This document shows, piece after piece, positions 1-12,815 of a stretch of 12,815 nucleotides of DNA. The notes below the pieces were generated by a model. That model had not been told where the DNA came from and made no database searches. It saw only the letters and a list, made by a program, of their open reading frames with translations. Location of the stretch: NCBI GenBank assembly GCA_013695505.1, contig JACDAH010000358.1, positions 1 to 12,815 of the forward strand, read 5' to 3'. This DNA comes from Chloroflexota bacterium. Lineage in GTDB: Bacteria; Chloroflexota; Limnocylindria; Limnocylindrales; CSP1-4. A program made the translations under genes and the position numbers. The number at the start of each line of letters is the position of its first letter. Positions within the stretch are counted from its first letter, which is position 1.

Positions 1-1757
1 TCCCGCTCGCCCTCGAGCTCGCGGCGGGGTGGACGCCGACGCTGTCGCCGCGGGCGATCCTCCGTCGACTCGTCGCCGGACGGCTTGATCTCGCAGGCGG
101 CAGCGATGCTCGCCACGCGAGCGTGGAGGCGGTGGTCTCGGCGACCCTGGAGCTCGTCGGGCCGCGCGAACGGCGGATGTTTTCGGCTCTCGCGATCTTT
201 GCCGGCGGCTTCGATGAACCCGCCGCACAGGCGGTCACCGGCGACGACGACGTGATCGGGGCCCTGCGGAACCTTGCCGTGACCCGCTTGGTCGAGGTCG
301 AAGCCAGCCCGTCGGGAGAGCCAAGATTCCGGCTGCTCGAGACCATCCGAGCCGTCGCCCGTGCGCGCGAGGGGGCGTCGGACGATCTGAAAGCGAGCCT
401 GCGACGGTACGTGAGCCTGTATGCCGATCGCGCGGTCGAAGCCGCGAACACGGTCCGGACCAGCTCCTTCAGCGCGGCATCGGCCGGCAAGACCCTCGAC
501 GACCCGAATATCCAGGGCGCCTTCGCCCAGGCCGTCGCCATGGGGGACGAGGACAGCGCACTTCGGATAGCTGCGGCGCTCGCGTCGCGCGGGATGCAGA
601 CGGGGATCCTGCGTGAACCACTGGCGCGGCTGCGGACGACGATCGGATTCGTGGATGTTGCCGCCGGCACACGCTCCGACGCGCTCAACGCCATGGTCTC
701 GCTGCGCGGCGTGCTCGGCGACACGGTCGGGCTCGTCGCCGATGCTCGAGAGGCTCTTGCGCTCGCCCGGGCGGCGGGATCACCCCAGCGGGTCGTTCGC
801 ACGCTGATCACGGTCGGCAACTGGTCCGGCCCAGACGCAGCGCCGCTGTATGAGGAAGCGGCTGAGCTCGCGGAGCAGACCGGCTACTCATGGGGCGCCG
901 CAATCGCGTGGGAGAGCCTGGCGATGGCCTCCTGGGATGCGAATCGACCGACGGATGCACTGCGGGCCCTCGACCGGGCCCAGACCACCCACGAGCGGCG
1001 CGGCGATCGCGCCGGAGTCGCTGCCGTCCTGACCACGCGCGGCGAGTACGAGCTCGTTCTAGGCAAGACGACAGCGGCCCTCGAACACCTCGACCGGGCC
1101 GTCGCGATCCTGCGCGACGACCCCGGCCTTCCGTTCCTGGCGACGCTGGCAGCCACCTCGCAAGCCACCGCCCAGTCGCTGGCGGGTCGGACCGACGACG
1201 CGATCCGGACATTGTCGGAGGTTGCGGATCGGGCGGCGGTCGCGGAGTCCGCGTACGACGTCGACGAGTGGCTCGCCTCGGCCGCGATCGTGCTCCAGGA
1301 TCGACACCCCGCACTGGCGGCGCGCTGCATCGGGGCCGTCGAGCGTACGGCCGCGGAACGCGGCCTGCCGCGTGCCAACCAGCGCTTGCTCGACGCCGCT
1401 CAGCGGCGCGCGGAAGGCTTCATCGGGCGCCACCGCTTTGATGTCGAGCGAGCCGCCGGGCACGGCACCGAGCGCAGCCTCCTGTTCGCGAAGGTCGCCC
1501 GGGTTGCCCGTCGCGAGAGCGGGCCCTCGCGCGGTGGGCTCCTCGCCCCGTTCGGTGCCTTGAGCGTCCGCGAGCAGGAGGTCCTGGCGCGCCTCGCCGA
1601 CGGTAGGACCGACCGTGAGATCGCGACCGAGCTCCAGATCAGCCCGAAGACCGCGAGTGTCCATGTCGCCAACCTCAAGGCCAAGATCGGCGTTGCCACC
1701 CGCGTCGAGGTCGGCCTGTACGGCCGAGAGCGGCTCGGGCGCCGCGAGGTCGGCTAA
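1..1757 (+). CDS. LuxR-family regulator with NB-ARC/TPR-like region (5' partial)
   Basis: This is the C-terminal 584 residues of a large STAND-type transcriptional regulator. The reading frame is open from base 3, and the first visible residues (PLALELAAGW, then LSPRAILRRL and RHASVEAVV) match the part of AfsR/LAL-like NB-ARC proteins that follows the nucleotide-binding site, so the GTG at 123 is internal and the true start lies upstream of the window. FSALAIFAGGFD is the winged-helix part that usually follows. A helical TPR-like region fills about 650-1450. A LuxR helix-turn-helix lies at about 1555-1740 (LSVREQEVLARLADGRTDRE, then ISPKTASVHVANLKAKIGV), with the usual spacing of REQEVL, the turn and the recognition helix. 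The likely role is ATP-gated transcription activation in the cytoplasm; ligand and targets are unknown. The next gene starts 102 nt downstream on the same strand and could be a target, but nothing shows this. Confidence 0.9.
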   Translation, partial: PLALELAAGWTPTLSPRAILRRLVAGRLDLAGGSDARHASVEAVVSATLELVGPRERRMFSALAIFAGGFDEPAAQAVTGDDDVIGALRNLAVTRLVEVEASPSGEPRFRLLETIRAVARAREGASDDLKASLRRYVSLYADRAVEAANTVRTSSFSAASAGKTLDDPNIQGAFAQAVAMGDEDSALRIAAALASRGMQTGILREPLARLRTTIGFVDVAAGTRSDALNAMVSLRGVLGDTVGLVADAREALALARAAGSPQRVVRTLITVGNWSGPDAAPLYEEAAELAEQTGYSWGAAIAWESLAMASWDANRPTDALRALDRAQTTHERRGDRAGVAAVLTTRGEYELVLGKTTAALEHLDRAVAILRDDPGLPFLATLAATSQATAQSLAGRTDDAIRTLSEVADRAAVAESAYDVDEWLASAAIVLQDRHPALAARCIGAVERTAAERGLPRANQRLLDAAQRRAEGFIGRHRFDVERAAGHGTERSLLFAKVARVARRESGPSRGGLLAPFGALSVREQEVLARLADGRTDREIATELQISPKTASVHVANLKAKIGVATRVEVGLYGRERLGRREVG

Positions 1758-1785
1758 GGAATCTGGCAGGGCATCCGCAGGTGAA

Positions 1786-1802
1786 CCGGATCGACGATCC
1801 GG
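1786..1802 (+). terminator. Short hairpin after the LuxR regulator, possible weak terminator
   Basis: CCGGATC and GATCCGG form a perfect 7-bp stem around a GAC loop, 28 nt after the regulator stop codon. No T-tract follows (CCGACCCT instead), so an intrinsic terminator is only a possibility. It could also be a protein-binding palindrome upstream of the beta-helix gene. Confidence 0.3.
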
Positions 1803-1843
1803 CCGACCCTCGGGAGATGCCCGGCGGGGTCGATGTCACCAGC

Positions 1844-1849
1844 GGAAGG
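1844..1849 (+). promoter_or_regulatory. Ribosome binding site choosing the start at 1860
   Basis: GGAAGG ends 10 nt before the ATG at 1860. An earlier in-frame ATG at 1833 would place nine hydrophilic residues in front of the signal peptide. The 1860 start gives a normal Sec signal with its arginine near the N-terminus, so it is preferred. Confidence 0.55.
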
Positions 1850-1859
1850 TGGTTCGACA

Positions 1860-2897
1860 ATGAACGCTCGGATTGGGGGCCCGTTGGCCCGGGCCGCGAT
1901 GGCCGGCTCGCTCGTTGGTTCCCTGCTGGTCGGCGGTGCCGCCGCACCCGTTTCGGCAGCTGGCTGTCTGGCCACCGGTGCGGTCGATCGCGACGGCACC
2001 GCGCTCACCGCCCGAATCATCGATCCGGCACGACCGGTGACGGGCCGCGTCGACGCGACCGGCTGCGAGGTCGGTGTCTATTTCAGCAGCGGGCATGGCA
2101 AGGTCGCGGGTGCCGACGTGTTCGGAGCGCGCTACTACGGGGTCCTCGTCGACGGCAACGGTGATGGCCACACGGTGTCGGTCGACGTCCGGGGCTCGCG
2201 CATCCATGACATTGGCGAGACACCGATGACGTCCTCACGCCACGGCCAGGGGATCGCCTATCGCGGCTTCGGCGGCACGGCGACCGGGAAGGTCTCAGGG
2301 AACCGGGTCTGGGGGTTCCAGGAGGCAGGGATCAACATGACCGGACCGGGCTCGACCGTGACGGCCATCCACAACGTCGTCACCGGCCGAGGCGTGACCG
2401 ATGTGATCTCACAGAACGGCATCCAGGTGATTTTCGGGGCCCACGGAATCGTCCGCTCGAACGTGATCCGCGACCTGCGGTACACCGGTCCGAATGTCGC
2501 CAACGGGATCATCGTCGTCGGCGGCCCGGGCTACCACCAGCCCTACACGCGCGACGCCAGGATCGAGGGCAACCACATCGTCGGCGCCGACGTGGGGATC
2601 AACGTGTTCGAGATCGAGGACGACAATTTCGCGAACATCCCGTCGGTGGTTCCGACCCGGATCCTGATCACGAGAAACGTGGTCCGCAACGACGCCTTGA
2701 CGAACCACGAGGGTTGGGCGGACGGCGTCGGTTTCCAGGCCGGCATCGCCGATTTCGCGAACAGCGATCGAATCGTCTCCAACATCATCTCAGGGGCCGG
2801 CTACGACCCGGCCGTGTGCGGCGCGGACGCGGTGTGTGCGCCGATCTTCACGGACGGCTCGATCGATCCCTTCGTCAGCGGCAACGTGCTCCGGTAG
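1860..2897 (+). CDS. Secreted right-handed beta-helix repeat protein
   Basis: The product is 345 residues, starting at the ATG with a GGAAGG site upstream. Residues 1-34 are a Sec signal peptide: MNARIGGPLARAA, a hydrophobic stretch of A, G, V and L, then a probable cleavage after VSA/A. The mature protein is rich in G, N, V and I with irregular repeats of the type SGNRVWGF, IHNVVTGRG, RSNVIRDL, EGNHIVGAD, TRNVVRN, VSNIISGAG and SGNVLR, spaced about 25-45 residues apart. This is the pattern of NosD/pectate-lyase-like parallel beta-helix proteins, and the last turn ends exactly at the C-terminus. Four cysteines are present in two close pairs (GCLA/GCEV near the N-terminus and VCGADAVC near the C-terminus), suggesting two disulfides that cap the helix after export. 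Catalytic residues cannot be assigned; it may bind or cleave polysaccharide. A strong hairpin terminator follows directly. Confidence 0.8.
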   Translation: MNARIGGPLARAAMAGSLVGSLLVGGAAAPVSAAGCLATGAVDRDGTALTARIIDPARPVTGRVDATGCEVGVYFSSGHGKVAGADVFGARYYGVLVDGNGDGHTVSVDVRGSRIHDIGETPMTSSRHGQGIAYRGFGGTATGKVSGNRVWGFQEAGINMTGPGSTVTAIHNVVTGRGVTDVISQNGIQVIFGAHGIVRSNVIRDLRYTGPNVANGIIVVGGPGYHQPYTRDARIEGNHIVGADVGINVFEIEDDNFANIPSVVPTRILITRNVVRNDALTNHEGWADGVGFQAGIADFANSDRIVSNIISGAGYDPAVCGADAVCAPIFTDGSIDPFVSGNVLR

Positions 2898-2924
2898 CCC
2901 CGCCTGCCGGGGAGCTGCTGAGCA

Positions 2925-2970
2925 GGGGAGGGCCCGTCGTTGACCACGTGGTCGCCGACGGGCCTTCTCT
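2925..2970 (+). terminator. Long nested hairpin terminator after the beta-helix gene
   Basis: GGCCCGTCG (2931-2939) pairs perfectly with CGACGGGCC (2956-2964). The stem extends outward with GGGGAG against TTCTCT, including G-U pairs, for about 15 bp. The loop is itself a perfect 12-bp palindrome, GACCACGTGGTC (2942-2953). The 3' arm is pyrimidine-rich (TTCTCTC), as in an intrinsic terminator. It sits 27 nt after the stop codon. Confidence 0.75.
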
Positions 2971-3012
2971 CAATGTTTGGACCGGCTGCGCCGACATCGT
3001 CACCAGACCTAC

Positions 3013-3043
3013 GTTGACTAAGTTGGACTCATGGGCCTATCGT
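3013..3043 (+). promoter_or_regulatory. Candidate promoter and operator of the Phd-PIN module, leaderless
   Basis: TTGACT (3014-3019) and TATCGT (3038-3043), 18 nt apart, resemble -35 and -10 boxes. The -10 ends 6 nt before the antitoxin ATG at 3050, so transcription would start at or next to the start codon. No Shine-Dalgarno sequence is visible there, consistent with a leaderless mRNA. The -35 overlaps a near-direct repeat, GTTGACT (3013-3019) and GTTGGACT (3022-3029), which could be the antitoxin operator. Confidence 0.4.
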
Positions 3044-3049
3044 GCCGCC

Positions 3050-3283
3050 ATGGTCGACACCGTCAACATCCACGAAGCGAAGACGCACCTGTCCCGCCTC
3101 ATCGACAAGGTCGAGTCGGGCGAGGAGATCGTGATCGCCCGCGCCGGCCGCCCTGTGGCGCGCCTCGTGGCCTACCGCAAGACGACCCGCCCTCGGGTTC
3201 CTGGCCGCTGGCGTGACCAGATCGTGGTAGCGCAGGACTTCGATGCCCCGAACGAAGAGCTCATCCGGGACTTCGAAGGGTGA
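3050..3283 (+). CDS. Type II antitoxin, Phd/YefM family
   Basis: The protein has 77 residues. The sequence VNIHEAKTHLSRLIDKVESG, then EEIVIARAGRPVARLV, is the classic Phd/YefM DNA-binding N-terminal domain (residues 4-41). The C-terminal tail, with RWRDQIVVAQDFDAPNEELI, resembles the toxin-wrapping tails of PhdYeFM antitoxins paired with PIN toxins, where the motif before the acidic end is usually DFDAPLPE-like. It should bind its own promoter and neutralise the downstream PIN toxin. The start is the ATG at 3050; a longer upstream frame has no antitoxin-like sequence and runs back into the beta-helix gene. Its stop codon overlaps the toxin start by four bases (GTGA), which couples their translation. 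The module looks intact. Confidence 0.9.
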   Translation: MVDTVNIHEAKTHLSRLIDKVESGEEIVIARAGRPVARLVAYRKTTRPRVPGRWRDQIVVAQDFDAPNEELIRDFEG

Positions 3284-3657
3284 TCCTCCTGCTCGACGCA
3301 CACACCCTTCTGTGGTGGCTGCGCGGCGAGCCATCCCTCGACCGTGCGGCGCGAGCGTCCATTGCGGATCCCGCCAACGACGTCGTCGTCTCTGCCGCGA
3401 CGATCTGGGAGCTCGAGATCAAACGCGCGATGGGGAAGCTCCAGGCGCCCGATGATCTCCTGGCCCTGCTCGAGAGCGAGGACTTCGACTGCATCCCGAT
3501 CCACGGCGACGATGCCATCCGGGCCGCCCGGCTTCCGATGCACCACCGCGACCCGTTCGACCGGATGGTCCTGGCTCACGCCCTTCGGCTGGACGCGGTC
3601 GTCGTGTCGCGCGACCAGATGTTCGACGCCTATGGAGTGCCCGTCCTCCGGGCCTGA
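3280..3657 (+). CDS. PIN-domain toxin (VapC-like ribonuclease)
   Basis: The protein has 125 residues, the usual length for a single PIN domain. It starts with GTG at 3280, inside the antitoxin stop. Acidic active-site residues are visible: D6 in LLLDAHTLLWWL, E44 in AATIWELEIKRA, D91 and D94 in HHRDPFDRMVLAHAL, and D112 in SRDQMFDAYG. The HHRDPFDR block is characteristic of the PIN subgroup paired with Phd-type antitoxins. Such toxins cut RNA with Mg2+ in the cytoplasm, often tRNA or rRNA, stopping growth when the antitoxin is lost. The actual target cannot be told from sequence. All catalytic positions are kept, so activity is expected. Confidence 0.9.
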   Translation: MILLLDAHTLLWWLRGEPSLDRAARASIADPANDVVVSAATIWELEIKRAMGKLQAPDDLLALLESEDFDCIPIHGDDAIRAARLPMHHRDPFDRMVLAHALRLDAVVVSRDQMFDAYGVPVLRA

Positions 3658-3682
3658 GGGATCGCCGAGGGTCGCGACGCGA

Positions 3683-3699
3683 TGTTGTAGCATGCAACA
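3683..3699 (+). promoter_or_regulatory. Inverted repeat, candidate operator of the HTH antitoxin
   Basis: TGTTG (3683-3687) and CAACA (3695-3699) form an inverted repeat with a 7-nt centre, TAGCATG, immediately upstream of the antitoxin ribosome binding site. It sits where an autoregulating antitoxin would bind. A clean -35/-10 pair is not obvious. Confidence 0.4.
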
Positions 3700-3714
3700 A
3701 CAAGGAGATCGCGC

Positions 3715-3963
3715 ATGCTGACCGTACCCGAAGCCGCTCGCCGTGTCGGCCGCAATCCGGAGACCGTGCGCCGGTGGATCCGTGAGGGAAAGCTCGTCGC
3801 GCGGAAGGTCGGCACCCAGCACGTCATCGAGGCGGCCGATCTCGACGCGCTCGATCCCGCCGAGTGGCGTTCCGAACTGCCGGCCGCCTGGCGCCGAACC
3901 GTCACCGGCGAACCGATGCCCGACGTGGTCGACGCGGTCCGACGAACCCGCGCGGGGCATTGA
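3715..3963 (+). CDS. Excisionase/MerR-type HTH antitoxin-like protein
   Basis: The protein has 82 residues and a near-ideal AAGGAG site at 3702-3707, 7 nt before the ATG. Residues 1-40 (MLTVPEAARRVGRNPETVRR, then WIREGKLVARKVG) form the HTH_17/excisionase-type winged helix, with the WIREGKL turn that these DNA-binding domains share. The acidic and hydrophobic C-terminal part (DLDALDPAEWRSELPAAW) would be the partner-binding tail. Genes of this type often stand directly before a PIN toxin as the antitoxin, and a PIN fragment begins 7 nt downstream here. It should act as repressor of its own promoter, probably through the inverted repeat at 3683-3699. With its toxin truncated it is probably an orphan antitoxin; an excisionase role is less likely because no integrase is nearby. 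Confidence 0.8.
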   Translation: MLTVPEAARRVGRNPETVRRWIREGKLVARKVGTQHVIEAADLDALDPAEWRSELPAAWRRTVTGEPMPDVVDAVRRTRAGH

Positions 3964-3970
3964 TCGGTCC

Positions 3971-4123
3971 ATGCGCCTCGTCGTCGACGCCAGTGTGTGC
4001 CTCGACGTCTGCCTGGCGGAGGCGGGCTGGGACCTCCTTGCCGGACACGAGCTCAGCGCGCCGCCGCTGCTCAGATCAGAGCTGTCCTCTGCCCGGAGGC
4101 GACGACTGCTTCCGATAAGGTGA
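3971..4123 (+). pseudogene. Truncated PIN-domain toxin (N-terminal fragment)
   Basis: The reading frame gives 50 residues, beginning MRLVVDASVCLDVCLAEAGW and continuing to LLAGHELSAPPLLRSELSSA. This matches the first third of VapC-type PIN domains: catalytic D6 in VVDAS and E37 in the APPLLRSEL helix. The frame then runs into RRRRLLPIR and a stop. The remaining ~80-90 residues, with the two further catalytic aspartates, are absent. It follows the HTH antitoxin by 7 nt, the normal arrangement for a TA operon, so it is the remains of that toxin. The break near 4090-4123 lies next to the end of the PHP ATPase gene on the other strand, which suggests that the island's edge cut this gene. It is not expected to be a working nuclease. 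Confidence 0.8.
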
Positions 4124-4135
4124 GTTATGTCTGTG

Positions 4136-6715
4136 TCAAGGAATATCGACGGAGGCCTCGAAGCGCGCGACGGCCGCTCGCACGAGAGCCGATGGATGAT
4201 CCCGCAGTCCGAGTCCAGCGTCCCTCACGTTCGCGTCGATTTGAATCCGGCCATCGCTCGCATCCTTCAGGCCGTCCAGCGCGGCCGTGACGACATAGTC
4301 GCCGGGCTCGGCCAGTAGTTCGAGGACTCGCTTGGCGACGACCCTCTGCTTAGCCGTGTCGACGGTTGGCGCGAGAAGCGGCAGGATGCGCGCCGCCCAA
4401 GCGCGAACGTACGCGTCAACATCCTGCGCCTGCGCCAGACCGACGGCGACTAGTACGTAGGGATCGATGAGCGTGCGGAGTGCGGGCAGTGAGCGCGTTG
4501 CCTGTATCCGCGCTTCCCGTGACGTTCCCCCCACGAGCGCGAAGAGTTGGCCAAGAGCAGATTCGGCGTCAATGTATTGAAACGCGGCGCGATAGCGAAG
4601 GGCCGCCCCGCGCAGCTGAAGAGAGCCGGCTGCCAGCGGGATATCCGGATGAGCCTGATCCACCTCCCTCGGCAGCCACCGACTCAGTCCGGGCATGACG
4701 TCAGCTCTGCGGCTCACCAGGTGTTCGAGTACCGCGGCACGCTCGTCGTTTGGCGATCGCCTGTCCTGCAGATATTGCGCGAGGATCTTCCAGGCACGTG
4801 TTTCGACGTCTGGCGATGCGTACGGCTCACCCTCAAGCAGGAGGCGTGTTAACAGCAGGGCAATGCGGATGCCGCCGCCCAGGGTGTATCGGCCTGACGC
4901 GGCATCCGCCATTTCCCGACGCAGGGCGTCAACGCATTGGCCAATCGCGCGGGATCGACCCTCCAGCGCGATGGCGCTCAGCGTTTCCCAAGCCGGATCG
5001 TCGACCGTGCCCGCGTACCTCGCCTTTAGCGCCCGCCACTGGACGTCCGCCGTCGCGATCTGCCGCGCGACCTCGGCCGCGATCTCGCCTATGGCGAGTG
5101 TCCGGCGCTCTGCCTTCGCAATGTCTTCCGACAGCCGCTGCACAGCCATCGATGCCTCCGCGTGAGCCTTGACCTTGTCCGCCGACGCGTTGACCGGGAT
5201 AGCCGCAATCTCCTTCTCTAGTCCCTCGCGGGATCGCTTTGTCTCGCCGGCCAAGATTCGGACCGCGGGAAGCGACCGTTGAACCGCCTGCTCGGCCGCA
5301 ATCGTTCGCGTCAGAGCAGCGATATTTGATCGCTCGAACTCGCGCTGGGCCGCCGCACCCTCCAGATGGAGTTCGCGGAGCTCGGCGAACGTCGTAGCTT
5401 GCATTCGGTCTTCGTCGCCGATCGCGCCGAAAACCACGCGCTCGATCTCATCGACCAACGGCTCCGTGAGCCCCGCCGGCGCCGAAAGGCGTTCCACGAA
5501 TTGTTGCGACAGGTATTGCACGCGCGGATGCGGATCGATTTCAGTCGCGAGCATGCCGGACTGCGTCGCTCCGTCGGCCCATTTGACCTGTGCTTCGATG
5601 CCGCCCAGGAGCGACCACGCTTTGGCGACGAACGACGCTGGGCCCGGCTGCTCTTCGCCTGCGCCGGTCGCGAGGGCGATGAGATCTGCGAGCGCCGTCT
5701 TGCCGGACCCTTTTGCCCCAATAACGGTCACGAGGCCCTCGTTCAAGGCAATTCTCGACGTCTTCAGCCAGGAGGCATTGCGAACGGTGAGTTCGGCCAC
5801 CGTTTCGTCCGACTGGGCGCCACGCGGTGGCTCGTCCCCGATGTAGACGCGTCGCTCCGGCTCGACGAGCGTCTGACGTAGCGCATCGAACGATGGCTCG
5901 CCGCGGATCCAGCATCTTCGGTCGAGCGGAGGCGCCAGAACACGGGCGATCTCGTGCGCGTCGCATCCGTGCAGACAGGGTTTCGGCGACTGAGCGTCCG
6001 CGACGAAGCCCGGATGAGCGCCAAGCCAGTAGCTTCGGTCGCCTTCCTGACTCGAAAAGACGATGTTCGCGAAGCGGCCTAGCTCTTCTCGCTGAGCCTT
6101 GAAGCTCGCGTCCTTCGACAGGCCGGCTAGCCCATCTTTTCCAGCGGCGACAGCGACGAGAATGTTCGATCGGATCCATTCGTCGGACTTCAACATCGCG
6201 TCGATCGCGCTGAGCTCCACCTTGAACTGGTTCGCGCCGACGCTGAGCGCCGACAGCTCTGCGAGCTTCGCGTCGTTGGCATGGGCGCGCCCGAGACGAA
6301 CGAGGCCGTCGTCGGTGCACGGATAGGGCGACCCACGAAAGGTGAATGTCAGGCGGCCAAGAGCTTCTTCGGCCCTTGCAACGTGCGCGGAGTCGTCGGG
6401 CGAGATGAGGAGGTGAACGTTGACGCCGCCGCCATCCCTTGTCTGCAGAGTGAGCCGGAGTTCGACGTTCGGGAATACCAACTGCACCCAGGGAAAGGCG
6501 CTGGTCGGCCGCTGGCGAACGAACTCCTTGTACCCGCGCAAAGTGAAGTAATCCGTGATCCCCAGGGCGGCGACTTTAGGAGTTGCCGCTTCGATCGCGC
6601 CGAAGTATCCAGACCAATCACCACTGAACTGGTCGTTTAACAGCGTGCCAGGCGCGTGCATATGGGGATCCCAACGAAGCCATCGCGATCCCGCACTCCA
6701 CGGCCGAGCTACCAA
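4136..6715 (-). CDS. TrlF-like PHP domain protein with half ABC ATPase and HEAT-like C-terminus
   Basis: The protein has 859 residues and starts at TTG 6715 with GAGGA 7 nt upstream (6723-6727). Residues ~10-300 form a PHP phosphoesterase domain with complete candidate metal ligands: D16/H18/H20 in RWDPHMHAPG, D55 in ALGITDY, E85, H101, H234 in GAHPG, and H249/D252/H254 in HGCDAH. The following WIRGEPSFDALRQTLVEPER resembles the PHP-ATPase linker of TrlF-family proteins. Walker A is GAKGSGKT (333-340), with a Q-loop-like YLSQQFVERL at 401-410. Two coiled-coil stretches cover ~450-505 and ~515-565. After about residue 570 the protein does not return to an ABC signature or Walker B. Instead ~610-859 is a run of amphipathic helices resembling HEAT repeats. 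PHP-ATPases occur in defence islands and probably act on nucleic acid, but this is inference. The missing ATPase half suggests a chimera or a pseudo-ATPase. The frame is intact, so it may be expressed. Confidence 0.75.
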   Translation of the reverse strand: MVARPWSAGSRWLRWDPHMHAPGTLLNDQFSGDWSGYFGAIEAATPKVAALGITDYFTLRGYKEFVRQRPTSAFPWVQLVFPNVELRLTLQTRDGGGVNVHLLISPDDSAHVARAEEALGRLTFTFRGSPYPCTDDGLVRLGRAHANDAKLAELSALSVGANQFKVELSAIDAMLKSDEWIRSNILVAVAAGKDGLAGLSKDASFKAQREELGRFANIVFSSQEGDRSYWLGAHPGFVADAQSPKPCLHGCDAHEIARVLAPPLDRRCWIRGEPSFDALRQTLVEPERRVYIGDEPPRGAQSDETVAELTVRNASWLKTSRIALNEGLVTVIGAKGSGKTALADLIALATGAGEEQPGPASFVAKAWSLLGGIEAQVKWADGATQSGMLATEIDPHPRVQYLSQQFVERLSAPAGLTEPLVDEIERVVFGAIGDEDRMQATTFAELRELHLEGAAAQREFERSNIAALTRTIAAEQAVQRSLPAVRILAGETKRSREGLEKEIAAIPVNASADKVKAHAEASMAVQRLSEDIAKAERRTLAIGEIAAEVARQIATADVQWRALKARYAGTVDDPAWETLSAIALEGRSRAIGQCVDALRREMADAASGRYTLGGGIRIALLLTRLLLEGEPYASPDVETRAWKILAQYLQDRRSPNDERAAVLEHLVSRRADVMPGLSRWLPREVDQAHPDIPLAAGSLQLRGAALRYRAAFQYIDAESALGQLFALVGGTSREARIQATRSLPALRTLIDPYVLVAVGLAQAQDVDAYVRAWAARILPLLAPTVDTAKQRVVAKRVLELLAEPGDYVVTAALDGLKDASDGRIQIDANVRDAGLGLRDHPSALVRAAVARFEASVDIP

Positions 6716-6722
6716 CGGAGGT

Positions 6723-6727
6723 TCCTC
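6723..6727 (-). promoter_or_regulatory. Ribosome binding site for the TTG start at 6715
   Basis: GAGGA on the minus strand lies 7 nt before TTG 6715. No other start codon exists between this TTG and the in-frame stop at 6803-6805, and the HxH motif at residues 18-20 requires a start this early. Confidence 0.6.
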
Positions 6728-6802
6728 ACTGCGCGGTTGACTAGGTCGGCTGTCGCCGGTCGACGTGCCGGCGCAAGACGACGGCGGTTGCCAGCCGGCA
6801 AG

Positions 6803-7366
6803 TCATTGTGTTCGTCGGGGCTCGTCATTCGCATAGTCCGCGGATGACTCGGCCGCTCGTGCATTGACCTCGTGTCGTCGCTCAACCCGGCTCAGGAAGA
6901 AGTCCCGTGTCGGGGCGTCCATGAAGTAGACGTAGCAGCCGCGGAGGCCGCAGGTCAGCAGGACGCGGTAGGTGCTCTTCACGAAGTCGGTGAACTCTTG
7001 CTCGGTGACGCCGCTGCGGACGACGCGGTCGTGCGACTGGTCGCGCTGGCCCTTCCAGCCGCCCTCCATCGGCCGGTAGACGAGGTCTGGGCCGACGATC
7101 ACGCCGACGTAGTCGAACTCGAAGCCCTGCGCGGTGTAGACGCAGCCGACCTGGTCGATGCCCTCATTCGCGCTCGCCCAGAAGTCGGATTTCGGGATGC
7201 CCGGGCCCAGCCGCTTCGCGTCGGACTTGGCGTTCCACGAGGTCACCTCGGACGGCGCCGGGCGGTACCGGAACTCGGCGAAGAAGCGGTCGGCGAGCTG
7301 GTTCGCGATGCGCGCCTGTGTGGCGTCCGCGATGAACTGCTCACTCGTGCCCTGATAGAGGTGCAA
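6803..7366 (-). pseudogene. DUF2075 helicase-like gene with large internal in-frame deletion
   Basis: The frame encodes 187 residues from a TTG at 7366 with a GGGGGAGGGG site just upstream. Residues 1-44 (MHLYQGTSEQFIADATQARI, then FRYRPAPSEVTSW) match the extreme N-terminus of DUF2075-containing DNA/RNA helicase proteins. Residues ~45-160 match their extreme C-terminus: NAKSDAKRLGPGIPKS, GIDQVGCVYTAQGFEFDYVG, then STYRVLLTCGLRGCYVYF and a RDFF end. Such proteins are normally about 600-700 residues, so roughly 400-450 are missing in the middle, including the nuclease-like region and Walker A/B. The join is at TGGAAC (7237-7232). Motif VI usually reads LLTRG; here it is LLTCG, removing the arginine finger. 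It should have no ATPase activity. It lies 87 nt upstream of, and in frame with, the PHP ATPase gene, and diverges from the NERD fragment. Confidence 0.75.
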
Positions 7367-7480
7367 GTCCCCTCCCCCGCCGTCGACCCTGGGCAGTCGA
7401 CTTGCCGTTGACTATAGACACACAGAGCGGTCGTCGCGTCGCTACTCTGGCAGGCACCGACACGAGCACCGGGGGACTCG
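7367..7480. promoter_or_regulatory. Divergent intergenic region between the DUF2075 and NERD remnants
   Basis: These 114 bp separate two divergent gene starts and should hold both promoters. It contains TTGACTATAGA at 7408-7418, read on the minus strand as TCTATAGTCAA, so an AT-rich -10-like CTATAG is available to either direction. No matching -35 at good spacing is convincing. Two GTCGAC sites (7382-7387 and 7396-7401) flank CCTGGGCA. A GGGGGA site (7471-7476) precedes the NERD ATG. Confidence 0.35.
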
Positions 7481-7711
7481 ATGCAGATCAAGGTCGCCGA
7501 CGGCCGCCAGGCCGACATCGTCGCTCTCGAACGGATCCTCGAGCGCCCGGACCTGCCCGCGGCGACGCGGAAGCGGATCGACGACGTGCTCGTCGTGGAG
7601 GTGGTCGGGTCGCTGATGGGGGCGCACGGTGATGTTGTGGTTCACCCGAAACATGACACGCCCCGCGACGTCAGTCGGCGAACAGCGACGGGATCGCCGA
7701 CCAGGTCGTGA
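7481..7711 (+). pseudogene. N-terminal fragment of a NERD-domain (nuclease-related) gene
   Basis: The frame gives 76 residues from ATG 7481 with GGGGGA just upstream. Residues 1-35 (MQIKVADGRQADIVALERIL, then ERPDLPAATRKRIDD) match the start of NERD-domain proteins, which normally continue into a GERDAAYEIEF-like segment and the nuclease-related core. Here the similarity stops at about base 7585 and the rest (VLVVEVVGSLMGAHG and on) is not recognisable; it overlaps the 3' end of the dehalogenase gene on the other strand. The gene is therefore cut after its first ~105 bases. NERD and DUF2075 proteins are both common in defence-type regions. The original product would have been several hundred residues long. 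No function is expected from the fragment. Confidence 0.6.
7618..7664. other. Nested imperfect inverted repeats at the end of the NERD fragment
   Basis: GGGGCG (7619-7624) and CGCCCC (7659-7664) enclose GGTGA (7628-7632) and TCACC (7642-7646). The element lies just past the dehalogenase stop, so on the minus strand it could act as a terminator, though no T-tract follows. It could also mark the breakpoint that truncated the NERD gene. Confidence 0.3.
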
Positions 7712-8354
7712 TCGTGGGGTCGGGTCCGCCCACGGCCGGCAGGACGGCCACAGCGCTCGGGCGCAGCCAGGCGACCCGCATGCCGAAGGCGCCCGCCCCG
7801 GCCGCGTCCCAGCCGTTGGCCGTCACGAAGCCGATCCGTTCCGGCGGCAGCGCCGCGGCGTCGACGGCGAGCTGGTAGACGCTTGGGTGCGGCTTGAACC
7901 GGCGGGCAGGATCAACCGACACGAGGTGGCCCAGGTCCACGTCAAGTCGGGCCGCGACCGCGTCGAGGGTCCGCCTCGACGCATTCGTGAGCACGCCGGT
8001 CGCCATGCCGTCGTGGTGGAGCGCCCGCAGTCCCTCGGCCGCGCCGTCGGCCAGTGGCAGTTCGACGAACGCATCGGTCACGGCGTCGCGATCGGGCGGC
8101 ACCTCGACGCCCAGCTCGTGGAGCGTCACGGCGAGGGCGTCGCGGGTGACCACGTCGAAATTGGCCCAGCGGTCCATCACAGTCCGCAGCCACGTCGCCT
8201 CGAGCTGCCGCGCTCGCCAGCGCGCGGCGATCTCCCCTCCCCTCCCCGGAGCGAGCTGGTCGCACGCCTCATCGAGGGGCGCGAGGGAGAGCAGCGTCCC
8301 GAAGAGGTCGAAGAAGACGGCACCGACCGACGCCTCGCTGGACTGGGCGCTCAC
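7671..8354 (-). CDS. Haloacid dehalogenase type II (HAD superfamily hydrolase)
   Basis: The protein has 227 residues, close to the ~230 of L-2-haloacid dehalogenases. Nucleophile D16 sits in VFFDLFGTLLSL, with a phenylalanine at the +2 position where phosphatase-type HADs have an acid, as in dehalogenases. R47 in RWRARQLEATW matches the halide-binding arginine; T123/N124 in VLTNAS match the Ser-Asn pair. K154 is in RFKPHPSVY. T178-N180-W182-D183 in VTANGWDAAGAGAF match the family's SxNxWD. The expected reaction is hydrolysis of a 2-haloacid to a 2-hydroxyacid, in the cytoplasm; actual substrates are unproven. Start GTG 8354 overlaps the synthetase stop (GTGA), so the two are translationally coupled and probably one operon. 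Confidence 0.85.
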   Translation of the reverse strand: MSAQSSEASVGAVFFDLFGTLLSLAPLDEACDQLAPGRGGEIAARWRARQLEATWLRTVMDRWANFDVVTRDALAVTLHELGVEVPPDRDAVTDAFVELPLADGAAEGLRALHHDGMATGVLTNASRRTLDAVAARLDVDLGHLVSVDPARRFKPHPSVYQLAVDAAALPPERIGFVTANGWDAAGAGAFGMRVAWLRPSAVAVLPAVGGPDPTITTWSAIPSLFAD

Positions 8355-10270
8355 GTGACCAGCCCGGCTCGTAAATCCTCCACCGCGCGGCGCGCCTCAT
8401 CGACCGAGCCTTCGTCTTCGATCGTGCTGATGTCGCCGGGGTTCCGGTCGAGCGCGACTGCCTTCAGGACCCGCCGCATGATCTTGCCGCTCCGGGTCTT
8501 CGGGAGCATTGCGACGAACGACAGGTCGCGGATGACGGCGACCGGTCCGAGCTCGTGGCGGACGGTCTGGAGCAGCTCAGCGCGCAGCGCGTCGGACGGC
8601 TCGTGACCCGCGCGGAGAGCGACGAACGCCGCGATCACCTCGCCGCGAAGGTCGTCGGGCACGCCGCTGACGCCCGCCTCGGCGACCGCCGGATGGCGCA
8701 GGAACGCGGTCTCGACCTCGATCGTCCCGATCCGGTGACCCGCGATCTTGATAATCTCATCGGCCCTGCCCGCGAACCAGACGTAGCCATCCTCGTCGAC
8801 ATGGGCCGCGTCGCCGACGTAATAGCCGTCCGGGACCTTCTGCCAATAGTCGGCGACGTAGCGGTCCGGCTCACCCCAGAGCGTGGCGATCAGCCCCGGG
8901 AACGGCCGCTTGATCCGCATGACCCCCTTCTCGCCCACGCCGACCGGCCGGCCGTCCTGGTCGAGGATGTCCGCCTCGATGCCGGGTAGCGCGACGCCGG
9001 CGGAGCCTGGCTTGATCGGCAGCATGCCGACGCCGTAGGGATTGCCGAAGATCGGGCCGCCGGTCTCTGTCTGCCACATGTGGTCGAAGACCGGGACGCG
9101 ATTCTCGAAGACGGTTCGCTGGAGCCACTCCCAGGCTGGCGCGTTGAGCACCTCGCCGGCGGAGAAGAAGCGCTCGAGGGCGCTGAGGTCGTGCCGTCGG
9201 GGGATCGCCTCGCCGTAGCGCATCAGCAGCCGGATCGCGGTCGGCGACGAGAAGACGCCCGAGACGCCTTCGCGCTCGATGATCGACCATGCGGCATCGG
9301 CATCGGGATGGTCGAGGGCCCCCTCGTACGCGATCGTCGTCGTCCCGGCCATGAGCGGGGCATACACGATGTAGCTGTGACCGACCACCCAGCCGATGTC
9401 AGAGGTCGACCACCACGTCTCTCCGGGGCGGAGCCCGAACACCCAGTCGCCCATCGACGCGACGTGGACGCCGTAGCCGCCATGGGTGTGGACGGCGAGC
9501 TTCGGCTTGGCGGTGGTCCCGGAGGTGGCGAGGATGAACGCCGGGTCCTCGGCGCCGGTGTCGGCGGAGGCGCCGACGTGGCCGGATCCGGCAGCGAGGA
9601 GGTCGTCCCACGAGAGCTCGCGCTCACGCGGCGGGCGGGAGGTCTCGCTCCGCCGCAGGACCACGACATGTTCGACATCGCTCGGGCCCGCGTCGATCGC
9701 GTCGTCGACGATCGCCAGCAGGTCGATGTCCTTGCCTTTGCGGTACGTGACGTCGGTCGTCAGGACGAGGCGCGAGCCGCTGGCCCGAATCCGGTCGCCG
9801 AGCGCGCCGGCCCCGAACCCTGCGAACACGACGCAGTGGATCGCGCCGATCCGGACCGTCGCCAGCATCGCGACGATCGCCTCCGCACAGGTCGGCATGT
9901 AGATCGTCAACCGGTCTCCAGCGCCGATCCCGATGCCGCGCAGGCCCGCCGCGACCCGCTCGACCTCAGCCAGCAGGTCGTGGTACGTCAGGATCCGGCG
10001 ACCGCCTCGTTCGTCGAGCGTGATCAACGCGGTGGCATTGCCACGACCGCTTGCCACGTGCCGATCCAGTGCATTGACCGCGAGGTTCGTCCGGCCGCCC
10101 GGGAACCAGGCGAATGTCGGCGGCTCGCGGAGCTCGAGCGCGCGATCGGGGGATTGGGTCCATTGGAGGCGCTTGGCTGCCTCGAGCCAGAACGCCTCGG
10201 GCTCGTCGAGCGAGCGGCGGTACAGCGCGTCGTACCGCTTCCTGGCCGCGTCGGGCGGGCGATCGGTCAT
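8351..10270 (-). CDS. acs: Acetyl-CoA synthetase-type acyl-CoA ligase, AMP-forming
   Basis: The protein has 639 residues, the normal Acs length of ~650. It activates acetate or a similar short acid with ATP and CoA via an acyl-adenylate in the cytoplasm. An N-terminal ACAS region (~8-70) is followed by P-loop ATSGTTAKPKLAVHTHGGY (~248-266), then HMWQTETGGPIFGNPYG (~397-413), the hinge and adenylate motif YVGDAAHVDEDGYVWFAGRADE (~484-505), IKIAGHRIGTIEVE, and the catalytic lysine K596 in KTRSGKIMRR. The tryptophan just before QTETGG, which restricts the acyl pocket to acetate-sized substrates in Acs, is kept (W399); the preceding W of the usual WWQTETGG is M398. Propionate remains possible. 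K596 sits in the context that is acetylated in regulated Acs proteins. ATG 10270 abuts the preceding gene's stop and GTGA links it to the dehalogenase. Confidence 0.92.
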   Translation of the reverse strand: MTDRPPDAARKRYDALYRRSLDEPEAFWLEAAKRLQWTQSPDRALELREPPTFAWFPGGRTNLAVNALDRHVASGRGNATALITLDERGGRRILTYHDLLAEVERVAAGLRGIGIGAGDRLTIYMPTCAEAIVAMLATVRIGAIHCVVFAGFGAGALGDRIRASGSRLVLTTDVTYRKGKDIDLLAIVDDAIDAGPSDVEHVVVLRRSETSRPPRERELSWDDLLAAGSGHVGASADTGAEDPAFILATSGTTAKPKLAVHTHGGYGVHVASMGDWVFGLRPGETWWSTSDIGWVVGHSYIVYAPLMAGTTTIAYEGALDHPDADAAWSIIEREGVSGVFSSPTAIRLLMRYGEAIPRRHDLSALERFFSAGEVLNAPAWEWLQRTVFENRVPVFDHMWQTETGGPIFGNPYGVGMLPIKPGSAGVALPGIEADILDQDGRPVGVGEKGVMRIKRPFPGLIATLWGEPDRYVADYWQKVPDGYYVGDAAHVDEDGYVWFAGRADEIIKIAGHRIGTIEVETAFLRHPAVAEAGVSGVPDDLRGEVIAAFVALRAGHEPSDALRAELLQTVRHELGPVAVIRDLSFVAMLPKTRSGKIMRRVLKAVALDRNPGDISTIEDEGSVDEARRAVEDLRAGLVT

Positions 10271-10513
10271 CTAGGCGGGGTCGGCGGGGTCCTTGTCGGG
10301 ATTGGCGTTCACGGGCGGTTCTGCGTTGGTGCCGTGGTTCTGCATCCAGTTGGGTCCGACGCCCGTGTTGCCGAGCAGGCCGGTCTGGCCGCCGTCGTCG
10401 CTATCGACCGGCTGGTCGTCGGCGTGGCCGCCCTTGCTGCTGGCGCTGCCGGGCGTCATCTCGCCGCTCTTCTCGGTCTGCTCTCGGTATGGGTCACCTT
10501 GCTTGTCCGTCAT
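10271..10513 (-). CDS. Small disordered hydrophilic protein, function unknown
   Basis: The protein has 80 residues, starting at ATG 10513 behind a perfect AGGAGG site (10520-10525) with 6-nt spacing. An in-frame ATG at 10531 lies upstream of that site and is rejected. The composition is dominated by D, G, P, N, Q, T and S, with few hydrophobic residues and two recognisable stretches, GGQTGLLGNTGVGPNWMQNH and PPVNANPDKDPADPA. No cysteine, transmembrane segment or signal peptide is seen. I do not recognise a family; intrinsic disorder is likely. Its stop codon TAG (10273-10271) is immediately followed by the ATG of acs, so the two are probably one operon and acs, which lacks a clear site of its own, may depend on translational coupling. 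Confidence 0.6.
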   Translation of the reverse strand: MTDKQGDPYREQTEKSGEMTPGSASSKGGHADDQPVDSDDGGQTGLLGNTGVGPNWMQNHGTNAEPPVNANPDKDPADPA

Positions 10514-10519
10514 GGCGGA

Positions 10520-10525
10520 CCTCCT
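10520..10525 (-). promoter_or_regulatory. Strong Shine-Dalgarno of the small protein gene
   Basis: AGGAGG on the minus strand, 6 nt before ATG 10513. It settles the start of the 80-residue protein and is the strongest translation signal of the acs cluster. Confidence 0.75.
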
Positions 10526-10581
10526 GCGCATGCGTGCTGAAGCGGACGCCTCGGGACGAAGGCTGCAGGCGAGGGGGGACC

Positions 10582-10610
10582 GGGAAGAACCGTCGACGTC
10601 GCTGTTTCCC
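10582..10610 (-). terminator. Weak hairpin between cphA and the small protein gene
   Basis: GGGAA (10582-10586) and TTCCC (10606-10610) can pair around a centre containing GTCGAC and ACGT palindromes. The stem is only 5 bp and has no T-tract. The 119-bp gap otherwise shows no clear promoter. Confidence 0.2.
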
Positions 10611-10632
10611 TTGCGACTCTGTGGCGAACCTG

Positions 10633-12815
10633 TCAGGCCCGCGCGGGCTCGGAGAACCGGTCCGGCCCCGACAGCATCGCCATCGCCCGTGGCCCGTTGG
10701 CGACGCAGAAGACGAGCAGGTCGCCTGGCTCCGACCCGGCGAAGGCCGCCTGCGCGGCAGCCGCCTCGTCCGCGATGAACATCGGTTGTCCGCAGCGCGC
10801 GGGACGACCTTCCCGGACCCGTCCGGCGGCCTCGATGAGCAGGCTTGCCGCTTCGCCCGTCGGCCGCCCCCGGACTGCGGGCTCGGCCACGTACAGCCGG
10901 TCGAACAGCGTCCCCGCCAGCGCCCCGAAGTTGACCCGATCCTCGTCGCGCCGGTCGCCGGGCATGCTCACCACGCCGATGACCGTTCGTCCGTTCGCGA
11001 TGCGCTTGACGAGGTCGCCGACGGATCGGAGGGCGGCGATGTTGTGCCCGTAGTCGAGAACGATCTCGCGGCCGTCCACGACGCGCCGTTCGACCCGACC
11101 CGGCGACGTGACGAATGTTCGGAGGCCCAGAGCGATGTCGGCCGCAGGGACCGCCAGGCAGACGGCGGCGCAGGCGGCGGCCAGGGCGTTGGCCACATGC
11201 ATCCGGGCTGCGCCGCCCCAGGTGATCGGGATGTCATTCAGGCCGATCGTGAGGAGCTCCTCGGCCGCTCGCCTGATCACGATGTTCTCGCCACCCTCGC
11301 TGCTCTCGACCAGACCGCCGAGCCCACCGTCGGCGAGGTGGCGGGCGACCGCCTGACTGCCCGGTTGTCCGGCCGGTAGCGTGGTGGTCAGCGCGACGGC
11401 GCCACGACTGCGCGAGGCCATCGCCAGGACCAGGGGATCGTCGGCGTTGAGAACAGCCGTTCCGGTTCTCGGGACCGCGTCCACGATGACGGCCTTGACG
11501 TCGGCGAGCTGCTTGATCGTGGTGATCCCGTCGAGGCCGAGATGGTCGCCGGTCACGTTGGTGACGACGGCAACGTCGTTGTAGTCGTACCCCAGCCCGT
11601 CACGCAGGATTCCGCCCCGGGCGACCTCGAGGACCGCCGCCTCGATCGTCGGCGTGCCGAGGAGCAGCCGCGCAGACGCCGGACCGGCCATGTCCCCGGT
11701 CTTGAGGACCAGACCGGCTGCGACGATGGACTCCGTCGTCGTCATCCCGGTCGCCCGGCCGGCTGTCTCGAGGATGTGGGCCAGCAGCCGGACGGTCGTG
11801 GTCTTGCCATTCGAGCCGGTCACGGCCGCGATCGGGATCCGTCCTTCGGCGCCCGCGCCGAAGAGGTGGTCGAGGACGGCCCCGCCGACATTGCGGCCGC
11901 GGCCGACCGTCGGGCGGGTGTGCATCCGGAAGCCCGGCCCGGCGTTGAGCTCGATGATCGCACCACCCGTGTCCGCGAGAGGCTTCCCGATGTCGGAGGT
12001 GATGAGGTCGATCCCGGCGATATCGAGGCCGACGACCCGCGCAGCAAGCTCGGCCATTGCCGCCACACTCGGATGGACCTCATCCGTGCGGTCGATGCTG
12101 GTGCCGCCCGTCGACAGGTTGGCGCCGCTGGCGAGCTCCACCCGGCGGCCCGCGGCCGGCACGGCGTCCTCCGTCAACCCCTGCGCGGCGAGCAGCGCAC
12201 GGGCCGCCGCGTCGATCCGGATCCGCGTGAGCTCCAGGGCGTGGCCCTCGCCGCGTCGCGGGTCGGCGTTCTCGCGATCCACCAGCGCCACGATCGTCGA
12301 TCGACCGTCGCCCACGACGCCCGCCGGCACGCGCTCGGCGCAGGCGGCCAGCCGGCCACCGATCACGAGCAGGCGATGGTCGCGACCGATGACCTGGCGC
12401 TGGACGATGGCCTGCCGCCGCCGGCTCGATGCGGACGCCCGATCGAACGCCGCGGCGGCGCGATCGTCGTCGGTGATGTCGAGGGTGACGCCTCGTCCGT
12501 GGTGACCGTCGACCGGCTTGATGACGACGGGATAGCCGAGGGCTCGACTGAATGCCACCGCCTCCTCGGCCGTGGCCGCGAGGCGCCAGCCGGGCGTCGG
12601 CAGCCCGGCCCGCTCGAGAGCCGCCGACGCCTCGTCCTTGTCGCGCGCCATCTCCGCCCCGATGAGGCTGGTCTCGGACGTGACCGTGGCCCGAATCCGG
12701 CGGATGTGGACGCCCCAACCGAGTTGAACGAGGTTCCGGTCGTTGAGGCGGGTCCACGGAATATGGCGTCGATTGGCGACGTCGATGATGGCCCGCGTGG
12801 ACTGGCCCAATCGAC
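10633..12815 (-). CDS. cphA: Cyanophycin synthetase (N-terminus outside the window)
   Basis: The visible part is 727 residues; full CphA is about 870-900, so ~150 N-terminal residues lie beyond the window edge. The TTG at 12810 is an internal leucine: the sequence around it (GQSTRAIIDVANRRHIPW) matches mid-protein CphA. Domains, counted from 12810, are the end of the N-domain, an ATP-grasp domain (~60-320, with VVIKPVDGHHGRGV, IVQRQVIGRDHRLLV and IIELNAGPGFRMHTRPTVG), then a MurE-like ligase domain with P-loop GSNGKTTT (332-339) and VVTNVTGDHLGLDGITTIKQ, followed by the C-terminal domain with RGRPTGEAASLL. CphA polymerises aspartate and arginine into cyanophycin granules without a ribosome, using ATP. 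No cyanophycinase gene (cphB) is visible. It is transcribed toward the acs cluster with ~120 nt between, so linkage is possible but not shown. Confidence 0.93.
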   Translation of the reverse strand, partial: RLGQSTRAIIDVANRRHIPWTRLNDRNLVQLGWGVHIRRIRATVTSETSLIGAEMARDKDEASAALERAGLPTPGWRLAATAEEAVAFSRALGYPVVIKPVDGHHGRGVTLDITDDDRAAAAFDRASASSRRRQAIVQRQVIGRDHRLLVIGGRLAACAERVPAGVVGDGRSTIVALVDRENADPRRGEGHALELTRIRIDAAARALLAAQGLTEDAVPAAGRRVELASGANLSTGGTSIDRTDEVHPSVAAMAELAARVVGLDIAGIDLITSDIGKPLADTGGAIIELNAGPGFRMHTRPTVGRGRNVGGAVLDHLFGAGAEGRIPIAAVTGSNGKTTTVRLLAHILETAGRATGMTTTESIVAAGLVLKTGDMAGPASARLLLGTPTIEAAVLEVARGGILRDGLGYDYNDVAVVTNVTGDHLGLDGITTIKQLADVKAVIVDAVPRTGTAVLNADDPLVLAMASRSRGAVALTTTLPAGQPGSQAVARHLADGGLGGLVESSEGGENIVIRRAAEELLTIGLNDIPITWGGAARMHVANALAAACAAVCLAVPAADIALGLRTFVTSPGRVERRVVDGREIVLDYGHNIAALRSVGDLVKRIANGRTVIGVVSMPGDRRDEDRVNFGALAGTLFDRLYVAEPAVRGRPTGEAASLLIEAAGRVREGRPARCGQPMFIADEAAAAQAAFAGSEPGDLLVFCVANGPRAMAMLSGPDRFSEPARA

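Follow-up and report, generated by a model that had tools for sequence, protein, structure and literature searches.

PHP-ATPases of the TrlF type and the anti-phage PHP-ATPase Ppl are the closest described systems to the gene reported here. In TrlF, two ABC halves are linked by a coiled coil, and an LSPG.RG signature, a Walker B (DQPEENLD) and an H-loop (HNAN) are present in nine of the nine TrlF relatives that we aligned. In the related Ppl, according to a review (PMC12904381), the PHP and NTPase domains bind NTPs with an inhibitory effect. The stretch of DNA analyzed here, which we call the window, has 12,815 nucleotides and is the entire contig C341 (12.8 kb) of a Chloroflexota bin, G000, that comprises 549 contigs and is 60.8% complete. 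It contains a chimeric open frame (4136..6715, minus strand) of 859 aa that starts as a TrlF and ends as a HEAT solenoid, and that we regard as probably a single fusion event rather than a new functional architecture.

The frame runs through 859 codons without interruption from a TTG start with GAGG 8 nt upstream, in line with the continuous frame and ribosome-binding site noted beforehand. Promoter and terminator scans gave signals that did not clearly exceed those in shuffled sequence. In the bin, the sole match to the chimeric protein is the window frame itself. GC3 is alike on either side of the join and lies at 0.69-0.76 along the fusion, compared with 0.80-0.90 in eight other measured genes or fragments, and this lower GC3 suggests that both parents of the fusion may have been imported.

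The TrlF-derived 5' part (4985..6715, minus strand; residues 1 to ~577) comprises, according to a profile match and alignments, a PHP domain, an ABC N-lobe with Walker A (GAKGSGKT) and the first coiled-coil arm. Residues 9-555 match positions 2-548 of the 944 in the NCBIfam model of the TrlF family AAA-like ATPase, NF045780 (2.9e-81); the score of the whole protein, 274.5 bits, is under the curated cut-off of 350. The nearest TrlF, a 963-aa protein from the same family (G418, L031:1984-4875), covers positions 2-944 of this model and is 46-47% identical to the window protein (47% over residues 1-576). When aligned with nine full-length TrlF relatives, the window protein keeps H18, H20, D55, E85, H101, H249, D252 and H254, which we take to be the PHP metal ligands, and its Walker A lines up with GARGSGKT or GPRGSGKT. 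For the signature, Walker B and H-loop, the window row of the alignment shows nothing equivalent. Both the TrlF-type identity of the N-terminal part, with PHP residues and Walker A intact, and the loss of the second ATPase half, as put forward in the original prediction, are thus upheld.

The rest of the protein (4136..4972, minus strand; residues ~582-859) is a HEAT solenoid tail that matches the last ~270 aa of separate solenoids of ~780 aa, as indicated by relatives, a profile and a structural model. By phmmer, a 773-aa solenoid from G440 matches window residues 593-855 only (3.6e-19) and a 790-aa solenoid from G327 matches residues 599-853 only (1.8e-18), each at an identity within 30-32%. 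The same three lines of evidence support tandem helical hairpins of the HEAT type, and with them the ~250-residue HEAT-like region first noticed in the sequence; a direct Pfam scan of the C-part piece gave no match. In the predicted model the solenoid is confident over residues 701-859, and the PHP/ABC part is poor, mostly under pLDDT 60. Taken together, the TrlF-type N-part, the missing C-lobe motifs and the HEAT-type C-part confirm what had been observed in the sequence as a whole.

Given that half an ATPase is missing, residues 570-859 might hide a complete but diverged one. We found no point in favor of this idea. When the two sequences were compared by blastp, residues 591-859 resembled the C-terminal half of TrlF no more than chance would give (best E 0.19). 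The signature, Walker B and H motifs that we tested are all absent from this part, and the model is helical with HEAT matches. A complete ATPase with Walker B in residues 570-859, the outcome that the original prediction had itself set against its claim, was found neither by motif, nor by blastp, nor in the model. We therefore reject a concealed C-lobe and give this explanation practically no chance.

TrlF homology fades and solenoid homology starts within a join zone at 4919..4990 (minus strand; residues ~576-599), as delimited by pairwise comparisons with several methods. Similarity to the G418 TrlF stops at residue 576 by alignment, at 589 by phmmer and at 616 by blastp without composition correction, the loosest of the three. 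Similarity to the solenoids starts at residues 593 (G440) and 599 (G327) by phmmer, and at 590 and 580, respectively, by blastp. In a structure alignment of the window protein, TrlF and the solenoids, the first ~500 aa of the solenoid rows are forced against the TrlF part. In TrlF the join site corresponds to the coiled coil that links the two ABC halves, and in the solenoid it lies about two thirds along the protein. Judged from these comparisons, the join is within domains of both parents, with no domain edge at this place.

The parent genes of the tail proved to have a consistent organization. Immediately before the solenoid gene, both genomes have a small gene (202 aa in G440, 178 aa in G327), and the two small proteins are 36% identical. 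These pairs are located at L032:3668-6600 (minus strand; solenoid at L032:3668-5989) and at L011:4950-7855 (plus strand; solenoid at L011:5483-7855). The small protein of L032 matches nothing in Pfam or PADLOC, and a weak model of the small partner (pLDDT 66, from 2 rows) has flavodoxin-like top Foldseek matches at a TM of about 0.4. With the small-protein profile, one of 400 phylum genomes was matched, namely G327; G440, by its handle, was outside this draw. The same profile has no match in G000, the window included, with 7 of 8 candidates scored in a bin that is 61% complete. The G327 pair adjoins a Cas1-domain gene (Pfam Cas_Cas1, 6.9e-38) and, judged by eye alone, a long frame that has stretches like a DNA polymerase, with CRISPR-like repeats close to its end; these features lie at L011:8006-9655 and 11983-15461. 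A small protein and a HEAT solenoid paired in two genomes of one Chloroflexota family are perhaps an undescribed system, possibly of defense. This by-product of our search, a small alpha/beta protein with a HEAT solenoid that is both rare and conserved, may merit attention more than the fusion does.

We looked widely for other genomes with the same full-length architecture, as had been proposed, and found a second carrier in none of the phylum, family or order genomes, genome contigs or viral contigs searched. The 400 phylum genomes were searched with the whole protein and with the C-part, 2 and 6 candidates per genome being scored; the 107 family genomes with 8 candidates per genome; and the 126 order genomes, which include the family set, with a C-part profile and at most 19 candidates scored in each. 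No carrier appeared in a collection of genome contigs or among viral contigs, where 0 of 13 loci in one scan matched beyond query residue 580; pattern scans of both collections recovered no relative whatever, plain TrlF genes included. The 30-base join pattern had 0 matches in viral contigs. C-part and solenoid scans of the viral contigs found nothing, the C-part had no relative in plasmid and phage collections at E 0.01, and the 773-aa solenoid had none in the plasmid collection. Three candidate relatives of the C-part were rejected: G295 has stops inside and lies antisense to a 1553-aa frame (glutamate synthase by eye), G073 has one stop inside its 92 residues, and G439 is weak (3.1e-4, 95 residues) and was left out of the counts. 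Weak N-part matches in other P-loop or PHP genes, from G240, G337, G308, G325 and G252 in the phylum search and from G404, G426, G428 and G460 in the family search, were not used for the join.

Since matches to the TrlF model at E <= 0.001 were near-universal, occurring in 175 of 177 class genomes and in 14 of 14 controls (none of the controls over the cut-off), we used only long matches. Among the matches listed for the 177 class genomes, ten long ones begin at or before profile position 8; nine of them reach positions 932-944, and that of the window ends at 548. At least seven of the 177 genomes are over the TrlF cut-off, and two of the nine full-length relatives (G429 and G513) are under it. 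A genome of the same genus, G384, has a 628-aa frame (G384:C108:18345-20165, minus strand) with a strong match to NF045780 positions 291-944, that is, the ATPase without the PHP part. Within the family, the TrlF carriers seen (G394, G403, G404, G418, G426, G429 and G447) and the solenoid carriers (G327 and G440) do not overlap, and a TrlF gene beside the solenoid pair was seen in no genome examined. The C-part is a portion of a separate ~780-aa gene in both of the only two clear solenoid relatives found, on which the solenoid side of the join argument rests. According to the original prediction, a C-terminal part that is always a separate gene in homologues and a join unique to one genome would mark a decay product; within our searches this is what was found.

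The neighborhood of the frame is also disrupted. At lower window coordinates, the start of a VapC/PIN toxin gene (3971..4123, plus strand) forms a 50-aa frame that is homologous to three relatives of 131-145 aa only as far as their residues 40-41 (window ~4090); the remainder of the PIN domain has no convincing match in the window, and the 50-aa piece has no Pfam match. On the other side, a 187-aa fragment (6803..7366, minus strand) corresponds to the C terminus of a Schlafen group 3/DUF2075 helicase (model positions 249-354 of 354), and its annotated Streptomyces relative is a gene of ~628 aa whose end matches the fragment. A third piece, the 37-codon start of a NERD-protein-like gene (7481..7591, plus strand), matches residues 1-37 only of a 310-aa relative from the same genus (59%). 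This relative scores with Pfam NERD; the 63-aa NERD-like piece of the window has no Pfam match, and the rest of the relative has no convincing match in the window. A 62-aa frame in another genome (G459:C48:4740-4865) matches NERD-like residues 20-63 across the supposed break, which runs against truncation there. A pair of a Phd/YefM antitoxin and a PIN toxin that looks complete (window ~3040-3657, plus strand) adjoins an HTH gene and the broken PIN gene at 3715-4123, and a HAD gene flanks the region. One fusion and three gene fragments thus lie within 3.6 kb.

How should such a frame be explained? A metagenome assembler may have joined reads of two genes, so that the join exists in no cell. 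This is conceivable for a window that is a whole contig of a fragmented, incomplete bin, the more so as a second copy of the join was not found in the genomes searched, the 30-base pattern is missing from the viral contigs, and relatives of the two parents are adjacent in no genome seen. However, the several truncated genes within 3.6 kb would require several chimeric joins, a join in frame has a one-in-three chance, and GC3 is similar across it. That there are several fragments speaks more for genuine decay than for one assembly error, and we consider an assembly artifact unlikely. About as unlikely, in our estimate, is a functional new architecture, expressed and under selection, in which half an ATPase would let a PHP enzyme sense nucleotides and a HEAT solenoid would serve it for recognition. 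The open frame, the GAGG before its start, the intact PHP and Walker A residues and the confidently modeled solenoid would fit this explanation, and the inhibition of Ppl by bound NTPs, as related in the review (PMC12904381), makes NTP sensing a plausible role. In contrast, the architecture occurs in one genome only, its join is inside domains, and its first coiled-coil arm is left unpaired; the solenoid has lost its initial ~500 aa and stands without the partner gene, the neighboring genes are truncated, and the PHP/ABC part is poorly modeled. The expressed architecture with a nucleotide-binding sensor, which the original prediction had offered as one of two options, is therefore unsupported.

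The other option, a fusion made by deletion, is favored here: the parents are separate genes, the join is inside domains and the neighbors are truncated. We consider it probable that the frame arose once, through a deletion that fused two genes in a decaying island. Both parents have relatives within the taxonomic family, where they are separate genes, and the usual partner gene of the solenoid is not adjacent to the window frame. According to this explanation, a TrlF-type PHP-ATPase gene, reduced to its 5' ~60%, would have been joined in frame to the last third of a HEAT-solenoid gene unrelated to it, presumably through a deletion or a non-homologous recombination within a decaying defense-type island; since no TrlF gene was seen beside the solenoid pair, the gene order needed by a simple deletion is unsupported. 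Had the fusion been dead for long, stops or frameshifts should have accumulated in it. The frame open over 859 codons counts against such an age, as do the even GC3, the intact PHP residues and Walker A and the GAGG before the start, so that the fusion may be young or still useful. Having no signature, Walker B or H-loop, its ABC head should be unable to cycle and could at most bind NTP, and the PHP phosphoesterase may still fold. NTP binding through Walker A alone and PHP activity may persist; most likely, the whole protein is non-functional or just a residual PHP enzyme. We think it rather improbable that this is a newborn useful fusion, in which a PHP nuclease domain with an NTP-sensing half ABC head would have acquired a HEAT solenoid as its arm for recognition, the domain shuffling of two defense systems being caught mid-course in a decaying island. 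If the fusion were active, it would be direct evidence for domain shuffling between defense-type systems. As it stands, the locus is an example of an uninterrupted frame that, in a draft metagenome bin, passes for a new protein architecture; it also illustrates that seeking the parent genes of each half can serve as a test in such cases.

The fusion can finally be set beside the systems that it resembles. One partial parallel comes from a viral contig, where a TrlF match (L042:4983-7649) reaches only position 631 of the 944 in the profile before the frame continues into other codons; its tail was compared with NCBIfam alone. A rough motif script run on 26 loci found a Walker-B-like motif in 19, with L042 as a long frame without one, the frames of L009, L027 and L029 being short, cut or possibly wrong and no frame being found for L002, L010 and L030; the gene of L002 is complete on reading. 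As in the window, the TrlF of L042 breaks off inside the ATPase and its frame runs on, but the break point is another one. To Ppl (NF042955/PADLOC PDLC02208) the window protein has a weak match over residues 246-352, the PHP end and Walker A, whereas its score is 29.2 bits against a cut-off of 1000 and it has no C-lobe. With TrlF (NF045780) it shares the PHP domain, Walker A and the first coiled-coil arm, but differs by the lack of the second arm, signature, Walker B and H-loop. Of the two-gene pair, the C-part of the window protein corresponds to the last ~270 aa of the solenoid only; the ~500 aa before these are missing from the window, and so is the small partner gene.
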